A DNA stretch of 64,000 bases from Sphingopyxis granuli NBRC 100800 (lineage in GTDB: Bacteria > Pseudomonadota > Alphaproteobacteria > Sphingomonadales > Sphingomonadaceae): NCBI RefSeq assembly GCF_001591045.1, contig NZ_BCUA01000014.1, forward strand, positions 1 to 64,000, read 5' to 3'. The number at the start of each line of letters is the position of its first letter. Within the stretch, counting starts at the first letter, position 1. The notes under the pieces are model-generated. The model ran no database searches and was not told the DNA's origin. It was given only the letters and a program-made list of their open reading frames with translations. Of this stretch, positions 1 to 64,000 are shown piece after piece. The position numbers were made by a program, and so were the translations under genes.

Positions 1-45
1 GGCTTTCGCCGGGGAACAGCGACTTGTCGAAAAGGGATAATTGCC
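1..45. repeat. Intergenic repeat family A, partial copy at window edge
   Basis: The first bases match the right arm and tail of the copies at 41154-41248 and 49123-49210: the arm end GGCTTTCGCCGGGGAAC, then a CTTGTC.AAAAGGGATAATTGCC tail. The left arm would lie outside the window. The similarity continues past the hairpin, so this is a true dispersed repeat rather than a chance GC-rich hairpin. Confidence 0.75.
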
Positions 46-143
46 GATCGAGTCCGGGGTGATGAGAGCGGATATAATCACAAGCTCACCGTCAGCCGCA
101 CCAATGCTCTTCGACTTCGCCCGACACAAACAGAGAAGCACCG

Positions 144-169
144 ATTTCCACGCGGAACCGCGTGGAAAT
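144..169 (-). terminator. Perfect palindrome, likely terminator of the ilvD operon
   Basis: A perfect inverted repeat has 12-bp arms ATTTCCACGCGG and CCGCGTGGAAAT around AA. It lies 18 bp beyond the stop codon of the last gene of the leftward operon. No long U-run follows on the minus strand, so termination is inferred from position and stem strength. A protein-binding site is the alternative. Confidence 0.5.
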
Positions 170-187
170 TCAAAGGCGATCATGCGC

Positions 188-574
188 CTATGGCGCCCCG
201 CTCGTATTGGCCGGCAGGCGATAGCGGTCGCCGCCGACCGTCACCTCGATCATTCCGTCGCCGACGATCGCCACCTTCGCGGGCTCGGCGCCGTCGGCCG
301 ATACGACGCCGCGCCCGTCGGTCGTGATCTGGAGCCGCCGATAACCGACATCCTGTTTCCCGACGACGAGGATCGCGCCATCGGCGCCGCTCATCTCGGT
401 CACGGTGCAGGTGCGGTCGAACAGCTTCGCGCCCTCGAGCGCGCACTCGATGCGGCCATCGGCGGCGGCGCTCTTTGCCCCCCGCGCCTCGGCCTGCGCC
501 AGCGTGCTATTGTCGGGGGCGCCGTTGCAGCCCGCGAGCAGCAGCACCGCGCCGATGGCCCCCAGCCGTCTCAT
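188..574 (-). CDS. Small predicted lipoprotein, unknown function
   Basis: A 128-residue protein I do not recognise. Residues 1-15 form a lipoprotein signal with two arginines and a hydrophobic stretch, ending in LLLAG followed by Cys16, the expected lipidation site. The mature part has two more cysteines in a short segment (IECALEG...RTCTV), which could form a disulfide in the periplasm, and a beta-rich, Gly/Asp-rich tail. The ATG at 574 is chosen because its A is the last base of the ilvD stop codon (TGATG), a common coupling arrangement; the GTG just upstream lies inside ilvD. It is the last gene of the operon running leftwards from 7387. An envelope location is well supported; a role is not. 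Confidence 0.75.
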   Translation of the reverse strand: MRRLGAIGAVLLLAGCNGAPDNSTLAQAEARGAKSAAADGRIECALEGAKLFDRTCTVTEMSGADGAILVVGKQDVGYRRLQITTDGRGVVSADGAEPAKVAIVGDGMIEVTVGGDRYRLPANTSGAP

Positions 575-2430
575 CACCGCCCCTTGAGCTGCGACAGGTC
601 GCGCACCGCGCCCCGCGCCGCGCTCGTCGCCATCGCCGCATAGGCTTGCAGCGCGACCGACACCTTGCGCGGACGCGGCTTGGCAGGTTGCCAGGCCGCG
701 TCGCCCTTCGCCTCCATCGCCGCGCGGCGCGCCACCAGTTCGGATTCGGGGATCGCGAGGGTGATCGTGCGGCCCGGAATGTCGATCTCGATCCGGTCGC
801 CGTCCTCGACGAGGCCGATCGCCCCGCCCTCGGCCGCCTCGGGCGAAACATGACCGATCGACAGGCCCGACGTGCCGCCCGAGAAGCGCCCGTCGGTGAT
901 CAGCGCGCAGGCGGCGCCGAGCCCCTTCGATTTGAGGTAGCTGGTCGGATAGAGCATTTCCTGCATCCCCGGCCCGCCTTTCGGGCCTTCGTAGCGGATG
1001 ACGACGACGTCGCCCGCCTCGACCTGCCCGGTCAGGATGCCTGCGACCGCCGCATCCTGGCTTTCATAGACCTTGGCGGGCCCCGCGAATTTCAGGATCG
1101 AATCGTCGACCCCAGCGGTCTTAACGATGCAGCCGTCGCGCGCGACATTGCCCGACAGCACCGCCAGCCCGCCGTCCTCGCTGAAGGCATGCTCGGCCGA
1201 ACGGATCACGCCGTTTTCGCGGTCGAGATCGAGCGATTCCCAGCGCCGGTCCTGACTGAACGCCGTCTGCGTCGGCACCCCGCCGGGGGCGGCCATGAAG
1301 AAGGTCCGCACCGCCGGGTCGTTCGTCCGCCCGATGTCCCACTGGCTGAGCGCATCGCCCAGCGTCGCGCTGTGCACCGTCGGCAGATGCGCATGGAGCA
1401 GCCCCGCGCGCTCCAGCTCGCCCAGGATCGCCATGATCCCGCCGGCGCGGTGGACGTCCTCCATATGGACGTCGGCCTTCGCCGGGGCGACCTTCGACAG
1501 GCAGGGAACGCGGCGCGACAGCCGGTCGATGTCGGCCATGGTGAAATCGACCTCTGCCTCGTGCGCGGCGGCGAGCAGGTGGAGCACCGTGTTGGTCGAA
1601 CCGCCCATCGCGATGTCAAGGCTCATCGCATTCTCGAACGCCTCGAAGGTCGCGATATTGCGCGGCAGCACGCTGGCGTCATCCTGCTCATAATAGCGGC
1701 GGCACATTTCGACCGCAATGCGTCCCGCGCGCAGAAACAGCGCCTTGCGGTCGGCATGCGTCGCCAGCGTCGATCCATTGCCCGGCAGCGACAGGCCCAG
1801 CGCCTCGGTCAGGCAGTTCATCGAATTGGCGGTGAACATGCCCGAACAGCTTCCGCACGTCGGGCACGCCGACTGCTCGATCGCCGTGACTTCGGCGTCG
1901 CTATACTGCTCGTCGGTGGCGGCGACGATCGCATCGACCAGATCGAGCGCGACCTCCTTGCCCTTGAGGACGACCTTGCCCGCCTCCATCGGCCCGCCCG
2001 AGACGAAAACCACGGGGATGTTGATGCGCAGCGCCGCCATCAGCATGCCGGGGGTGATCTTGTCGCAGTTCGAAATGCACACCATCGCATCGGCGCAATG
2101 GGCATTGACCATATATTCGACGCTGTCGGCGATCAGGTCGCGGCTCGGCAGCGAATAGAGCATGCCGTCGTGCCCCATCGCGATGCCGTCATCGACCGCG
2201 ATGGTGTTGAATTCCTTGGCGACGCCGCCCGCCGCCTCGATCTCGCGAGCGACCATCTGGCCCAGGTCCTTCAGGTGGACATGGCCCGGCACGAACTGGG
2301 TGAAGCTGTTGACGACCGCGATGATCGGCTTGCCGAAATCGCTGTCCTTCATACCGGTCGCACGCCACAGGCCGCGCGCGCCCGCCATGTTGCGCCCGTG
2401 AGTGGTGGTTCGTGAACGATAAGAAGGCAT
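574..2430 (-). CDS. ilvD: Dihydroxy-acid dehydratase
   Basis: Dehydrates 2,3-dihydroxy-isovalerate and 2,3-dihydroxy-3-methylvalerate to the 2-oxo acids in valine and isoleucine synthesis (cytosolic). The 618-residue length fits the IlvD family. Iron-sulfur ligand motifs are visible: NCDK around Cys122 and CPTCGSCSG with Cys189, Cys192 and Cys195, the long-form pattern of the classical enzyme. The conserved C-terminal [14 protein letters not shown] is also present. An AGGA ribosome site lies 9 bases before the ATG. The upstream amidohydrolase gene ends 20 bases away and the downstream lipoprotein gene is coupled, so it is probably co-transcribed with both. Family assignment is secure. Confidence 0.97.
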
Positions 2431-2450
2431 GGAGAGGATTCCTGATAATA

Positions 2451-3221
2451 TTATTTCGCGAATGAGCGGATAGAAGCGCCTCTACACGCCTCTTCGGCCA
2501 GTTTCAATGTCGCTTTCCCGATCATGCGCGCAAGCCGGTCGGCGAACAGCGCCTGTCCGGCGGCATCGGCGACCAGATCCTGCCGCATCTCGATGCCGAT
2601 ATAGGGGATGCCGTTCGCTTCGGCATGGCGGTTCATCGTCGCGTTGAGCAGCTTGCCCGAATAGGGAAGCTGGTCGCCGACGGTCAGCCCTTCCTTGCGC
2701 AGCGCCGCGATCGCCAGCGGCGCCAGCCGGTCGTCGTCATTGTAGAGCACGCCGACGTGCCACGGCCGCCGCTGCGCCGGGTCGCTCGCCAGTTCGGGGG
2801 TGAAGCTGTGCAGCGAAACGATCATTGCCGGGCGCGCCGCCGCGATCGTCGTGGCGATATGGTCGTGATAGGGGCGAAAGAAGCGCGCGATCCGCGCCGC
2901 GCGGTCCGCCTCGCCCAGCGCGTTGCCCGGAATCGCATGGCCGTCGCTGGCGATCGGGATCAGGCCCGGCGCGCGCTCGCCGCGGTTGCAGTCGATCACC
3001 AGCCGCGACACGCCGCCCAGGATCGCGGCATCGACCGCGCCGCCGGCGACCAGGCGCCTGGCCACCTCGGCGACGCCGATGTCGATCGCGATATGATTGC
3101 CGAGCAGCGCGGGATCGATGCCGAGGTCGATGTCCGCGGGCACGTGCGCGGAGGCATGATCGCCGATCAGCAGCACGCCGCCGGCACGCGGGCGGCCCAG
3201 GTCGCGCCACGCCTCGATCAC
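2451..3221 (-). CDS. N-formylglutamate amidohydrolase family protein
   Basis: A predicted metal-dependent amidohydrolase of the N-formylglutamate deformylase family, which in characterised members releases formate from N-formyl-L-glutamate. Family signatures are the early [12 protein letters not shown], the LVIDCNRG segment, SLHSFTP, and the C-terminal [10 protein letters not shown]. The chosen start is a GTG at 3221 overlapping the ispE stop (GTGA), with GGAG seven bases upstream, giving 256 residues. A GTG at 3245 in the same frame is possible but has a weaker ribosome site. No histidine-utilisation genes are nearby, so the true substrate is uncertain. It sits in the operon between ispE and ilvD. 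Confidence 0.85.
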
Positions 3222-4066
3222 CGCAAAGCTCCAGCCATCTGCCACCAGCCGGGGCGGCGCTGCTTCATGTGGCGCGCGGCGGCATCGCGTTCGGCGGGCG
3301 CATCGAACAAGGCAAAGCAGGTCGCGCCAGACCCCGACATCCGCGCCAGCCACGGACGCAGGCCGCCAAGTTCGGTGAGCACGTCGGCGACCGCCGGGCA
3401 TTGCGCGATCGCCGGGCGCTGCAGATCGTTGCGCGCCGCGAAAAGCTGCGCGCGCAGGTCGGCGCCGGTGAACAGCGGCCCGCGATCGACCCCGTCCCAC
3501 GCCGCGAAGACCGGTCCGGTCGCCACCGGCTGGCGCGGATTGACGAGCAGCACCGGCGTGCCCGACAGCGCCAGTTCGGGCGCCGGGCTCAGCTCGCTGC
3601 CCGTCCCGACGCCAAGGCAGGTCTCGCTCGCGACGCAGGCGGCGACATCGGCGCCGAGCGGTCTCACCAGCCTTTCCAGTGCGGCATTGCCGACCTCGGG
3701 CAGGAAATGGCGCCGCACCAGCCGGGCGAGCGCCGCGGCGTCGGCCGAACCGCCGCCGATTCCCGCCGCGACGGGCAGCGCCTTGGTCAGCCGCAGCGCC
3801 AGTGGCGGCACCCGCCCCGCGCCGTGACGCGCGCGCAGCAGCGCCAGCGCGCGCCGGACCAGATTGTCCTCGCCCGCGCTCAGCCCCTCGGCGAACTCGC
3901 CGTCGAGGTCCAGCGAATCGCTGTCCGCCGCTTCCGCGACCAGCGCGTCCCCGGCATCGACAAAGGCGAACAATGTCTCGATGGCGTGATAGCCGTCGGC
4001 ACGGCGGGCGCGGACATGCAGCGCCAGATTGATCTTTGCCCAGCCGGTTTCGCGCATTTCCGCCAT
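3218..4066 (-). CDS. ispE: 4-diphosphocytidyl-2-C-methyl-D-erythritol kinase
   Basis: The GHMP-family kinase of the non-mevalonate isoprenoid pathway; it phosphorylates CDP-ME at the 2-hydroxyl using ATP. The 282-residue protein has the N-terminal WAKINLALHVRARRADGYH (Lys11 region), the ATP-binding glycine loop LPVAAGIGGGSADAAA at 99-114, and the C-terminal GHMP motif MSGSGATCFALF. The ATG at 4066 overlaps the stop of the TPR gene (ATGA), and its own stop overlaps the next start (GTGA), so translation is chained through three genes. Long antisense extensions of the frame upstream are not part of the gene. Confidence 0.96.
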   Translation of the reverse strand: MAEMRETGWAKINLALHVRARRADGYHAIETLFAFVDAGDALVAEAADSDSLDLDGEFAEGLSAGEDNLVRRALALLRARHGAGRVPPLALRLTKALPVAAGIGGGSADAAALARLVRRHFLPEVGNAALERLVRPLGADVAACVASETCLGVGTGSELSPAPELALSGTPVLLVNPRQPVATGPVFAAWDGVDRGPLFTGADLRAQLFAARNDLQRPAIAQCPAVADVLTELGGLRPWLARMSGSGATCFALFDAPAERDAAARHMKQRRPGWWQMAGALR

Positions 4067-5763
4067 CAGGGCGCCATTGTCGCCGGCGTCAATCCGTCGC
4101 GCAGCTTTGCCTCCAGTCGCGTCGCCATGTCGGCGTCGGCGATCAGTGCCGCGGCGCGCCAGACATAGCGCGCGGAGAAGCGCTGCCCCGCCTGCCAATA
4201 GGCATCGCCCAGATGCTCGACGATCACCGGATTTTCGGGTTCGCCGCGCTGCGCCGCTTCGAGCAGCGGCACCGCCTCGGCGATCCGGCCGGTCAGCACA
4301 TAGGCCCAGCCGAGCGAATCGGTGATGCTCGGATTCTGCGGCTCCGCCTTCCACGCCGCCTCGATCTGCGCGAGCGACGCATCGATGTTCCGCCGCCGTT
4401 CGAGCGCCGAATAGCCAGCGAAGTTGAGGATGGTCGGATCGCCGGGACGCAGTGCGACCGCCCGGTCGAGCATCGGTTGCGCCTCGTCCCACTCTCCCTT
4501 CTGCAACAACAGATCGGCACGCGCGATCAGGATGGTGGCATGCAGCGCGCGATCCTGCTCGCTGTCACCGAGATCGGCCTCGAGCCGCGCATAGGCACGC
4601 TCGGCCGCAGCCCCATCGTCGGACCGCCGCGCGATGTCGGCAAAGCGCACGAGCAGGCTGCGCGACGCCGGCGCCTGCGCGGCCGCCGCCTCGGCAAGCG
4701 TTGTCGCGGCGTCCAGATCGCCGGCGTCGGCGAGCAGTTCGGCCTTGCGCATCGCAAGCGCCGGAAGCGGCGCGCCGCGGTCGTCCGCAAGCAGCGCGAG
4801 CGCCGCCTCCCGCTGACCATCGCGGTCGAGCGCCTCGACCAGCGCCGAACGCACGGTCGGATCGCTGTCGTCGAGCCACCACGCGCTGCGCGCGATCATC
4901 AGCGGAAGGCGCGAGTTGCCCACCGGTGCGCGCGCGAATCCATCGGCGAGCAGGGCCAGCCAATGCGCGATCCCGCCGCGCGCCGTCGATACCGGCCGGT
5001 CCGAGAGCAGCAGCAGCGGGTCCTCGCGCCCGCCGGTCGCCAGCGCGATCCGGCCGCGCAACCGCTTCGCCGCTTCATCCTCGCCCGCCGCGTCGAGCGT
5101 CGCGGCAAGCCGCAGCGCGACAAGCTGGCTGGTGCGATCGGTCAGCATCGTCGCATCGGCCAGCGCTACGGCGTCGGCGGGCCGCTTTGCCGCAAGTTGC
5201 ACCAGCGCCGCCTCGAGGATGAAGGCGGGCTCGGGTCGCCCCCGGGCGCCCGCCGCGAGCAAAGGCCGCTCGGGCAGCTTGCCGCGCGCACCGACCTCGA
5301 TCCAGGCGCCGATCACGGGCAACAGCAGCCGCGTCATCGGGTCGCCGCCGGTCTTGTCGCCGTCCACCCCGGCGAAGGTGCGCGCCGTGCGCCAGTCGGA
5401 TCGCCGCACCGCGTCGACCGTCAACACCAGACGCGCATCGAAACGCCGCTCGCCGCTGGTCCAGAGCTGCATCGCCGCACTGCGCGCCGCCGCCAGGTCG
5501 CCGCCCTGCATCGCCTGTTCGAGTATCCGCCCGCGCAGCCCGGGCAGGCCGGGCGCCCGGCTCGCCACATCGGTCAGCGCCGTCAGCGCGGCGCGTGGAT
5601 CGCCGGCCTCTTCCGCAAGGCGCGCGCGCGCCAGCGCATTCAGCACCTCGCGTCCGCTCTCGGCCGCCTGCGCGGGCGCAGCCGCCGTGAAGGCCGCGAG
5701 CAGCGCGGCCCCCGTCATCAGGCCGACAGACTTACATATTCGGGTAATTGGGGCCTCCGCCAC
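4066..5763 (-). CDS. TPR-repeat protein, predicted exported
   Basis: A 565-residue alpha-helical protein. An N-terminal signal-like region (ITRICKSVG, then hydrophobic LMTGAALLAAF, AQAA) is followed by degenerate tetratricopeptide repeats. The clearest are near the C terminus: PQNPSITDSLGWAYVLTGR and PENPVIVEHLGDAYWQAGQ, with canonical Gly/Ala/Tyr spacing. Such proteins usually scaffold envelope complexes. The start is uncertain: GTG 5763 gives a basic n-region but overlaps the upstream gene by 32 bases; ATG 5718 lies just after that stop but leaves no positive charge before the hydrophobic core. Neither has a good ribosome site. It is coupled to ispE by ATGA. Function is not predictable. Confidence 0.85.
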   Translation of the reverse strand: MAEAPITRICKSVGLMTGAALLAAFTAAAPAQAAESGREVLNALARARLAEEAGDPRAALTALTDVASRAPGLPGLRGRILEQAMQGGDLAAARSAAMQLWTSGERRFDARLVLTVDAVRRSDWRTARTFAGVDGDKTGGDPMTRLLLPVIGAWIEVGARGKLPERPLLAAGARGRPEPAFILEAALVQLAAKRPADAVALADATMLTDRTSQLVALRLAATLDAAGEDEAAKRLRGRIALATGGREDPLLLLSDRPVSTARGGIAHWLALLADGFARAPVGNSRLPLMIARSAWWLDDSDPTVRSALVEALDRDGQREAALALLADDRGAPLPALAMRKAELLADAGDLDAATTLAEAAAAQAPASRSLLVRFADIARRSDDGAAAERAYARLEADLGDSEQDRALHATILIARADLLLQKGEWDEAQPMLDRAVALRPGDPTILNFAGYSALERRRNIDASLAQIEAAWKAEPQNPSITDSLGWAYVLTGRIAEAVPLLEAAQRGEPENPVIVEHLGDAYWQAGQRFSARYVWRAAALIADADMATRLEAKLRDGLTPATMAP

Positions 5764-7387
5764 CTTCGGGAGTGACCCAATTGATGTTCTGGGTCGGGTC
5801 CTTGATGTCGCATGTCTTGCAATGGACGCAATTCTGCGCGTTGATCACGAACTTCGGGTCGCCTTCGTCCTGTCCCACCACCTCATAGACGCCGGCAGGG
5901 CAATAACGCTGCGCCGGCTCGTCATACAGCGGCAGATTATATTCGATCGGGATCGACGGGTCCTTGAGCTGGAGGTGGATCGGCTGATCCTCCTCATGAT
6001 TGGTGTTCGACAGGAACACCGACGACAGCCGGTCGAAGGTCAGCACTCCATCGGGCTTCGGATAATCGGGTTTCGGCATCTGGTCGGCGCGGTAGAGCGT
6101 CGTGTTGTCGGGATGATGCTTCATGGTGAAGGGTACGCGGATACCGAAATTCTCCAGCCACATCGTCATGCCCGCCAGCATCGTGCCCGCGAGGTCGCCG
6201 AACTTCTCGACCAGCGGCAGCACGTTGCGGACGATGCCGAGTTCCTTCTTCACCCAGCTTTCGTCATAGGCGTCCTGATAGGCGGTGAGGACATCGCCCT
6301 CACGCCCGGCCGCGACGGCTGCAAAAGCCGCTTCCGCCGCCATCATGCCCGACTTCATCGCCGTGTGCGTGCCCTTGATGCGCGGTACGTTCAGGAAGCC
6401 CGCCGTGTCGCCGATCAGCGCGCCGCCAGGGAAGGCGAGTTTCGGCACCGACTGCCACCCCCCGTCGCTGATCGCGCGCGCGCCATAGGAAACACGCTTG
6501 CCCCCCTTCAGTATCTTCGCGATCGCAGGGTGCGTCTTCCACTTCTGCATCTCCTGAAAGGGGGAGATGTGCGGATTGCGATAGTTGAGCCAGGTCACGA
6601 AGCCCAGCGCGACCTGTCCGTTCGCCTGATGATAGAGGAACCCGCCGCCGTTGGCGTTCTCGTCGAGCGGCCAGCCCTGCGTGTGGATGACGCGTCCCGG
6701 CGCGTGCTTGGCGGGTTCGATGTCCCACAGTTCCTTGACCCCGATGCCGTAGACCTGCGGCTCGCATTCGGCGTCGAGCGCGAACTGCGGCTTCAATATC
6801 TTGGTCAGGTGCCCGCGCACGCCTTCTGCGAAAAACGTATATTTCGCATGGAGTTCAAGGCCGGGGGCATAGTCGGGCTTGTGGCTGCCGTCGCGGGCGA
6901 TGCCCATGTCGCCGGTCGCCACGCCCTTGACCGACCCATCCTCGTTATAAAGGATTTCGGCGGCGGGGAAGCCGGGGAAAATCTCGACGCCCAGCCCTTC
7001 GGCCTGTTCGGCGAGCCAGCGGCACAAATTGCCGAGGCTGCCGGTATAGGTGCCCTTGTTGTGCATGAAGGGCGGCGTGATGATGTGCGGAATGCCGAAC
7101 TTCTTCTTCTTCGTCAGCATCCAGTGCTGATTGTCGTTCACCGGCACTTCGGCGAGCGGACAGCCCTGGTCGCGCCAATCGGGCAATAGCTCGTCGAGTG
7201 ATTTCGGATCGATCACCGCACCCGACAGGATATGCGCGCCGACTTCCGACCCCTTTTCGAGGACGCACACCGACAATTCGCCGCCGGCCTCGTTCGCCAG
7301 CTGCTTGAGACGGATCGCCGCCGAAAGCCCCGCAGGCCCCGCGCCGACGATCACGACGTCATAGGGCATCGATTCCCGTTCGCTCAC
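5732..7387 (-). CDS. Electron transfer flavoprotein-ubiquinone oxidoreductase
   Basis: Passes electrons from reduced electron transfer flavoprotein (fatty-acid and amino-acid oxidation) to ubiquinone at the inner membrane. An N-terminal FAD Rossmann motif VVIVGAGPAGLSAAIRL is visible. The C-terminal ferredoxin-like segment INAQNCVHCKTCDIKDP carries the [4Fe-4S] cysteines. Length is 551 residues from the GTG at 7387, chosen because AAAGGTGA lies six bases upstream; an ATG at 7426 would add 13 unsupported residues. It is the first gene of the leftward operon ending at 188, and its partner ETF subunits are not in the window. Confidence 0.95.
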   Translation of the reverse strand: MSERESMPYDVVIVGAGPAGLSAAIRLKQLANEAGGELSVCVLEKGSEVGAHILSGAVIDPKSLDELLPDWRDQGCPLAEVPVNDNQHWMLTKKKKFGIPHIITPPFMHNKGTYTGSLGNLCRWLAEQAEGLGVEIFPGFPAAEILYNEDGSVKGVATGDMGIARDGSHKPDYAPGLELHAKYTFFAEGVRGHLTKILKPQFALDAECEPQVYGIGVKELWDIEPAKHAPGRVIHTQGWPLDENANGGGFLYHQANGQVALGFVTWLNYRNPHISPFQEMQKWKTHPAIAKILKGGKRVSYGARAISDGGWQSVPKLAFPGGALIGDTAGFLNVPRIKGTHTAMKSGMMAAEAAFAAVAAGREGDVLTAYQDAYDESWVKKELGIVRNVLPLVEKFGDLAGTMLAGMTMWLENFGIRVPFTMKHHPDNTTLYRADQMPKPDYPKPDGVLTFDRLSSVFLSNTNHEEDQPIHLQLKDPSIPIEYNLPLYDEPAQRYCPAGVYEVVGQDEGDPKFVINAQNCVHCKTCDIKDPTQNINWVTPEGGGGPNYPNM

Positions 7388-7506
7388 CGCAATCACCTTT
7401 CTGCCGTCCCTGCGCGGATCATTCATCGCGTCCCGCGCTCATTCTGTCACGAATTGCGATGCCTTCCAATTGACGCGCCCGTCAACCTCCTGTTTCAAAC
7501 ATTTTC
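7388..7506. promoter_or_regulatory. Divergent promoter region
   Basis: The 119 bases between two divergent coding regions must hold the promoter for the leftward six-gene operon and probably one for the rightward operon. The segment is less GC-rich than its surroundings. I see no convincing pair of promoter hexamers or operator, so no sites are marked. Confidence 0.4.
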
Positions 7507-8307
7507 ATGGGTGGGCGATATTCAGCCTTGCTGGCCGAAAGCTATTGCGACTGGTGGTCACTGGCCGGTGTGGACTCGCTCGTCGGCGAGGTTCCGGCCG
7601 GCTGGCTCGACGTGCCGGTGGCGAACGACGTCGCAGGCCGGACGGGCACGGCAAGGTCCGGCCCGGCACCGACGGCCGAACCCGAGCGCGTCGTCCTGCA
7701 CGCCGCCCTTCAGCGCCAGGAGGCCCCCGCCGTGCCGCAGGCGAAAATGCCCGCGGTGTTTCCCGGTGACTGGCAGGCATTCCAGACCTGGCTTTGCGAA
7801 GGCGAAGACGTTCCCGGCAGCCAATGGGACGCGCGTCGCTTGCTGCCTGCCGGCACGGCCGAGGCGCCGCTGATGCTGCTTACCGCGTGGCCGGAGATCG
7901 ACGATCAGCGCGAGGGCATTCTCTTTGCCGATGCGGCGGGCAAGCTGCTCGACGCGATGCTGCGCGCAATCGGCCTTTCGCGCGCCGACTGCTATGTCGC
8001 GAGCCTCGCCGTCACGCGGCCGCCCGGCGGACGCTGTGACGCCCGCGACGCGGCGGAACTCGACCGGCTGCTCTGGCACCATCTGCGGCTCGCGAGGCCG
8101 CAGCGGCTGTTGCTGATCGGCGGCGACATCGTGCGAATGGCGGCGGGCATCGCCCTTCCCGACGCGCGCGGAAGGTTACTCGATATTAACCAAGATGGCG
8201 GCAAGGTGGAGGCGGTGGCAGTCGCACATCCCGCGACTCTGCTTGCCCGGCCGGTCCAGAAGGCGGCCGCCTGGGATAGCCTGAAACTGTTCAACCGGGG
8301 ACGTTGA
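7507..8307 (+). CDS. Uracil-DNA-glycosylase-like protein with degenerate motifs
   Basis: A 266-residue protein. The C-terminal 150 residues align by eye to family 4 uracil-DNA glycosylases: ILFADAAGKLLDAMLRAIGL resembles the usual GRPFVGxAGxLLDxML, VTRPPGGR resembles CRPPxNR, and HPATLL resembles HPSxLL. Key parts are altered: the catalytic GEAPGxxED is replaced by TAWPEIDDQ, and the cysteine normally before RPP is threonine, so the usual iron-sulfur cluster looks incomplete. The first 80 residues are proline/alanine-rich linker-like sequence. It may be an inactive or repurposed fold member. Its stop lies three bases before the transglycosylase start, so the two are probably co-transcribed. 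The ATG lacks an obvious ribosome site. Confidence 0.75.
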   Translation: MGGRYSALLAESYCDWWSLAGVDSLVGEVPAGWLDVPVANDVAGRTGTARSGPAPTAEPERVVLHAALQRQEAPAVPQAKMPAVFPGDWQAFQTWLCEGEDVPGSQWDARRLLPAGTAEAPLMLLTAWPEIDDQREGILFADAAGKLLDAMLRAIGLSRADCYVASLAVTRPPGGRCDARDAAELDRLLWHHLRLARPQRLLLIGGDIVRMAAGIALPDARGRLLDINQDGGKVEAVAVAHPATLLARPVQKAAAWDSLKLFNRGR

Positions 8308-8310
8308 CAG

Positions 8311-10092
8311 ATGACCAGAACGATCACGGCGGTGACCGCCGCTCTCCTGTTTTCGATCGCCGCGGGCGGTGCGCCCGCACTCGCCGCGGACGCCGGTGCG
8401 CCCGAGATGACGGCGCCGCCGCAGACCGTGCCCGATATTCTCTCGTCGAAGCAAAAGGCCTTCTACAAGCAGGTTCTCGCCGCGATCCGCGGCCAGCGCT
8501 GGGCGGAGACGAAGACGCTGCTCGACGGGGCCGACCAGGACGCGAAGGGCGCTCCGCTCAGCGATTTCCTGCGCGCCGAATTGCTGCTCGCGGCGGGCAG
8601 TCCGCGCGCCGAGGTTGCCGACATCATGCCGCTGCTCGCACGAGCGCCATGGCTCCCGCAAGCCGACCGGCTCGGCCGTCTGGCGGCCAAGCGCGGCGCC
8701 ACCGACCTGCCGACACTGCCGCCGCAGACGCGTCTCGCCTGGGCAGGCAGCGCGCCACGACGCGTCGGCGCCGATTCGGTCAACGATCCGGTGGCCGCCA
8801 GCCTCGCGCGCACGATCCCCGACCGGATTAAGAATGACGACCCGGCGGGAGCCGAGGCGTTGCTCAACGCTGTGATCGACCAACTCTCTCCCGACGCGCG
8901 CGCCGAATGGACGCAAAAGGTCGCCTGGTCCTATTATATCGAGAATGACGACGCGAACGCGCTGCGCCTCGCCCTGTCCTGCGCCTCGGGCCACAATGGC
9001 TGGGCGACGCAGGGCGCCTGGGTGCAGGGTCTCGCGGCATGGCGGCTGCGCGACTATCGCACCGCGCTCGTCGCCTTCGATCGGGTCGGACGCGAAGCGC
9101 CCGACAGCGAATTGCGCGCCGCCGGCTATTACTGGGCCGCGCGCGCGGCGATCGCCAGCGGCGAGCCTGCGTCGGTGCAGCAACGCCTGCGCGCCGCCGC
9201 AGCCAACGAGGAAACGCTCTACGGTCTGCTCGCCGCCGAAACACTGGGTATCGAAACAGGAAGCCAGCGCGAGAATGTCCGCGCAGACCGCAGCGCGTGG
9301 CGCGCGCTGGAAGATCTGCCCAACGTCCGCATCGCGATGGCCTTTGCCGAGATCGACGAAGATCAATATGCCGGCGACGCGCTGAAACACCAGGCGCGCA
9401 TCGGCAACCCCGGTCAGCACGGCCAACTCATCGGCATGGCGCAGGCGCTCAGCCTGCCCGAAACCCAGCTCTATCTCGCGCACAACACTCCCGGTGGCCG
9501 CAAGCTCGCCGCCGCGTCGCGCTATCCGCAGCCCAAATGGGAGCCCAACGGCGGCTGGAAGGTCGATCCGGCTCTCGTCTTTGCGCACACCCTCCAGGAA
9601 TCGCGGTTCCAGCGTGCGGTGGTGAGCCCGGCGGGCGCCTATGGCCTGATGCAGGTGCTGCCCGGCACCGCGCGCGATGTCGCGCGGTGGCGCGGCGAGG
9701 CGGTGGCGACGACCGATCTGCGCATCCCCGCGGTGAACATGGATTTCGGCCAGAGCTATCTGCAATATCTGAGCCGCGACGCATCGACCGGCGGCTTGCT
9801 GCCCAAGGTGATCGCCGCCTACAACGCCGGTCCGGCGCCGGTCGCGCGCTGGGCGACCGAAGTGCGCGACAATGGCGATCCGCTATTGTTCATGGAATCG
9901 ATCCCCTATTGGGAGACGCGCGGCTATGTCGGCATCGTGCTGCGCAATTACTGGATGTACGAGGCGCAGCAAGGCAAGCCGTCGGTCAGCCGCGCCGCGC
10001 TCGCGCAGGGCCAGTGGCCGCGCTTTCCGGACGGCAAGGACCGGGTGCGCCTGACCCATGCGGCCCCGACCGGCCTCGCCAGCGCCAATTGA
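8311..10092 (+). CDS. Soluble lytic murein transglycosylase
   Basis: Predicted periplasmic peptidoglycan-cleaving enzyme forming 1,6-anhydro-muramyl ends. Residues 1-26 are a classical signal peptide ending ALAADA. A long alpha-helical superhelix region (about 30-400) precedes the SLT domain. The catalytic glutamate is Glu430 in HTLQESRF, followed by the conserved SPAGAYGLMQVLPGTA and the later KVIAAYNAGP. The architecture and 593-residue length match the Slt70 family. Anhydro-muropeptides from such enzymes are processed by NagZ (59609-60616). The gene follows the glycosylase-like gene with a three-base gap. Confidence 0.95.
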   Translation: MTRTITAVTAALLFSIAAGGAPALAADAGAPEMTAPPQTVPDILSSKQKAFYKQVLAAIRGQRWAETKTLLDGADQDAKGAPLSDFLRAELLLAAGSPRAEVADIMPLLARAPWLPQADRLGRLAAKRGATDLPTLPPQTRLAWAGSAPRRVGADSVNDPVAASLARTIPDRIKNDDPAGAEALLNAVIDQLSPDARAEWTQKVAWSYYIENDDANALRLALSCASGHNGWATQGAWVQGLAAWRLRDYRTALVAFDRVGREAPDSELRAAGYYWAARAAIASGEPASVQQRLRAAAANEETLYGLLAAETLGIETGSQRENVRADRSAWRALEDLPNVRIAMAFAEIDEDQYAGDALKHQARIGNPGQHGQLIGMAQALSLPETQLYLAHNTPGGRKLAAASRYPQPKWEPNGGWKVDPALVFAHTLQESRFQRAVVSPAGAYGLMQVLPGTARDVARWRGEAVATTDLRIPAVNMDFGQSYLQYLSRDASTGGLLPKVIAAYNAGPAPVARWATEVRDNGDPLLFMESIPYWETRGYVGIVLRNYWMYEAQQGKPSVSRAALAQGQWPRFPDGKDRVRLTHAAPTGLASAN

Positions 10093-10131
10093 CCGCGCCC
10101 TGAATCTCTTCGACCCGTCCCGGCTGTCGCC

Positions 10132-10162
10132 TTGAGACAGCAAGAATGTTCTTTCTTTGTTC
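10132..10162 (+). promoter_or_regulatory. Predicted LexA (SOS) box in the radical SAM promoter
   Basis: GTTCTTTCTTTGTTC at 10148-10162 is an exact GTTC-N7-GTTC, the alphaproteobacterial LexA operator. A -35-like TTGAGA lies at 10132-10137, so the box would cover the -10 region, the same geometry as at the lexA promoter in this window (31612-31644). The ATG of the downstream gene is 24 bases after the box. LexA control is inferred from the match and spacing. Confidence 0.75.
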
Positions 10163-10186
10163 TCATCGGCGCTCTATCCTGCGCCG

Positions 10187-11272
10187 ATGGTCGCCAAGCC
10201 CCTGCCCCCGATCGCCGGTCGCGGCGCACCGGCGAATCCGCGCCCGACACGCACCGGGTCGCCGGATCGCGATGCCGACGGCGACTGGCTCGACGCGGCG
10301 GCGGAGATCGACGGCGGCGCGCCGCCGCTGCGCACGACGGTGACGGTCGAACATCCAAAGACGATCATCGCGCGCAATAGCTCGCCCGACATCGGTTTCG
10401 ACCGCTCGATCAATCCGTATCGCGGCTGCGAACATGGCTGCATCTATTGCTTCGCGCGACCGACGCACGCCTTTCACGACCTGTCGCCGGGCCTCGACTT
10501 CGAAAGCCGCCTGTTCGCCAAGCCCGGCGCCGCGGCGCTGCTACGGCGCGAACTGGCGAAGCGCGGCTACAAGCCGGCGCCGCTGGCGATCGGGACCAAC
10601 ACCGACGGCTATCAACCGATCGAACGCGAATGGCGCATCACGCGACAGGTGATCGAGGTGCTGGCAGAGACCAGGCACCCGCTGCTGATCACCACCAAGT
10701 CCGATCGGCTGCTACGCGATATCGACCTGCTCGCGCGGATGGCGCGCGACGATCTGGTCGGGGTCGCGGTGTCGGTGACGACGCTCGATCCCGCCCTCGC
10801 GCGCACGCTGGAACCGCGCGCGCCGCACCCGCGGCGCAGGCTGGCCGCGATCCGGGCGCTGATCGATGCCGGCGTGCCGACGCAGGTCAACATCTCGCCG
10901 ATCATCCCGGCGATCACCGACCCGGAGATCGAGGCGATCATGGCCGCGGCGGCCGACGCGGGTGCGATCCGCGCCTCCTACATCCTGCTCCGCCTGCCGT
11001 TCGAAGTCGCGCCGCTGTTCCGCGCCTGGCTGGCCGCCCATTACCCCGACCGCGCCGACAAGGTCATGCATATCGTGCAGGACATCCGGGGCGGGCGCGA
11101 CAATGATCCCGATTTCTTCAGCCGGATGAAGGGACGCGGCGTCTGGGCGCAGCTCATCCGCACCCGCGTCCGGCGCGCCGCCCGCGCACACGGACTGGAT
11201 GGGGGTTTCCCGCCGATCCGCTGCGATCTGTTCAGACCGCCGGAAAGGGGCGGTCAGATGGAGCTTTTCTAG
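10187..11272 (+). CDS. PA0069-family radical SAM protein
   Basis: A 361-residue radical S-adenosylmethionine protein. The cluster motif GCEHGCIYC has Cys81, Cys85 and Cys88 (Cx3Cx2C), followed by FARPTHAFHDLSPGLDFES, typical of the PA0069/Rv2578c group related to spore photoproduct lyase. The reaction of this family is not established to my knowledge. The start is the ATG at 10187; an upstream TTG would place the SOS box inside the coding region. A predicted LexA box overlaps the promoter, so a DNA-damage role is plausible but unproven. The 3' end is followed by a long palindromic repeat between convergent genes. Confidence 0.92.
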   Translation: MVAKPLPPIAGRGAPANPRPTRTGSPDRDADGDWLDAAAEIDGGAPPLRTTVTVEHPKTIIARNSSPDIGFDRSINPYRGCEHGCIYCFARPTHAFHDLSPGLDFESRLFAKPGAAALLRRELAKRGYKPAPLAIGTNTDGYQPIEREWRITRQVIEVLAETRHPLLITTKSDRLLRDIDLLARMARDDLVGVAVSVTTLDPALARTLEPRAPHPRRRLAAIRALIDAGVPTQVNISPIIPAITDPEIEAIMAAAADAGAIRASYILLRLPFEVAPLFRAWLAAHYPDRADKVMHIVQDIRGGRDNDPDFFSRMKGRGVWAQLIRTRVRRAARAHGLDGGFPPIRCDLFRPPERGGQMELF

Positions 11273-11300
11273 ATTCTAGTAACCTTGGATCGATGCGTTT

Positions 11301-11384
11301 CGTCATTGCGAGCGGAGCGAAGCAATCCAGGGCGGTTTTGTGCCTGTTCTGGATTGCCGCGCGGCTTCGCCGCTCGCAATGACG
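11301..11384. repeat. Palindromic intergenic element, CGTCA-ended family (copy C)
   Basis: A long inverted repeat. The left arm begins CGTCATTGCGAGCGGAGCG and runs to CAATCCAG (11301-11330); the right arm runs from CTGGATTGC to GCTCGCAATGACG (11349-11384). It sits between two convergent genes and could terminate both transcripts. The ends CGTCA/TGACG are shared with elements at 48425-48500 and 41317-41342. Confidence 0.85.
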
Positions 11385-11410
11385 ATCATCCTGTTCCAGT
11401 CTGGCCCGAC

Positions 11411-13015
11411 CTACGCTTCCGCCAGCGACTTCAGCTTGTAATCCTTGTAATCGTCGCGGAGCTGGCGCTTCAACAGCTTGCCCGTCGCGGTGTGCGGCAG
11501 TTCTTCGACGAAGACGATCTCGTCGGGCAGCCACCATTTGGCGACCTTGTCCTGCAGATGGTCGATGATGCTCGCCTCGCTCACCTCGGCGCCGGGCTTC
11601 TTCACGATCAGCAGGATCGGCCGCTCGTCCCACTTGGGATGGAAGACGCCGACCGCCGCAGCTTCCTGCACGCCCGGCGCGCCCACCGCCGCGTTTTCGA
11701 GCTCGATCGAACTGATCCACTCGCCGCCCGACTTGATGACGTCCTTTGCGCGATCGGTGATCTGCATGACCCCGTCGGGGTGCAGCACCGACACATCGCC
11801 GGTGTCGAACCAGCCGTCCGCATCGGCGGCGTCTTCTTCCGCCTTGAAATAGCGCTGGATGATCCACGGTCCGCGGCACTGCAACCGGCCGCTCGTCTTG
11901 CCGTCGCGCGGCAGGACATGGCCTTCGTCGTCGACGATGCGCAGTTCGACGCCGAACGGCGGGCAGCCCTGGCGGCAGATGACGTCGACCTGTTCGTCGA
12001 AGCTCATGCTATCCCAGTTCCACGGGCGCCGGCCCATCGTCCCGATCGGGCTGGTTTCGGTCATGCCCCAGGCATGCCCGACATAGACGCCCGCCTTCAT
12101 GAAGCGTTCGATCATCGCGCGCGGCGCCGCCGAGCCGCCGATCGTGACATGCTGAAGCGCCCCGTAACCGATGCCGGTCGCGTCCATGTGCGCGAACATC
12201 GCGAGCCACACGGTCGGAACACCCGCGCTGTGCGTGACACCCTCGGCGTGCATCAGGTCGCACAGCACCTGCGCATCGTTGGTCGCCGAAAAGACCATTT
12301 TCGCCCCCACCGTCGCGGCGGCGAAGGGCACGCCCCAGCTGTTTGCGTGGAACATCGGCACGATCGGCAGGATGACGCTGCGGTTCGACAGGTTGAAAGC
12401 GTCGGGCTGAATTTCAGTGATCGCGTGGATGACGTTCGAGCGGTGTTCGTAAAGCACGCCCTTGGGATTGCCCGTCGTCCCGCTGGTGTAACAAAGCCCG
12501 ACCGGATCGCGCTCGTCGAGGGCGACCCATTCGAAATCGGCATCCTCGGCCTCCACCAGATCGCGATAGGACAGATAGCCGTCCCGCGCCGGCGCGTCGA
12601 ACAGCACGAAATGTTCGACCGTCCGGAGTTGCGGCCGCAGCCGCTCGACGATCGGCAGGAAGGCCGCGTCGAAGAACAGCACGCGATCCTCGGCGTGGTT
12701 GACGATATAGATGAGCTGCTCGTCGAAAAGCCGCGGATTGACCGTGTGGAGCACCCCGCCCATTCCCGCGGTGCCGTACCAGCTCACCAGATGGTGACCA
12801 TGGTTCATCGCCAGCGTCGCGATGCGGTCGCCTTTTTTCATGCCGAGCCGGGTCAGCGCGGCGGCAAAGCGGCGCGCGTCGCGTCCCACTTCTCCCCATG
12901 TCGATCGCGTCATGCTGCCATCGGCCCAGCGCGTGACGATCTCCCGCGTCGCATGTTCGCGCGCGGCGTGATCGATCAGGCTCGTGACGAGTAACGGCTG
13001 GCCCTGCATTCCCAT
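11411..13015 (-). CDS. Long/medium-chain fatty acid CoA ligase (AMP-forming)
   Basis: Activates a fatty acid to its acyl-CoA through an acyl-adenylate (ANL superfamily). The P-loop-like A3 motif [12 protein letters not shown] is present, then the adenylate-binding GMTETSPIG, the hinge [11 protein letters not shown]...[15 protein letters not shown], and the catalytic lysine motif [13 protein letters not shown] near the C terminus. The overall pattern resembles AlkK-type medium-chain ligases. The start is set at ATG 13015 (534 residues) because GGAGG lies ten bases before it, whereas the ATG at 13024 would have only one base of spacing. It is a single gene, apparently with its own promoter in 13016-13211. 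Confidence 0.92.
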
Positions 13016-13211
13016 CTTCGGCATCCCTCCAGATTATTTGCCCCAGCGATAGGGCGTGACGCGCACTTGATGCAAGGCCTCACGCACCGACGGGGCGCGC
13101 GTTCGACGGGAATCAGCTACTGCAAAAGGCGCAATTGGGGCGTTAGTCGCAATTTTATTACAAAACCGCCCGCCTGCTGTTCGCTTCCAACTTAGCGGCG
13201 CAGCCCCTACG

Positions 13212-16200
13212 CTACCGCACCCGGAACTCGCGCGGCGCGACGAGCGACAATGCCGCGTCGCTTACGCCCGCGATCATTTCGAGCCGCGAGACGACGTCGG
13301 GTCCCAGCGCGAACCCGCGGCCGAGTTCGACGCGAACATCGCGTTCGGTCAACGGATCGTGGGTATCGATGACGACCCGGCCGCGCGCATCGTCGCGGCG
13401 TTCGAGCAGTGCCGCCATCTCGGTCACCGCCTCGGCCAGTTCGACGCGGCAGGTCAGCTGCAAGGCGGCCGTCGCCGCGATGTCGGTGAGCGACTGCGCC
13501 CCGCGCACCGTCACGCGCGGCGTCTCCTCGCCCTCCAGCAGGTCGAGTTCGACCGACAGCAGCGCGCAGCCCCCTTCCGCCGCGAGCGCTTCCAGTACCT
13601 TGCCCGCGCCCTCGTCGAAGCAACTCGACTGGAACTGGCCGCTGCGGTCGGAGAGTGTCAGGTTGAGGAAGCGGTTGCCGCGCTGCGACACGCGCGCGCG
13701 CGCGTTTTCGACCATCGCCGCCATCGTCATCGGGATTCGCGTGCCCGGCGTCATTTCGACATTGTCGCAGATGTCGCCATAGGTGCGCACGCCGCGCGCG
13801 GCGAGGATCGCCTCATATTGCTCGACCGGATGGGCCGAGAAATAGAAGCCGAACGCCTCCTTCTCGCGCGTCATGCGTTCCCCGAGCGTCCATGGCTCGG
13901 CCGCGGGAAGCTGCAGCACGGGCGCAAGATCGACATCGCCGCCGAACAGTCCGCCCTGCCCCGTCGATCGCTCATGCGCCGAACTGTTCGCGCAGCCGAG
14001 CAGCGCTTCGGCCCCGGCATAGGCGCGCGGGCGGTCGGGCTCGACGCAGTCGAACGCGCCCGCCCCCGCCAGCGCCTCGATCTGGCGCCGGTTGAGTTGC
14101 TTGGGATCGATACGCCCCGCAAAATCGTCGAGGCTGGCGAAATCGCCCTTGGCGCGGCGTTCGGCGACCAGCGCCTCCATCGCCTTTTCGCCGACGCCCT
14201 TGAGTGCGCCGAGCGCATAGCGCACCGCGAGCCCGTCCCCCGTGCGGCCCACCGAAAAATCCGCCTCGCTCTCGTTGATCGACGGCGGCGCGATCGCAAT
14301 GTCGAGCCGGCGCATGTCGTCGATGAACACCGACAATTTGTCGGTCTGGTGGCTGTCGAACGACATCGAGGCGGCAAAGAATTCGTGCGGGTGATGCGCC
14401 TTCAGCCAGGCCGTCTGATAGGACAGCAGCGCATAGGCCGCGGCGTGGCTCTTGTTGAAACCATAACCGGCGAACTTGTCGATCAAGTCGAACAACTCGT
14501 TCGCGGTCTTGGCATCGATGCCGTTATGCTCGCCGCAGCCCTTGACGAAGGTCTCGCGCTGCGCGTCCATCTCGGCCTTGATCTTCTTGCCCATCGCGCG
14601 GCGCAGCAGGTCGGCGCCGCCGAGGCTGTAGCCGGCCAATATCTGCGCCGCCTGCATCACCTGTTCCTGATAGACGAAGATGCCATAGGTTTCGGCGAGG
14701 ATGCCCTCGAGCAGCGGGTGCGGATAGGCGATCGCCTCGCGCCCGTTCTTGCGCGCACCGAACAGCGGAATATTGTCCATCGGCCCCGGCCGATAGAGCG
14801 CGACGAGCGCGATGATGTCGCCGAAATTGGTCGGCTTCACCGCCGACAGCGTGCGCCGCATCCCTTCGGATTCGAGCTGGAACACCCCGACCGTGTCGCC
14901 GCGCTGGAGCAGTTCGTAGACGCCCGGATCGTCCCACGCGAGCTGATCGAGATCGACGTCGACCCCGCGCAGCGCAAGCAGCCGCCGCGCCTCCTTCAGC
15001 ACCGACAGCGTCTTGAGGCCGAGGAAGTCGAACTTCACCAGCCCCGCGGTCTCGACATATTTCATGTCGAACTGCGTCACCGGCATGTCCGAGCGCGGAT
15101 CGCGATAGAGCGGGACGAGCTGGTCGAGCGGCCGGTCGCCGATCACCACGCCCGCGGCATGAGTCGAGCTGTGACGCGGCAGGCCTTCCAATTGGCGCGC
15201 CATGTCGAACAGGCGGCGGACACCATCGTCCTGCTTATATTCGGTCATCAACTCGGACACGCCGTTCAGCGCGCGTTCGAGCGTCCAAGGATCGGTCGGA
15301 TGGTTGGGAACCAGCTTCGCCAGCCGGTCGACCTGGCCATAGCTCATCTGGAGGACGCGGCCGGTATCCTTGAGCACCGCGCGCGCCTTCAGCTTTCCGA
15401 AGGTGATAATCTGCGCGACCGTGTCACGGCCGTATTTCTCCTGCACATAGCGGATCACCTCGCCGCGCCGCGTTTCGCAGAAGTCGATGTCGAAGTCGGG
15501 CATCGACACGCGCTCGGGATTGAGGAAGCGTTCGAACAGCAGCCCGAGTTTGAGCGGGTCGAGGTCGGTGATGGTCAGCGACCAGGCGACGAGGCTGCCC
15601 GCCCCCGAACCGCGACCCGGCCCGACCGGGATATCGTGCGCCTTCGCCCATTTGATGAAGTCGGCGACGATCAGGAAGTAACCGGGGAATCCCATCTGGG
15701 TGATGACGCCGACCTCGAAATCGAGCCGCGCGACATAGGCATTGCGTTCTTCCTCGCTGAGGTCAGGATAGAGCGCCAGCCGCGCCTCAAGCCCGGCATG
15801 CGCATCGCGCGCCAGTTGCGCCGCCTCGCCCTCGCGGTCACCGGCGAGGCTGGGCAGGATCGGCTTGCGTTTCGGCGCCATGAAGGCGCAGCGCTGCGCG
15901 ACGACGAGTGTGTTGCGGATCGCCTCGGGCAGATCGGAGAAGGCATCCTCCATCGCTTCGGCGGGCTTCAGCCACGCCTCGGGGCTCGACACCCGGCGGT
16001 CTTCGCTTTCGACATAGGCCGATTGCGCGATGCACAGCATCGCGTCGTGCGCCGCGTGGAATTGCGGCTCGACGAAATTGGCGGGGTTGGTCGCGACGAG
16101 AGGCAGCGCGCGCGCATAGGCCATGTCGATCAGCGCATTTTCGGCCGCGATCTCGGCTGCCTCCCCCCGGCGCGACAGTTCGATATAGAGGCGCCCGCCG

Positions 16201-16700
16201 AACAACGCTTCGAGCTGTTCGACATAGGCCTCCGCCGCGCTCGCCTGTTCATCGGCGAGCAGGCGTGCGAGCGCCCCCTCACCGCCGCCGGTCAGGCAGA
16301 TCAGCCCGTCGGTCTTTCCCGCGAGTGCCGACAGCGCAACGTGCGGATCCTGCTCGATCGGCCGGTCGAGATGCGCCGCCGAAACGAGCGCGCAGAGATT
16401 GTCGTAGCCGATATCGTCCTGCACATAGAGCGCGAGCCAGTCGATCAGCGGCGCGCCGTTCGGCAGGCGCTGCCCCGGCCGCGCGACTGACAGGAAGGTG
16501 CCGACGATCGGTTGCACCCCCGCCGCCTTGCACGCGTCGCCGAACGCCATGACACCATAAAGCCCGTTGCGGTCGGCGATCGCGATCGCCGGGAACCCGC
16601 GCTCGCGCGCGGCCTTCGCAATGGCTTTCGGGTCGATCGCCCCCTCCAGCATGGTAAAACTGGAAAAGACGCGCAGAGGGGCGAAGGGGCTGTAGGCCAT
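13212..16700 (-). CDS. dnaE: DNA polymerase III alpha subunit
   Basis: The replicative polymerase, 1162 residues from the ATG at 16700, which begins with the conserved PHP-like region. The first 21 residues of a longer frame (from 16763) lack family resemblance. Domains in order: PHP (about 1-280), palm with catalytic PDFDIDF near residue 400, fingers including YGFNKSHAAAYALLSYQTAW, the helix-hairpin-helix region, then the OB fold (about 960-1060) and C-terminal domain. In the PHP domain the usual H-L-R-V-H-S is P-L-R-V-F-S, so the two metal-binding histidines are absent. Length and motifs indicate DnaE1 rather than the error-prone DnaE2. It appears monocistronic. Confidence 0.96.
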   Translation of the reverse strand: MAYSPFAPLRVFSSFTMLEGAIDPKAIAKAARERGFPAIAIADRNGLYGVMAFGDACKAAGVQPIVGTFLSVARPGQRLPNGAPLIDWLALYVQDDIGYDNLCALVSAAHLDRPIEQDPHVALSALAGKTDGLICLTGGGEGALARLLADEQASAAEAYVEQLEALFGGRLYIELSRRGEAAEIAAENALIDMAYARALPLVATNPANFVEPQFHAAHDAMLCIAQSAYVESEDRRVSSPEAWLKPAEAMEDAFSDLPEAIRNTLVVAQRCAFMAPKRKPILPSLAGDREGEAAQLARDAHAGLEARLALYPDLSEEERNAYVARLDFEVGVITQMGFPGYFLIVADFIKWAKAHDIPVGPGRGSGAGSLVAWSLTITDLDPLKLGLLFERFLNPERVSMPDFDIDFCETRRGEVIRYVQEKYGRDTVAQIITFGKLKARAVLKDTGRVLQMSYGQVDRLAKLVPNHPTDPWTLERALNGVSELMTEYKQDDGVRRLFDMARQLEGLPRHSSTHAAGVVIGDRPLDQLVPLYRDPRSDMPVTQFDMKYVETAGLVKFDFLGLKTLSVLKEARRLLALRGVDVDLDQLAWDDPGVYELLQRGDTVGVFQLESEGMRRTLSAVKPTNFGDIIALVALYRPGPMDNIPLFGARKNGREAIAYPHPLLEGILAETYGIFVYQEQVMQAAQILAGYSLGGADLLRRAMGKKIKAEMDAQRETFVKGCGEHNGIDAKTANELFDLIDKFAGYGFNKSHAAAYALLSYQTAWLKAHHPHEFFAASMSFDSHQTDKLSVFIDDMRRLDIAIAPPSINESEADFSVGRTGDGLAVRYALGALKGVGEKAMEALVAERRAKGDFASLDDFAGRIDPKQLNRRQIEALAGAGAFDCVEPDRPRAYAGAEALLGCANSSAHERSTGQGGLFGGDVDLAPVLQLPAAEPWTLGERMTREKEAFGFYFSAHPVEQYEAILAARGVRTYGDICDNVEMTPGTRIPMTMAAMVENARARVSQRGNRFLNLTLSDRSGQFQSSCFDEGAGKVLEALAAEGGCALLSVELDLLEGEETPRVTVRGAQSLTDIAATAALQLTCRVELAEAVTEMAALLERRDDARGRVVIDTHDPLTERDVRVELGRGFALGPDVVSRLEMIAGVSDAALSLVAPREFRVR

Positions 16701-16844
16701 GCGAGCGACGCTAGGCGGACCGGACGATTCGGGGAAGGGGCAACTCTCGTCTCTTCCCCTCATATAACCGGTAAATATCTTAACCGGTTTTGAACGCCAA
16801 ATAAGTAACGATCGACCCTACGCACATACACAAAAGGACCGGCC
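16701..16844 (+). promoter_or_regulatory. AT-rich divergent promoter region with paired TAACCGGT
   Basis: The region between dnaE (leftwards) and the orphan gene (rightwards) contains two copies of the self-complementary octamer TAACCGGT at 16764-16771 and 16780-16787, 16 bases apart, close to one and a half helical turns. AAAGGA is the ribosome site for the downstream ATG at 16845. The octamer pair looks like an operator, but I cannot name the regulator. Confidence 0.4.
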
Positions 16845-17453
16845 ATGCAGCATTGCTATAACTGCGGCGAAGAGATCGAGTTTAGATATATTGATGGCAA
16901 GCGGACGCCAATACACCTTCATGGCGGTTATTGCTCCAGTGCGGGTAGCTCATCTGAACCGAAACCCAACATCGCATTTCAGTCCCGCGAATCTTACACG
17001 GACCCAAATGCCTACTGCCCCATTTGTGGCGTGCTCGTTTTTTTCTACCAAAGTCCGCATGGGGGTCGTGTCTTTTTTGATGATCTAGGCTGGCCATGGC
17101 CAAAGCATCCATGCACCGACAATCCAAAATCTCAGAGATCAAAGGTGAAACCTCGAATACCCTCTCTAGGGAAACCGCTTATAAATAGGCGAGGAGATTC
17201 ACTTAAAATATACAAGGCGTCCAAAATCACCGAAGATCAGAACAAAATATTTCTCCATATAAAAGAAACGCAATACCCCTATTCATCAAAACACATGGAA
17301 TTCCCAAGAATATCTTTAGAAAAATATGATATAAATATCAGTGATATAAGAGAATCTCCGGCATTTATCTTAGCCGATCTAGGAGATAGCTATATAATAT
17401 CCTTCATATCCGGAAGGAGAAAAAAGATCATAAGTATCAAACTTAAAAAATAA
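16845..17453 (+). CDS. Orphan zinc-ribbon protein on an AT-rich insert
   Basis: A 202-residue protein in two parts. Residues 1-95 hold two Cys-x2-Cys knuckles (Cys4/Cys7 and Cys58/Cys61) with nearby His24, His26, Cys30, His72, His88 and Cys90 as further possible zinc ligands. VFFYQSPHGGRVFFDDLG and WPKHPC resemble a widespread uncharacterised zinc-ribbon family. Residues 96-202 are rich in Lys, Ile, Ser and Tyr and unlike anything I recognise. Base composition falls sharply: the second half is roughly one third GC, against about two thirds for the neighbours, and uses AT-rich codons such as ATA and AAA. This points to horizontal acquisition. A good AAAGGA ribosome site precedes the ATG. No transposase or integrase flanks it. 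Confidence 0.8.
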   Translation: MQHCYNCGEEIEFRYIDGKRTPIHLHGGYCSSAGSSSEPKPNIAFQSRESYTDPNAYCPICGVLVFFYQSPHGGRVFFDDLGWPWPKHPCTDNPKSQRSKVKPRIPSLGKPLINRRGDSLKIYKASKITEDQNKIFLHIKETQYPYSSKHMEFPRISLEKYDINISDIRESPAFILADLGDSYIISFISGRRKKIISIKLKK

Positions 17454-17466
17454 TTCAGCCCAACTC

Positions 17467-17943
17467 CTATCCCAGCAGTTCTTCAATCTCTTTCCTCAAC
17501 TGCTCGGGCTTCGTCGCCGGGGCGTGGCGCGACACCACATTGCCCTCACGGTCCACCAGGAACTTGGTGAAATTCCACTTGATTCCGCTACCGAGCAGGC
17601 CGGTCTTCTCGTCCTTCAGATGCTTGAAGATCGGGTCGGCGCCCGACCCGTTGACGTCGATCTTCGCCATCACCGGAAAGCTCACGTCATAGGTGAGCAA
17701 ACAGAAATTGGCGATTTCGTCGGCGTCGCCCGGCTCCTGCGCGCCGAACTGGTTGCAGGGAAAGGCCAGCACCTCGAACCCGCGATCCTTGTAATCGCGG
17801 TAAAGCGCCTCCAACTCCTTATATTGCGGGGTAAAGCCGCATTTCGACGCGGTGTTGACGATCAGCAGCACCTTGCCGCGATAATCGGCCATCGACTGCT
17901 TCCCGCCGCCCGGCAGCGGCGCCGAAAGATCGTAGAGCGTCAT
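17467..17943 (-). CDS. Cysteine-type glutathione peroxidase
   Basis: Reduces peroxides in the cytosol; 158 residues with no signal peptide. The peroxidatic Cys35 is in NTASKCGFTPQ. Other catalytic-site residues are seen in FPCNQFGAQEPG (Gln65) and KWNFTKFLVD (Trp123, Asn124). Cys81 in NFCLLTYDVSFP aligns with the resolving cysteine of yeast Gpx3, so the enzyme probably uses thioredoxin rather than glutathione. It lies downstream of lolD on the same strand, separated by a family B repeat, so co-transcription is possible but not clear. It converges with the zinc-ribbon gene, with 13 bases between stops. Confidence 0.94.
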   Translation of the reverse strand: MTLYDLSAPLPGGGKQSMADYRGKVLLIVNTASKCGFTPQYKELEALYRDYKDRGFEVLAFPCNQFGAQEPGDADEIANFCLLTYDVSFPVMAKIDVNGSGADPIFKHLKDEKTGLLGSGIKWNFTKFLVDREGNVVSRHAPATKPEQLRKEIEELLG

Positions 17944-17962
17944 TCGCCTTCTCCCTCTTAAG

Positions 17963-18092
17963 CCCCTCCCCGTCAGGGGAAGGGTTGGGGCAGGGGCCGG
18001 CGGCCTTACGCTAGGTCGCGGCCCACCCCGCTACGACTAGGCAGCAAGCTGCCAAGTCTCGCTGCCCCTCCCGCAAGCGGAAGGGGAGGTGT
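17963..18092. repeat. Composite palindromic repeat family B, copy 1 (diverged)
   Basis: About 130 bp with a terminal hairpin of the CCCCTCCCGC/GCGGAAGGGG type at the right, a related C-rich/G-rich hairpin at the left, and a central stem at 18035-18058: GACT, GGCAGC, AA, GCTGCC, AGTC. Compared with copies at 20406 and 48265 the central stem has different bases but keeps pairing. It lies between lolD and the peroxidase gene. Confidence 0.8.
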
Positions 18093-18096
18093 CTGC

Positions 18097-18774
18097 CTAC
18101 GCCTCGATATGCCCTTCGTGCAAGCGCAGCACGCGGTCCATCTTCGCCGCCAGCCGCTCGTTGTGCGTCGCGACCAGCGCCGCAGAGCCATGGTCGCGCA
18201 CCAGCCCCACGAACTGCTCGAACACCCGGTCGGCGGTCGCCTCGTCGAGGTTGCCCGTCGGCTCGTCAGCAAGCACCAGCAGCGGCCGGTTCGCCAGCGC
18301 GCGCGCCACGGCGACGCGCTGCTGCTCGCCGCCAGACAGCTTGCTCGGCTTATGATGCAGCCGCTCGGCGAGCCCGAGCCGGGCGAGGAGGTCGGCGGCC
18401 CGGCCCTCCGCTTCGGCCTGGTCGGCGCCGCGGATCAACTGCGGCAGCACGACATTCTCGAGTGCGGTGAAATCGGGCAGCAGATGGTGGAATTGATAGA
18501 CGAAGCCGATCTTCTCGCGCCGCGTCTTTGTCCGCTGCCCCTGATCGAAGCGCGTGACGTCCTCGCCGTCGATGCGGATCGTTCCCTCGAAGCCGCCTTC
18601 GAGCAGGCCCACGGCCTGCAGCATCGTCGACTTGCCCGATCCCGAAGGGCCGAGCAGCGCGACGATCTCGCCGCGGCGCAGGCTGGCGTCGACCCCGCGC
18701 AGCACGTCGATCGTCACCTCGCCTTGCGTGAAGCTGCGCCGCAGGCCGATCAGTTCCAGCGCCAGATCATTCAT
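18097..18774 (-). CDS. lolD: Lipoprotein-releasing ABC transporter ATP-binding protein
   Basis: The ATPase of the Lol system that extracts outer-membrane lipoproteins from the inner membrane. The 225-residue protein has Walker [10 protein letters not shown] (42-50), Q-loop [17 protein letters not shown], signature [15 protein letters not shown] (146-160), and Walker [17 protein letters not shown]. The LDEATAD and short length fit the LolD/MacB-type subfamily. Its start overlaps the end of the permease gene by eight bases, so the two are one transcription unit and the proteins one complex. Confidence 0.94.
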
Positions 18775-20017
18775 AGCGCAGCACCTGCACGGGGTCGGTG
18801 TTCGCCGCCTTGAACGCCGGATAGAGCGTCGCGAGGAAGCTGAACAGGATCGCCATCACCGCGATGCCGGCAATTTCGAACGGATCGGGCTTCGACGGCA
18901 GTTCGGCGAGGAAGCGAATCGACGGGTCCCACAGCGGCTGGCCGGTGACGAATTCGGCGCCGCGCAGGACGCCCTGGCGGAAATAGAGCAGGCTGAACCC
19001 CAGCGCCATGCCGAACAGGGTCCCGGCGATGCCGATCGACAGGCCGATCGCCATGAAGATGCGCAGCACCGCGTCGCGCGGCGCCCCCATCGTGCGCAAT
19101 ATCGCCATGTCGCGCGTCTTGGCGCGGACCAGCATGATCAGCGAGGAGACGATGTTGAACGCCGCGACCAGCACGATCAGCGACAGGATGACGAACATCG
19201 CGACGCGCTCGACCGACAGCGCCTCGAACAACGCGCTGTTCATCGACCGCCAGTCGGAAATGACCGCCTTCGCCGCCACCTTCTCGGCAAGCGGCTGAAG
19301 GATCGGGCCGACCTTGTCGGGATCGGTCACCTTGACCTCGATCATCCCGACCTGGTCGCCGGTGAGGAGCAGCAACTGCGCATCCTCCATCGGCATCACG
19401 ACATAGGCCTTGTCGAAATCATAGACGCCGATCTCGAAGATGGCGGAGACGCGATAGCCGATTTCGCGCGGGACGGTGCCGAAGGGCGTCGAACGGCCGG
19501 CCGGGTTGATGATCGTGATGTTCGACCCCACGGTGGCGCCGAGATTCTTCGCCAGTTCGCTGCCGATCGCGACATTGCCCGCCCCCGGCGTCAGCGTGTC
19601 GAGGCTGCCCTGCAGCACCTTGCCGCCCAGCGTCTCGTTGCGGCGGATGTCGGGGACAGTCATCCCGCGCACCAGCACGCCTTCGACGCGGCCGCCGAAG
19701 GTGGTAAGCAAGGGCTGCTCGATCAGCGGCGTCGCGGAAACGACGCCGGGCGTGGCTTTCGCCTGCTTGAGCACGCCCTGCCAGTCGTCGAGCCGCCCGC
19801 CGAATCCTTGTACCACCGCATGGCCGTTGAGCCCGACGATCTTGTCGAACAGGTCGGCGCGCACGCCGTTCATCACGCTCATCACGATGACGAGCGCCGC
19901 GACGCCCAGCGTCACCGCGACGAAGCTGAACGCCGCGGCGACGAAGATGAAGCCTTCGCCGCGTTGCGGGAGCATGTAGCGCTTGAAGATGGCACGCTCG
20001 TAAGGACGCAGGATCAT
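18767..20017 (-). CDS. Lipoprotein-releasing ABC transporter permease (LolC/LolE type)
   Basis: A 416-residue inner-membrane protein that forms the channel part of the Lol complex. One transmembrane segment lies near residues 20-48 ([26 protein letters not shown], cut here into two reading pieces: residues 24-36 and 37-49). A large periplasmic domain (50-265) follows, then three membrane segments (about 270-300, 315-345 and 375-400). The C-terminal [17 protein letters not shown] is the FtsX/LolE family ending. Only one permease gene is present, as in many alphaproteobacteria, so the complex is presumably a homodimer. A Fur-like palindrome lies about 100 bases upstream. Confidence 0.93.
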
Positions 20018-20115
20018 CGGAAAACCGGCCTTCTGGAGCGCAAGGGAAGGTCATGCATGCCGCTGCTTTACGGGCGCCTCCGCCCGCTGGCAATGGGCGG
20101 TGACCGCCGTCCATT

Positions 20116-20130
20116 TGCGAATCATTCGCA
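20116..20130. promoter_or_regulatory. Fur-box-like palindrome upstream of the Lol operon
   Basis: TGCGAATCATTCGCA is a perfect 7-1-7 palindrome in locally AT-richer sequence. It resembles the hexamer-pair form of Fur-family operators. It lies 99 bases before the lolC/E start codon. Assignment to Fur is by resemblance only; another metal-responsive regulator is possible. Confidence 0.45.
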
Positions 20131-20405
20131 TAATCTGTTGCCCATCCGCCACAGCGGCAGGCAAAAGCGGCGATCCGGGCGTGCCAGAGGGTGACAAAGC
20201 GTCATCGTCGCCCTAGCCCGATGACTTCTGGTTCAACGCGGCCAAAGGCCCGGCTCCAGGGAGTGCAGATCCTTCGCCGGTCTGCGCACAAGGGGGATGG
20301 CGACGTTCGTCACTGGCGCCCGGGTCTCGATAGAGGCCCGGGCGTTGTGCTTCGGGTCGCGGACAAGCGAAGTCTGGACAGGAATGGAAGCAGGGCAAGC
20401 AGGCA

Positions 20406-20526
20406 TCTCCCCTCCCGCTTGCGGGAGGGGCTGGGGGTGGGTAGCCACGCCGTAACGGCCCACCCCGCTGCGACTAACGAACAAGTTCGCAAGTCTCGCT
20501 GCCCCTCCCGCCTGCGGGAGGGGAGA
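20406..20526. repeat. Composite palindromic repeat family B, copy 2
   Basis: About 120 bp: left hairpin CCCCTCCCGC/GCGGGAGGGG, a G-rich GGGTGGG that can pair with CCCACCC across a short loop, a central stem at 20472-20495 (GACT, CGAAC, AA, GTTCG, AGTC), then a right hairpin CCCCTCCCGC/GCGGGAGGGG. The copy at 48265-48384 is the same element in the opposite orientation. Confidence 0.85.
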
Positions 20527-20551
20527 TAGGTTCCGCTGCCGCGCGCCGCTC

Positions 20552-21238
20552 CTACCCCTCGCTCTCGCTGATATCCTCCAGCATGTCGGGGTCGAGCACG
20601 CGCACGCGGCCCTGCTCAAGCGAAATGATCCCCGATTCCTCCCAGCTTCTCAGCTGGCGGTTGATATGTTCGCGGCTCATCCCCGCGAAATTGCCGAGTT
20701 CGGTCTGCGACAGCTCGAGGCGCTGCGCGGCGTCGCCCGCGTCCTTGCGGATCAGGCGCTTCAGGTAGCGCGCGAGCCGCGGTCCCGAGGCATAGGCACG
20801 GTCGCTTTCGATCGTCTGGTCGGCAGTGCGTAGCCGCCGCGCCAGCTGGTGCATCAGCGACCATGCGAAATCGGGGTGGCTGGTCACGAAATCGCGCATC
20901 GCGTTGCGCCCGAGCTGGAGCGCGCTGCCGGCGCTCGTCGCCGTCACCGACGCGGTCCGTTCGCCGCCGTCGAGCAGCGCGATCTCGCCCAGCACCGCGC
21001 CCGGTTCGGCATAGGCCAGCACGATCTCGCGTCCGTTCGGGGTCAGCATCGATACGCGCGCGCTGCCCTCGGTCAGGATCAGCAGGCTGTCGCCCGCCTC
21101 GCCCTGCGCCAGCAATTCCTTGCCCTTTGCGAAATGCATGTGGACCGCGCGGCCGGCGATGTCGGCCCAATCCTGAAGCGTCAGGCCGGAAAAAATGGAG
21201 TCGGGGCCTTGGAGTTCGGCAAGTTTCGCGTGATCCAT
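20552..21238 (-). CDS. Crp/Fnr-family transcription regulator
   Basis: A 228-residue DNA-binding regulator. The N-terminal cyclic-nucleotide-binding-like beta roll (about 15-120) includes GKELLAQGEAGDSLLILTEGSARV and GAVLGEIALLDGGERTASVTA, close to a phosphate-binding cassette. A dimerisation helix and C-terminal winged helix follow, with LSQTELGNFAGMSREHINRQ as the recognition region. No FNR-type cysteine cluster is present, so it is not an oxygen-sensing FNR; the ligand is unknown. It starts 38 bases after pyrG ends and is probably read with it. The short acidic C terminus DISESEG is unremarkable. Confidence 0.9.
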   Translation of the reverse strand: MDHAKLAELQGPDSIFSGLTLQDWADIAGRAVHMHFAKGKELLAQGEAGDSLLILTEGSARVSMLTPNGREIVLAYAEPGAVLGEIALLDGGERTASVTATSAGSALQLGRNAMRDFVTSHPDFAWSLMHQLARRLRTADQTIESDRAYASGPRLARYLKRLIRKDAGDAAQRLELSQTELGNFAGMSREHINRQLRSWEESGIISLEQGRVRVLDPDMLEDISESEG

Positions 21239-21275
21239 GGCCTGTACGTCCTTCCTGTTGCCCCACTCCGGCGCG

Positions 21276-22910
<1,635 letters not shown>

Positions 22911-23012
22911 GGGAGGAAAGACTTACTCAACAGGAGGGGGACGGCGCAAGCCGCCGAATCGGTCGCCGCGGAAATATTTTCCGCGACGCGGGGTGGACAG
23001 GGCCGAAGCCGC

Positions 23013-23450
23013 TTATTTCTTGGCGGGCGGCGTCTGCGCCGGGGCGGCGTCCTGGCTTGCCGCGGCAGCGGCCGCCGCCAGCGGATCGTCGCTCGCCGGG
23101 GCGGCCGGAGCCGCTTGGGCGGGGGCTTCGGGTGCCGGGCCGGTCATCGACGGCGCCGCCGTGCCGCTCGATGGCTGCGCGGTCTTCGACAGCGAGGTAT
23201 CGATCGTCGAGCCGTCGCGACCGACCGAGGCCATCGCCGCAAGCAGGATCGACAGACCGACGAACAGCGTCGCGAGGATCGTCGTCAGCCGGGTCAGGAA
23301 ATCCGCCGCGCCGCGCGCCGAGAGCAGACCCGCCGGACTGCCGCCGACGCCCAATCCGCCACCTTCCGACTTCTGCATCAGGATGACGCCGATCATCACG
23401 GCCGCGATCACGGCCTGAACGACCAGCAGGAAGGTAAAGAGGCTCGACAT
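23013..23450 (-). CDS. secG: Protein translocase subunit SecG
   Basis: Small inner-membrane partner of SecYE. It has 145 residues from ATG 23450: one membrane helix MSSLFTFLLVVQAVIAAVMI, the conserved cytoplasmic loop MQKSEGGGLGVGGSPAGLLSARGAADFLTR (written here only to mark residues 25-54), and a second helix around 58-75. An unusually long Ala/Pro-rich tail (about 60 residues) ends QTPPAKK. Such tails are seen in other alphaproteobacterial SecG proteins. It lies between tpiA and pyrG, all on the minus strand with gaps of about 100 bases. Confidence 0.92.
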   Translation of the reverse strand: MSSLFTFLLVVQAVIAAVMIGVILMQKSEGGGLGVGGSPAGLLSARGAADFLTRLTTILATLFVGLSILLAAMASVGRDGSTIDTSLSKTAQPSSGTAAPSMTGPAPEAPAQAAPAAPASDDPLAAAAAAASQDAAPAQTPPAKK

Positions 23451-23570
23451 CGACGATTCCCGAAAGCTCGCGCGGCCCCCAAACGGACCGCGCCCGCGGC
23501 GCACATAGAGACGAAGCCGCGCCGCTTCAAGCCATACGTCGCCGCCGCGGGGCCGCAGCGGCGATCGCGA

Positions 23571-24323
23571 TCACCCCAACTGCGCCGCCGCCGCGACGAT
23601 CGGCAGGAACTTGGCGGCGGTCAGGCTCGCCCCGCCGACCAGCGCGCCGTCGACGTCGCCCGCATCCAGCAGTTCGGCGGCGTTGTCGCCGTTCACCGAC
23701 CCGCCATAGAGAAGACGCATCGCCTCCGCCGCCGCCGGACCGGACAGTTCGCCCAGCCTGGCGCGAATCGCGCCGTGCATTGCCGCGACATCGGCGACGG
23801 TCGGCACCAGCCCGGTGCCGATCGCCCAGATCGGTTCATAGGCGATGGCAAGGCGCGCGGGATCGAAGGCGGCGGGCAGCGAGCCCGCGACCTGCGCCAG
23901 CACATAGGCGATGGCGCGCCCCGATTCGCGCACGTCGCGCGGTTCGCCGACGCACAGGATCACCGACAGGCCGGCGGCGAGCGCCGCTTCGGCCTTCGTC
24001 TTCACATCGGCGTCGCTTTCGCCGACCCCCTCGCGCCGCTCGCTGTGCCCGACGATGACGAGCCGGGCACCGGCATCGGCCAGCATCGGCGCCGCGACCG
24101 ACCCCGTATAGGCGCCCGCTGCGGCGGCATGGCAGTCCTGCCCGCCGACCGCCGCCCCCGGCGCCGCGTCCGCCATCGCGCCGATCAGGGTGAAGGGCGG
24201 ACACAGCGCGACGTCGACCGCGGCATGATCCGCCGCGCCGGCAAAGATCGCCCGCGCCTCGTCCAGCGCCGCCTTCAGCCCGTTCATCTTCCAGTTGCCG
24301 ACCACATATTTGCGCCGCGCCAT
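23571..24323 (-). CDS. tpiA: Triosephosphate isomerase
   Basis: Interconverts dihydroxyacetone phosphate and glyceraldehyde 3-phosphate. The 250-residue length is the TIM norm. Active-site residues visible: Asn10 and Lys12 in GNWKMNG, His93 in VGHSERR, Glu163 in AYEPIWAIGTG, plus the phosphate-binding LYGGSVNGDNA. The start is ATG 24323, with GGGAAAGAGG just upstream; an in-frame extension to 24398 is not supported. It is divergent from the PpiD-like gene. Confidence 0.97.
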   Translation of the reverse strand: MARRKYVVGNWKMNGLKAALDEARAIFAGAADHAAVDVALCPPFTLIGAMADAAPGAAVGGQDCHAAAAGAYTGSVAAPMLADAGARLVIVGHSERREGVGESDADVKTKAEAALAAGLSVILCVGEPRDVRESGRAIAYVLAQVAGSLPAAFDPARLAIAYEPIWAIGTGLVPTVADVAAMHGAIRARLGELSGPAAAEAMRLLYGGSVNGDNAAELLDAGDVDGALVGGASLTAAKFLPIVAAAAQLG

Positions 24324-24525
24324 TGCCTCTTTCCCTTGTTGAACCTGTGAATGGGCCTGCCCTAGCGGTGCGCGCCGGGGAAAGGAAGCCGTGCGCATGC
24401 GAAGGACGTCGGCGGATGAACCGGCAGACGAAAAGGCCCTTTCCCGCCTTGATGCCGCCCCGCCTCCCGCCTAAAGCAGCGCCAAGCCGCGCGATGCCGC
24501 GCTTCGCCGAAAGAATGCCCGCTTC
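24324..24525. promoter_or_regulatory. Divergent intergenic region, tpiA / foldase operon
   Basis: The 202 bases hold the start regions of two divergent units. I see the tpiA ribosome site next to 24323 but no clear promoter hexamers, operator or leader peptide. In particular there is no obvious Trp-rich leader frame or attenuator hairpin pair ahead of the foldase-trp operon. Confidence 0.4.
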
Positions 24526-26469
24526 ATGATCACCGCCATCCGCAATCTCTTCAGCTCCGCCATCGGCAAGTTCCTCGCGCTCGCCTTCGTCGTCGTCGTC
24601 GGTCTCGCCTTTGCGCTCAGCGACGTGACCGGCAGCGGCACCTTCGGCGGCATCGGCGGCGCCAACGTCGCGCAGGTCGGCGACACCGAGATCGGCGTCG
24701 GCGAGCTACGCGACCGCGTCCGCCTCGCCTATAATCAGGCGCGGCAGGATCAGCCGGGGATGACGATGGCGTCCTTCGTCGAATCGGGCGGACTCGACCA
24801 GGTGCTGAACCAGCTGATCGAGGGCGCCGCCTTCGAACAGTTCGCGGTCAAGCTGGGGTTCGGCACCAGCAAGCGGCTGGTCGACGGACGCATCGCCGAC
24901 CTGCCCGTCTTCGCGGGCGTGTCGGGCAAGTTCGACCAGACGCGTTTCCAGGCCTTCCTGCGCGAAAACGGCATCAGCGAGGCACAGCTTCGCCGCGACC
25001 TGCGCCAGCAGCTCTTCGTCGAACAGCTCGCCGCGCCGATCGGCACCGTCACCCGCCTCGCGCCGGGCATGGCGCAGCCCTATGCGGCGCTGTTGCTAGA
25101 GGCGCGCCGCGGCGACGCGACCTTCATCCCGTCGAGCGCCTTTGCGCCGAAGACCGATCCGGGCGACGACGCGCTGCGCAAATATCTGGCGCAGAACAAG
25201 ACCAAGTTCACGGTGCCCGAACGCCGCGTGCTGCAATATGCGCTGTTCGATCGCGCGTCCGCGCCGGTTCCGGAGGTCGCGGCCGACGAGGTCGCCGCCT
25301 ATTACAAGGCGAATGCGGCGCGCTTCTCCGCGAGCGAGACCCGTCGCTTCGCGCAGGTGATCGCGCCCGACCAGGCGACGGCGAACGGCATCGCCACGAA
25401 GGTGCGCGGCGGCGCGACCATCCAGGCCGCGGCGCAGGCCGCCGGGCTTTCGGCCTCGACCACCGGCGCGCTCACCCGTTCGGCCTATACCGCCATGACG
25501 AGCGACGCGATGGCCAAGGCCGCCTTCGCCGCCAAGCGCGGCGACCTGCTCGGCCCGACGCAGACCGGCCTCGGCTGGGCCGTCACGCGCGTTGAGGACA
25601 TCATCGCCCAGCCGGCACGCACGCTGGCCGAAGCGACGCCGGAGATTCGCACCGAGCTCGAAAAGAACAAGGCGAACGAGGCAATCGTCGATTATTACAA
25701 CGCCATCCAGGACGCCGTGAACGGCGGCGCCGCGATCGAGGAGGTCGCCAGCGACCGCAAGCTCAAGCTCGTCGAGACCCCGCCGCTGCTGCCGAGCGGG
25801 CGTCCGGCCGGACCGTCCGATTTCGCTCTGCCGCCCGAACTGGCGCCGATGGTCGCGCAGGCCTTTCAGGGGAACGAGGGCGAGGGCCAGATCGCGACGC
25901 TCGTCGAGAACGAGAAGTTCGCGGTGTTCGCCGTCAAGTCGGTCGTCGCCGCCGCACCGCCGCCCTTTGCGCAGATTCGCGGCGACCTGCTGACCGACTG
26001 GCGCTTTGCCGAGGGGCAGAAGGTCGCGCGCGACAAGGCACGCGCGATCGCCAAGGCGGTCGAAGGCGGCAAGAGCCTGGCCGAGGCGGTACGCGCCGCC
26101 GGCCCCAATATCGGCAGCGTCCAGACGATCGGCGGCCGCCGCGCCGAACTGGGCCGCGACGGTCAGGGCGTCCCGCCCGAACTCGCGCTGCTCTTTTCGA
26201 TGGCGCAGGGCAGCGTGAAGACGCTCGAAATTCCCGGCAACCGCGGCTGGATGGTGATTTCGCTCGGCCATGTCGACCGTCCCGATCCCAAGCAGATCGA
26301 CCCCGCGCGCGTCGCCGCCATCGCTCAGCCGCTCGGCCCGGCCTTCGGCAGCGAACTGGTCGAGCAGCTTGCCGCCGAGGCCAAGCGCCGCGTCCGGGTG
26401 AAGATCGACAAGGACCTGCTCGAACAGCTTCGTCAGGAGTTGAGCGGCACGGCAGCCGCCGTCGAATAG
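24526..26469 (+). CDS. PpiD/SurA-type peptidylprolyl isomerase
   Basis: A 647-residue periplasmic foldase held in the inner membrane. The N-terminal anchor is FLALAFVVVVGLAFALSDVTG (residues 16-36). A SurA-N-like chaperone region (45-165) follows, then a parvulin-like peptidylprolyl isomerase region around 235-370 with weak motifs, and a helical C terminus. Overall architecture is that of PpiD. The isomerase core is too diverged to be sure it is active. The stop lies four bases before trpE, so the gene heads the trp transcription unit, a context that seems positional rather than functional. Confidence 0.88.
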   Translation: MITAIRNLFSSAIGKFLALAFVVVVGLAFALSDVTGSGTFGGIGGANVAQVGDTEIGVGELRDRVRLAYNQARQDQPGMTMASFVESGGLDQVLNQLIEGAAFEQFAVKLGFGTSKRLVDGRIADLPVFAGVSGKFDQTRFQAFLRENGISEAQLRRDLRQQLFVEQLAAPIGTVTRLAPGMAQPYAALLLEARRGDATFIPSSAFAPKTDPGDDALRKYLAQNKTKFTVPERRVLQYALFDRASAPVPEVAADEVAAYYKANAARFSASETRRFAQVIAPDQATANGIATKVRGGATIQAAAQAAGLSASTTGALTRSAYTAMTSDAMAKAAFAAKRGDLLGPTQTGLGWAVTRVEDIIAQPARTLAEATPEIRTELEKNKANEAIVDYYNAIQDAVNGGAAIEEVASDRKLKLVETPPLLPSGRPAGPSDFALPPELAPMVAQAFQGNEGEGQIATLVENEKFAVFAVKSVVAAAPPPFAQIRGDLLTDWRFAEGQKVARDKARAIAKAVEGGKSLAEAVRAAGPNIGSVQTIGGRRAELGRDGQGVPPELALLFSMAQGSVKTLEIPGNRGWMVISLGHVDRPDPKQIDPARVAAIAQPLGPAFGSELVEQLAAEAKRRVRVKIDKDLLEQLRQELSGTAAAVE

Positions 26470-26473
26470 CGCC

Positions 26474-27991
26474 ATGACGCTCGAAGGCCGATCCGCAGCG
26501 CTCGAAGCGCTGGCGCAGGGACGCGGCGCGGTGGTCTGGCAGCGCCAGATCGCCGACGTCGAAACGCCGGTTTCGGCGGCGCTCAAGCTGATCGAGCCGG
26601 GCCGCGGCGACTGGGTTCTCGAATCGGTCGAAAGCGGCGAGACGCGCGGCCGCTACAGCCTGATCGGCCTCGACCCCGACCTGATGTTCGAGGTGACGGG
26701 CGACGCCGCGCGGATCAACCGCGAATGGCGCCATGACCGCACCGCCTTTCGCCCCGTCGCGGGCGGGGCGCTCCAGGCATTGCGCGACCTCGTCGCCGAA
26801 TGCCGCTTCGCGGTGCCGGAGGGACTGCCCAAGGCGCTGGCGACGCTCGTCGGCTTCTTCGCCTATGAGACGATCGGCCTCGTCGAGCGGATTCCGCGCG
26901 CCGCCGGACCGGGGCTCGGCCTGCCCGACATGATCTTCGTGCGCCCGACGACGATCCTCGTCTTCGACCGGCTCGCCGACGAACTGTTCCTGATCGCGCC
27001 GATCTGGCCCGACGCGGACGGCGCCATCGACCGGATGATCGACGAGGCACAGGAGCGGATCGAGACGATCGCCGCGCGCCTCGCCAGTGCCAGCGCGCAC
27101 GGCGCGCGCGCCGAAACCCGCATCGACCCGGCCACGATCGTCGCCACCCCCGCGACCGCGCCAGACGATTATGCGCGCATGGTGCGCGCCGCAAAGGCGT
27201 ATATCGGCGCCGGCGACATCTTTCAGGTCGTGCTGTCGCAGAGCTTTTCGGCGCCGTTCGACCTGCCGCCCTTCGACCTCTATCGCGCGCTGCGGCGGGT
27301 GAACCCCTCCCCCTTCCTCTATTTCCTCGACCTGCCGGGTTTCGCGCTGATCGGCTCTTCGCCCGAGATTCTCGTCCGCGTGCGCGACGGAGAGGTCACG
27401 ATCCGGCCGATCGCCGGCACCCGCCCGCGCGGCCGCACCAGCGCCGAGGATGCCGAGAATCGCGAATCGCTGCTCGCCGATCCCAAGGAGCGCGCCGAGC
27501 ATCTGATGCTGCTCGACCTCGGCCGCAACGACGTCGGCCGCGCCGCGACCGGGGGCAGCGTGACCGTCACCGACAGCTATACGGTCGAATATTACAGCCA
27601 CGTCATGCACATCGTGTCGAACGTCATCGGCCGCCTCGCGCCCGGCAAGGACGCGATCGACGCGCTGTTCGCGGGCTTTCCGGCGGGCACGGTCAGCGGC
27701 GCGCCGAAGGTCCGCGCCTGCCAGATCATCGCCGAACTCGAAACCCAGGCGCGCGGACCCTATGCGGGCGGCGTCGGCTATTTCGCGCCCGACGGCAATA
27801 TGGACAGCTGCATCGTGCTGCGCACCGCGATCGTAAAGGACGGCGTCATGCACGCGCAGGCGGGCGCGGGAATCGTCGCCGACAGCGACCCCGCCTACGA
27901 ACAGCGCGAGTGCGAGGCCAAGGCGGGCGCGCTGTTCGCTGCGGCGCGCGAGGCGGTGCGGATCGCGGGAACGCCGGGTTACGGGCAATGA
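26474..27991 (+). CDS. trpE: Anthranilate synthase component I
   Basis: Uses chorismate and ammonia (from TrpG) to make anthranilate, the first step of tryptophan synthesis. The 505-residue protein has the N-terminal feedback-site motif VLESVESGETRGRYSLIGL (LLES type, Trp binding) and the chorismate-binding domain with FQVVLSQSF, IRPIAGTRPRG, LDLGRNDVGR, and FPAGTVSGAPKVRA. A separate TrpG is encoded downstream, so this is the two-subunit form. It starts four bases after the foldase stop, and a secreted hydrolase gene interrupts the trpE-trpG order. Confidence 0.97.
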   Translation: MTLEGRSAALEALAQGRGAVVWQRQIADVETPVSAALKLIEPGRGDWVLESVESGETRGRYSLIGLDPDLMFEVTGDAARINREWRHDRTAFRPVAGGALQALRDLVAECRFAVPEGLPKALATLVGFFAYETIGLVERIPRAAGPGLGLPDMIFVRPTTILVFDRLADELFLIAPIWPDADGAIDRMIDEAQERIETIAARLASASAHGARAETRIDPATIVATPATAPDDYARMVRAAKAYIGAGDIFQVVLSQSFSAPFDLPPFDLYRALRRVNPSPFLYFLDLPGFALIGSSPEILVRVRDGEVTIRPIAGTRPRGRTSAEDAENRESLLADPKERAEHLMLLDLGRNDVGRAATGGSVTVTDSYTVEYYSHVMHIVSNVIGRLAPGKDAIDALFAGFPAGTVSGAPKVRACQIIAELETQARGPYAGGVGYFAPDGNMDSCIVLRTAIVKDGVMHAQAGAGIVADSDPAYEQRECEAKAGALFAAAREAVRIAGTPGYGQ

Positions 27992-28048
27992 TCGCCGCTT
28001 CTCGAAGAGGGCTTAAATCCGGCACGCAAACGCGCTAGCGTCGTCGTC

Positions 28049-29113
28049 ATGCTGAAATATCTCGCTCCGCTCGCCCTGCTGCTCAGCGGCATCGCCCCGA
28101 CCCACGCCCAGACGGTCGAAGGTGCCGTCGAAGGCGATGCGATCCTCAAGGATTTCACCTTCGGCACGGGCGAAAAGCTGTCCGAGCTTCGGCTTCACTA
28201 TACGACGCTCGGCAAGCCGCAGCGCGACGAACGGGGTCATGTCACCAATGCCGTGATGATCCTCCACGGCACCGGCGGGACCGGGAAGCAGTTCTTTCAG
28301 CCCCAGTTCGCCGACGAGCTTTTCGGCCCCGGCCAGCCGCTCGATACGAGCAGATATTATATCATCCTGCCCGACAATATCGGCCATGGCGGTTCGTCGA
28401 AGCCCAGCGACGGCCTGCGGATGAAATTTCCCCGCTACGACTATGACGACATGGTCGCCGCGCAGCACCGCATGCTCACCGAAAAGCTCGGCGTGACGAA
28501 GCTGAAGCTGATCCTCGGCACCTCGATGGGCTGCATGCACGCCTTCGTCTGGGGCGAGACGCATCCGGGTTTCGCCGAAAGGCTGGCACCCTTCGCGTGC
28601 CTGCCTGTCGAGATTGCCGGCGTGAACCGGATGTGGCGCGCGCTGTCGATCGACGCGATCAAGGCCGATCCGCTGTGGAAGGACGGCAACTACACCGATC
28701 CGCCGCTCGCGGGCCTGCGCACCGTGGCCTCGCTCATGCTGATCGCGGGCTCCAATCCCTATGCCTTGCAGGCTCAATATCCGACGCGCGCCGCGGCGGA
28801 GGCTTACAAGGATCAGGCGTTCGCGCGCACCTTCGCTCGCGGCGATGCGAATGACACGATCTATCAGCTTGATTCGTCGCGCAATTACAATCCGTGGTCG
28901 AACCTCGAAAAGATCACCGTGCCTATGCTGTGGATCAACTCCGCCGACGATTTCATCAACCAACCCGGCTACGGGATCACCGGAAAGGCGGCGGCACGCA
29001 TGCCCGGCGCGACATTCGTCCTGATCCCGGCCAGCCCCGAAACGAAGGGTCACAGCACGCACAGCTGGGCGAAATTCTGGAAAGACGACCTCGTGAAGCT
29101 GATGGCGGAGTGA
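28049..29113 (+). CDS. Exported alpha/beta hydrolase, MetX-like
   Basis: A 354-residue alpha/beta-fold protein related to homoserine O-acetyltransferases. The signal peptide is [20 protein letters not shown]. The nucleophile elbow is [10 protein letters not shown] (GxSxG), preceded by the oxyanion-region [10 protein letters not shown] and [15 protein letters not shown] likely acid Asp is in NSADDF and the catalytic His in KGHSTHSW. A signal peptide argues against methionine synthesis, which is cytosolic, so a periplasmic ester or amide hydrolase is more likely. It lies between trpE and trpG in the same direction, with gaps of 57 and 62 bases. Confidence 0.88.
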
Positions 29114-29175
29114 TCGGCCGCCGGAAAGCTTCTATCCCTTCCCCTCGCCTCTCAAAAGCGATACGGCCCGCCGCC

Positions 29176-29766
29176 ATGATCCTGGTCATCGACAATTACG
29201 ACAGCTTCACCTTCAACCTCGTTCATTATCTGATCGAACTGGGGGCAGAGGTGCGCGTCGAACGCAACGATGCGCTCACTGCCGCCGAGGCACTGGCGAG
29301 CGGCGCCGAGGCGATCCTCATTTCCCCCGGCCCCTGTACCCCGAACGAAGCCGGGATCAGCCTCGATCTCGTCGCTGCCTGCGCCGATGCGACGCGACCG
29401 CTGCTCGGCGTGTGCCTCGGTCATCAGGCGATCGGCCAGCATTTCGGCGGCACGGTGCAGCGCGGTCACCTGATGCACGGCAAGACCTCGCCGGTGTGCC
29501 ACGACGGCACCGGGCTGTTCGCCGGCCTGCCCTCGCCGCTCACCGCGACGCGCTATCACAGCCTCGAGGTAGTCGACATTCCCGCCGCGCTCGCGATCAA
29601 TGCGACGAGCGACGACGGCGCGGTGATGGGCTTTCGCCATGTCGAACTGCCGATCCACGGCGTGCAGTTCCACCCCGAGAGCATCGCCACCGAGCACGGC
29701 CACGCGATGCTCGCCAATTTCATGCGGCTGGCGGGGCTGCCGGTCGCCGAGCGGCAGGCGGCATGA
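29176..29766 (+). CDS. trpG: Anthranilate synthase component II (glutamine amidotransferase)
   Basis: Supplies ammonia to TrpE by hydrolysing glutamine. The 196-residue class I amidotransferase begins [19 protein letters not shown]. Its nucleophile is Cys80 in [11 protein letters not shown], and the catalytic pair is His166 and Glu168 in [24 protein letters not shown] is also typical. The true start is the ATG at 29176; a longer open frame from 28894 overlaps the hydrolase gene and is spurious. The stop overlaps the trpD start by four bases (ATGA). The same subunit may serve para-aminobenzoate synthase. Confidence 0.97.
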
Positions 29767-30761
29767 GCCGCTTCGGCCCCTTTCCCGACCCCGCCCGCTT
29801 CCTCGAACCCGACGAGGCGGCGCATGCCTTCGCAACGATGCTCGACGGCGGCGGCCGCGACGAGGACGTCGCGGATTTCCTCTCCGCGCTTTCGGATCGC
29901 GGCGAGACGATGATCGAGATCGCCGCCGCGGCGCAGGCGATGCGCGAACGGCTGATCCCGATCCGGGCGCCCGCGGGCGCGATCGACGTCTGCGGCACCG
30001 GCGGCGACGGCCACCACACGCTCAACGTCTCGACTGCGGTGTCGATCGTCGTCGCGGCGTGCGAGGTTCCCGTCGCAAAGCACGGGAATCGCGCCGCTTC
30101 CTCGAAATCCGGCGCGGCCGACACGCTCGAGGCGCTCGGCCTCGACATGGAGCGCGCCGGGCGGATGGCGGAGGCGCAGCTCGCCGACCTCGGCATCTGC
30201 TTCCTCTTCGCCGCCAACCATCATCCGGCGATGAAGCGCATCCAGCCGATCCGCCAGGCGCTGGCGCGGCGCACTATCTTCAACCTGATGGGGCCGCTCG
30301 CCAATCCGGCGCGCGTGACGCGCCAGCTCATCGGCATCGCGCGCCCCGCCTATGTTCCGGTCTATGCCGAAGCGCTGCACCGTCTCGGCACCGACCATTC
30401 GCGCGTCATTTCGGGCGACGAGGGGCTCGACGAGCTGTCGCTAGCGGGCGGTAACGAGGTGGCGGTGGTGACGCCCGACGGCGTGCAGATGCAGCGCAGC
30501 ATTGCGGCCGATGCCGGTCTGCCCTCGCATCCGATCGCTGCGATCCGCGGCGGCGACGCCAGCTATAATGCGAGGGCCCTGCGCGACCTGCTGCGGGGCG
30601 AGCACGGCCCCTATCGCGACGCGGTGCTCTACAATGCCGCCGAGGCGCTTGTCGTCGCGGGCGCGGTCGACCGTCTCGTCGACGGGGTCGAGGAAGCCGC
30701 CGAAGCGATCGACAAGGGGCTTGCCAACGCGCTGCTCGATTGCTGGATCGCCTACCGATGA
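29763..30761 (+). CDS. trpD: Anthranilate phosphoribosyltransferase
   Basis: Joins anthranilate to phosphoribosyl pyrophosphate. The 332-residue protein has the substrate-binding [17 protein letters not shown] (75-91), [15 protein letters not shown], and [12 protein letters not shown]...[13 protein letters not shown]. The later GDEGLDELS is also family-typical. The start overlaps trpG by ATGA, ensuring coupling, and trpC follows after 31 bases. Confidence 0.97.
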
Positions 30762-30792
30762 ATGACGCCCAGCGCCCGGAAAAGCATTCCAT

Positions 30793-31578
30793 ATGAACAA
30801 ATTGACCGAAATCCTCGCCACCAAGGCCGAAGAGGTCGCCGAGCGCCGCAAGAGCCGATCGGTGACGCAGCTTGATGCGATCGACGCGGGCGCGGTGCGT
30901 GGCTTCGCGGCGGCTCTCGAGGCGAAGATCGCGGCGGGCGGCTTCGGCCTGATCGCCGAAATCAAAAAAGCTTCGCCTTCCAAGGGCCTGATCCGCAAGG
31001 ATTTCAATCCGGCGGACCATGCGCGCGCTTATGAAGCCGGCGGCGCGGCGTGCCTGTCGGTGCTCACCGACGCGCCGTGGTTCCAGGGGCATGAGGAATT
31101 TCTGATCGCCGCGCGCACCGCCTGCAACCTGCCGGTGCTGCGCAAGGATTTCATGATCGACCCGTGGCAGGTCGCCGAAGCGCGCTCGATCGGCGCCGAC
31201 GCGATCCTGATCATCGTCGCCGCCCTCGACGACGGGCCGATGCGCGAGGTCGAGGCGGCCGCCCTCGAACGCGGCATGGACGTGCTGGTCGAAGTGCACG
31301 ACGAGGCCGAGCTCGACCGCGCACTCACCCACCTCCGATCGCGCCTGATCGGCGTCAACAACCGCGATCTTCGTACCTTCGAGACCGACCTTGCCGTCAC
31401 CGAACGGCTTGCGAAGCGCGTTCCACCGGGCACGTTGCTCGTCGGCGAAAGCGGCATCGCCGCCCATGCCGACTGCCAGCGCCTCGCCCGGAGCGGCGTC
31501 CATGCCTTTCTGGTCGGCGAAAGCCTGATGCGGCAGGCGGACGTGACTGCGGCGACCCGAACGTTACTGGAGGGCTGA
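30793..31578 (+). CDS. trpC: Indole-3-glycerol phosphate synthase
   Basis: Closes the indole ring from carboxyphenylamino-deoxyribulose phosphate. The monofunctional 261-residue TIM barrel has [16 protein letters not shown] (53-68), the catalytic-lysine segment [12 protein letters not shown], the loop [14 protein letters not shown], and the phosphate-binding [10 protein letters not shown]. No TrpF domain is fused. It is the last trp gene in this cluster (trpF, trpB and trpA are elsewhere) and is followed after about 100 bases by lexA with its own promoter. Confidence 0.97.
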
Positions 31579-31611
31579 GGACGTCCTAGGCTCAGGCCGT
31601 TCTGTCATCGC

Positions 31612-31644
31612 TTGACAAGTTCCGCTCTGTTCCACTATCGTTCT
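31612..31644 (+). promoter_or_regulatory. lexA promoter with SOS box (autoregulation)
   Basis: A consensus -35 TTGACA lies at 31612-31617 and a -10-like ACTATC at 31635-31640, with a 17-base spacer. GTTCCACTATCGTTC at 31630-31644 is a perfect GTTC-N7-GTTC LexA operator lying over the -10. An extra GTTC at 31620-31623 is six bases from the next one and does not have the operator spacing. Confidence 0.88.
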
Positions 31645-31677
31645 CCATATGTCCATTGACAGCATGGAGACCGAGAG

Positions 31678-32352
31678 ATGTTGACCGCGAAGCAGCACGA
31701 ACTGCTCCACTTCATCCAGCAGCGCCTCGACGCGAGCGGAATTTCACCCTCGTTCGAGGAGATGAAGGATGCGCTCGGGCTCAAGTCGAAATCGGGCATC
31801 CACCGGCTGATCAGCGCGCTTGAGGAGCGGGGTTTCCTGCGCCGCCTGCCCAATCGCGCCCGCGCGCTGGAAGTGCTCAAGCTGCCCGAGGCGGCGAAGG
31901 CGCCGGCGCGCGACACCGTCGTGCCGCTGCGCAAGCCGGCGCCGGCGTTGAAGCCGATCGCCGCCAACGACATCATCGAGGTTCCGCTGCACGGCCGCAT
32001 CGCCGCCGGCGTGCCGATCGAGGCGTTCGAGGATCACAACCAGCTTTCGGTTCCCGCTGCGCTGCTCGGTGCGGGCGAGCATTATGCGCTCGAAGTGTCG
32101 GGCGATTCGATGGTCGAAGCGGGGATTCTCGACGGCGACTATGCGCTGATCCAGAAAGCGAACACCGCGCGCGAGGGCGATATCGTCGTCGCGCTCGTCG
32201 ACGGACAGGATGCGACGCTCAAATATTTCCGCCGCGAAGGGCCGATGATCCGGCTCGATCCCGCGAACAGCGCCTATGAACCGCAGCGCTACGAGGCCGA
32301 GCGCGTCATCGTGCAGGGCCGCCTGTCGGGATTGCTTCGTCGTTACCACTGA
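31678..32352 (+). CDS. lexA: LexA repressor
   Basis: SOS repressor and self-cleaving serine protease, 224 residues. The N-terminal winged helix includes [20 protein letters not shown] as recognition region, with the alphaproteobacterial start [10 protein letters not shown]. The cleavage site is Ala110-Gly111 in GRIAAGVP. The catalytic dyad is Ser144 in SGDSMVEAG and Lys182 in DATLKYF. A linker rich in Pro/Ala separates the domains. The 3' end overlaps the comEC 3' end by 47 bases on the opposite strand. Confidence 0.97.
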
Positions 32353-34465
32353 CCTGTTGCGGTCGCCGCCACGGATGCGCGTCGCCGGCGCGCAGCGCGG
32401 TGGCGACATGCGGTCGCTCGCCCAGATAGAGCGCAAGACCGCCGCTCGCTTCCAGACTGTCGCGGTCGATCGTCAGCCAGCGCCCGATGCATTCGCGTGG
32501 CAGCCAGCGGTCGCTGATCACCACGTCGGCCGCGGCGCAGGCGGCGGCCATGGCGCGGCCATCGATGCGGTCGCGGCCACGCGCGGCGAGGATGATGCGC
32601 CGTGTCGCGCCCTGCCCCTGCCGCCAGCGGCAGAAATCGGCGTTGCATTCGACATGGTCGAGATCGGCGAGCGCGGTGAAGGGGACGTCGATCCCTGCCG
32701 CTTCGGCCATCGAATCGCGGATATAGTCCCCCGCCCGCGCGCGTAGCAGCGCATAGCCGCCGCCGGGAACGGCCGCGGCGATGTGGCGTCCGTCGCCGGA
32801 GATCAGCAGGTCGGGACGCGGCTGCGCGAGCAGGATGGCGGCCCCCGCCAGCAGCGGCGCCACCCCGGCGAGCCGCCAGCGCGTCTGCCACAGCAGCAGC
32901 CACAGGCCGCCGAACAGCGCAAGCGCGAAACCGCCCGGCGGAAAGCTGGGCAGCGTCGCGACGGCTCCCGGCGCCGAAGCGACCCGGTGGGCGAGCGCGA
33001 TCAGCAACCGCAGCGCCTGTTCGGCGACCCACCAGAAGGGCGCGCCGAGCCCGACGCCGTCGAACAGCAGCGCCAGCGCCTCCATCGGCATGATGACGAA
33101 GGTCGTCAGCGGGATCGCGACGATATTGGCGAGCGCGCCGTAAAGCCCCGCCTTGTGGAAATGGAACAGCGCGATCGGCGCCAGCGCGACCTCGACGACC
33201 AGCCCCGTCAGTAGCAATCCCGCCGCGGCGCGCAGCAGACGAAGCGCCGTGCCTTCGTCGCGCCGCGCCAGGAACGTGCGCATCCAGCGGCTTTCGTGCA
33301 ATGCGATGATCGCCGTCACCGCGGCGAAGCTGAGCTGGAAGCTGGGTCCGGCGAGTGCTTCGGGGCGCCACAGCAGCACGAGCAGCGCACCCGCCGCGAC
33401 GAGGCGCAGCGTGATCGCCTCGCGCCCCATCAGGAAGGCGGCGAGCACGAGCAGCGCCGCGATCAACGAACGCAGCGTCGGCACTTCCGCTCCGGCAAGC
33501 CAGGTATAGCCCGCCCCGGCCAGCGCCGCCGCGGCGGCGGCCAGCGGCAACACATGCCCCGCCAGCGCGAGGCGCCGGCTCAGCCCGAGCAGCCGCATCG
33601 CGAGCAGCATCACGAAACCGATCACCGCGGTCACGTGCAGGCCGCTGATCGACAGCAGGTGCGCAAGCCCGCTGCGGCGCATCGCCTCGTCATCCGTCTC
33701 GGCGATCGCGCCACGGTCGCCGGTGACGAGCGCCGCGGCGACACCGCCGGGCGATCCCGGCACCGCGGTGTGGATATGTGCGCTGAGCCGCGCGCGCAGC
33801 GGCTGGCGTCGCTCGCCCGCTCCGGGCGCGCGCGCGACCTCTCCCAGCACCGTCCCGACCGCACCGATGCCGTCGAACCAGGCGCGCTGGGCGAAGTCGT
33901 AGCCGCCGGGCAGGTTGGCCGCCGGCGGCGGCATCAGCCGCGCGCGCAGGCCGATCGACTCGCCGGGCGCGATCCCCGCCGCGCGCTCGCCGCTCAGCGT
34001 CAGCCGGACCCGCGGCGGCAGGTCGGCGCGCCCGTGCGGCCGCACGATCAGCCGCACCGTGCCGCGCGCCGGCAGCGGCTCGACGCTTTCGACCACTGCC
34101 GAAAATTCGGTCGTCGCCGGATAGGCGAGGACCGGCGCCGCGACCCACGCGGCACGCGCCCAGATCAGCAGCAGCCCCGCAGCCATCGTGGCGCAGGCGA
34201 TCGCAAGGCTGCGCCCGGTCCGCCGCTGCCAGCCGATCAGCAAGCCGCCGCAGACGCCGCCGCAAAGAAGGAACAGCGCCCCGATCCAATGCGCGCGCGC
34301 CGGCGCCGCGAACCACAAGCCGATCCCCGCCGACAGCGCGACCGGCAGCCACAGTCCCAGCCGCTCGCGCTCGCGGTCGAGCCGGTCCTCCAGCCACGCG
34401 AAGGCGCGCCGCAACGCGGCGGCCGCGCTTTCCCCAATGGGCGTTTGAAGCCTCCTTGTCGCCAT
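32306..34465 (-). CDS. comEC: ComEC/Rec2-family DNA uptake channel
   Basis: Predicted inner-membrane channel for single-stranded DNA in natural transformation. It has 719 residues from ATG 34465. An N-terminal DUF4131 region with membrane segments (40-100) and an OB-like part is followed by the competence domain with the hallmark [14 protein letters not shown] and about eight membrane helices, ending near residue 530. The last 170 residues look like a degenerate metallo-beta-lactamase domain without the HxHxDH motif. The start is 69 bases from the gltX start in the opposite direction. Other competence genes are not in the window. Confidence 0.9.
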
Positions 34466-34533
34466 GCTAGGGGCTGCCCCGACATCGTCCCCGGTCCCCG
34501 CCCGGGGCCGCAAGGTGAGTGAAAGAGGCCAGA

Positions 34534-36003
34534 GTGGCAACCGAAAACAAGACCGATCCCGCCGAAGCGACCGGCGCCGACGTGGTGACGCGCTTCGCGC
34601 CCTCCCCGACCGGCTTCCTCCATATCGGCGGCGCGCGCACCGCGCTGTTCAACTGGCTGTTCGCGCGGCACCATGGCGGCAAGTTCCTGCTCCGCATCGA
34701 GGACACCGACCGCGCGCGGTCGACCGAGGCCGCGATCGACGCGATCCTCGACGGGATGCGCTGGCTCGACCTCGACTGGGACGGCGACGCCGTTTTCCAG
34801 TTCGCGCGCGCCGATCGCCATGCCGATGTCGCACAGGAGCTGCTCGCGAAGGGCGCGGCCTATCGCTGCTATCTGACGCAGGACGAGCTGGCCGCGATGC
34901 GCGCCGAGGCGCAGGAGAAGCGCGTCCCCTTCCGCGTCCGCAGCCCGTGGCGCGACCGCGACGACGGCGATCCCGCCGCGCCGCACGTCATCCGCCTCCG
35001 CGCGCCGCAGGACGGCGCGGCGACGATCCGCGACCGCGTCCAGGGCGAGGTCACCGTCCAGAATGCCGAGCTCGACGATTTCATCCTGCTGCGCAGCGAC
35101 GGCACGCCGACCTATATGCTGAGCGTCGTCGTCGACGACAACGACATGGGCGTCACCCACGTCATCCGCGGCGACGACCATCTCAACAATGCCTTCCGCC
35201 AGCGGGCGCTGATCCACGCGATGGCCGAATCTCACGAGAATTGGCGCGAGCCGGTCTATGCGCATGTGCCGCTGATCCACGGCGCCGACGGCGCCAAGCT
35301 GTCGAAACGGCACGGCGCGCTGGGCGTCGATGCCTATCGCGACGAACTCGGCTACCTGCCCGAAGCGGTGAACAATTATCTGCTCCGTCTCGGCTGGGGA
35401 CACGGCGATGCGGAGATCATCAGCCGCGAACAGGCGATCGAGTGGTTCGATCTCGCGCATGTCGGCCGCTCGCCGTCGCGCTTCGATTTCAAGAAGCTCG
35501 AGAATCTGAACGGCCATTATATCCGCGAGGCCGACGACGCGCGGCTCGCCGGCCTTGTCGCGCCGCGCGTCGAGCGGCGCATCGGGCGACCGCTGGACGA
35601 TGCCGAGCACGCGGTGCTGGTGCGGGCGATGGATGCGCTCAAGCCGCGCGCCAAAACACTGGACGAGATCGCCGAAGGCGCGCTCTTCCTGTTCGAGACG
35701 CTGCCGCTGCAAGTGGACGAGAAGGCCGCGGGGCTGCTAAGAGATGCGCCCGAAGGCCTGCTCGCCGATGCCACCGAAAGGCTGCGCGCCCTGACCGGCT
35801 GGAACGCCGAAGATATCGAGGCGGCGGTCCGCGAGACGAGCGAGTCGGCCGGAGTCGGGCTCGGCAAGCTGGCCCAGCCGCTGCGTGCCGCGCTGACCGG
35901 ACGGTCGGTATCGCCGGGAATTTTCGACGTCCTGCTGCTGCTGGGACGCGATGCGAGCCTGGCACGACTTGACGCAGCGCACAATTTTCCGGCAGGGGCG
36001 TAG
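34534..36003 (+). CDS. gltX: Glutamyl-tRNA synthetase
   Basis: Charges tRNA-Glu. The 489-residue class I synthetase has the HIGH-type [12 protein letters not shown] (22-33), [13 protein letters not shown], the WHG-like LRLGWGHGD, and the KMSKS-type KLSKR at 255-259. The start is taken as GTG 34534 with GAGG five bases upstream; a GTG at 34519 is in frame but lacks that spacing. gltA follows after 39 bases, so they may form one unit. A second GltX or GatCAB is likely elsewhere for tRNA-Gln, as is usual in this group. Confidence 0.96.
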
Positions 36004-36042
36004 CCGCAACGGCTCCCGCCCTTACAGATCAGGGGAAGAACA

Positions 36043-37326
36043 ATGACCGACATCGCAAAAATCACCCTGGGCGACAAGACCGTCGAAGATCCGGTGCTGA
36101 AGGGCACGGTGGGTCCCGATGTCGTCGACATCCGCAAATTCTATGCCCAGACCGGCGCCTTCACCTATGATCCGGGCTTCACCTCGACCGCGAGCTGCGA
36201 ATCGAAGATCACCTATATCGACGGCGACGAGGGCGTGCTGCTGCACCGCGGCTATGCGATCGGCGAGCTCGCCGAGCATTCGAGCTTCATGGAGGTCGCC
36301 TACCTGCTGCTCAACGGCGAACTGCCGACCGCCGGCGAACTGGAAAAGTTCGACAACACCATCACCCGCCACACGATGCTGCACGAACAGCTCGCGACCT
36401 TCTATCGCGGGTTCCGGCGCGACGCCCACCCGATGGCGATCATGTGCGGCGTCGTCGGCGCGCTGTCGGCCTTCTATCACGATTCGACCGAGATCCACGA
36501 TCCGCACCAGCGCATGGTCGCCAGCCACCGGCTGATCGCGAAGATGCCGACGATCGCGGCGATGGCCTATAAATATGCGGTCGGCCAGCCCTTCGTCTAT
36601 CCGCGCAACGACCTCGGCTACACCCACAATTTCCTGCGCATGACCTTCGGCGTCCCGGCCGAGGATTATGAGGTCGATCCGGCTGTGGTGCGCGCGCTCG
36701 ACCGCATCTTCATTCTTCATGCCGACCACGAACAGAATGCTTCGACCTCGACCGTGCGCCTCGCCGGCTCGTCGGGCGCAAATCCCTTTGCCTGCATCGC
36801 GGCGGGCATCGCCTGCCTGTGGGGCCCCGCGCATGGCGGCGCCAACGAGGCCGCGCTCAACATGCTGCGCGAGATCGGCCGGCCCGAGCGCATCCCCGAA
36901 TATATCGCGCGCGCGAAGGACAAGGACGATCCGTTCCGCCTGATGGGCTTCGGCCACCGCGTCTACAAGAACTACGACCCGCGCGCGACCGTGATGCAGA
37001 AGACGGTGCGCGAGGTGTTCGCGGCACTGAACGTCAGCGATCCGGTATTCGACGTTGCGTTGCAGCTCGAGGAAATGGCGCTTAGCGACGATTATTTCGT
37101 CGAGAAGAAGCTGTTCCCCAACGTCGATTTCTATTCGGGCGTGATCCTGTCGGCGATCGGTTTCCCGACGACGATGTTCACCGTGCTGTTCGCGCTCGCC
37201 CGCACCGTCGGCTGGGTCGCGCAGTGGAACGAGATGATCTCCGACCCCGCGCAGAAGATCGGCCGCCCGCGCCAGCTCTACACCGGCGCGACGCAGCGTC
37301 CCTATGTGTCGGTGGAGCAGCGCTGA
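36043..37326 (+). CDS. gltA: Citrate synthase
   Basis: Condenses oxaloacetate and acetyl-CoA at the entry to the citric acid cycle. The 427-residue length and the N-terminal extra domain (beta-rich, [20 protein letters not shown]) mark the hexameric, NADH-sensitive type II enzyme of Gram-negative bacteria. Active-site regions are [12 protein letters not shown] and [14 protein letters not shown], with the Asp region in [19 protein letters not shown] lies upstream of the ATG. It converges with the kinase-like gene, with a G/C hairpin between them. Confidence 0.97.
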
Positions 37327-37363
37327 GCCCATTCGGCGCTCAAGCTACCGCTGGGTTCCGCGT

Positions 37364-37379
37364 CCCCGCGAAGGCGGGG
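37364..37379. terminator. GC hairpin between convergent genes
   Basis: CCCCGC, GAAG, GCGGGG forms a six-base-pair stem with a four-base loop, 37 bases after gltA and 28 bases beyond the end of the opposing gene. It resembles the arms of repeat family A with the same GAAG-type loop, and could act as a bidirectional terminator. No U-run supports it on either strand. Confidence 0.5.
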
Positions 37380-37407
37380 GCGCAAGCCATCGGCCCCCGC
37401 TCTGGTC

Positions 37408-38775
37408 CTAATCCCGCGCCGGCAGGCTCAGCGTGAAGCGCGCACCCTGCCCCGGCGCGCTGTCGATGGTCAGGTCGCCGCCCATCGCGCGCGCGAGACG
37501 GCGCGCGATGTAGAGGCCGAGCCCCGATCCGCCGCTGTCGGTGCGGCCGAGCCGCTCGAACTTCTCAAACACCATATCCTGTTGATCCGTCGCAATCCCC
37601 TGCCCCTGATCGGCAACGGTCACGGTCGCGCGGTCGCCCTCGCGATCGACGCGAATCCATATCTGCGAATTTTCAGGCGAATAGCGGATGGCGTTGCCGA
37701 GCAGGTTGAGGAGCACCTGCAGCACGCGGCGGAACTCGCCCCACGCGGGCGCCTTGTCGTCGAGGCGCGGCGCGTCGATGCGAATCCCCTTCTCTTCCGC
37801 CTTCATGCCGAGCAGCCCGACCGCACGGCGCGCGAGATCGCCGAGGTCGATCTCGTCGCGCGCCGCGCGAAAGCCCGGCCGCTCGATATTCTGGAGGTCG
37901 GCAAGGTCGTCGACGAGTCCGAGCAGGTGGCGCCCCGCATGCGCGATATCGCCGGCATAGCGGGCATAATCGGCGCGGATCGGACCGTCGAACTGCCCCG
38001 AAATCGTCTCGGCCGTCGCGATGATCCGGCTCAGCGGCCCGCGCAGCGCGCCGTCGATGCGGCGGCCGAACTGCGGGTCGGACAGCGGCAGCGATCCGAA
38101 GGCAGGATCGACGCGCGCCGGCGCGGCCGCATCCGCCGCCGCCCCTTCATCAGGCGTCGCGATACCGCGAAAGCCGGTGAAACGCCCGGTCGCATCGAAC
38201 AGCGCTTCGCCCGACAAGTGCATCGCCAGCGGACCGTCCTCCCCCTCGACGCGCACCCGCTGGTCGGCGAACGGCGCCTGCCGTGCCAGCGCGCGCAGCA
38301 CCGGAAAGCGACCATCGCCGTCGGGCTGCAACTCGAACAGTTCGGACAGCGAATGACCGGCCCAGCCGCCGGGGATCGCCGGGGCTTCGACACCTGCACG
38401 CAGGGCGACCATGCGCAGATGCTGATCGCACTCCCACGCCCACCCTTGCGGCTCGACCGCATCGGCGATCGCCGGCCCCTGCGGTTCGGCGGTCGGACGC
38501 GCTCGCCAGTCGCTGATTTCGAGGCTCGCACCGTCGGCATCGGGCAGGATGCGGACGAGCGCAAAAATGTCGCTGTGATCGTCGGCGGCGTGGAGCGGGC
38601 GGCTGACGTCGCGCTGCAGCCGTTGCGCGAGCGCGACCAGCCGCGCCAGATGCGGCAGCGCCAGCGGCCGGTTCAGTCCGCCGCCCGCGCGCTGCTGAAG
38701 GCGCAGCAGCGGCGCGTCGCCGCCGACCAGCGCGCCCGACCGGTCGACCCGGCCCCGGACGATCCGCTCGCTCAT
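37408..38775 (-). CDS. Histidine-kinase-like protein lacking the phospho-acceptor histidine
   Basis: A 455-residue soluble protein. A PAS-like region spans about 110-210, then a dimerisation-like helix pair (237-300), and an intact ATP-binding domain: N box NLLGNAIRYSP (357-367), G1 DQGQGI (389-394), and G2 GGSGLGL (415-421). Where sensor kinases have SHELRTPL, this has DGALRGPL, so Gly242 takes the place of the histidine and no other histidine is nearby. It cannot autophosphorylate in the usual way; a regulatory pseudokinase like DivL, or a phosphatase-type partner, is plausible. The start overlaps the upstream unknown gene by four bases. No response regulator is adjacent. Confidence 0.88.
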   Translation of the reverse strand: MSERIVRGRVDRSGALVGGDAPLLRLQQRAGGGLNRPLALPHLARLVALAQRLQRDVSRPLHAADDHSDIFALVRILPDADGASLEISDWRARPTAEPQGPAIADAVEPQGWAWECDQHLRMVALRAGVEAPAIPGGWAGHSLSELFELQPDGDGRFPVLRALARQAPFADQRVRVEGEDGPLAMHLSGEALFDATGRFTGFRGIATPDEGAAADAAAPARVDPAFGSLPLSDPQFGRRIDGALRGPLSRIIATAETISGQFDGPIRADYARYAGDIAHAGRHLLGLVDDLADLQNIERPGFRAARDEIDLGDLARRAVGLLGMKAEEKGIRIDAPRLDDKAPAWGEFRRVLQVLLNLLGNAIRYSPENSQIWIRVDREGDRATVTVADQGQGIATDQQDMVFEKFERLGRTDSGGSGLGLYIARRLARAMGGDLTIDSAPGQGARFTLSLPARD

Positions 38776-39686
38776 CCTTCCCCCTCCGGCGCCCCGGCAA
38801 GCGCCCGGGCGGGCACGCGCGCCAGCGATGCCTCGATCGGGGCGATCGCCCCGCGGTCGATACGCAGCGGCGCGAGCAGTGGTGGCAGGGCGGCGGCTTC
38901 CGCGCTCACCAGCGCCAGCGCCATCTCTCCATAGGGACGGCGATGCGCAGCGGCGGCAAGGCCGATCAGCGCGGGCCAGTCATGGCGCATCGCCGCGGCG
39001 GCGGCGGCATCGGACAGCGCCCCCTCCGCGACAAGCGCCGTGTGATAGGCGGCGGCGGCGGCGTCGATCCCGCTTTCGGATGCCTGACGCGCCGCGGCGG
39101 CGCAGGCCGCGTCATCGAGTTCGGCGACTGCGTTCGTATCCACTCCGGCGTGTGCCTGCCACTCCACGACGTCGTCCAACAGCGCGCGATAGATTTCGGG
39201 GTCGAGGTCCGCAACCGCGATGCAGGGATTGCCCAAGGCATCGAAGCGGCGCCGGTCGGCGATCGTCAGGTCGAGATAGGCCTTGTCAACCGGCGCAAGC
39301 GGTGCCTGCGGAGCGGCCGGGGGCGCATCCGCCGCGTCCGTGTCGCTCACGCCGTCGGCCGGTGAGGATGTGTCGCGATGCAGCGCCGGCAGCGCACGCC
39401 AGCGATGCTCTTCCGCGCGCGCGAAACAGGGCGCGGCGAGCCGTTCGGCGCCGGGCAGCCCTTGTACCAGCCAGTCATGCCACAGCGCTGCCGGATCGAT
39501 TCGCACACCGAGCGCTGCGGCCGCCTCACCGACGAGCCGGCGCGCGATTCCGAGGGTCAGCGCGCGCTGTTCCTCGGTCAGCCGGTCGGTCAGCGGCGCC
39601 GCCAGATGCGCGGCAACATCGCCGAGACGCGCCGACAGCGTCGGCGACGGCAGGGCGATGCCGGAAAAGGCGGAAGAGTCACTCAT
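38772..39686 (-). CDS. Unknown Ala-rich protein coupled to the kinase-like gene
   Basis: A 304-residue soluble-looking protein, alanine-rich and acidic, predicted mainly helical, without signal peptide or membrane segments. Segments of lower complexity (110-130, Pro/Ala/Asp) separate an N-terminal helical part with WHDWLVQGLPGAERLAAP from a C-terminal part with YLDLTIADRRRFDALG and PEIYRALLDDVVEWQ. I do not recognise a family. The ATGA overlap with the histidine-less kinase suggests the two proteins work together, perhaps as sensor partner and target. Codon use is typical of the genome, so it is probably native. Confidence 0.75.
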   Translation of the reverse strand: MSDSSAFSGIALPSPTLSARLGDVAAHLAAPLTDRLTEEQRALTLGIARRLVGEAAAALGVRIDPAALWHDWLVQGLPGAERLAAPCFARAEEHRWRALPALHRDTSSPADGVSDTDAADAPPAAPQAPLAPVDKAYLDLTIADRRRFDALGNPCIAVADLDPEIYRALLDDVVEWQAHAGVDTNAVAELDDAACAAAARQASESGIDAAAAAYHTALVAEGALSDAAAAAAMRHDWPALIGLAAAAHRRPYGEMALALVSAEAAALPPLLAPLRIDRGAIAPIEASLARVPARALAGAPEGEG

Positions 39687-39744
39687 GCGCCTGTCGCCAT
39701 AGCAGCATGGCGTTAATGCGCCCTAAACCTTCCAGCGCTTTGGT

Positions 39745-40959
39745 TTAGCGGGGTTCCGGCCGGCGCGCGAGGCGCAGCCACAACAGGATCTGGAACAGCG
39801 CCAGCAACGGCAGGATCGCGAACATCAGCGGCGCGATGCCAAGGATCAGTGCGGGCGCCAGCAATATCCACGCCTCGTCGGTGTCGGGAAGCAGCCAGTG
39901 GAAGCGGCGCGTCTTTCCCGAATCTTCATAGAGCCAGCGCGCGAGCAGGATCGTCGCGGCGAGACAGGGCGCAAGCGCCGCCTCCGCGAAGCGCGGCATC
40001 AGACGATCGGGTCCGCCGAGCGACACCAGCCACGGATAGGCGCCCAGCAGCAGCCAGCCGAAGGTGCGGATCACGCCGCGCACCCGGTTCTGCGCCGCGC
40101 TTTCGGCGCGAAAGGCGGCAAGGAAACGCATCGCCGCCAGGCCGAGCCCGCCGAGAATCGCCACCAGCGCCCCCGCCGCCGCCAGCCCGCCGGCGGCAAG
40201 CAGCGCGACGGCGACCCACAGCAGCGCGGTTGCATAGGGCAGATAGCGCGCGGTGCGAGGCGAACGCACCAGCAGCGGCCCGGCCAGCCGCACCAGCGGC
40301 ATCATGATCGCCGAGCGCCCGAGCCCCATGCCGCCATATTCGACCTGTTGCAGGCTCGATTGCTCGATCAGCGCCGCGGTGGGCCGGTCGGCGACGATCG
40401 CGATCTCCCCCTGTTCGAACAGCGCGGGTTCGCAATAGAGGCGGCGCGCACCCGACTGCACCGCGAGGCGCAGCAGCGTCAGCATCATGTCCCACTCGCC
40501 CGGCATTGAGGCGAGATCGGCGACCATCGCGTCCGAGATGCAAGCGAGCCCGCCCCAGCGCCGGGTCGCATCGATCCGCTCGAATCCCTGCGTCAGCATC
40601 GTGTCGCCGGTGACGAGAATCGCGGGCGCGCCCGGACGCGCGATCGCGGCATAATGGGTCCCGCCCGCGCGCAATCCGTCGGCGACCAGGATGATGCGGT
40701 CGTCGGGCTGGACGAGCGCCATCAGGTCGCCGGCCGCGCGGACCGGTGTGACCTTGAGTCCGCGGCGGCGGATGCGGTCGCAGGTCGCGAGCAGTTCGGC
40801 GGGCACCGCGCCCACCGCCACCGCGATATGGGTGACCCCGGCATCGGCGAGCCGCGCCGCCTGCCGCTCGATCAGCGTCTCGCCCGCGATCGCGACAAGC
40901 GCGCGCAGCCCCCCGTCGGGCAGCATTTCGCTGGCGCCGACGAGCGCGATCAGGGCCAC
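39745..40959 (-). CDS. Membrane protein with nucleotidyltransferase-like N-terminal half
   Basis: About 404 residues. The first 200 look like a sugar-phosphate nucleotidyltransferase fold: LRALVAIAGETLIERQAARL, then DAGVTHIAVAVGAVP and DDRIILVADGLRAGG. The usual signature GxGxR near the start is not present (LVGASEMLPDGG instead), so catalysis is uncertain. The second half has about six hydrophobic segments (240-275, 290-310, 320-340, 365-400). No CDP-alcohol transferase motif is seen, so it is not a CDP-inositol type fusion. The start is probably GTG 40959, with GGGGG six bases upstream; TTG 40980 is the alternative. Divergent from gyrA. Confidence 0.65.
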   Translation of the reverse strand: MALIALVGASEMLPDGGLRALVAIAGETLIERQAARLADAGVTHIAVAVGAVPAELLATCDRIRRRGLKVTPVRAAGDLMALVQPDDRIILVADGLRAGGTHYAAIARPGAPAILVTGDTMLTQGFERIDATRRWGGLACISDAMVADLASMPGEWDMMLTLLRLAVQSGARRLYCEPALFEQGEIAIVADRPTAALIEQSSLQQVEYGGMGLGRSAIMMPLVRLAGPLLVRSPRTARYLPYATALLWVAVALLAAGGLAAAGALVAILGGLGLAAMRFLAAFRAESAAQNRVRGVIRTFGWLLLGAYPWLVSLGGPDRLMPRFAEAALAPCLAATILLARWLYEDSGKTRRFHWLLPDTDEAWILLAPALILGIAPLMFAILPLLALFQILLWLRLARRPEPR

Positions 40960-41153
40960 CGGCACCCCCCAGGCTGGCAAAAGACCATCGTTCGCGAACC
41001 TTTAGGGGCCGACAGACGATTGGCAAGCAGCTTGTCCGCCGCCATGACGCCACGAAAAGGTGCGGAAGGGCGCCGGCTTCGGGCGATTTCGATCCTCTCC
41101 GCCTCTCACCCTGAACTTGATCGGCATATGCGCCCTTCAGACACGTAAGGCGT

Positions 41154-41248
41154 GTTCCCCGGCGAAAGCCGGGGTCCAGATGGCGCTGCCCCGCGTGGCC
41201 CCCGGCTTTCGCCGGGGAACGGTTACCTGTCCGAAAGGGATAATTGCC
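41154..41248. repeat. Intergenic repeat family A, full copy
   Basis: A 21-bp perfect inverted repeat (41154-41174 and 41200-41220) has arms GTTCCCCGGCGAAAGCCGGGG and its complement. Each arm is itself a hairpin with a four-base loop. The 25-base spacer contains ATGGCGCTGCCCCGCG. The tail ACCTGTCCGAAAGGGATAAT is shared with the copies at 1-45 and 49195-49210. Confidence 0.88.
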
Positions 41249-41316
41249 AACTTGGTTCAGGGGCCACGGCCTGCTCTCGAAACAGGCGCAACGCAGAAGG
41301 AGCGGCTCCGCCATGG

Positions 41317-41342
41317 ATGCTGAAACGAGTTCAGCATGACGA
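41317..41342. repeat. Small hairpin element ending TGACGA
   Basis: ATGCTGAA, ACGAG, TTCAGCAT, then GACGA. A related element CCTGAA, ACAGC, TTCAGG, TTGACGA lies at 44578-44599. Both carry the TGACG end seen in the larger palindromes at 11301 and 48425. Confidence 0.65.
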
Positions 41343-41497
41343 AGCCGGAGAAGTGGCGTTTTGCCCGAAATCGCCCGCATGATCGCAAACCGGATACTCG
41401 CCAAAAAATCAGCCAGAATCGGGCCGAATCGCTGGCATTCTCTGGCTCCATAGGCTAGGCCGGAACCACCTCCCGAAAGAAGAAAAAAGGCCGGGTC

Positions 41498-44238
<2,741 letters not shown>

Positions 44239-44242
<4 letters not shown>

Positions 44243-44547
44243 GCGCCGCGACGGCCTTCAAGGTGCTGACCGCACAGCAATGGGCCGATTTCGAGCGCGA
44301 GCATGTATTCCGGGGGGCGCCGGTCGATATCGCCGACGGCTATATCCACCTGTCGACCGCCGAACAGCTCGACGAAACGCTGGCGAAGCATTTCGCCGGC
44401 CAGACCGACCTGCGCATCGCCGAAATCGACCTGACCCGGTTCGGCGATGCGGTGCGATGGGAGGAATCGCGCGGCGGCGCGCTCTTCCCGCACCTCTATG
44501 CCGAACTGCCGATGCACGCGGTGGTGGGAGTACGGACGCGCGATTGA
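44239..44547 (+). CDS. DUF952 family protein
   Basis: A 102-residue protein of the DUF952 family. The typical GYIHLSTAEQLDETLAKHF and AEIDLTRFGDAVRWEESRGG with the later FPHLYAELP are clear. The fold is related to ADP-ribosyl-transferase-like proteins, and its function is unknown. It is translationally coupled to gyrA through ATGA, which is a steady feature of the sequence here but need not mean a functional link. Confidence 0.9.
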
Positions 44548-44577
44548 CGGGCGATCCCTTCGGGATGGAGAATGGAC

Positions 44578-44599
44578 CCTGAAACAGCTTCAGGTTGAC
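44578..44599. repeat. Small hairpin element ending TTGACGA
   Basis: CCTGAA, ACAGC, TTCAGG followed by TTGACGA, preceded at 44555-44567 by another small hairpin ATCCC, TTC, GGGAT. It resembles the 41317-41342 element and lies between two plus-strand genes. Confidence 0.55.
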
Positions 44600-44672
44600 G
44601 ACGGCTGGAATATCCGTCTCGGGCCGGATGCACTCGATTGACCCCACGCCCCGATTGGCGCAGCATCCCGCC

Positions 44673-45515
44673 ATGACGCTCACCATCACCCCCAGCGGTC
44701 AGGCGTGCGGCGCGCGCGTGACGGGCGTGGAACTGACGCAGCCGCTCGCGCCCGCCACCGTCGCCGAAATCCGCGCCGCATGGCTCGACCATCACGTCCT
44801 CGCCTTCCCCGACCAGCGGATGAGCGACGACGATCTCGAACGCTTCACCGCGTCTTTCGGCGGCTTCGGCGACGATCCCTTCATCAAGCCGATCCCCGGC
44901 CGTGCGCACATCATCGCGGTGAAACGGCGCGCCGACGAGACCGCGCCGCTGTTCGCCGAAAACTGGCACAGCGACTGGAGTTTCCAGGCGCAGCCGCCCG
45001 CGGGCACCTGCCTGTTCGGCATCGCCATCCCACCGGTCGGCGGCAACACCGAATTTTCCAACCAGCATGCCGCGCTCGACGCCATGCCCGACGGCCTGCG
45101 CCGGCGCATCAAGGGCCGCAATGCGATCCACAGCGCGCGCGGCGGCTATGCCCCCTCGGGCATGTATGGCGCGCGCGACGCCGGGCGCAGCATGGACATC
45201 CGCTCGGGCGAGGAAGCGATGGCGACGCAGCGTCACCCCTTCATCCGCGCGCACCCCGAAACCGGCCGCGAAGGCCTGTTCGGCTGCGCGGGCTATATCA
45301 TCGGCGTCGAGGGGATGGACGATGCCGAGGCGCAGCCCCTGCTCTACGAATTGCTGCAATGGCAGGGGCGCGAGGAGTTCCGCTACAGCCACGCCTGGGA
45401 ACCCGACATGCTGCTGATGTGGGACAACCGCTCGGTCCTCCACCGCGCGACCGGCGGTTATGACGGTCACGACCGGCTGCTTCACCGCACGACGATCGCG
45501 GCGTGGGACGGATAG
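44673..45515 (+). CDS. TauD/TfdA-type Fe(II)/2-oxoglutarate dioxygenase
   Basis: A predicted non-haem iron dioxygenase of 280 residues. The iron ligands are visible as the facial triad: His and Asp in NWHSDWSF and the distal His in SVLHRATGGYDGHDR, with the 2-oxoglutarate-binding Arg in LLHRTTI. The family cleaves taurine, alkyl sulfates or aryloxyalkanoates; the substrate here is not evident because no sulfonate transport genes are adjacent. The start is ATG 44673; an upstream open stretch from 44595 has no resemblance. Located downstream of gyrA-DUF952, possibly a separate transcription unit. Confidence 0.92.
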   Translation: MTLTITPSGQACGARVTGVELTQPLAPATVAEIRAAWLDHHVLAFPDQRMSDDDLERFTASFGGFGDDPFIKPIPGRAHIIAVKRRADETAPLFAENWHSDWSFQAQPPAGTCLFGIAIPPVGGNTEFSNQHAALDAMPDGLRRRIKGRNAIHSARGGYAPSGMYGARDAGRSMDIRSGEEAMATQRHPFIRAHPETGREGLFGCAGYIIGVEGMDDAEAQPLLYELLQWQGREEFRYSHAWEPDMLLMWDNRSVLHRATGGYDGHDRLLHRTTIAAWDG

Positions 45516-45565
45516 GGAAACCAGATCGACAGGCGAGGCGTTGGTCGGGCAGGAAGGAAGCCATC

Positions 45566-46027
45566 ATGACGATTGCCCATAACACCCTCGTTCTCGTTGC
45601 CGACGGCCGCAAGGCGCTGATCCTGCGCAACCATGGCGACGAGCAGCGGATCGACCTGCGCACCGAAACGCACCGCGAGCGCGAGGATCGCAAGGACAGC
45701 GACATCAAGACCGCGCCCGCCGGCCAGTCGCCCGCCCCGGCCGGAACCGGCCTGCCCGGCGGCACGATGGAGGAACCCGATTTCCACCAGCAGGAAGAGG
45801 ACCGCTTCGCGCGCGATCTTACCGAAAGGATCAACGCGATGGCGCTGGCGGGCGAATTGGACGCGCTCGTCGTCGTGGCCCAGGCGCGCACCATGGGGGT
45901 GCTGCGGCCGCTCTGGCACAAGGAGGTCGCCGCGCGCATCGTCGGCGAGCATGTCAAGGAGATGACCGACCGCCCGACCCCCGATATCGAGGCGCTGCTA
46001 ATGAACGATCCCGCCCCACCCGCCTGA
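45566..46027 (+). CDS. Host attachment family protein (baeRF12-like)
   Basis: A 153-residue cytosolic protein of the group annotated as host attachment proteins, which share an eRF1-like (baeRF) domain. Evidence is the opening NTLVLVADGRKALILRN, the central acidic/basic linker ending FHQQEEDRFARDLTERIN, and the C-terminal VVVAQARTMGVLRPLWHKEV. The molecular role of the family is unknown; ribosome-related action has been suggested for baeRF proteins generally. AGGAAGGAAG lies seven bases before the ATG. It converges with the lysoplasmalogenase gene. Confidence 0.82.
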   Translation: MTIAHNTLVLVADGRKALILRNHGDEQRIDLRTETHREREDRKDSDIKTAPAGQSPAPAGTGLPGGTMEEPDFHQQEEDRFARDLTERINAMALAGELDALVVVAQARTMGVLRPLWHKEVAARIVGEHVKEMTDRPTPDIEALLMNDPAPPA

Positions 46028-46074
46028 CGGTCAAAGGGCGCGGAAGGAGGGATACGGGCCTTATCCGTTGGCCG

Positions 46075-46749
46075 TCACCCCGCCCGCGCTTCGCTCGACA
46101 GCGTCTTCACGACTCCCCACGCGATTAACGCCTGTCCGGCGAAATAGAACGGCCAGACGAGCCACAGCGTGACCCCCTTCGGCAGCGCGCCGCCCTCGCC
46201 CGCGAAGATGAACAGGTCGCTCACCAGGAACAGCATCGCGCCGATCCCCGTGCGATAGCGCGGGAAGCGGCTGATCCACGCGCAGGCCGCCATCGCCGCG
46301 ACGATCGCGGTATAGGCAAGCGCCGCCCCCATCAGATCCGCGGGCGCGGCGCGCGTCAGGCCCCAGGCGATGAGCAGCGCCAGCGGCACCACCAGCACGG
46401 CCAGCAGCGTCTGCGACCGCGACGGGCCCTGCCGCCGATTGCGAAGATAAAGCACGATCGCTATTCCATGCCCCGCCGCAAAGGCCGCCGCGCCGACGAG
46501 CATGCCGATCGCATCGAGCATCCAGTCGCCGAGCGCCCCGAAACCGAGCGCGGCCGCGATCAGCCAGCCGTTCGTGCCGCGCGCATTGGCGGCCGCCCAC
46601 AGCGCGAGGAAACCGACCCCGGTCGCCTTCCACGCCCAGATCGGCGGACCGTCCCAGCGCTGATACACCGCGATGAAAAAGCTGATCCCGCCGATCAGCG
46701 CGAGGATCCACAGCCAGCGCGCGCGATCCCAGCTCTGTTCTCCGCTCAT
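46075..46749 (-). CDS. Lysoplasmalogenase-like YhhN/TMEM86 membrane protein
   Basis: A 224-residue integral membrane protein with about eight hydrophobic segments. The conserved acidic-pair motifs of the family are present as ALGDWMLDA (residues 71-79) and FLVSDLFIFAG. YhhN/TMEM86 proteins hydrolyse vinyl-ether lysophospholipids in characterised eukaryotic cases. Since proteobacteria of this type lack typical plasmalogens, the true substrate is unclear. The gene appears single, divergent from trmFO. Confidence 0.85.
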   Translation of the reverse strand: MSGEQSWDRARWLWILALIGGISFFIAVYQRWDGPPIWAWKATGVGFLALWAAANARGTNGWLIAAALGFGALGDWMLDAIGMLVGAAAFAAGHGIAIVLYLRNRRQGPSRSQTLLAVLVVPLALLIAWGLTRAAPADLMGAALAYTAIVAAMAACAWISRFPRYRTGIGAMLFLVSDLFIFAGEGGALPKGVTLWLVWPFYFAGQALIAWGVVKTLSSEARAG

Positions 46750-46858
46750 CGTCCGCCCCTTTGCATATCGTTGTCTACCGCCTAGAGCATCGCGTCATTG
46801 ATCGGCTCCATCCCCGATCTCCTGCGCGGCAGACCCCGCTCAAGTCAACGGATAGAAT

Positions 46859-48211
46859 ATGGCGACCCACGACATTCACATCATCGGCGGCGGTCTCGCG
46901 GGCTCCGAAGCCGCCTGGCAACTCGCCGAGGCGGGGTTCCGCGTCCGCCTGTCCGAAATGCGCGGGGGCGGCGACACGACACCCGCGCATCAAGGCGACG
47001 CACTCGCCGAGATGGTCTGTTCGAACAGTTTCCGCAGCGACGACGGCGACAGCAACGCCGTCGGCCTGCTGCACCGCGAGATGCGCGCTCTCGGCTCACT
47101 CATCATGCGCGAGGCCGACGCGACGAAAGTTCCCGCGGGCTCGGCGCTCGCGGTCGACCGCGACCTGTTTTCGGGCGGCGTCACCCGCGCGCTCGCCGAA
47201 CATCCCAACATAACCGTCGTGCGCGAACGCATCGACGCGCTGCCCGCCGAGGGCCTGACGATCGTCGCCACCGGCCCGCTCACCGCCGCGGGTCTCGCAG
47301 AAAGCATCGGGGCCGCGACCGGCAGGGATTCGCTCGCCTTCTTCGACGCGATCGCGCCGATCGTCTATCGCGACAGCGTCGACATGGATGTCGCGTGGAT
47401 GGCGAGCCGCTGGGACAAGGTCGGGCCGATCGGCGACGGCAAGGACTATATCAACTGCCCGATGGACCGGGACCAATATTACGCCTTCGTCCAGGGTCTG
47501 ATCGACGGCGAAAAGACCGAGTTCAAGGATTGGGAGACCGACACCCCCTATTTCGAAGGCTGCATGCCGATCGAGGTGATGGCGGAACGCGGCCCCGACA
47601 CGCTGCGCTTCGGCCCGATGAAGGGGGTCGGGCTCGACAATCCGCGCACCGGGCGCTGGCCCTATGCGGTCGTCCAGCTTCGCCAGGACAATGCGCTCGG
47701 CACGCTGTGGAACATGGTCGGCTTTCAGACCAAGCTCAAGCATGGCGCGCAGGTCGAACTGTTCCGTACCATCCCCGGGCTCGAAAAGGCCGAGTTCGCG
47801 CGGCTCGGCGGCCTGCACCGCAACAGCTTCATCCGCTCGCCCGAACTGCTCGACCCGCAGCTTCGCCTCAAGTCGGCGCCGCATATCCGGTTCGCGGGAC
47901 AGATTACCGGTTGCGAAGGCTATGTCGAAAGCGCAGCGATCGGCCTGATCGCCGCACGTTTCGCCGCTGCCGAACTGGCGTGCCGCCACCTGCCCCCACC
48001 GCCGCCCGAAACCGCGCTCGGCGCGCTGCTCAGCCATATCACCGGCGGCGCAGACGCCGCGAGCTATCAGCCGATGAACGTCAATTTCGGTCTCTTCCCG
48101 CCGCTCGCCGACGAAGTGCGCAAAAAGGACCGCAAACTCGGCTATACGCAGCGCGCGGGGCAGGCCCTGGCAGGATGGATGAAGCTGGCAGACGGCGTGG
48201 TCGTCGCCTAG
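46859..48211 (+). CDS. trmFO: Methylenetetrahydrofolate-tRNA-(uracil-5-)-methyltransferase
   Basis: Folate- and FAD-dependent enzyme making 5-methyluridine at position 54 of tRNA. It has 450 residues. FAD dinucleotide fold [14 protein letters not shown] at the N terminus, catalytic-type Cys54 in MVCSNSF, a second conserved cysteine in [14 protein letters not shown], and the C-terminal [13 protein letters not shown] with NFGLFPPL. It is the TrmFO type rather than SAM-dependent TrmA. The ribosome site is weak (GGATAG). Its 3' end is followed by repeats B and D before a convergent gene. Confidence 0.96.
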
Positions 48212-48264
48212 GGATCGTTGCGGCGGTTTCGGGGTGGGAAGCGGTCGTTAGACATGCCCTGGTT

Positions 48265-48384
48265 TCCCCTCCCGCAGGCGGGAGGGGCAGCGAGACTTAC
48301 GAACTTGTTCGTTAGTCGCAGCGGGGTGGGCCTTTGCACCGTCGCTGCCCACCCCCAACCCCTCCCGCCTGCGGGAGGGGAGAT
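48265..48384. repeat. Composite palindromic repeat family B, copy 3 (inverted)
   Basis: The same element as 20406-20526 in opposite orientation: outer hairpins CCCCTCCCGC/GCGGGAGGGG, the central stem 48294-48317 (GACT, TACGAAC, TT, GTTCGTT, AGTC), and the GGGGTGGGC...GCCCACCCC arm pair in between. Confidence 0.87.
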
Positions 48385-48424
48385 GGACGGCAGCTTCCGG
48401 TCGAAAACAGACATCTCCTATCTT

Positions 48425-48500
48425 CGTCACCCCGGACTTGATCCGGGGTCCATTCGCGCAGCGCTGAGAGAATGGATTCCGGATCAAGTCCGGAATGACG
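48425..48500. repeat. Palindromic intergenic element, CGTCA-ended family (copy D)
   Basis: An inverted repeat with outer ends CGTCA (48425-48429) and TGACG (48496-48500). The inner arms CCGGACTTGATCCGG and CCGGATCAAGTCCGG are themselves palindromic, and TCCATTC pairs with GAATGGA. A short loop lies near the centre. Same terminal bases as the 11301-11384 element. Confidence 0.82.
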
Positions 48501-48555
48501 ATCCTGCTGGCGTCGCTTATCGGTCGAAACCAGACACTCAATCTCATCGCGCCGC

Positions 48556-49017
48556 TCAGCAACTGCATTTGGGCTTGGCCGCCGGCTTCGGCGCCGTCGT
48601 AGCGAACTCGGCGCGGGTCAGGTCGCCCGACTTGTCGGCATCGGCCTTGGAGAAACGGTCGCTCGTCGCCGCCGCCCATTCCTCGAAGGTCAGCAGATTA
48701 TCGCCATTCTTGTCGAGCTTGCGGAAAGCGGCGGTGCGCGTCGCCATCATCTCGATCCGACTGATCCGTTCGTTGCGGTCGCGATCGTAGCGATTGAAGC
48801 GCCGCTCCTCGCGCGACTCCGCCTTCGCGGCGGGCAATGCCGGCGGCGCCGGGCCGCGCTTCGGTGCTCCCGCGCCCGCAACGGGAATGGCCGGCAAGGT
48901 CGGCGGGGGCGCCGGCAGCACCTCTTCCTCGGCGATCTGGCTATACCCCTTCCACACGAACAATCCGCCGGTCAGCAGCAGCGCGCTCGCCACGCCGCCG
49001 ATCAGAAATCTGGACAT
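48556..49017 (-). CDS. Exported EF-hand calcium-binding protein
   Basis: A 153-residue protein with an N-terminal membrane/signal segment FLIGGVASALLLTGGLFV, then a Pro/Ala-rich linker (residues 35-65), and three EF-hand loops: DRDRNERISRIE, DKNGDNLLTFEE, and DADKSGDLTRAE. The second and third have good calcium-ligand spacing. The first is weaker. It ends in CSC, possibly a disulfide or metal site. Start ATG 49017 has GGAGG eight bases upstream; ATG 49023 is also possible. Anchored in the inner membrane facing the periplasm is most likely. Confidence 0.85.
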   Translation of the reverse strand: MSRFLIGGVASALLLTGGLFVWKGYSQIAEEEVLPAPPPTLPAIPVAGAGAPKRGPAPPALPAAKAESREERRFNRYDRDRNERISRIEMMATRTAAFRKLDKNGDNLLTFEEWAAATSDRFSKADADKSGDLTRAEFATTAPKPAAKPKCSC

Positions 49018-49122
49018 CGCCATGGCCTCCCTCCTCACCGTCGCGTGCTAACATGGCGCGGCAAGCAGCGGCAACAAACGCGGTCCTATCGGCCTATATA
49101 TCCTTGAAACATGGCAGGACCC

Positions 49123-49210
49123 GTTCCCCGGCGAAAGCCGGGGTCCACGCGGGGCAGCGCCATGCCGGTTGGACCCCGGCTTTCGCCGGGGAACGATGAC
49201 CTGTCCGAAA
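49123..49210. repeat. Intergenic repeat family A, copy with inverted spacer
   Basis: The same 21-bp arms as at 41154 (here 49123-49143 and 49174-49194). The spacer contains CGCGGGGCAGCGCCAT (49148-49163), the exact reverse complement of the spacer block at 41180-41195. The tail CCTGTCCGAAAGGGG follows the right arm as in the other copies. Confidence 0.88.
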
Positions 49211-49294
49211 GGGGACCATGATCAATCCTGTCGGCGGCAAATATCAATCGGGCGAATTGTTCAAAATCGACTGCATCATTGCTATATCCGATCA

Positions 49295-50200
49295 ATGCAG
49301 AACTACCTCCCGTCCCTGAAGCAGATGCAATATCTGGTCGCGCTTCACCAGCATGGGCATTTCGGCCGCGCCGCCGACGCCTGCAACGTCACCCAGTCGA
49401 CACTGTCGGCGGGCGTTCGCGAGTTGGAAACGCTGCTCGGCCAGACGCTCGTCGAACGGACGCGCCGCGTCGTCCGCTTCACCTCGCTCGGCGACCGCAT
49501 CGTCGACAAGGCGCACCGCGTGCTGCGCGAGGCCGAGGAACTGGCCGACATGGCGGCGGCGGCGGCCGCGCCGCTGGTCGGCGAGCTTCGCATGAGCGTC
49601 ATCCCGACGATCGCGCCCTTCCTGCTGCCCGGCCTGCTGCCCCGGTTGCGCAAGGAACGCCCGGCCCTCAAACTCTTTCTGCGCGAGGAGCCGAGCGCGC
49701 AGGCCTGCGAGTCGCTGCATCACGGACAGGTCGATTGCGTGCTGCTGGCGCTGCCATACGCCTGCGGCGACGTCGAGAGCGAGGCACTGTTCGACGACGC
49801 GCTGTTCGTCGCCTTCCCTGGCGACCAGGCCGAGGACCTGCCTGCGGTCGTCACCGCCGATCAACTCGACCCCGCGCAGATGCTGATGCTCGAGGACGGG
49901 CATTGCCTGAAGGATCACGCGCTTGCCGCGTGCAACCGGCCCGAACTGCGCGCCGGCGCGCGGATGATGGGCACCTCGCTCCACACGCTGGTGCAGATGG
50001 TCGACAACGGCCTCGGCATCACCATGCTGCCGCAGATGGCGATCGAAGCGGGTATCCTCGACCATACCGGGATCGATACCCGCCCGCTCGCGTCGGATCA
50101 CGACTGGCGCACGATCGCGCTCGTCTGGCGCAAGGGCAGCCCGCGCGCCGACGAATTCCGCATGCTCGCCGACATTTTTCGCAAGCACCGCGCGAACTGA
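49295..50200 (+). CDS. oxyR: LysR-type peroxide sensor OxyR
   Basis: A hydrogen-peroxide-responsive transcription activator of 301 residues. N-terminal winged helix with FGRAADACNVTQSTLSAGVRE. The redox pair is Cys204 and Cys213 in GHCLKDHALAAC, with the same nine-residue spacing as E. coli Cys199-Cys208. The start is the ATG at 49295; open sequence upstream derives from the repeat. The usual neighbour katG or ahpC is not in the window. A family A repeat lies just upstream, so it may influence the promoter region. Confidence 0.94.
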   Translation: MQNYLPSLKQMQYLVALHQHGHFGRAADACNVTQSTLSAGVRELETLLGQTLVERTRRVVRFTSLGDRIVDKAHRVLREAEELADMAAAAAAPLVGELRMSVIPTIAPFLLPGLLPRLRKERPALKLFLREEPSAQACESLHHGQVDCVLLALPYACGDVESEALFDDALFVAFPGDQAEDLPAVVTADQLDPAQMLMLEDGHCLKDHALAACNRPELRAGARMMGTSLHTLVQMVDNGLGITMLPQMAIEAGILDHTGIDTRPLASDHDWRTIALVWRKGSPRADEFRMLADIFRKHRAN

Positions 50201-50217
50201 TCGCTGCGCAGCTTTGG

Positions 50218-50793
50218 TCAATCCATGTGCTTGAGGCCGACGCGCAGATAATCCCAGCCGGTGACCAGCGTCAGCACCGCGGCGCCCCATAGCGAGACGA
50301 GCCCGACCGTCTTGATCCACGCCATCGCGGGCAGCGCGCCCGCGAGGATCAGCGCACCGAAAGCGATCAGCTGAAAGGCCGTCTTCCATTTGGCGAGCCG
50401 CGTCACCGGCATCGACACCTGCAGGGTCGCGAGGAATTCGCGCAGTCCCGACACGATGATCTCGCGCAGCAGGATGACCAGCGCCGCGATGACGTGCCAC
50501 CCTTGTATGTCGCGGGTGAAGACGAGCAGCAGAATCACCGCCGCGATCATGATCTTGTCGGCGATCGGATCGAGGAAGATGCCGAGCCGCGACACGGTGC
50601 CGCGCGCCCGCGCCACATAACCGTCAAAATAATCGGTGATGCCCATCAGGCAGTAGAGGCCGAAGGCGAAGGCATAGTCGATCGGCAGCGGCTGGTGGCG
50701 CGCGGCCTCGTGCGCGCCGGGCCACAGCAGGAACAAGAGGATCGGTACCGCAAGGATCCGCGACAATGTCAGAAGGTTCGGAAGGCTGAGCAT
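50218..50793 (-). CDS. pgsA: CDP-diacylglycerol-glycerol-3-phosphate 3-phosphatidyltransferase
   Basis: Makes phosphatidylglycerol phosphate in the inner membrane. The 191-residue protein has the complete CDP-alcohol transferase motif, Asp54-x2-Asp57-Gly-x2-Ala-Arg-x8-Gly71-x3-Asp75-x3-Asp79 (DYFDGYVARARG...). There are about six membrane helices, and the typical start LPNLLTLSRILAVPIL. A much longer open frame continues upstream, but the family start is ATG 50793. Convergent with oxyR and divergent from the lysophospholipid transporter. Confidence 0.96.
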   Translation of the reverse strand: MLSLPNLLTLSRILAVPILLFLLWPGAHEAARHQPLPIDYAFAFGLYCLMGITDYFDGYVARARGTVSRLGIFLDPIADKIMIAAVILLLVFTRDIQGWHVIAALVILLREIIVSGLREFLATLQVSMPVTRLAKWKTAFQLIAFGALILAGALPAMAWIKTVGLVSLWGAAVLTLVTGWDYLRVGLKHMD

Positions 50794-50940
50794 GGTTCCT
50801 GATTCCCGCCCGCAAAGCGCGACTGTTCCAAAATGGGCTTTGACCCGATCTGCCCTAGCCGATAAGTCCCCCGAGCGACAACCGAATTGCCTGCGGCGGC
50901 AGCGTTCGTCGCGCGTTCGGATAACAAGAGTGGGCTTCGC

Positions 50941-52212
50941 ATGACCGGTTCCCTTGCGCTGATGAAGCAACGCCGGTTCCTGCCCCTGTTCGCCACCCAG
51001 TTCCTGAACGCCTTCAACGACAATTTCTACAAGATGGCGATGGTGATCCTCGTCACCTTCACCATCTACAAGGACCCGGAGACCGAGGCGTGGTTCAACG
51101 CGCTGGCGGGCGGGTTGTTTATCCTGCCCTTCTTCCTCTTTTCGGCGCTCGCCGGACAGCTTGCCGACAGCACCGACAAGACCCGGATGATCCGCATCAT
51201 CAAGAGCGCGGAAATCCTGATCATGGTCATCGGCGCGTGCGGCATCTGGCTGCACAATGTCCCGCTGATGCTGCTCGCGCTCTTCTCGATGGGGATGCAC
51301 TCGACCTTCTTCGGTCCGATCAAATATGCGATCCTGCCCCAGCATCTGGAGGCGGACGAGGTGCTCGCGGGTACCGGGTGGGTCGAGGCGGGCACCTATA
51401 TCGCCATCCTCGGCGGCACCATCGTGGGCGGGCTGACGCCGCCGCACATCGCCATTCCCGGCATCGTCGCGGTCGCGGTGATCGGCCGCATCACCGCCAG
51501 CTTCGTGCCGTCGGCCCCGCCCGAGGCCGAAGCGCGGGATTTGGTGATTGATCACAATGTCCTGCGGTCGTCGTGGCAGATTGTCAGTACGACGATGCAT
51601 ATCCCGCGGCTGTTTCTCGCCATCGTGTCGATCAGCTTCTTCTGGGCCATTGGCGCGATTCTCGCCGCGCAGTTCCCGCCGCTGGTCAAGAATGCGCTGG
51701 CGGCCGACAAGACCGTCGCGACGATGTTCACCGCCATCTTCTCGGTCGGGGTCGCGATCGGCTCGATCGTCGTCAACCGCCTGCTCAAGGGGCGCGTGTC
51801 GGCCCGCTATTCGCCGGGGTCGGTGATCGTGATGGGGCTGTTCGTGCTCGACCTCTGGTGGTCGGTGAAGGGCTGGCCGCACCGCGACGGCAGCCTGATG
51901 GACTGGCGCGAGTTCCTGTCGCTGTCGGCGGGCGACCGCATCATTTTCGACCTGCTGGGCATCGCGATCGCGGGCGGGATGTTCGTCGTGCCGCTCTATG
52001 CCTTCCTGACCACGACGGTCGCCAAGTCGCAGACCGCTAGGACGATCGCCGCAAACAACATCGTAAACTCCGGCTTCATGGTCGCCGCGACGTTGCTGCT
52101 AAGCGTACTGATCGGGATCGGCCTCACCATCGACGACACGTTGCTGATGGTCGCGGCGATGTGCCTCGTCTCCGCCTTCCTGGCCTGGCGGCTCCACAAA
52201 GCCTGCGACTAA
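50941..52212 (+). CDS. LplT/Aas-type MFS lysophospholipid transporter
   Basis: A 423-residue major facilitator with about eleven to twelve membrane segments. The opening FLPLFATQFLNAFNDNFYKMA is the hallmark of the LplT and Aas N-terminal family that flips lysophospholipids inward. Aas-type acyltransferase and ligase domains are not fused here and not encoded next to it. The start is ATG 50941. It is divergent from pgsA, so two phospholipid genes share the 147-base intergenic region. The last four bases overlap a small convergent gene. Confidence 0.88.
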   Translation: MTGSLALMKQRRFLPLFATQFLNAFNDNFYKMAMVILVTFTIYKDPETEAWFNALAGGLFILPFFLFSALAGQLADSTDKTRMIRIIKSAEILIMVIGACGIWLHNVPLMLLALFSMGMHSTFFGPIKYAILPQHLEADEVLAGTGWVEAGTYIAILGGTIVGGLTPPHIAIPGIVAVAVIGRITASFVPSAPPEAEARDLVIDHNVLRSSWQIVSTTMHIPRLFLAIVSISFFWAIGAILAAQFPPLVKNALAADKTVATMFTAIFSVGVAIGSIVVNRLLKGRVSARYSPGSVIVMGLFVLDLWWSVKGWPHRDGSLMDWREFLSLSAGDRIIFDLLGIAIAGGMFVVPLYAFLTTTVAKSQTARTIAANNIVNSGFMVAATLLLSVLIGIGLTIDDTLLMVAAMCLVSAFLAWRLHKACD

Positions 52213-52445
52213 AGCAGGAACATCATCGTCGCGGTGAAGAAGATCGCGAAGCTTTCGAGGAACAGCCGCAGGTCGCTTCCGCCATCAAACATCGAGTGCG
52301 GCCGGCGCTGCGCGGCTAGCGCGGCACGCAGTTCGCCCTGCCAGTCGCTCGGCGCGGCCAGCCGGGCGATCGCGACCTGACGCACGCCGTGCGCGCGCAC
52401 GCGGCCACGGATGTCGATGCGTTCGTCGGAGTCGAGTCGATCCAT
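52209..52445 (-). CDS. Small tail-anchored-like membrane protein, unknown
   Basis: A 78-residue protein with an acidic/basic N-terminal 55 residues (MDRLDSDERIDIRGRVRAHG) and one C-terminal hydrophobic segment, FLESFAIFFTATMMFLL, ending at the stop. Composition and codon use fit a real gene, and its 3' end overlaps the transporter gene by only four bases. No family recognised. The ribosome site is weak (GCGGC before ATG), so confidence is moderate. Confidence 0.6.
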   Translation of the reverse strand: MDRLDSDERIDIRGRVRAHGVRQVAIARLAAPSDWQGELRAALAAQRRPHSMFDGGSDLRLFLESFAIFFTATMMFLL

Positions 52446-52507
52446 GCCGCAACGCTAGGAAATCCCTAACGGCCGGGTAAGGTTAAAAGAGCGTTAACGC
52501 GCGCGCT

Positions 52508-52522
52508 GTCCCGCGACGGGAC
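52508..52522 (-). terminator. Hairpin after the RNase T2 gene
   Basis: GTCCCG, CGA, CGGGAC forms a six-base-pair stem with a three-base loop ten bases past the stop of the minus-strand RNase gene. A CTCTTTT stretch follows about 20 bases further. Weak terminator candidate. Confidence 0.4.
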
Positions 52523-52531
52523 GCCGCCGCC

Positions 52532-53248
52532 TCAACGCGGCGGGCGGATTCGGACCGAGCGGCGGTCGCTGGCGCCCGCTTGAAACGGCTCGCATCGCTG
52601 CGGGCGCATGCGCGGCCCAAGGCACAGGCGCACCTCGTCGAGCCAGCCGTCGCGATCGATCGCCACCGCGACCATCGGCGCGGCAATGCCCTTGTTGGCG
52701 GTGGCGAAGGATTGGCGGATGGTTTGCGCGGTTTGTGGCGTTGCGGCGAGCGCCGCCATGTCGGGAAAGCGCACCGCGCCGAACAATATCTCGGCGGCGC
52801 GGAAATAGGCGGCGGGGTGCGGGCTCATGCAGGTGCCGTGCTTCGCCCATTCGTGCTGGAGGAGTTGCGCCGACGGCGTCATGCACAGATGGCGGCGCAG
52901 CACCGGCGCGGGCACGACCTTCGCCGGACGGCACCATTGCGGATAGGCGGGCCCGTCGGCTTCGGGCCACAGGCCGTGCAGCACCCAGCCGAAGCGGCCG
53001 CCCTCGCCCGAACATTGGAAGCGGTCGCGCGCGCCCTTCGGATCGCGGACGCGCGCGCAATGCTGCGGCGACCAGCTCATGGCGAGCAGATAGCCGCCGA
53101 TCTTCGGCGTACGCACCGGCTCGCCGCGCGGCGGCTTTTCCACGCGCGGAACGGGGATGCGGTCGGGAATCGTGCAGGCGGGCGCCCGGGCCTGGGCGAC
53201 GGCAGGGAACAGCGCCAGGGTCAGCGCGACGGCGCTAGGCCAGCGCAA
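52532..53248 (-). CDS. Ribonuclease T2 family protein, exported
   Basis: An endoribonuclease of the RNase T2 fold, 238 residues, with a signal peptide ending AVAQA (residues 1-20). The two catalytic segments are present: FGWVLHGLWPE (His91) and QHEWAKHGTC (His132, Glu133, His137). Several cysteines suit a disulfide-bonded periplasmic enzyme, like E. coli RNase I. The start overlaps the end of nadC by 14 bases, so it is probably co-transcribed with nadC. Confidence 0.93.
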   Translation of the reverse strand: MRWPSAVALTLALFPAVAQARAPACTIPDRIPVPRVEKPPRGEPVRTPKIGGYLLAMSWSPQHCARVRDPKGARDRFQCSGEGGRFGWVLHGLWPEADGPAYPQWCRPAKVVPAPVLRRHLCMTPSAQLLQHEWAKHGTCMSPHPAAYFRAAEILFGAVRFPDMAALAATPQTAQTIRQSFATANKGIAAPMVAVAIDRDGWLDEVRLCLGPRMRPQRCEPFQAGASDRRSVRIRPPR

Positions 53249-54083
53249 AGTCGAGCCCGATATCGGCGGCGGGCGCCGACTGGGTCAGCCGGCCGACCGA
53301 GACATAGGTGACGCCGGTCGCGCCGATCGCGCCGATGGTGTCGAGCGTCACGCCGCCCGACGCTTCGGTCGGGACGCGCCCCGCGACGATGGCGACGGCC
53401 TCGCGAAGCTGGCCGGGGGCCATGTTGTCGAGCAGCAGATGCGTCGCGCCCGCTTCGAGCGCGGGGGCGACCTGATCGACGCGGTCGACCTCGACGATGA
53501 TGGTCGCAATCCCGGCCGCGACGGCACGGCGCACCGCTTCCTCGACCGACCCGGCGACCGCGACATGATTGTCCTTGATCATCGCGGCGTCCCACAATCC
53601 CATGCGGTGATTGGTCGCGCCGCCCATGCGCGTCGCATATTTTTCGAGGATGCGCAGGCCGGGAATCGTCTTGCGCGTATCGAGCAGCACCGCGCCCGTC
53701 CCGGCGAGCGCATCGACATAATGGCGGGTCATCGTCGCGATTCCCGACAGATGCTGAACGCTGTTCAGCGCCGAACGCTCTGCGGTGAGCATCGCGCGCG
53801 CATTGCCCGACAGGCGCATGAGCGGCGTCCCCGGCGCCACCTGCGCGCCCTCCTCCACCAGTATCTCGATCGTCATTGCCGGATCGAGTGCGCGGAAGAA
53901 GCGTTCGGCGATCGGCAGGCCGGCGACGGCGATCGCGTCGCGGCTGTTCATCACGCCATCGAAACGCGCGTCGGCGGGGATCACCGCCTGCGAAGTTATG
54001 TCGCCGCCGCTGCCGAGATCCTCGGCAAGCGTGGCGCGGACGAAGGCGTCGAGGTCGAAGCCGGGAAGCGTGAAATCGGTCAT
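53235..54083 (-). CDS. nadC: Nicotinate-nucleotide pyrophosphorylase (quinolinate phosphoribosyltransferase)
   Basis: Converts quinolinate and phosphoribosyl pyrophosphate to nicotinate mononucleotide in NAD synthesis. The 282-residue protein has FVRATLAEDLGSGGDIT, the substrate-binding RSALNSVQHLSGIAT, LLDTRKTIPGLRILEKYA, and IKDNHV. The later VEVDRVDQ and SGGVTLDTI are standard. The start is ATG 54083 with GGGGG upstream; a frame extension to 54131 has no support. NadA and NadB are not present nearby. Confidence 0.96.
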   Translation of the reverse strand: MTDFTLPGFDLDAFVRATLAEDLGSGGDITSQAVIPADARFDGVMNSRDAIAVAGLPIAERFFRALDPAMTIEILVEEGAQVAPGTPLMRLSGNARAMLTAERSALNSVQHLSGIATMTRHYVDALAGTGAVLLDTRKTIPGLRILEKYATRMGGATNHRMGLWDAAMIKDNHVAVAGSVEEAVRRAVAAGIATIIVEVDRVDQVAPALEAGATHLLLDNMAPGQLREAVAIVAGRVPTEASGGVTLDTIGAIGATGVTYVSVGRLTQSAPAADIGLDFALA

Positions 54084-54143
54084 GGCCCCCGCGATAGTGG
54101 CTGGGCGGGGCAAATCAACTCGATGTTGCATCTTTCGGACGCA

Positions 54144-54169
54144 GCTCCCTCCCGCAGGCGGGAGGGAGC
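54144..54169 (-). terminator. Palindrome between nadC and the cyclophilin gene
   Basis: GCTCCCTCCCGC, AG, GCGGGAGGGAGC is a 26-base inverted repeat just downstream of the minus-strand cyclophilin stop. It has the same CCTCCCGC core as the family B outer hairpins and may be a solo hairpin from that family acting as a terminator. Confidence 0.6.
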
Positions 54170-54179
54170 GGACGCCGAT

Positions 54180-54629
54180 TCAGGCCACCGTCGCCTTGAC
54201 GATCTTGCCCGGCTCGCGCGGCGGTTCACCCTTGGGCAGGGCGTCGACATTCTCCATGCCCTCGATCACCTCGCCCCAGACGGTGTACTGGTTGTCGAGG
54301 AAACGGGCGTCCTCGAAACAGATGAAGAACTGGCTGTTCGCGCTGTTCGGATTCTGCGCGCGCGCCATCGAGCAGACGCCGCGCACGTGCGGTTCGGCGT
54401 TGAATTCGGCCGGCAGGTCGGGAAGCGTGCTGCCGCCCATGCCGGTGCCGGTCGGATCGCCGCCCTGCGCCATGAAACCGGGGATCACGCGGTGAAAGAC
54501 GACGCCGTCGTAGAAGCCGTCTTTCGCGAGCGTCGTGATGCGCTCGACATGCTGGGGGGCGAGGTCGGGGCGCAGGCGGATGACGACATCGCCGGTCGAC
54601 AGCGACAGGGTAAGGGTCTGTTCGGACAT
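54180..54629 (-). CDS. Peptidylprolyl isomerase, cyclophilin type
   Basis: A cytosolic cyclophilin of 149 residues accelerating proline isomerisation. Motifs FHRVIPGFMAQGGDPTGTG, FNAEPHVRGVCSMARAQNPNSANSQFFICF (residues 75-104), and WGEVIEGMENVD are conserved, including the active-site Arg in FHRV and the Phe/Gln of the binding pocket. No signal peptide. Ribosome site AGGAG lies eight bases before ATG 54629. Divergent from mgtE. Confidence 0.95.
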   Translation of the reverse strand: MSEQTLTLSLSTGDVVIRLRPDLAPQHVERITTLAKDGFYDGVVFHRVIPGFMAQGGDPTGTGMGGSTLPDLPAEFNAEPHVRGVCSMARAQNPNSANSQFFICFEDARFLDNQYTVWGEVIEGMENVDALPKGEPPREPGKIVKATVA

Positions 54630-54809
54630 AGGGAGGCTCCTGTGAGTGGTTTGCCAGCGCCATAGCGGGCACCGGCCGCGATGCCACGCATTAATTGCGG
54701 TCCGGACCCGCCGCAGCGCGTGCGCGGCGTTGCCATTACCCGGTTCGCGGACTAGGGGGAGGATCGGCCCGCCGGCGACGAGCGCCCGCAAGCAACAGGG
54801 AGGACCGCG

Positions 54810-56273
54810 ATGGACAAACGCGAAGAATCCCTGCCCCCCCATGACGCCCCGACCGCGACCATCGACGACCGCGAGCATGATCGCGATCCCGCGCCGCGCG
54901 AAGCCGAGACCGAGCTCGACGAGGACGACCGGCTGAGGCCCGAATTCGTTCGCGACGTCATCGACCTGGTCGAGGCGGGCGAGGATGAGGCGGCGCGCGA
55001 GCGCATCGGCCGCCTGCACCCCGCCGACATCGCCGACCTGTTCGAGCTAGTATCGGACGAGGATCGGCCGTCGCTCGCCCGCGTCCTCGGCGACATGCTG
55101 TCCCCCGACGTGCTCGCCGAGATGAACGAGCATGTGCGCGAGGGGCTGATCGACCTGCTCGCGCCCGAACAGGTCGCCGAGATCGCGTCCGAACTCGACA
55201 CCGACGACGCGGTCGCGATCATCGAGGATCTGGAGGAAGAGGAACAGCAGGCGGTCCTCGACGCGATGGAGCCCGAGGACCGGGCCGCGATCGAAGAGGC
55301 GCTGTCCTATCCCGAGGAGAGCGCCGGGCGCCTGATGCAGCGCGAGTTCGTCGCGGTGGCCGAGCATGTCACCGTCGGCGACGTCATCGACCGGCTGCGC
55401 GAGGATCGCGAACTGCCGACCGATTTCTGGGAAATCTTCGTCGTCGACCCGATGCATCGCCCGGTCGGCACCTGTCAGCTCAGCTGGATCATGCGCACCC
55501 CGCGCGACATCGCGATCGGCGACGTGATGAAGCGCGAGCAGACGCTGATTCCGGTCGACATGGATCAGGAAGAAGTCGCGCTGCGCTTCCAGAAATATGC
55601 GCTGATTTCGGCCGCGGTCGTCGACCGCGCGGGCCGCCTGGTCGGCGTGATCACCGTCGACGACGTCGTCCACATCATCCAGGAAGAAGCGGGCGAGGAC
55701 ATATTGCGGCTGTCAGGCGCCGGCGACGGCGACATCAACGAGCCGATCCGCGAAACCTACAGCGCGCGCGTGCGCTGGCTGATCGCCAATCTGGGCACCG
55801 CGCTCGTCGCATCGAGCATCGTCGGGATGTTCGGCGGCGCGATCGAACATATGGTCGCGCTCGCGGCGCTGATGCCGATCGTCGCCGGGGTCGGCGGCAA
55901 TGCGGGCACGCAGACGCTGGCCGTCACCGTCCGCGCGCTGGCGATGAACCAGCTCACCGATTCGAACAGCTGGCGCGCGGTGTTCCGCGAAATCAAGATC
56001 GCGCTGCTCAACGGCGGGACGATCGCGCTGATCGCCGGGACCGCCACGGCATTATGGTTCGCCAATCCGGGGCTCGGCGGGGTGATCGCCGCGGCGATGA
56101 TCGTCAACATCTTCGTCGCCGGGGTCGCCGGGGTCGCAATCCCGCTGCTGCTCGACCGGCTCGATCAGGACCCGGCGGTCGCCAGTTCGATCTTCGTCAC
56201 CATGACCACCGATTCGATGGGGTTTCTGGCATTCCTGGGGCTCGCGGTGGCAAGCGGGCTCACCACGCTCTGA
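54810..56273 (+). CDS. mgtE: Magnesium transporter MgtE
   Basis: A dimeric magnesium channel of the inner membrane, 487 residues. An acidic leader (1-50) precedes the MgtE_N helical domain (50-150, with repeated LLAPEQVAEIASELDTDDAV), then two CBS domains (about 160-290) and five membrane helices (310-487) with the pore segment PIVAGVGGNAGTQTLAVTVRALA. The many acidic residues at the N domain/CBS interface fit the known magnesium-gating site. AGGGAGG lies upstream of the ATG. A hairpin candidate follows the gene. Confidence 0.96.
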   Translation: MDKREESLPPHDAPTATIDDREHDRDPAPREAETELDEDDRLRPEFVRDVIDLVEAGEDEAARERIGRLHPADIADLFELVSDEDRPSLARVLGDMLSPDVLAEMNEHVREGLIDLLAPEQVAEIASELDTDDAVAIIEDLEEEEQQAVLDAMEPEDRAAIEEALSYPEESAGRLMQREFVAVAEHVTVGDVIDRLREDRELPTDFWEIFVVDPMHRPVGTCQLSWIMRTPRDIAIGDVMKREQTLIPVDMDQEEVALRFQKYALISAAVVDRAGRLVGVITVDDVVHIIQEEAGEDILRLSGAGDGDINEPIRETYSARVRWLIANLGTALVASSIVGMFGGAIEHMVALAALMPIVAGVGGNAGTQTLAVTVRALAMNQLTDSNSWRAVFREIKIALLNGGTIALIAGTATALWFANPGLGGVIAAAMIVNIFVAGVAGVAIPLLLDRLDQDPAVASSIFVTMTTDSMGFLAFLGLAVASGLTTL

Positions 56274-56302
56274 CATCGACATCGGGACTCCACGCGGCGA
56301 AC

Positions 56303-56362
56303 CCACGCGATGCGAAACCACGCGATGCGAAGCCGCGCGATGCAAAGCCACGCGATTCTGGG
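56303..56362. repeat. 15-bp tandem repeat, four units
   Basis: Four adjacent 15-base units: CCACGCGATGCGAAA, CCACGCGATGCGAAG, CCGCGCGATGCAAAG and CCACGCGATTCTGGG. The first three differ by few bases and the last has decayed. It lies in the leader region between mgtE and the entericidin-like gene. Confidence 0.85.
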
Positions 56363-56397
56363 ATTTCCGGAAAAATTTTCATCCCGACACTTTTTTC

Positions 56398-56427
56398 GGG
56401 AACTCCCGCCCCATTCACGGGTTTCCC
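56398..56427 (+). terminator. Terminator candidate after mgtE
   Basis: GGGAA and CCCG pair with CGGG and TTCCC around a nine-base loop (CCCCATTCA region), followed by TTT. About 125 bases past the mgtE stop. Could end the mgtE transcript or act within a leader. Confidence 0.45.
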
Positions 56428-56473
56428 TTTCGAGCAGCGGTCAACGCCCCCCCGCAGCGCTGCTCAGCAACAT

Positions 56474-56523
56474 TGGCCCGGCCCGCATTCCCTCCCCCCC
56501 CTCGAAGCGTGCCGGGCCATTTT
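56474..56523 (+). terminator. Leader hairpin with T-run before the entericidin-like gene
   Basis: TGGCCCGGC (56474-56482) and GCCGGGCCA (56511-56519) form a nine-base-pair stem followed by TTTT. The 28-base loop is C-rich (CCTCCCCCCC) and could pair with the downstream ribosome site GAGG. This layout can work as an attenuator or simply as a terminator for upstream transcription. Confidence 0.55.
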
Positions 56524-56548
56524 GCATCAAGACCCGTAGAGGTGGAAA

Positions 56549-56680
56549 ATGACGACGCGTAACCGTGCTATCCTTCTTGCCCTGCTTGCCAGCTTTCTGG
56601 TCGCTGCCTGCAATACGGTGAAAGGGGTCGGCCGCGACATCGAGTCGGTCGGCCAGGCCGGCAGCGACGCCATCCACTGA
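56549..56680 (+). CDS. Entericidin-like small lipoprotein
   Basis: A 43-residue lipoprotein too short for routine calls. The signal MTTRNRAILLALLASFLVAA is followed by Cys21. The mature peptide CNTVKGVGRDIESVGQAG is the pattern of the entericidin A/B family (CNTxxGxGxDxxxxGxA). In E. coli these form a toxin-antidote lipoprotein pair; here only one is seen, so it may have another envelope role. TAGAGGTGGA precedes the ATG. Converges with tatC, 20 bases away. Confidence 0.87.
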   Translation: MTTRNRAILLALLASFLVAACNTVKGVGRDIESVGQAGSDAIH

Positions 56681-56699
56681 TCGGCGGGAAGCTTACCCC

Positions 56700-57509
56700 C
56701 TATGCCTCTTCGAGAGGTTCGACAGGCGCCGTTTCGGCGCCTGTCTTGCGTCGGCGCTGGGTGAACCAGATCGCGAACAGCGACAGTTCGTAGAGAAAGA
56801 CCAGCGGTACCGCGAGCAGCAGCTGGCTCAATATGTCGGGCGGCGTGAAGACCGCCGCGACCGCGAACGCCGCGACGATCATGTAGCGGCGCGCCGAGAC
56901 GAGTTGCTCGCGCGTCACCAGCCCCGACCGTTCGAGCAGCATCAGCAGGATCGGCAGCAGGAAAGCGATGCCGAACGCCATGATGAACTGCATGATGAAG
57001 CTGAGGTAATTGCCGACCGATGGCAGCGCCTCCTGCATCACGCCGCCGATCTCTCCCTGATAGCCGAGCAGGAATTTGAGCGCGATCGGCACGGTGATGA
57101 AATAGGCGAAGCAGGCGCCGACCGCGAACAGCACCGGGGTCGCGAACAGAAAGGGCAGCAGCGCACGCTTTTCCTTGCGGTAGAGGCCGGGCGCGACGAA
57201 TTTCCAGAGCTGGTTGGCGATCACCGGGAAGGCGATCATCATCGCCGCGAACAGCGCGACCTTGATCTCGACGAAGAAGGCCTCGAAAAGCTGGGTATAG
57301 ATCAGCTTGCCCTGCCCCGCCGCGACGAGCGGATGGACGAGGACCCCGAAGATCGGGCGCGCGAAATAGAGGCAGACCCCGAAAGCGAGCCCGATCGCCA
57401 CCAGCGATTTGAGCAGGCGCGAACGCAATTCGATCAGATGGTCGAGCAGCGGCATCTTGCCGCCGGCACCATCCTCGTCATCGGCGGTCACGGGGGCCTC
57501 GACGGTCAT
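56700..57509 (-). CDS. tatC: Sec-independent protein translocase TatC
   Basis: The substrate-recognition subunit of the Tat pathway for folded proteins; 269 residues and six membrane helices. The N-terminal MPLLDHLIELRSRL motif, FVAPGLYRKEKRALLPF, and the TPPD-containing loop AVFTPPDILSQ match the family. The cytosolic tail is short and acidic. The start overlaps tatB by four bases (ATGA). Confidence 0.96.
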   Translation of the reverse strand: MTVEAPVTADDEDGAGGKMPLLDHLIELRSRLLKSLVAIGLAFGVCLYFARPIFGVLVHPLVAAGQGKLIYTQLFEAFFVEIKVALFAAMMIAFPVIANQLWKFVAPGLYRKEKRALLPFLFATPVLFAVGACFAYFITVPIALKFLLGYQGEIGGVMQEALPSVGNYLSFIMQFIMAFGIAFLLPILLMLLERSGLVTREQLVSARRYMIVAAFAVAAVFTPPDILSQLLLAVPLVFLYELSLFAIWFTQRRRKTGAETAPVEPLEEA

Positions 57510-57946
57510 GGCAGCGGTCCGCCCGGCGGCGGCACTTCGTGCGTTTCGCGCGGCGTTTCGGGCTTTGTGGTTGCGGCGGCGTGATCGGGATTTTCGGGAG
57601 CGGGGCTATCGGGTCCGGGGCTATCAGGTCCGGCGCCCGCGTCGTCGCCCTTCGCCTCCGGAGGCAGCGTCGTCGCCGGAAGCATCGTCGGCGCGTCGAC
57701 GCCGTCGATATTCGGAAATTCGCGCATGATCGCTTCATTCTGCGCGCGCCACTGCTTTTCGAGTTCCTCGAGTTCGGCCTCGCGCATCATCGTGTCGAGC
57801 CCGGCGCGAAAATGGCGCGCCATGCCGCGCGCCTTGCCGACCCACTTGCCGACGAAGCGCATCGCCTTGGGCAGGTCCTTCGGGCCGATGACGACCAGGG
57901 CCACCACCACGACGAGCAGCAACTCGGTCGGTGCAACGTCAAACAT
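57506..57946 (-). CDS. tatB: Sec-independent protein translocase TatB
   Basis: Partner of TatC in signal-peptide recognition. 146 residues: membrane helix TELLLVVVVALVVIGPKDLP with the conserved Glu8 near its start, amphipathic helix KAMRFVGKWVGKARGMARHF, then a long Pro/Asp-rich tail. Between tatA and tatC on the minus strand. Confidence 0.94.
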   Translation of the reverse strand: MFDVAPTELLLVVVVALVVIGPKDLPKAMRFVGKWVGKARGMARHFRAGLDTMMREAELEELEKQWRAQNEAIMREFPNIDGVDAPTMLPATTLPPEAKGDDAGAGPDSPGPDSPAPENPDHAAATTKPETPRETHEVPPPGGPLP

Positions 57947-57984
57947 GGCTCAACCCAATCCCGCGCCGGTCGTAACGGCCGGGG

Positions 57985-58212
57985 TCAGCGGTTTTCGGTT
58001 TCGGCTGTCGGGGTCGGCGTCGCGTCGGGCGACCGCTGTCCGTCGATCTGCCGCGGCGCGGGGCGCGCCTCGTCGTCGTCGGCCATGCCCTTCTTGAAGC
58101 TCTTTATGCCCTTGGCAACATCGCCCATCATGTCGGAAAAACGGCCCTTGCCGAACAGCAGCAGGACGAGAATCCCGACCACCAGCCAGTGCCAGATGCT
58201 GAAGCTACCCAT
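57985..58212 (-). CDS. tatA: Sec-independent protein translocase TatA
   Basis: The pore-forming Tat subunit, 75 residues. Membrane helix [16 protein letters not shown], the conserved FGKGRF hinge, and amphipathic helix [18 protein letters not shown] are all present. The C-terminal tail is acidic. It lies 25 bases after scpB and 38 bases before tatB. Confidence 0.95.
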
Positions 58213-58237
58213 CTATCGTCTCCTTGAGGTGCCTCAT

Positions 58238-58831
58238 CTAGGCATCTTCGCCGTCTTTGACTAGGTCCAGCTCGTCCATCGCCGCTTCGAAAGCAAGGTC
58301 GACGGGGTCGAGCAGGCCCGCGGCACGCAAATCCTCGATCCCCGGCAAATCCTTCCGGCTCGCCAGCCCGAAATGCTGGAGGAAGGCGTCGGTGGTCCGG
58401 TAGATCAGCGGCCGGCCGGGCACTTCGCGCCGCCCCGCGGGGGCGATCCATTCGGCCTCCATCAGCACGTCGAGCGTGCCTTTCGACGTCTGGACGCCGC
58501 GGATCGCCTCGATCTCCGCGCGGCTGACCGGCTCGTGATAGGCGACGATCGCGAGGACCTCGGCCGCGGCGCGCGACAGCTTGCGCGGGTCGTCGCGTTC
58601 GCGGCGGAGCAGGTGGGCGAGGTCGGCCGGGGTCTGAAAATGCCAGTGGCCGCCGCGCTCGACCAGTTCGATGCCGCTGCCGGCGTGACGCTCCGCGATC
58701 GCCGCGACGATCGCGCGCACCGCGCCCGGCGTCGTCTCGCCGCCGAGGCGCGCCGCGACCTGCCGCGCGTCGAGCGCCTCGTCGCTGGCGAACAGCATCG
58801 CCTCTATCGCGCGTTCGAGGTCGTCGATCAT
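58238..58831 (-). CDS. scpB: Segregation and condensation protein B
   Basis: A winged-helix accessory of the Smc condensin complex, 197 residues. Family segments are AIEAMLFASDEALDARQVAARL, LSRAAAEVLAIVAYHEPVSRAEIEAIRG, and LIYRTTDAFLQHFGL. It overlaps scpA by ATGA, so the two partner proteins are translationally coupled. Confidence 0.95.
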   Translation of the reverse strand: MIDDLERAIEAMLFASDEALDARQVAARLGGETTPGAVRAIVAAIAERHAGSGIELVERGGHWHFQTPADLAHLLRRERDDPRKLSRAAAEVLAIVAYHEPVSRAEIEAIRGVQTSKGTLDVLMEAEWIAPAGRREVPGRPLIYRTTDAFLQHFGLASRKDLPGIEDLRAAGLLDPVDLAFEAAMDELDLVKDGEDA

Positions 58832-59601
58832 GCGCCTGCTGCCTTCAGATAGAGCGGTTCGAACGCGCCGTCCTGCCGCAGGTCGATGCGCCCCTGCCGC
58901 GCCAGTTCGAGCGCGGCGAGGAAGCTCGACGCGATCGCCGAGCGGCGCAGGGGTCCGTCATAATCGGCCGGCAGGAAATCGGACAGTTCGGCCCAGTCGA
59001 GCCGGACGCCGATCATGCGTTCGAGATGCTGGAGCGCCGCGTCGAGCGTCACCACCGGCCGGCGCGCGACCATGTGCACGACCGGCTCGGTCCGCAGCTT
59101 CACCTGGCCGTAGGCGGCGAGCAGGTCGTAGAGGCTGGCGTCCCAGCGCCGCTTGCGGACGTCGTGCAGCCCCTCCGGATGCGGGCGCAGAAAAACGTCG
59201 CGGCCGACGCGGTCGCGCGCGAGCAGCCGCGCCGCCGCTTCGCGCATCGCCGCGAGCCGCTGAAGCCGCAATTGCAGGCGCAGCGCCAGTTCGTCGGGCG
59301 ACGGGTCCTCCGCCGGGTCCTTCGGCAGCAGCAGCGCCGACTTGAGGTAGGCGAGCCACGCCGCCATCACCAGATAATCGGCCGCGACCTCCAGCTTCAG
59401 CGCGCGCATCTCGGCGATGAAGGCGAGATATTGCTCGACCAGCGCGAGGATCGAGATCTGCCGCAGATCGACCTTCTGGCTGCGCGCCAGCGTCAGCAAC
59501 AGGTCGAGCGGCCCTTCCCAGCTGTCGAGCGAAAGCTGGAGCGCATCCTCGCGCTCCGTTGCCGCCGGCACGACGTCATAGGCGAGCGGCAGTTCGTCCA
59601 C
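58828..59601 (-). CDS. scpA: Segregation and condensation protein A
   Basis: The kleisin subunit that bridges Smc heads. It has 257 residues from GTG 59601, chosen because GAGG lies six bases before it and it sits at the nagZ stop. The N-terminal kleisin motif is LSLDSWEGPLDLLLTLARSQKVDLRQISI (residues 21-49), and the C-terminal winged helix is SSFLAALELARQGRIDLRQ. The same promoter as argS-nagZ is likely, so chromosome condensation and cell-wall recycling genes are co-expressed here. Confidence 0.95.
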   Translation of the reverse strand: MDELPLAYDVVPAATEREDALQLSLDSWEGPLDLLLTLARSQKVDLRQISILALVEQYLAFIAEMRALKLEVAADYLVMAAWLAYLKSALLLPKDPAEDPSPDELALRLQLRLQRLAAMREAAARLLARDRVGRDVFLRPHPEGLHDVRKRRWDASLYDLLAAYGQVKLRTEPVVHMVARRPVVTLDAALQHLERMIGVRLDWAELSDFLPADYDGPLRRSAIASSFLAALELARQGRIDLRQDGAFEPLYLKAAGA

Positions 59602-59608
59602 CGGCGCC

Positions 59609-60616
59609 TCAGGCCACCGCGAGAAGCGCGTCGCGCTGGTCGACGAGCAGGTCGAACGCGCGCGGGTCGTGCGCGCCGGCGATCCGGTCCATCGCACCTT
59701 CGAGCCGCGCCAGCGACGCCGGGCCCATCGGATCGAGCGCCTGCGCGATGCCGACCATGTCGTCCATCTTCGCCCAGCAGTTGAGCGCGATGTCGCACCC
59801 CGCCGCGATCGCCGCCGCCGCGCGCTGCGGCACGCCGCCCGACAAGGCCTTCATGTCGAGGTCGTCGGTCATCAGCAGGCCGTGGAAACCGATACGCTGG
59901 CGGATCACATGGTCGATGACGAAGGGCGACAGCGTCGCGGGCCGGTCGGCGTCCCAGGCGTCGAAGACGACGTGGCAGGTCATCGCCATCGCGGCATCGC
60001 GCAGCGCCGCGAAGGGCGCGAGATCGGTCTGGAGGTCGTGATCGGACGCGGTGACGACCGAAAGCGCCTCGTGCGAATCGAACCGGGCGCGGCCGTGGCC
60101 GGGGATATGCTTGACGACGCCGAGCACGCCGCCCGCCTGCAATCCGCCGAGGATCGCGCGGCCGAGCGCGGCGACGCGCATCGGCTCGCTGCCCAGCGCA
60201 CGGTCGCCGATGACGTCGCTCGCCCCCGGCTGGCGCACGTCGAGCAGCGGCAGGCAGTCGACCGTGATGCCGACCTCCGCCAGCATCACCGCGAGCGCCA
60301 TCGCGTTGAGCCGCGCCGCCTCGATCGCGCTCGCCGGCGCGCGCTCGTACAGCGCGTCGAAGGCCGCGCCGCTGGGGAAATCGGGCCATTCGGGCGCCTT
60401 CATGCGCGCGACGCGCCCGCCCTCCTGATCGATCAGGATCGGCAGCGGGTCGCGGCCGTCGAGGCTGCGCAGATCGTCGGTGAGGCGCCGCAGCTGGTCG
60501 CGATTCGCGATATTGCGGCCGAACAGGATGTAGCCCGCGGGCTGGCTGTCGCGGAAGAAGGCGCGCTCGTCTTCGGTCAGGGTCAGGCCCGACAGGCCGA
60601 AAATAGCGGGTATCAT
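59609..60616 (-). CDS. nagZ: Beta-N-acetylglucosaminidase
   Basis: Cytosolic GH3 enzyme of peptidoglycan recycling that removes N-acetylglucosamine from anhydro-muropeptides. 335 residues. The conserved loop KHIPGHGRARFDSH (169-182) supplies the His-Asp acid-base pair, and the nucleophile Asp is in LLMTDDLDMKAL (248-259). No signal peptide. It lies between the SPOR protein and scpA in the conserved alphaproteobacterial order. Confidence 0.95.
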   Translation of the reverse strand: MIPAIFGLSGLTLTEDERAFFRDSQPAGYILFGRNIANRDQLRRLTDDLRSLDGRDPLPILIDQEGGRVARMKAPEWPDFPSGAAFDALYERAPASAIEAARLNAMALAVMLAEVGITVDCLPLLDVRQPGASDVIGDRALGSEPMRVAALGRAILGGLQAGGVLGVVKHIPGHGRARFDSHEALSVVTASDHDLQTDLAPFAALRDAAMAMTCHVVFDAWDADRPATLSPFVIDHVIRQRIGFHGLLMTDDLDMKALSGGVPQRAAAAIAAGCDIALNCWAKMDDMVGIAQALDPMGPASLARLEGAMDRIAGAHDPRAFDLLVDQRDALLAVA

Positions 60617-60724
60617 CGTGCGTCAACCTCCATCGGTCGGCGCCCCCTCATGCGGCAACCAGATCGAGCATCATGCCATAGCCGCGCCGCCGAACCAATG
60701 CCGCGTGCGGCGGGGCGGGTCGAT

Positions 60725-61501
60725 TCAGCGGACGATGACGCAATTTTCGCCGGCAACGCGCAATTTTCCGCACAGGCCGGCCGCATTGGCCGCCGTTCCC
60801 GCCGAAACGCGCAGGCGATAGACGGTGCTGTCGCCGACCTTCGCCGGCGAGACCGAGCGATTGAGCTCCGCAAGATAGGCGAAACGCTTCGACAGGTTCG
60901 TCCACGCCTTGGTCGCCGCCGCCTCGCTGCTGAAGGCGCCGAGCTGGACCATCGTCGTGCCGCCGGGCGCAGGCGCCTCTTTCGCCGTGTCTTCGGCGGT
61001 CTTGACCGACATGGCGGCGGGCTTCGGCTTGCCCTTGTCGGCGGCCGCGATGCGCGCCGCCTCCGCCTTCGCGGCCGTCGCCTTGTCGGCGCTGGTCTTT
61101 GCAGCGGCCGCCCTGGCCGCCGCTTCGCGTTCGGCGGGAGTCACCGCGGGTTCTTCGGGCATGCGGCTGGGATCGACGCGGCCCGCGGGCTCGGCCCCCT
61201 CGCTCGCGGCGAAGCTGGCGTCGCCTTCGCCCTCGAACGTCCGGGCGGCATCGTTGCTCGGCACGACCTTGTAATCGCCGTCCTGCGCAGCGATCAGTTC
61301 GCCCTTGCCGCGCGCGCCGCCGTTCTGGATCCACCACAGGCCGCCGAGCACGGCGCCGATCAGCAGCAGCCCGCCGAGCACCATGACGAGCAGGCGCACC
61401 GGCGACACTTCGCCGTCATCCTCGAAATCCTCCGCAGCCTCCAGCCAGGGCAGGCGATCCTCGCCCTCCAGACCCAGCCCAGCGTCCGTCTCTTCGGCCA
61501 T
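60725..61501 (-). CDS. SPOR-domain membrane protein
   Basis: A 258-residue bitopic inner-membrane protein. An acidic cytosolic part (1-40) precedes membrane helix LLVMVLGGLLLIGAVLGGLW. A Lys/Ala-rich periplasmic linker with coiled-coil tendency (about 120-170) leads to the C-terminal SPOR domain (about 180-258) with MVQLGAFSSEAAATKAW and VYRLRVSAG. SPOR domains bind denuded peptidoglycan at the division site. It overlaps argS by ATGA, in the usual gene order. Confidence 0.92.
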   Translation of the reverse strand: MAEETDAGLGLEGEDRLPWLEAAEDFEDDGEVSPVRLLVMVLGGLLLIGAVLGGLWWIQNGGARGKGELIAAQDGDYKVVPSNDAARTFEGEGDASFAASEGAEPAGRVDPSRMPEEPAVTPAEREAAARAAAAKTSADKATAAKAEAARIAAADKGKPKPAAMSVKTAEDTAKEAPAPGGTTMVQLGAFSSEAAATKAWTNLSKRFAYLAELNRSVSPAKVGDSTVYRLRVSAGTAANAAGLCGKLRVAGENCVIVR

Positions 61502-63228
61502 CACAGCATCTCCTCGAGCGCCTCGACCCCCATCAGGTGCAGCCCGTTGCGGATAACCTGCCCGATTCCGTCGGCCAAATAAAGCCGCGTCGCGGTCAGT
61601 TCGGCGTCCTGCGTCAATATGATACGCGCCTCGGGCCGGTCGTTGCCCATGTTCCACCACGCGTGGAAGGCGGCGGCGACCTCTCCGAGATAAAAGGCGA
61701 TGCGGTGCGGCTCGCGCGCCGCCGCGGCCGATTCGACGATGCGCGGGAACTGCGCGAGCAGCTTGACGAGACCGAGTTCATGATCGTCGAGCCGCACCGG
61801 GTTCGGCGCCGCGGGGGCGATCCCCGCCTCCGCGAGCTTGCGCTTGAGCGAGGCGATCCGCGCATGCGCATATTGGACATAGAAGACCGGATTGTCGCGC
61901 GACGCCTCGACCACCTTCGCGAAATCGAAATCCATCTGCGCGTCGGCCTTGCGCGTCAGCATGGTGAAGCGCACCGCGTCCTTGCCGACCTCGTCGACGA
62001 TGTCGGCGAGCGTCACGAAATTGCCCGCGCGCTTCGACATCTTGAACGGCTCGCCATTCTTGAGCAGGCGGACCATCTGGACGAGCTTGACGTCGAAGCG
62101 CGTCTTGCCGCCGGTCAGCGCCGCGACCGCGGCCTTGATGCGCTTGACCGTTCCGGCATGGTCGGCGCCCCAGATGTCGATCAGTTCGTCGGCATTCTGC
62201 GCCTTCTGGTAATGATAGGCGAGGTCGGCGCCGAAATAGGTCCAGCTTCCGTCCGATTTCCGGATCGGCCGGTCCTGATCGTCGCCGAAACGCGTCGAGC
62301 GGAACAGCGGCAGTTCGACCGCTTCCCAATCATCAGGCGTCTCGCCCTTCGGGGCTTCGAGCAGGCCATCGTAGACGAGATCATGCTCGCGCAGCCACGC
62401 CTCGGCCGCGGCGGGCTTGCCCGCGGCCTGCAATTCAGCCTCCGACGCGAAAAGGTCGTGATGGATGCCCAGCTTGGCGAGGTCGGCGCGGATCATGTCC
62501 ATCATCGCCGCGACGGCGACCTTGCGGAACGGCACCAGCCATTCGCTTTCGGGCGCCGTCACGAAGCGGTCGCCATATTCGGCGGCGAGGCTTTCGCCGA
62601 CCGGCTTCAGATAGTCGCCCGGATAGAGCCCTTCGGGAATCGCCCCGATCGCCTCGCCAAGCGCTTCGCGGTAGCGCAGGTGCGCCGAGCGCGCGAGCAC
62701 GTCGACCTGCGCGCCGGCGTCGTTGACATAATATTCGCGCGTGACCCGATGCCCGACATATTCGAGCAGCGCGGCGAGCGCGTCGCCGACGACCGCACCG
62801 CGGCAATGGCCGACGTGCATCGGGCCGGTGGGATTCGCCGAGACATATTCGACGTTGACGCGGCGCCCCGCGCCGACCGCCGACCGCCCGTAATCTTCGC
62901 GCTGCGCGTGGACCAGCGCCAGTTCGGCGCGCCAGCTTTCGTCGGCGAGGCGCAGGTTGATGAAGCCGGGACCGGCGACGCTCGCCTCGACCACCTCATC
63001 GAGCGCGCCCAGTTGCTGCACGAGTTGTTCGGCGAGCGCGCGCGGGTTGGTCCCGGCCGGCTTGGCGAGCACCATCGCCGCGTTGGTCGCGACGTCGCCG
63101 TGCGACGGATCGCGCGGCGGTTCGACGCTGATCGCACCGCGGTCGAGCCCGGCGGGCAGCGCGCCCTGCGCGACGAGCGCATCGAGCGCGGCGTTGATAT
63201 GGTCGGAAAAACGGCTGAACAGGGTCAC
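61501..63228 (-). CDS. argS: Arginyl-tRNA synthetase
   Basis: Charges tRNA-Arg. 575 residues, start GTG 63228. The HIGH-type motif is NPTGPMHVGHCRG (HVGH at 138-141). The N-terminal tRNA-recognition domain is 1-105, and the C-terminal DALR anticodon-binding domain is about 460-575. MSKRAGNFVTL is the KMSKS-type region, the ArgS variant. First gene of the argS-SPOR-nagZ-scpAB-tatABC run. Confidence 0.96.
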   Translation of the reverse strand: MTLFSRFSDHINAALDALVAQGALPAGLDRGAISVEPPRDPSHGDVATNAAMVLAKPAGTNPRALAEQLVQQLGALDEVVEASVAGPGFINLRLADESWRAELALVHAQREDYGRSAVGAGRRVNVEYVSANPTGPMHVGHCRGAVVGDALAALLEYVGHRVTREYYVNDAGAQVDVLARSAHLRYREALGEAIGAIPEGLYPGDYLKPVGESLAAEYGDRFVTAPESEWLVPFRKVAVAAMMDMIRADLAKLGIHHDLFASEAELQAAGKPAAAEAWLREHDLVYDGLLEAPKGETPDDWEAVELPLFRSTRFGDDQDRPIRKSDGSWTYFGADLAYHYQKAQNADELIDIWGADHAGTVKRIKAAVAALTGGKTRFDVKLVQMVRLLKNGEPFKMSKRAGNFVTLADIVDEVGKDAVRFTMLTRKADAQMDFDFAKVVEASRDNPVFYVQYAHARIASLKRKLAEAGIAPAAPNPVRLDDHELGLVKLLAQFPRIVESAAAAREPHRIAFYLGEVAAAFHAWWNMGNDRPEARIILTQDAELTATRLYLADGIGQVIRNGLHLMGVEALEEML

Positions 63229-63378
63229 GGCATCGGGCCTATCTTGGGTCGGACGGAATGGAGCGCGCCCTACCGCAGCTTGGCGGGCGCGAAAAGCCCC
63301 GCGTCGCCCGGACCGGGGCGCTGGCGCGGGCGGGGGCGCGGAAGGCCGGCGAACGGCGCCGCGGCGGCGGCGCGCGCC
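63229..63378. other. 150-base GC-rich intergenic region
   Basis: Between the partial lipoprotein gene and argS. Very GC-rich with several short inverted repeats (for example GCGCCGCGGCGGCGGCGCGC near 63354), but no clear gene. It probably contains the argS promoter; I cannot place it. Confidence 0.4.
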
Positions 63379-64000
63379 CTATCGTCGGACGTTGTATTCG
63401 AGCTGGTCCTGCGTGAGCTGGAAGCCGACGAGCAGTTCGAAGCTCGAACGCTGGACGGCGGCGCGCACCTCGGGCTGGCTGAGCGGGTCGATCGCGGCGT
63501 CCTGATCGCCCGCCTTGCGCTTGCGGGTGATGCGTTCCTGAATGTCGGCGGGCAGGGTCGCGGCGGCCCGGTCGACATAGGCCGACGCCTGGCCGTGGCC
63601 GACCGCGCGCGTCTGACCGGCGGGGAAGGTCACGCTGACCTGGCCCAGCCGCTTGGCGACGATCGCGGTGCCGCCCTGCACGACGGTCGCGAAATAGGGG
63701 AGCGTCACCGTGCGTTCCGCCCCCGCGTCGCGGCGCGTCGCGACGACGTCGAACGACGCGAGCTGGAACACCTTCTCACCGCCCTCGTTGCACTGCGGCG
63801 CGAGATTGGTGATCGAGGCGACGACGTCGATCGCGCTGGCGTCGCGGCTGGTCGTCGGGTCGAACAGGGTGATGTCGCCGGTATGGAGCGGCACCGCCAC
63901 CGCCGGACATGTCGAGCGCGTCGCGGTGATGCCGACGCCGGCCGACACGTCGATCTCGTTGTCGCCGGCGCAGCCAGCCACCATCGTCAAGGCCGCCGCC
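63379..64000 (-). CDS. Predicted lipoprotein, 5' end outside the window
   Basis: At least 206 residues, incomplete at the N terminus. The visible part begins with hydrophobic AAALTMVAG and then Cys, a lipobox. An Ig-like or beta-rich body follows (HTGDITLFDP, ITNLAPQC, FDVVATRRD, VTLPYFATVVQGG) and a helical basic end (QERITRKRKAG). I do not recognise a named family, but this layout is seen in alphaproteobacterial envelope proteins. It precedes argS on the same strand. Confidence 0.75.
   Translation of the reverse strand, partial: AAALTMVAGCAGDNEIDVSAGVGITATRSTCPAVAVPLHTGDITLFDPTTSRDASAIDVVASITNLAPQCNEGGEKVFQLASFDVVATRRDAGAERTVTLPYFATVVQGGTAIVAKRLGQVSVTFPAGQTRAVGHGQASAYVDRAAATLPADIQERITRKRKAGDQDAAIDPLSQPEVRAAVQRSSFELLVGFQLTQDQLEYNVRR

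Follow-up and report, generated by a model that had tools for sequence, protein, structure and literature searches.

A dispersed repeat family of Sphingopyxis and its kin keeps a central hairpin whatever its letters, apparently as loop closure in a predicted three-stranded DNA fold

The repeats most similar to those considered here are the BoxC, PIT and TM_ECO motifs, which, according to passages of PMC4666352, consist of a C-rich strand, a first loop, a purine strand, a second loop (loop 2) and a third strand following the class II rule, and which are intergenic and form inverted pairs with two kinds of loop 2 (TTA and CCG in E. coli TM_ECO). The same passages give the TM_ECO consensus as CCCTCNCCC-N3-6-GGGNGAGGG-N3-GGGNGAGGG, limit loop 2 to 1-6 nt in the definition used by the published triplex finder ITxF, and state that purine-motif triplexes do not form in RNA. 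They also report that triplex folding of BoxC/PIT motifs was shown in vitro and that in-vivo footprinting gave cleavage like that of the control, and whether such motifs fold into triplexes inside bacteria is the question on which the present family bears. Other dispersed intergenic palindromes include the CGTC- and GTAG-tagged REPs and their dimers, some of which lie inside other palindromic repeats (parts of PMC3733652), and the alphaproteobacterial CIR repeats of Caulobacter, which are roughly 110 bp long with two arms and a linker (parts of PMC2229807).

In the window, i.e. the whole stretch of 64,000 nucleotides analysed here, an earlier note made from the letters alone had described three copies of a composite element with outer C-rich/G-rich hairpins and a central stem (18035-18058 in copy 1); the segments matching this stem are 20472-20495 on the plus strand and 48294-48317 on the minus strand. 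These copies are real and their letters are as described. Their parts are given below, where the names of neighbouring genes are a reading of ORF translations.

17963-18092, plus strand: copy 1, composite element, between the glutathione-peroxidase-like gene (17467-17943, minus strand) and the stop codon of the LolD-like gene (18097-18774, minus strand)
17963-17984, plus strand: copy 1, L hairpin
17987-17996: copy 1, L-end third strand GGGGCAGGGG, mirror fit incomplete
18022-18029, minus strand: copy 1, third strand GGGGTGGG
18022-18072: match of covariance model R1 (arm and flanks) at copy 1
18035-18058, minus strand: copy 1, central arm (the stem of the earlier note), read as hairpin loop 2 of the predicted R-end triplex; the segment GACTAGGCAGCAAGCTGCCAAGTC coincides exactly with the arm
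18065-18086, minus strand: copy 1, R hairpin with one G.T pair and purine strand GGGAGGGG (minus-strand reading)
20406-20526, plus strand: copy 2, composite element, 3' of the CRP/FNR-like regulator gene (20552-21238, minus strand)
20409-20430, plus strand: copy 2, L hairpin, then a 3-nt loop 2 (CTG) and third strand GGGGTGGG at 20434-20441
20411-20441: copy 2, L-end match of the short-loop pattern
20459-20466, minus strand: copy 2, R-end third strand GGGGTGGG, the exact purine-strand mirror with A to T
20472-20495, minus strand: copy 2, central arm, one A.C mismatch (plus-strand reading)
20502-20523, minus strand: copy 2, R hairpin, purine strand GGGAGGGG
48265-48384, minus strand (inverted): copy 3, composite element, 3' of the TrmFO-like gene (46859-48211, plus strand)
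48266-48287, plus strand: copy 3, R hairpin, purine strand GGGAGGGG
48294-48317, plus strand (predicted folding strand): copy 3, central arm, all pairs intact except for the conserved A.A mismatch (here T.T)
48323-48330, plus strand: copy 3, R-end third strand GGGGTGGG
48348-48378: copy 3, L-end match of the short-loop pattern
48359-48380, minus strand: copy 3, L hairpin, with its third strand at 48348-48355 (minus strand) after a 3-nt loop 2 (TTG)

Arm 1 of the element consists of GGGGTGGG with CCCACCCC, and in the central arm GACT is followed by a conserved A.A mismatch and five pairs, with CAAG as the loop before the return strand. DNA energy folding of the element gives separate hairpins, triplexes being outside what such folding scores. 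Open reading frames of more than 100 aa cross the repeats at 20191-20529, 20233-20619 and 48218-48790 (with peptides of the PSRLREG and PLPQAGG types) and are likely spurious genes.

The element belongs to a dispersed family which, among the genomes searched, is confined to one bacterial family (Sphingopyxis and its kin). In the 4.26-Mb source assembly (181 contigs) copy 2 matches 64 places at E<=0.001, lone outer hairpins included, and a blastn search with this copy detected the element in 24 of 41 genomes, viz. 24 of the 25 from the same genus (its own included) and none of 16 from other genera of the order. The covariance model R1 had matches in at least 39 of 196 genomes of the order and at least 2 of 142 drawn from the class, all of them in the window's own family; these counts are lower bounds due to the strict filters of the large covariance-model runs. 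The named contigs among the matches listed are mostly from Sphingopyxis, together with Novosphingobium, Sphingobium, Erythrobacter, Altererythrobacter and Citromicrobium; MAGs whose names stop at higher ranks are also among them. No element match was seen in phages, while three plasmid records matched, and among the matches listed from the open-licence literature no paper described this repeat family. Counts of sequences should not be read as counts of events: there is one genome per species, but the copies within and between genomes are related.

On the strand opposite to that read in the earlier note, a C-rich strand, a short loop, a purine strand, the central arm and a G-rich third segment follow one another, and in the commonest form the purine strand is GGGAGGGG and the third strand is GGGGTGGG, its mirror with T for A. 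Judged by this layout, the element is probably, though far from certainly, a dispersed inverted pair (about 120 bp) of intrastrand triplex motifs that follow the purine-motif (class II) rule, as in BoxC/PIT/TM_ECO, with the loop of the R end closed by the arm. The L end (on the earlier note's strand), where only 2-3 nt separate a C-rich/G-rich hairpin from the G-rich third strand behind it, would be an ordinary short-loop triplex motif. The R end (on the opposite strand) would contain the same parts, but with a loop of some 35 nt or more that folds into the central stem, this stem bringing the third strand back into the outer hairpin's groove. If the stem merely closes the long second loop, then any folding sequence would serve, and a role of this kind would explain the compensatory changes, variable lengths and arm swaps described below without calling for a particular sequence or for RNA.

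Similar to E. coli TM_ECO (as given in passages of PMC4666352), the sphingomonad element shows both TTA and CCG loop-2 types, and in a hand count of adjacent inverted pairs (<=130 bp) among the matches listed, 14 of 22 had exactly one TTA loop and none had two. However, the TM_ECO consensus is not matched: that of the element is CCCCTCCC / GGGAGGGG / GGGGTGGG, with CCCCTCCC in the stem versus CCCTCNCCC in TM_ECO, and the third strand, unlike that of TM_ECO, has mostly T opposite A. The element also differs in that one loop 2 is long, folded and exchangeable, and in its strong 3' bias, whereas the E. coli motif, by the account in those passages, is more often upstream of genes with no distance trend. 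A loop 2 of 1-6 nt is found at the L end but not at the R end, which holds the whole arm, and this R-end loop, far beyond the range given in PMC4666352, is a point against the triplex reading. Based on its different consensus and long folding loop, the element would work like BoxC/PIT/TM_ECO but is not a member of TM_ECO; the plan is known from these motifs, and the long folded loop 2 and the consensus are where it varies from them. From the tagged REPs, as described in parts of PMC3733652, it is distinguished by its four hairpins, its third strand, the absence of a CGTC or GTAG arm tag and of a detected RAYT, although CGTC-type dimers occupy the same gene-end slots in some sister genomes. The CIR repeats are set apart by their description in parts of PMC2229807, as they carry GANTC sites in the loop, unlike the element.

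The earlier note had reported five shared inner pairs in the central stem, three of them changed on both sides between copies. The three double changes (G-C/C-G, C-G/G-C and G-C/A-T) are confirmed, but the fifth of these pairs is the C-G of the conserved CAAG loop; beside the A.A mismatch, copy 1 has a G-C and copy 3 an A-T pair, whereas this pair is broken in copy 2 by an A.C mismatch that the note does not mention, and the three window copies alone are weak evidence for covariation. However, the conclusion that pairing rather than sequence is kept is well supported by stem covariation in the wider family. Using anchors placed outside the stem to avoid bias, at least 119 sites with at least 72 distinct segments were collected. 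For the 38 distinct 24-nt segments among the sites listed, 94.7% of the cells were paired (78.1% after shuffling), 51 cells were double-changed (13.1) and the covariation score was 0.452 (0.163), none of 500 shuffles being as high in any of these measures; the covariation for which the note had suggested a test holds at this scale. Seven of the nine pairs were changed on both sides (4.8 in shuffled segments, 11/500 as high), further pair types numbered 12 versus 11.0 (145/500, not significant), and slid structures were paired in 10.8-42.4% only. A wider set, inclusive of more genomes and of loci fetched by blastn with copy 2, yielded 289 non-redundant instances and 144 distinct segments. After two of its 82 distinct 24-nt stems were dropped for having fewer than six Watson-Crick pairs, the 720 cells of the other 80 comprised 568 consensus, 112 double-changed and paired, 5 G-T and 35 broken cells, and hence the breaks are not as frequent as the kept double changes, contrary to what the note held would speak against it; in all 82 stems, 688 of 738 cells were Watson-Crick, 9 G-T and 41 neither. 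Further, when each of the 144 distinct segments of all lengths was compared with shuffles of itself, 129 (p<=0.05) or 106 (p<=0.01) folded better, versus 9 and 5, respectively, of 120 control segments.

The arm itself is 16-39 nt long and varies in stem letters and loop, with the A.A mismatch kept in 126 and the CAAG loop in 120 of 132. Four segments carry an unrelated palindrome as arm (the same one in L049 and L063, from one MAG, and two in genome G065), and these replacements resemble the palindromes of CGTC-type REPs. Among 261 full copies, 8 distinct ones have two inverted arms, the stems of which differ in all five cases where both could be read. The central hairpin is kept whatever its letters, apparently as closure of the loop of the predicted three-stranded DNA fold.

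The relation of the third strand to the purine strand was followed in 335 cores with flanks, 301 of which had a usable purine tract; in the counts given here, a pair is scored where the third strand starts with the mirror of the tract. The third segment is the purine-strand mirror with T or A for A, and it tracks changes in the purine strand. The pair GGGAGGGG/GGGGTGGG was in mirror in 166 of 173 cases, the double change AGAGGAGGGG/GGGGTGGTG in 26 of 28 (23 of these 28 being from one genome, G065), AGGGGAGGG/GGGTGGGG in 6 of 9, GGGGGAGG/GGTGGGGG in 7 of 8, and both GGGAGGGA/AGGGTGGG and AGGGGAGGGA/AGGGAGGGG in 2 of 2. In one common type the full mirror often fails: AGGGGAGGGG has GGGGTGGGG in only 9 of 25 cases (in the other 16 the third strand is one or two G short), GGGGAGGGG has its mirror in 2 of 5, and 18 of 268 elements score below 0.7. 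The control was the direct order, which is able to pair with the C-rich strand by Watson-Crick rules, and it loses clearly. For asymmetric tracts at the R end, mirror order was better than direct in 253 of 266 elements (11 ties, 2 losses) and in 28 of 35 distinct pairs (5 ties, 2 losses); at the L end the corresponding values were 174 of 239 (41 ties, 24 losses) and 38 of 69 (25 ties, 6 losses). At neither end did any of 3000 permutations reach the observed mean, but as the tract types are few (about eight) and inherited, these tests overstate independence.

A scan of all collected loci gave, for 8-nt hairpin windows in the family frame with long loop, 374 exact mirror and 57 direct matches of 457. 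Outside the arm frame (family L ends included) this control is mixed: short-loop matches were 383 mirror versus 158 direct of 1504 at 8 nt and 66 versus 46 of 468 at 9 nt, and the order was reversed at 10 nt (27 versus 42 of 264); with long loop, the mirror and direct counts outside the frame were 54 and 37 of 1504, 17 and 1 of 468, and 6 and 1 of 264 for 8, 9 and 10 nt, respectively. Every one of the 30 genus genomes contains the short-loop motif (loop 2 of 2-5 nt allowed), frequently as inverted pairs without an arm, and none the backwards pattern. A C-rich strand, a G-rich strand and a third strand mirroring the purines are all present, with exceptions. A third strand that follows purine-strand changes in mirror order is what the rule for purine-motif intrastrand DNA triplexes prescribes. 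The earlier note had left open whether the element acts as structured DNA or RNA; structure is borne out by the stem, and as the mirror covariation fits a type of triplex stated, in passages of PMC4666352, not to form in RNA, it points to DNA. From these comparisons we infer that the triplex would form in cells. A stronger proposal, which we put forward only tentatively, is that of a sphingomonad class of triplexes in which a long loop 2 is closed by an interchangeable hairpin, the triplex pairing is selected and the strands co-evolve by the reverse-Hoogsteen mirror rule. If true, this would be comparative-sequence evidence for BoxC-type triplexes forming and mattering in living bacteria, and natural sequence variation may then reveal selection for three-stranded DNA folds, a third strand that follows the mirror and a swappable stem together being paired natural mutants with built-in predictions.

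The L and R hairpins, which form terminal inverted repeats as in MITEs, share one subtype in 226 of the 227 copies whose two ends could both be typed as GC or CT; in the remaining 34 of 261, an end was left untyped. On the earlier note's strand, the R hairpin and the arm had A.C to G.T ratios of 46:16 and 34:6 among non-Watson-Crick pairs, and the L hairpin one close to even (20:27), the contrast between R and L being significant (Fisher p 0.0014; 0.023 on distinct hairpins). An excess of A.C in the R hairpin and arm corresponds to G.T wobble on the opposite strand, and it fits a fold on that strand; these results are suggestive of the two ends folding on opposite strands. However, the asymmetry may be partly mutational, as at unpaired positions G>A was seen in 12/1360 versus C>T in 7/3082. 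As regards a long L:R stem versus separate hairpins, on the 5' side of the L end changes pairing only within the hairpin numbered 19 versus 5 pairing only across L and R, and the L and R loop dinucleotides match in 61 of 165 cases versus 35.1 expected; inheritance can explain both this bias and the loop matching.

With genes called by our own script, the 260 copies with both neighbours called lay in 86 convergent, 157 tandem and 17 divergent gaps, as compared with 99, 444 and 247 among 790 gaps (20-1500 bp) free of the element in the loci collected. The copies avoid divergent pairs and adjoin stop codons, the median distance from the R end to the right-hand gene being 12 nt for the 88 copies in (-,-) tandem pairs, and survival of the element would be mainly just after stop codons. 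This strong 3' location and the nearness of the R end to the gene, together with the observation that in 96 of 157 tandem pairs the R-end strand predicted to fold is also the one transcribed (p 0.006), are in accordance with an RNA element in 3' untranslated RNA (an mRNA stabiliser, exonuclease block or attenuator) whose stems are kept at the RNA level. We nevertheless regard such an element as unlikely, since the third-strand mirror covariation is not an RNA pairing rule, the element is not conserved at its sites, and Rfam contains no family matching it at gathering score (a further Rfam search gave six chance-level sub-threshold matches, the best to a microRNA model and far below its gathering score). 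Further, the direction of the wobble asymmetry is the same in either gene orientation (A.C:G.T of 15:2 in (-,-) and 11:5 in (+,+) for the R hairpin, 10:0 and 8:4 for the arm), though the contrast between orientations is not significant (p 0.22 and 0.096, respectively). Runs of four or more T behind the hairpins are also few (16 of 287 and 5 of 263 flanks), and an intrinsic terminator is rejected on this ground.

The earlier note took the pairing to be selected, a step beyond the covariation itself, as hairpin-templated mutation could also keep palindromes perfect. Upkeep by template switching within the hairpin or by whole-arm recombination would be in keeping with the many double changes that are G-C/C-G flips with few intermediates (pair 6-17 is C-G in 58, G-C in 19 and unpaired in 3 of the 80 distinct stems), with the swapping of arms for other palindromes and with the copying evident from eight near-identical copies in G002. 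However, the mirrored third strand is neither predicted by mutation of this kind nor something it would produce, and template switching would tend to erase the conserved A.A mismatch and CAAG loop; we consider this explanation improbable.

Less probable still is a G-quadruplex built from the G runs of the purine and third strands, whose middle loop would be the arm. The four G runs needed, each at least three long, are indeed available (GGG-A-GGGG ... GGGG-T-GGG), and competition from quadruplexes is noted in a passage of PMC4666352 for the motif of that study, but AGAGGAGGGG/GGGGTGGTG and GGGGGAGG/GGTGGGGG break the three-G runs while keeping the mirror, and a quadruplex has no need for the C-rich strand to pair. 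Lastly, a REP/BIME-type element whose central hairpin is recognised as single-stranded DNA by a RAYT (Y1) transposase, a linkage that the earlier note suggested checking and in line with the palindromic, dispersed and heterodimer-like (two-arm) forms and with the preserved complementarity described for REPs in part of PMC2817692, is rejected as very improbable and largely refuted, as the arm (segments and flanks examined) has no GTAG or CGTC tag at the hairpin foot, any Y1 match is found in only 11 of 60 genus genomes, the single match in the source assembly (L173, contig C1; 147 aa, IS200-like by size) shows no repeat core within the surrounding 3.4 kb, the three genomes with more than 40 pattern matches have no Y1 (G067, G071) or one frame with an internal stop (G065), and at none of 12 Y1 loci is there a core or an element-flanked Y1 gene.

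Returning to the inverted triplex-motif reading, the element would spread and turn over as a non-autonomous repeat, or be copied inside larger ones. MITEs are short, non-coding, intergenic repeats with inverted ends. The element shares these features with them and is apparently mobile, but differs in that no convincing target-site duplication was found in 208 copies (320 offset/length tests; the best recurrent excess was 11 versus 4.6 expected, at 3 nt). The search for a mobilising enzyme, which covered Y1 transposases, found none, and we know of no parent transposon from this search.

Presence/absence turnover is seen at all three window sites, compared by eye over 170-330 nt past the genes. 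After the LolD-like gene, the element occurs in the window's genome only of 30, with other repeats in G009, G014 and G018 and short spacers or overlapping frames in the rest, some before a different gene. After TrmFO (29 genomes), it occurs in the window's genome, while G011 and G021 carry a sister element with the same arm frame and other outer hairpins, and the remaining genomes have CGTC-type or unrelated palindromes or nothing. After the CRP-like gene (28 genomes), copy 2 is the only copy of its form within 170 nt past the stop, and G011 and G045 have a sister element in opposite orientation, which points to separate arrivals in one slot. Besides the almost identical copies at eight loci, G002 has another at three, and a further shared palindromic module flanks these copies. 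Of the 261 copies, this module flanks 20 on both sides and 30 on one side. As its right half flanks other repeats too, the element is to be viewed as part of a mosaic whose inside is exchangeable.

Some minor observations concern these surroundings. The flanking module reads GACCGGAAGC... / ...CCGCTTCCCACCCCAAAGC (L003, L004 and L363-L373), and its right half also flanks CGTC-type dimers. Beside copy 3, at 48425-48500, lies an inverted pair of CGTC-type REP palindromes (CGTCACCCCGGACTTGATCCGGGG ... CCGGATCAAGTCCGGAATGACG) of the known alphaproteobacterial kind. A GCCCGGG inverted repeat with flanks, at about 20240-20350 between the CRP-like and LolC-like genes, has no Rfam match at gathering score and is a possible small RNA or leader; this stretch recurs, by eye, downstream of the CRP-like gene in many of 28 genus genomes. 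The armed-triplex plan may be wider than this repeat family. After the TrmFO-like gene of G001 (L216), an unrelated GC-rich repeat resembles, by eye, a hairpin, a small hairpin arm and a G-rich strand.
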